Shown piece after piece: positions 1 to 5,265 of a DNA stretch of 5,265 nucleotides. The notes under the pieces were generated by a model, which worked only from the letters and a program-made list of their open reading frames with translations, had not been told where the DNA came from and made no database searches. The stretch is taken from NCBI GenBank assembly GCA_022545745.1, contig JACZQL010000153.1, positions 1-5,265 of the forward strand, in the 5' to 3' direction. The position numbers and the translations under genes were made by a program. Position 1 is the first letter of the stretch, and every line of letters starts with the position of its first letter. This stretch comes from Deltaproteobacteria bacterium. GTDB lineage: Bacteria; Desulfobacterota_B; Binatia; UBA9968.

Positions 1-237
1 TGTCCCACTAGAATTGCCCCCTTTGTTTCATATTTTTAAAATTCAGCTAGCTCACCTTATAAGACCCTCCTTAAATAATCGGGATTGTATCTAAACACAC
101 GGCCTCCCTGAGGGTCAAGAGAACGGTTGGTTCGAGCCCCAGGGGACGCGTATGCCACAACAGGAGCTTGCATTGCGGCATTTCCGGGAGGAAAATAGGC
201 ATGGTCACTACTGAACACTAGGAGCGGACTGCAAACC
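1..237. other. 5' intergenic region, no gene recognised
   Basis: I see no convincing gene in this stretch. A reverse-strand reading of about 62 codons exists but matches nothing I recognise and has no support. The region holds an imperfect hairpin (152-160 pairing with 173-181, 8 of 9 pairs, 12-nt loop). After it comes a strong Shine-Dalgarno-like GGGAGG at 186-191, placed for an ATG at 201 rather than for the gene at 238. The extreme left end (TGTCCCACTAGAATTG) looks like the sort of terminus an insertion sequence can have, but nothing to its left is visible. Confidence 0.5.
186..221 (+). promoter_or_regulatory. possible leader mini-ORF (six codons) with strong ribosome binding site
   Basis: GGGAGG at 186-191 lies 9 nt ahead of ATG 201-203, which opens a six-codon frame (MVTTEH) ending at TAG 219-221. 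The stop is 16 nt before the ATG of the 135-aa gene. That gene has only a distant AGGAG-like site at about 220-224, 13 nt from its start. The arrangement could be translational coupling or a leader, or it could be chance. Nothing in the peptide suggests an attenuation code. Confidence 0.22.
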
Positions 238-645
238 ATGCCCAAATCCTTTTTCGCCGTATTATGTGACGATGTGCGGGAGGAAATGAGAGGGAAAGTG
301 AGCTTGATGGGAATCTTTAGTCAGTTCATGGTCTCTGACTTTTCTAAACCCCTCCCCCGATTCCGCCTCTTTGCGAAAATAGGTTTTGAGAGTGCCGGAA
401 ACCATCCCTTTACGATTAGACTCCGCAGCGGGGAAGGGCAGAACATCTTTGAATTCAGTGGCACGGCCAATGTCAGGGATGAAGACGAAGTAACAAACCT
501 TTATATGGCTAATATAAATATAGGTTTCGACAATCTAAAACTCCCACGACCGGGACTCTACGAACTCGTTTTCTTCTACCAACAGCAAGCGTTTCACATC
601 GTCCCACTCCAGGCAGTCTTGGTCAAACCACCCACTCTTCAGTAA
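238..645 (+). CDS. conserved hypothetical protein, 135 aa (DUF6941-like)
   Basis: This is a short soluble protein with no signal peptide or membrane segment. The N-terminal block has the pattern FFAVLCDDVREE...GKVSLMGIF (residues 5-27), followed by alternating hydrophobic and polar segments that suggest a beta-sandwich. The C-terminal block is 'LPRPGLYELVFFYQQQAFHIVPLQAV' in character (about 102-128). From memory this resembles the bacterial family annotated DUF6941, whose members begin with a 'CDDVR...GK.SLIGIF' block and have no known function; that assignment is not confirmed. The ATG at 238 is chosen because the family-like block starts right after it and the frame is closed by a TAG at 196-198. 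The ribosome site is weak (GGAG at 221-224). No neighbour indicates a role. It is bounded on the right, 18 nt after its stop, by repeat copy A. Confidence 0.72.
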   Translation: MPKSFFAVLCDDVREEMRGKVSLMGIFSQFMVSDFSKPLPRFRLFAKIGFESAGNHPFTIRLRSGEGQNIFEFSGTANVRDEDEVTNLYMANINIGFDNLKLPRPGLYELVFFYQQQAFHIVPLQAVLVKPPTLQ

Positions 646-660
646 CCTACCGAGAAGAGA

Positions 661-760
661 CACTTAACCGCAGATTAACGCGGATAAGGATTTGGACATC
701 TCACCTGCGGAGACGCAGAGACTAAACTGCAAAGCGCATAGAGCATGGCGCAAAGAGCGA
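661..760 (+). repeat. intergenic modular repeat, copy A (half element)
   Basis: The copy begins with TTAACCGCAGATTAACGC (664-681), identical over these 18 nt to copy C at 4522. It continues through a 'GGATTTGGACATCTCACC' stretch to GCGGAGACGCAGAG (707-720), which parallels copy B at 1930-1962. It then carries a GCGCATAGAGCATGGCGC-type module (734-751). The same module appears, reverse-complemented, just outside copy B at 2173-2192. No right-hand inverted arm (GGTTAA) is found before the next gene, so this is a truncated or one-armed copy. Confidence 0.85.
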
Positions 761-889
761 GCAGCAGGCATCCCCTAGCTCGGTACCTTCCACTTGATCT
801 CACTCTAGATGAACCCTAGCACTGCAATTTTGCTCAAGCAGGGATGGACATTCCCTCTATGGTGAGGTAAAAGCCTTCAGATTGGGGCT
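761..889. other. intergenic spacer before the hydrolase gene
   Basis: There is no gene, convincing promoter or terminator here. A small AGGGA/TCCCT dyad lies at about 840-856. The hydrolase start has only a weak GGGG at 884-887, very close to the ATG, and a GGTGAGG at 861-867 that is too far upstream to be an ordinary ribosome site. Confidence 0.4.
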
Positions 890-1756
890 ATGGAAACTCG
901 AGTCAATTTCCCGTCAGATGGCTTGAATTTATGTGGCGTGGTGCAAGCGCCACCTAATTTTAACCCAAATGAGCGCCGGCCAGCCTTTTTGGTCCTACAC
1001 GGCTTCGGCGGTAACAAAGAGGGCTCGGGCCAGATCGCCATCGCCAATCAACTGATCCAGTGGGGCTATGTGACGATGCGCTTTGACTTTCGCGGCTGCG
1101 GCGATAGCGAAGGCGAACATGGTCGCATTCTCTGTCTCGATCAGGTCAAGGACACGTCCAACGCAGCGACCTACATGGCCAGCCGGCCTGACGTGGATCC
1201 CAAGCGTATCGCTTTGGTGGGCAGCAGCTTCGGCGCAGCAGTGGCTGTTTACACGGCCGGTATCGATGAGCGGGTGGCCGCAGTCATCTCCTGCGGAGGT
1301 TGGGGCGATGGCGAACGCAAGTTCCGCCGCCAGCACCCGACCCCCGAGGCGTGGACTCGCTTCACAAACATGTTGGAGGAAGGGCGGCGCCATCGGGAAC
1401 AGACCGGCAAGTCTCTTATGGTCCCACGTTTCGACATCGTTCCCATCCCGGAGCACCTCCGCAACCGTATGAGCAAGAGATCGATTATGGAGTTCCCGGC
1501 TGAAACGGCGCAAAGCATGTACGACTTCCGCGCGGATGAAATGGTGGGAAAGATCGCGCCGCGCCCGTTATTATTGTTACATAGCGCCCGCGACTCCGTG
1601 ACACCCACCGAGGAATCCATCGAGATGTTCCGCAGGGCAAAGCAGCCAACGGAACTGCACTTACTCTCGGAAGTGGATCACTTCACGTTCAGTGAGGAGG
1701 ACCCGCGAGTGTCACGCCTTGTCTCCGACTGGTTGGGACGCTTCTTCCCAGTATAA
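890..1756 (+). CDS. alpha/beta hydrolase (serine hydrolase, S33/dienelactone-hydrolase-like)
   Basis: This is a cytoplasmic alpha/beta-hydrolase fold enzyme of 288 aa, a typical length. Visible motifs, in order, are the oxyanion segment HGFGG (37-41), RFDFRGCGDSEG (64-75), the nucleophile elbow GSSFG with Ser113 (111-115), the acid residue Asp235 in SARDSVTP, and His264 in VDHFTF. A variable region at about 140-210, rich in charged residues, would form the lid. The catalytic triad is therefore Ser113-Asp235-His264. Such enzymes cleave ester, thioester or peptide bonds; the natural substrate cannot be read from sequence. There is no signal peptide. The ATG at 890 gives the expected N-terminal strand before HGFGG; the next in-frame Met (63) would remove the oxyanion loop. 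The gene is flanked by repeat copies A and B and converges on hemE. It appears monocistronic. Confidence 0.93.
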   Translation: METRVNFPSDGLNLCGVVQAPPNFNPNERRPAFLVLHGFGGNKEGSGQIAIANQLIQWGYVTMRFDFRGCGDSEGEHGRILCLDQVKDTSNAATYMASRPDVDPKRIALVGSSFGAAVAVYTAGIDERVAAVISCGGWGDGERKFRRQHPTPEAWTRFTNMLEEGRRHREQTGKSLMVPRFDIVPIPEHLRNRMSKRSIMEFPAETAQSMYDFRADEMVGKIAPRPLLLLHSARDSVTPTEESIEMFRRAKQPTELHLLSEVDHFTFSEEDPRVSRLVSDWLGRFFPV

Positions 1757-1842
1757 TCCCCACTCTATTGATACCGAACTTTCTTGGATTCTTACCGAGA
1801 CAATGTTCAACAGAATCACTTCAATAAAGTTTTTCGCGCCAA

Positions 1843-1883
1843 GACTCCGCCAGAGGACGTACCAGACTTTGGCTAAGCCAAGG
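1843..1883 (+). repeat. stem-loop module shared with copy D
   Basis: The block at 1843-1877 matches 5231-5265 at 30 of 35 positions and starts with the identical 17-nt GACTCCGCCAGAGGACG. It folds as GCCAGAG (1849-1855) against CTTTGGC (1867-1873), with one G-T pair and an 11-nt loop. It overlaps a second small palindrome, TTGGCT/AGCCAA (1870-1882). Here it lies outside the left arm of copy B. In copy D it lies inside the element, so the family is mosaic. Confidence 0.7.
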
Positions 1884-1978
1884 TGTAAAGAATTATTAAC
1901 CGCAGATTCACGCAGATTTACGCAGATAAGGATTCGGACATTTCACCGCAGAGACGCAGAGTACGCTGAGGGAAGAAT

Positions 1979-2012
1979 TTTTGCCCAATCGGGAGACGGC
2001 GATTGGGCAAAA
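1979..2012. repeat. central hairpin 1 of copy B
   Basis: A perfect 13-bp stem (1979-1991 with 2000-2012; inner part TTGCCCAATCG against CGATTGGGCAA) closes an 8-nt loop, GGAGACGG (1992-1999). The loop is complementary to the loop of hairpin 2 (see 2037-2070). Confidence 0.85.
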
Positions 2013-2036
2013 GAGCTAGTCTTTAAAAGAGCTATG

Positions 2037-2070
2037 TTTTTGTTTGTCGTCGTCTCCCGACAAACAAAAA
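2037..2070. repeat. central hairpin 2 of copy B
   Basis: A perfect 13-bp stem (TTTTTGTTTGTCG at 2037-2049 with its reverse complement at 2058-2070) closes an 8-nt loop, TCGTCTCC (2050-2057). Only the innermost TCG/CGA pairs and the loop match hairpin 1 (inverted); the rest of the stem is unrelated in sequence but equally perfect. It has the same total length as hairpin 1 (34 nt). Confidence 0.85.
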
Positions 2071-2200
2071 TGAAACTCTCTGCGCCCTCTGCGCCTCTGC
2101 GGTGAGACTCTTAAAGGGTTCTTTCTCTGTGTTCGTCTGCGTGGGTCTGCGGTTAATTTCTCCTAACACCTTGCGCTATGCTCTTTGCGCTTAGCCGTTT

Positions 2201-3235
2201 TTAACGTGCGCTGAGTTCATGGACCGCTTCCACCATGGCGATCACGTTCTCCACGGGTGTCTCGGGAAGAACCCCATGGCCCAGGTTAAAGATGTGCCCC
2301 GGTCTTCCTTTGGCACGTTTTAATATCTCTGAAACACGGGTTCGAATCTCGGCCCTAGGGGCAAACAGTGCCGTCGGATCAAGGTTTCCTTGCACCCCAA
2401 CATCGTGGCCCACGTGTTTCCATCCCTCCGCCAAATCAACACGCCAGTCCAGACCGATGACATCCCCTCCAGCATCTCGCATGTGCTTGAGCAATCCCGT
2501 GGTCCCCGTACCAAAGTGAATGACAGGAGTCCCCGGGGTCAGCCCAGAGATCAATGTGCGCATGTGAGGGAAGACAAACTTCTGATAGTCATCCGGGGCC
2601 ATGCAGCCGACCCAGCTATCAAAGATCTGGACCGCTTCCGCACCCGCCGCAATTTGCGCGTTCAGGTACTGAATCAGCGCACGCGACAGACGCTCCATTA
2701 GAGCATGCCACGCCCCCGGATCAGAATAGAGGAGTTGCTTCGTGTGAAGATAATTCCGCGAACTTCCCCCATCGATTAAATAGGACGCCAGGGTAAAAGG
2801 AGCACCGGAAAATCCGATCAATGGGACCCGGCCATTGAGTGCTTCACGAATCTTACCAACCGCCTCGAAGACAAAGGGAAGGGATTTTTCAGGATCGACT
2901 TCAAGCAGTCGATCCACATCGGCGCCAGTGCGAACCGGTCTGTGGATTACGGGTCCGTCGTTCTTCGAATACTCCAGTCCCACCCCCATGGGTTCAAGGA
3001 GCAAGAGAATATCGCTAAACAGAATGGCAGCGTCCACTCCCAAGCGCTCCACCGGCAAGAGGGCGATCTCCGTGGCGAGCTCCGGATTTTTACATAGCTC
3101 GAGAAACCCGAATTTTGCTCTGAGGTCTCGATACTCTTTCATATACCGCCCTGCCTGGCGCATGAGCCAAACGGGCGTGTAAGGTGTCTTCTTCCGACGG
3201 CAGGCTGCGAGAAAGGGGTGATTCGGGCTGGTCAT
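2201..3235 (-). CDS. hemE: uroporphyrinogen decarboxylase
   Basis: HemE decarboxylates the four acetate side chains of uroporphyrinogen III to give coproporphyrinogen III, in cytoplasmic haem/tetrapyrrole synthesis, without a cofactor. The protein is 344 aa, the usual family length. The signature PVWLMRQAGRYMKEYR (21-36) supplies substrate-binding Arg26 and Arg30. ILFSDIL (71-77) supplies the central catalytic Asp75. Other family positions are Tyr152 in ASYLIDGG, Ser207 in IFDSWVG, IGLDWRVDL (260-268), and His320 in FNLGHGVLPETP (316-327). All key residues are intact, so the enzyme should be active. The ATG at 3235 gives the normal short N-terminus; the upstream ribosome site is poor (AGAAG-like). 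No other haem gene is in view. The gene lies 89 nt downstream of dinB on the same strand, so co-transcription is possible. Its stop codon abuts repeat copy B. Confidence 0.98.
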   Translation of the reverse strand: MTSPNHPFLAACRRKKTPYTPVWLMRQAGRYMKEYRDLRAKFGFLELCKNPELATEIALLPVERLGVDAAILFSDILLLLEPMGVGLEYSKNDGPVIHRPVRTGADVDRLLEVDPEKSLPFVFEAVGKIREALNGRVPLIGFSGAPFTLASYLIDGGSSRNYLHTKQLLYSDPGAWHALMERLSRALIQYLNAQIAAGAEAVQIFDSWVGCMAPDDYQKFVFPHMRTLISGLTPGTPVIHFGTGTTGLLKHMRDAGGDVIGLDWRVDLAEGWKHVGHDVGVQGNLDPTALFAPRAEIRTRVSEILKRAKGRPGHIFNLGHGVLPETPVENVIAMVEAVHELSAR

Positions 3236-3251
3236 AAGCTTCTGGTGAGGT

Positions 3252-3300
3252 CCAAGCTCCCGAGCTTGGGCGGTGACTGGTACCGGCTATGATGGTACCA
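3252..3300. repeat. two dyads in the dinB-hemE gap
   Basis: CCAAGCTC (3252-3259) and GAGCTTGG (3262-3269) form a perfect 8-bp inverted repeat with a 2-nt centre. TGGTACC (3278-3284) and GGTACCA (3294-3300) form a perfect 7-bp one with a 9-nt loop. Both lie between the dinB stop and the hemE start. No T-run follows in the direction of transcription, so neither is a standard intrinsic terminator. They could be operator or attenuating structures for hemE, or simply mRNA hairpins. Confidence 0.4.
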
Positions 3301-3324
3301 ATTGACCGGCACTCCTTAGTTGCA

Positions 3325-4446
3325 TTAACGACCTGAGTTGTGAGGTTTCGCCGTACCGATGGCCTCGTCTCCGTATTTTTCTCGTATTTCGTCGATGCCC
3401 CGGTACAGCTTTTCCAGTGATTTGCGTTTCTGATGATCGAATATGGACTCCTGCCACCCTGTGCTTTGGAGGTTACTTGCACTTACACCCAATAGACGGA
3501 TCGTTCCGCCGCGTGTGAGATTATTCTTTAAAAGATGGCTTGCCACCTCGAAGATTTCCCGATCGAAACAGGTGGGAGTTGGGAGAGTCTGGGAACGAGT
3601 AATGGTTTTGAAATTGGTATAGCGAATCTTCACGGTGATGCACCGTGCGTAGGAACCGTGATGGCGCAATCGTCCCCCAACTTCCTCGATCAACCTCCAC
3701 AATACTCCCTCCATTTCTTCTACCCTCTGGATTGGTTTATCCAAAGTGGTCTCATTCCCGATGGAGTGATCATGGATCCTATCCTCGGATTCACTTTCGT
3801 CAAGATCGAGATGATGGTTCTTGAGATCAGGATGCTTTAGGAGGTCGGCAATGGTTTTTATTCCTCGCTTGGACAACTCTTCATGAGTCTTTGGGCCAAC
3901 TCCTGGAATTGCCTTGACCGGCAAAGGAGAGAGAAAGCTACGTTCGGCCTGGGCAGGTACATAAATAAGCCCATGGGGTTTGGCATAGGTTGCGGCAATC
4001 TTAGCCAAGACACGGCTAGTGGAAAGTCCACCCGAGCATGGAAGACCGAGCTCTCCCTCTACGCGGTTGATAATATCATGGGATGTCTTTAGAGGCGCAC
4101 CCATAAGCCGCTCTGTCCCGGTGAGATCCACGAGCCCTTCGTCGATGGAGTTGGCGTGAACTTCCGGTGAATACTCATCCAGAAGGGCAAAGACTTTCTC
4201 GGAATACTCGCTGTAAACCCGCCGGCGGCTCGGCAAGAAGATCCCCTGGGGGCAGAGTTTTCTTGCCTGGAAACCAGGCATGGCCGAATGGACACCGTAT
4301 TTTCTAGCCTCGTATGATGCGGAGGTCACAACCCCTCGACCACTCGCGCCCCCTACAATGACAGGCTTGCCCTTCAAGGTAGGATTCAGCACCCGCTCTA
4401 CAGAGACGTAGAAACAATCCATATCGACGTGGAGATACCAGCGCAC
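3325..4446 (-). CDS. dinB: DNA polymerase IV (Y-family translesion polymerase)
   Basis: This is a low-fidelity translesion DNA polymerase of 373 aa. Metal-binding catalytic residues are intact: Asp8 in HVDMDCFYVSVE and Asp102-Glu103 in NSIDEGLVDLTG. Tyr13 sits at the steric-gate position (Phe in E. coli). Next come SGGLSTSRVLAKIAATYAKP (138-157), the helix-hairpin-helix PGVGPKT (181-187), the little finger domain (about 230-330) and a sliding-clamp-like QESIFD (332-337) near the C-terminus. The start is GTG at 4446; the first internal ATG is residue 9 and would delete catalytic Asp8. No good ribosome site precedes it (AGGGG ends only 2 nt away), so a leaderless transcript is possible. Two oddities stand out: SIDEG-L-V-D replaces the usual SIDEA-Y/F-L-D, and the stretch after the hairpin-helix-hairpin (about 205-228) is acidic and shorter than usual. 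No LexA-like box is evident. Confidence 0.94.
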   Translation of the reverse strand: MRWYLHVDMDCFYVSVERVLNPTLKGKPVIVGGASGRGVVTSASYEARKYGVHSAMPGFQARKLCPQGIFLPSRRRVYSEYSEKVFALLDEYSPEVHANSIDEGLVDLTGTERLMGAPLKTSHDIINRVEGELGLPCSGGLSTSRVLAKIAATYAKPHGLIYVPAQAERSFLSPLPVKAIPGVGPKTHEELSKRGIKTIADLLKHPDLKNHHLDLDESESEDRIHDHSIGNETTLDKPIQRVEEMEGVLWRLIEEVGGRLRHHGSYARCITVKIRYTNFKTITRSQTLPTPTCFDREIFEVASHLLKNNLTRGGTIRLLGVSASNLQSTGWQESIFDHQKRKSLEKLYRGIDEIREKYGDEAIGTAKPHNSGR

Positions 4447-4454
4447 AGCCCCTG

Positions 4455-4483
4455 AGATTAGGTGAGGACGTGGCGGAAGTCAA
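4455..4483 (-). promoter_or_regulatory. possible dinB promoter
   Basis: On the reverse strand a TTGACT (4478-4483) and a TAATCT (4455-4460) are separated by exactly 17 nt. The -35 matches consensus at 5 of 6 positions and the -10 at only 3 of 6. Transcription from here would begin within a few nucleotides of the GTG at 4446, giving an almost leaderless mRNA. That would fit the missing ribosome site. Confidence 0.3.
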
Positions 4484-4499
4484 ATTGTCCGACTAAGCG

Positions 4500-4636
4500 G
4501 TCTAAATTCTTAGGAAAAGACTTAACCGCAGATTAACGCAGATACAAATTCTTATGCCCTTCGGGCATTTTTCGGCCGTTTCGACCGAAAACAAACCTGT
4601 GCCCGTCTGCGTCCATCTGCGGTTGTCTGCGGTTAA
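4500..4636. repeat. intergenic modular inverted repeat, copy C (full, compact)
   Basis: The left arm, TTAACCGCAGATTAACGC onward (4522-4543), is paired with a right arm (about 4604-4636) made of three tandem 'GTCTGCGG'-like units ending GGTTAA. The span of 115 bp between the TTAA ends is less than half that of copy B. The centre again contains two successive hairpins (4554-4568 and 4569-4591), unrelated in sequence to those of copy B. Similarity to copy D extends left of the arm (TAAATTCT...GAAAA, 4502-4519 compared with 5154-5170). It lies between the divergent dinB and oxidoreductase genes. Confidence 0.88.
4554..4591. repeat. paired central hairpins of copy C
   Basis: Hairpin 1 is ATGCCC (4554-4559) against GGGCAT (4563-4568) with a TTC loop. 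Hairpin 2 follows directly: TTTTCGG (4569-4575) against CCGAAAA (4585-4591), with an inner C-A mismatch and two more CG pairs. They sit side by side with no spacer, unlike the 24-nt spacer of copy B. I see no clear loop-loop complementarity here. Confidence 0.75.
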
Positions 4637-4674
4637 AAAATTATAAATTTTCCGTCTCCATCTGACATCAGAGG

Positions 4675-4704
4675 CTTGACCTAAGATATACTTAGGTTAA
4701 GAAT
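4675..4704 (+). promoter_or_regulatory. promoter with embedded palindromic operator
   Basis: TTGACC (4676-4681, 5 of 6 to the -35 consensus), a 17-nt spacer and AAGAAT (4699-4704, 4 of 6 to the -10) form a reasonable sigma-70 promoter 35 nt before the oxidoreductase start. A 27-bp dyad covers the -35 and most of the spacer. Its arms, CTTGACCTAAG (4675-4685) and CTTAGGTTAAG (4691-4701), pair at 10 of 11 positions around a 5-nt ATATA centre. A dimeric repressor bound there would block RNA polymerase. The regulator is unknown. Confidence 0.55.
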
Positions 4705-4724
4705 GCTAGAAGATTCGGTTCCAT

Positions 4725-4731
4725 AGGAGGT
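4725..4731 (+). promoter_or_regulatory. strong ribosome binding site of the oxidoreductase
   Basis: AGGAGGT, a near-full Shine-Dalgarno match 7 nt before ATG 4739. It is the only strong, well-placed site upstream of any of the five main genes. Confidence 0.85.
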
Positions 4732-4738
4732 AAACGAC

Positions 4739-5137
4739 ATGGCTGCAACGATTCCGGAAAAGTTCAAAGATCTCTTAACAAAACAGGCCTTTGCCCATCT
4801 TGCCACATTAATGCCAGACGGCAGTCCCCAGGTGACACCCGTATGGTTCGACTACGATGGAACCCATATTCTAATCAACACAGCCAAGGCAAGGGTCAAA
4901 GACAAAAACATGCGACACCAAAAAAAGGTGGCCCTTTCCATCTTGGACCCGGAAAACCCGTACCGGCACATAGCCGTGCGCGGTGAGGTGGTGGAAATCA
5001 CCGAGGAGGGCGCCGACACACACATTGACAAGATGGCCAAGAAGTATCTGGGGAAGGACAAGTATCCGTTCCGCCAGCCGGGGGAGGTCCGTGTTCTCTA
5101 CAAGATCCGTCCCGAGCGGATCGCGACCATGGGCTAG
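4739..5137 (+). CDS. PPOX-class (split-barrel) F420/FMN-dependent oxidoreductase
   Basis: This 132-aa protein matches the pyridoxamine-5'-phosphate-oxidase-like split-barrel fold, in the Rv1155-like branch usually annotated 'PPOX class F420-dependent oxidoreductase'. Visible blocks are FAHLATLMPDGSPQVTPVWFDYDG (18-41), NTAKARVKDKNMRHQKKVALSI (47-68), with Lys/Arg residues that contact cofactor phosphate in this family, YRHIAVRGEVVEI (75-87) and the C-terminal VLYKIRPERIATMG (119-132). Members form homodimers in the cytoplasm and bind F420, FMN or related flavins. Which cofactor and substrate are used here cannot be decided. The start is secure: AGGAGGT at 4725-4731, 7 nt from the ATG. It has its own promoter with an operator-like dyad, so it is probably regulated and transcribed alone. 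Repeats C and D flank it. Confidence 0.9.
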   Translation: MAATIPEKFKDLLTKQAFAHLATLMPDGSPQVTPVWFDYDGTHILINTAKARVKDKNMRHQKKVALSILDPENPYRHIAVRGEVVEITEEGADTHIDKMAKKYLGKDKYPFRQPGEVRVLYKIRPERIATMG

Positions 5138-5153
5138 ATTGTCTTTTACAGGT

Positions 5154-5265
5154 TAAATTCTAAAGAAAAACACTTAACCGCAGATTTTCGCAGATTAACG
5201 CAGATAAAGACTCGGTCATCTTACCGCAGAGACTCCGCCAGAGGACGGATCAGCATTTGGCTGAG
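5154..5265 (+). repeat. intergenic modular repeat, copy D (cut by window end)
   Basis: The left arm TTAACCGCAG (5174-5183) is followed by three CGCAGATNNN units at a 10-bp period. Then come a 'GACTCGGTCATCTTACCGCAGA' region parallel to copies A and B, and the GACTCCGCCAGAGGACG stem-loop module (5231-5265), shared at 30 of 35 positions with 1843-1877. The module pairs GCCAGA (5237-5242) with TTTGGC (5256-5261). The right half, if present, is beyond the window. Confidence 0.82.

Follow-up and report, generated by a model that had tools for sequence, protein, structure and literature searches.

REPINs, as described in the available part of Bertels and Rainey (2011; PMC3116915), are inverted doublets of short palindromes, and the REP/TIRYT repeats in the available part of Di Nocera (2013; PMC3733652) go together with RAYT transposases. 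On what these parts of the two papers report, they are the nearest described kinds that we found to the element analyzed here. Like REPINs as described there, it consists of short palindromes in inverted pairs, is present in many copies at separate sites and appears to spread non-autonomously. Unlike them, it has no linked Y1 gene that we could find and no GTAG/CGTC tag, it carries tandem heptamer arms outside each hairpin, and the gene linked to it is of the PD-(D/E)XK type.

Miniature inverted-repeat elements (MITEs) offer a second comparison. As is generally known for MITEs, there are gene-less copies whose ends match those of a relative with a gene, many such copies, and empty sites within the family. 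Unlike in MITEs, each end is made up of tandem heptamers and a covarying hairpin in place of a plain terminal repeat, and the enclosed gene, coding for a GxxExxY protein, is that of no known transposase. The twin hairpins are probably the two ends of a small GxxExxY-type mobile element, of which this locus holds a gene-less copy.

Twin hairpins at the apex of a fold-back element

The window, that is, the whole stretch of 5,265 nucleotides that was analyzed, carries genes for a DUF6941 protein, an alpha/beta hydrolase, HemE, a Y-family DNA polymerase and a pyridoxamine-oxidase-like protein. The element is intergenic, with the hydrolase and hemE genes convergent on either side (Table 1). The initial annotation described two hairpins with 13-bp stems and complementary 8-nt loops placed 24 nt apart, and a script scan for perfect hairpins of at least 10 bp with loops of 3-12 nt confirmed this arrangement and found just these two in the window. 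The inverted match of the core in 13 of 14 positions (1989-2002 against 2047-2060) was also recovered. Read on the − strand, the loop of hairpin 2 is GGAGACGA. When both hairpins are aligned in the same orientation, the TTTT ends, the TCG/CGA closing pairs and the loop GGAGACGR are common to the two. Thus, the description of the outer stems as quite different applies to the middle six columns on each side and does not extend to the ends and closing pairs, which are identical. Such structures are infrequent: 80 control loci (844,199 bases) held 15 perfect hairpins of at least 13 bp, and among the only two adjoining pairs of at least 10 bp found in these loci there was no neighbor pair with complementary loops.

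Table 1. Coordinates of the repeat features in the window
Feature	Position	Strand	Description or basis
Hairpin 1 (class 1 end)	1979..2012	+	13-bp perfect stem; 8-nt loop GGAGACGG at 1992-1999
Hairpin 2 (class 2 end), inverted	2037..2070	−	13-bp perfect stem; loop TCGTCTCC at 2050-2057 on the + strand
Inner spacer, 24 nt	2013..2036	.	Position where some related elements hold the GxxExxY gene (compare L247/L188)
Whole fold-back element	1879..2173	.	Arms 1879-1932 and 2120-2173; hairpins at the apex; fold z −14.3
Left inner arm, tandem CGCAGAG (TTCACCGCAGAGACGCAGAGTACGCTGAG)	1942..1970	+	Repeat listing
Right inner arm, inverted CGCAGAG units	2077..2105	−	Repeat listing
Left outer arm, tandem CGCAGAT (TTAACCGCAGATTCACGCAGATTTACGCAGA)	1896..1926	+	Repeat listing
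Right outer arm, inverted CGCAGAT-like units	2126..2156	−	Repeat listing
Second, simpler gene-less element, CGCAGAT arms only	4522..4636	.	Inverted repeat; z −6.8 for 4515-4640
One-armed composite copy: CGCAGAT arm, linker, CGCAGAG-like arm	664..715	+	Direct repeats
Composite arm close to the window end	5174..5233	+	Direct repeat

The + strand of the whole element folds, as RNA, into a single long hairpin in which the two cores pair as one duplex, and on the − strand of the 92-nt piece the twin hairpins are preferred. The initial annotation had suggested that the loops could form a kissing contact. As the purpose of the complementarity, such a contact is not supported: any two copies of one hairpin that stand inverted have complementary loops, no loop-loop contact is needed to account for them, and it is as a duplex that the + strand fold pairs the cores.

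The fold-back at 4522-4636 seems to be of one kind with the element that carries the twin hairpins, in a simpler dialect. By eye, it holds two short inner hairpins, with loops TTC and CCGTTTCGA.

A recurrent hairpin family with covarying stems

A covariance model made from the two window hairpins alone (R1) was searched in 395 genomes of the phylum to which G003, the nearest relative, belongs. Matches were obtained in 17 genomes at E 0.1 and in 15 at E 1e-3 or below (best E 8e-9), and a single genome had as many as 17 scored copies; the two weakest genomes, G185 and G252, in which 6 of the 13 positions are paired, are doubtful. The window hairpins themselves score 50.0 (hairpin 1) and 50.1 bits (hairpin 2), both being R1's own source. 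Searched with the same filters, which had found the 17 genomes, the 46 genomes of other named loci gave no match; an empty answer of this kind carries little weight by itself, but it counts against our explanation. One of the 46, G290, belongs by its handle to the phylum of G003. By eye, two classes of ends recur, class 1 (..CCAATCG) and class 2 (..TTTGTCG or TTTGGCG), and one end of each class is present in the window and likewise in G489.

The initial annotation proposed that a conserved loop core with variable, fully paired stems reflects selection on structure, and that the loop match would be the fossil of a local inversion if the core were to occur once or if other copies lacked compensatory stem changes. 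The core recurs in other genomes, and compensatory stem changes are plentiful. In an alignment fitted to R1, with 104 distinct rows drawn from 150 of the 177 R1 matches, standard pairs fill 97.2% of the pair cells (70.9% when shuffled), 389 cells are double-changed (112.5 when shuffled), and the covariation score is 0.738, as against 0.210 for shuffled and at most 0.163 for slid alignments. Double compensatory changes were seen at all 13 stem pairs. A second scan took arm-anchored GGAGA sites with no requirement for pairing; fixity of the loop is there by construction, GGAGA being the search anchor. Among its 218 sites, 90 had 10-13 pairs and 128 had nine or fewer, and the closing CG/CG pairs were near-invariant; in the analysis labeled A3, some sites were scored on both strands. 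Exchanging the right stem arms between sites with unlike stems reduced the mean from 12.2 to 7.4 pairs.

The loop had been expected to stay fixed while the stems covary. The stems do covary; the loop is conserved without being invariant. It begins with GGAGA in 41 of the 48 R1 matches listed. When no loop criterion was applied, the window and the R1-picked loci gave 76 distinct perfect hairpins directly following an exact arm heptamer, and GGAGA was present in 57 of the 76 and the GAGA core in 64; alternative loops include TGAGAGG and CGAGATAC. In the same set, 32 hairpins have exactly 13 bp and 8 nt, and most others have 11-14 bp with 6 or 8 nt.

The mismatches in the inner stem bear on the level at which the structure acts. 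G.T (18) and A.C (20) were equally common, so that selection at the RNA level is not favored, and we infer that the hairpin acts as DNA. A structured RNA, either trans-acting or placed at transcript ends, would agree with the strong RNA folding and with a site between convergent genes. Against it stand the G.U pairs, which do not exceed A.C in the inner stem, and the T tracts, which by eye are on the 5′ side of the stem whichever strand is read, an arrangement that terminators do not have. Furthermore, no Rfam family reached its curated threshold, either in the window, where the best match (E 0.26) scored far under it, or in seven element loci. We regard an RNA element as very unlikely.

The equal numbers of G.T and A.C mismatches are also compatible with a DNA-level process such as replication template switching, which, according to the available part of PMC8794818, can create and repair perfect stems in a single event. 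The stems would then be kept perfect without structural selection, and the loops would match as the remains of a decayed long palindrome. As the sole explanation this is highly improbable, given the narrow geometry of the 76 hairpins, the frequency of GGAGA among them and the near-invariance of the closing pairs. Template switching could nonetheless operate together with selection and may help to keep the stems perfect.

Some hairpins of the family carry insertions. In G349 (L120, L204), the right-hand hairpin has a loop of 32 nt, with the insertion right after GGAGACA and the stem mostly intact. In G278, the two copies at L159 (2962 and 7907) have a common insertion, about 46 nt long, at the hairpin's 3′ foot. 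An unrelated repeat was noticed in a Terriglobia MAG (L030, 162-238), where two direct 27-nt hairpins have CCACGGTCA stems and unlike loops.

Arms and hairpins form halves that face each other

The recurrence of inverted pairs, which the initial annotation had named as a sign of support, holds for nearly all neighbors: among 46 adjoining hairpin pairs within 250 nt, 43 point inward, with an inner spacing of 9-167 nt, none points outward and three are direct. Of the 140 hairpins, 138 are preceded by an arm heptamer no more than 30 nt away on the 5′ side (an exact one in 125), and none is followed by one in the next 15 nt on the 3′ side. The position of the arms and the counts of inward orientation together indicate that each half consists of an arm plus a hairpin and that the two halves face each other. 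Counting against our explanation, 51 hairpins have no partner within 250 nt.

This layout resembles that of REPINs, at least as the accessible part of PMC3116915 presents them, and raises the possibility that the palindromes are spread by a RAYT or TIRYT transposase (Y1 HUH). In the portion of PMC3733652 available, RAYT genes have long inverted flanking repeats, some of which share GGGGWSAS, a motif that CGGGAGAC fits in seven of eight positions, and Y1 genes are present in 12 of the 15 hairpin genomes. No such gene was found, however, in the hairpin genomes G278, G426 and G448. Searched at the same threshold as the GxxExxY loci of the same genomes (see below), none of 30 Y1 loci, out of 90 matches, had an R1 hairpin, which speaks against the proposed recognition of the loop core by a transposase, as far as the Y1 class is concerned. 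The presence of Y1 is also unlinked to that of the hairpin (14 of 17 hairpin genomes and 256 of 378 others, p 0.29). As to the foot tag GTAG/CGTC, GTRG occurs within 8 nt on the 5′ side in two and CGTC in none of 140 hairpins, and the 3′-side complements in two and one. Spread by a Y1 transposase therefore seems quite unlikely.

A GxxExxY gene lies between the hairpins of some related units

Comparison of ORFs of at least 90 aa across the hairpin loci gave one recurrent product between hairpins, GxxExxY, which matches the family models TIGR04256 (E down to 5e-47) and PF13366 (PDDEXK_3, of the PD-(D/E)XK type; E down to 7e-45). Two other recurrent clusters, an epimerase/dehydratase and a ketopantoate reductase, look like ordinary neighbors. 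In the 15 strong hairpin genomes there are 29 GxxExxY matches across 12 genomes. R1 hairpins (E 1; weakest listed, E 0.0023) are found at nine of the 29 loci, or eight of 28 genes, and the Fisher test on hairpins in GxxExxY loci took 8 of 27. GxxExxY is present in 137 of the 395 genomes of the phylum, namely in 14 of the 17 hairpin genomes and in 123 of the 378 others (p 5e-5, kinship uncorrected).

The unit of G489 has the order arm, class 2 hairpin, GxxExxY gene, class 1 hairpin, arm. Positions 2039-2106 of the window match, at 87% identity, the arm with its hairpin immediately upstream of this gene (L188, 2683-2751), and positions 1940-2006 are 87% identical to one end of a hairpin element that adjoins a GxxExxY gene in G333 (L127/L185). 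Between the window ends, the gene is missing and 24 nt are found in its place. Several observations count against our explanation: in G333 the gene adjoins a complete gene-less pair and is not inside it, at L238 a hairpin is present on a single side of the gene, three of the 15 strong hairpin genomes (G300, G391 and G448) gave no GxxExxY match, and the copy-rich G278 has one GxxExxY gene, of another arm dialect.

Among 21 aligned GxxExxY proteins, an Asp and a Glu are each conserved in 20 and a Lys is invariant; we take the D and ExK residues to be the catalytic motif of PD-(D/E)XK enzymes. By fold, GxxExxY bears a weak likeness to Cas4 and is a putative Cas4-like nuclease; by sequence, the comparison with solved structures gave one match at chance level. 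Unlike Cas4-type nucleases (SSO0001, 4ic1), GxxExxY has about 120-140 residues and lies within its own inverted repeats. The G489 protein (L247) has Gly at residue 67, where 20 of the 21 proteins hold Asp; judging by this substitution, the gene copy in the unit most like the window may be dead. Under the names GxxExxY, PDDEXK_3, PF13366 and TIGR04256, the open-access literature yielded no functional study and no treatment as a mobile element, and what is available of PMC8934634 apparently does not treat GxxExxY as part of such an element. The arm strings gave nothing in the open-access literature beyond apparent chance matches.

Arm dialects follow the GxxExxY protein

GxxExxY was found in 11 of 46 further genomes, at loci titled as Planctomycetota or a class of it, Acidobacteria, Omnitrophota, Thermodesulfovibrionales, a cyanobacterium and Kuenenia. 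Flanking inverted repeats with a score of at least 18 were present at 12 of 24 loci of GxxExxY set 1 and 16 of 24 in other phyla, and at none of 33 UroD and one of 21 Y1 loci. Perfect hairpins of 10 bp with any loop occurred in the flanks of nine of 24 set 1 loci, three of 33 UroD loci and two of 23 Y1 loci, and at none of the 24 GxxExxY loci of other phyla; the perfect hairpin would thus be a feature of a clade. Both the lack of perfect hairpins in other phyla and their occurrence beside control genes count against our explanation. For set 1, 24 of 29 loci were used, leaving out L255, L260, L264, L265 and L266 (fragments or close neighbors), and for set 2, from other phyla, 24 of 26, leaving out L316 and L318 (halves of one broken gene). 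The Y1 controls were 23 of 30 loci, those at contig ends being omitted, with 19 testable in one flank test and 21 in the repeat-score test; the UroD controls were the 33 of 80 loci longer than 13,000 bases, with the gene end taken as 7005.

The heptamers at GxxExxY arms come in dialects, among them CACGAAG, CGCAAAG, CRCAGAC, CRCAGATT and ATCCGCG. The CAGATT dialect is also found at the GxxExxY genes of L305 and, by eye, of L257 and L261, and each of the two dialects in the window's arms is thus one that occurs next to GxxExxY genes. In a tree of 40 proteins, 37 of them labeled by dialect, the arm dialect tracks the protein, with 14 changes as against a mean of 24.1 and a minimum of 20 in 1000 shuffles. 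The labels were set by eye before the tree was known (those of L238, L251, L252, L253, L257 and L261 from their flanks), and the tree leaves out L245, which has an internal stop.

One orthologous site, bordered by the same pair of genes, holds a unit with CAAAG arms in G257 (L243) and one with CAGAC arms in G228 (L245). The GxxExxY gene of G228 is broken, and the two proteins are 49% identical. The protein of G228 is closest to two other CAGAC proteins (70 and 68%), and that of G257 to the protein of L241 (69%), a locus with a mixture of CAGAG and CAAAG in its arms. In the CRCAGAC clade, the gene-side hairpins of G275 (L244 and L256, the latter by eye and with an imperfect stem) share the loop AAGTC and have unlike stems, which suggests that hairpin loops are clade-specific.

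Copies at unrelated sites and empty sites

In G278 and its close relatives, 21 copies align over their full length and have unlike flanks, and orthologous sites without the insert exist, so that in these genomes the family shows the copies at unrelated sites and the empty sites expected of MITEs. A gene-less insert of G278 is missing in G531, G528 and G535, with 31, 15 and 30 nt in place of 477, 454 and 455; in G533 the gap at this site, the second one of G278, measures 276 nt, which counts against our explanation. The relatives also differ at the first G278 site: the gap is shorter in G534 (120 nt as against 567) and in G531 (205 nt as against 683) and longer in G532, G535 and G529 (1223, 1495 and 1308 nt), where it holds other sequence, which again counts against it. 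A gene-bearing site, occupied in G228 and G257, is 564-585 bp shorter in G154, G196, G199 and G191, whose gap is 150-200 nt as compared with 735-764 in G228. These short gaps indicate that the gene-bearing unit comes or goes whole; the direction of change at the sites, gain or loss, is one that we infer.

Most G278-type copies (L147-L159, L287-L292) have an additional outer terminal repeat of about 25 bp, ACGCCTATTCC..TAGCTCCGCAT. In this subfamily, candidate 9-bp direct repeats matching in at least seven of nine positions flank five of 14 copies, as compared with 0.5% between copies, with several right ends misplaced by the script; L155, L154 and L289 are examples. A DDE enzyme may therefore move the G278 subfamily. 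Extended to the whole family, this would make the hairpins passengers: an ordinary DDE transposase would act on the outer terminal repeats, and the hairpins would serve transcript ends or DNA structure. The outer repeat and the candidate target duplications speak for such an account, but L119 and L151, in the same genome, have no outer repeat, the units of other genomes have their arms directly against unrelated flanks, and both the linkage to GxxExxY and the match of dialects would be left unexplained. We consider it unlikely that the hairpins are passive passengers.

A probable gene-less derivative of a GxxExxY unit

The reading that we prefer, in which the twin hairpins are element ends, starts from units with their own gene. 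A full unit would comprise a tandem heptamer arm, about 9 nt, the 34-nt hairpin, the GxxExxY gene, the inverted hairpin and the inverted arm. The window shares with such units the inverted tandem heptamer arms and the hairpin classes of the gene-bearing copies. Since both ends are present with just 24 nt between them, we interpret the copy in the window as a derivative of the MITE-like, non-autonomous type. The hairpins would act as folded DNA, either as a single strand or in a cruciform, their loop would be read by the element's own protein, and the arms would be the binding repeats of that protein. GxxExxY would be the mobilizer, cutting at or near the arms or hairpins and moving the unit in cis or in trans. 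Two observations make our confidence somewhat lower than it would otherwise be: the absence of the conserved Asp from the G489 protein and the longer gaps in several relatives at the first G278 site.

A broader proposal is more tentative, and we hold it as possible rather than probable: GxxExxY units may constitute a new class of very small autonomous elements with no known transposase, in which the protein reads clade-specific heptamers and, in one clade, a DNA hairpin loop, and moves gene-less copies in trans. The proposed autonomous unit would measure roughly 600 bp and consist of an arm, a hairpin in some clades, the gene for a putative Cas4-like nuclease of about 125 residues, a hairpin and an arm. 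A mobile unit with its own dialect of arms and hairpins gives the common GxxExxY family a testable role, and would account for at least some of the intergenic repeats of the CRCAGAG, CACGAAG or CGCAAAG style in environmental bacteria. If it is true that the nuclease moves the unit, this would be a class of mobile elements without a known transposase.

The locus and its nearest relatives

The nearest HemE proteins are 75% identical and come from Deltaproteobacteria MAGs, followed by those of Candidatus Binatia (71-72%). When the fold-back was searched in nine genomes near by HemE, CGCAGAG-type arms were found in two, G003 and G004; the 25 copies listed have short apices and lack twin hairpins. 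The paired core is missing from the HemE-nearest genomes G001-G007, which counts against our explanation. Paired-core matches turned up in G120 and G063, just two of 145 relatives of G003, and R1 finds no hairpin there; the single core at four places in G001 and G007 amounts to partial R1 matches. The paired-core pattern was not found in viral contigs, nor the fold-back region among phage records.

A further repeat, CTCCGCCAGAGGACG..TTTGGCTRAG, adjoins the arms at 1842-1877 and 5230-5265 and contains small palindromes. By eye, G004 (L086) has pieces resembling it, and so does G003 (L003) downstream of its hemE gene.
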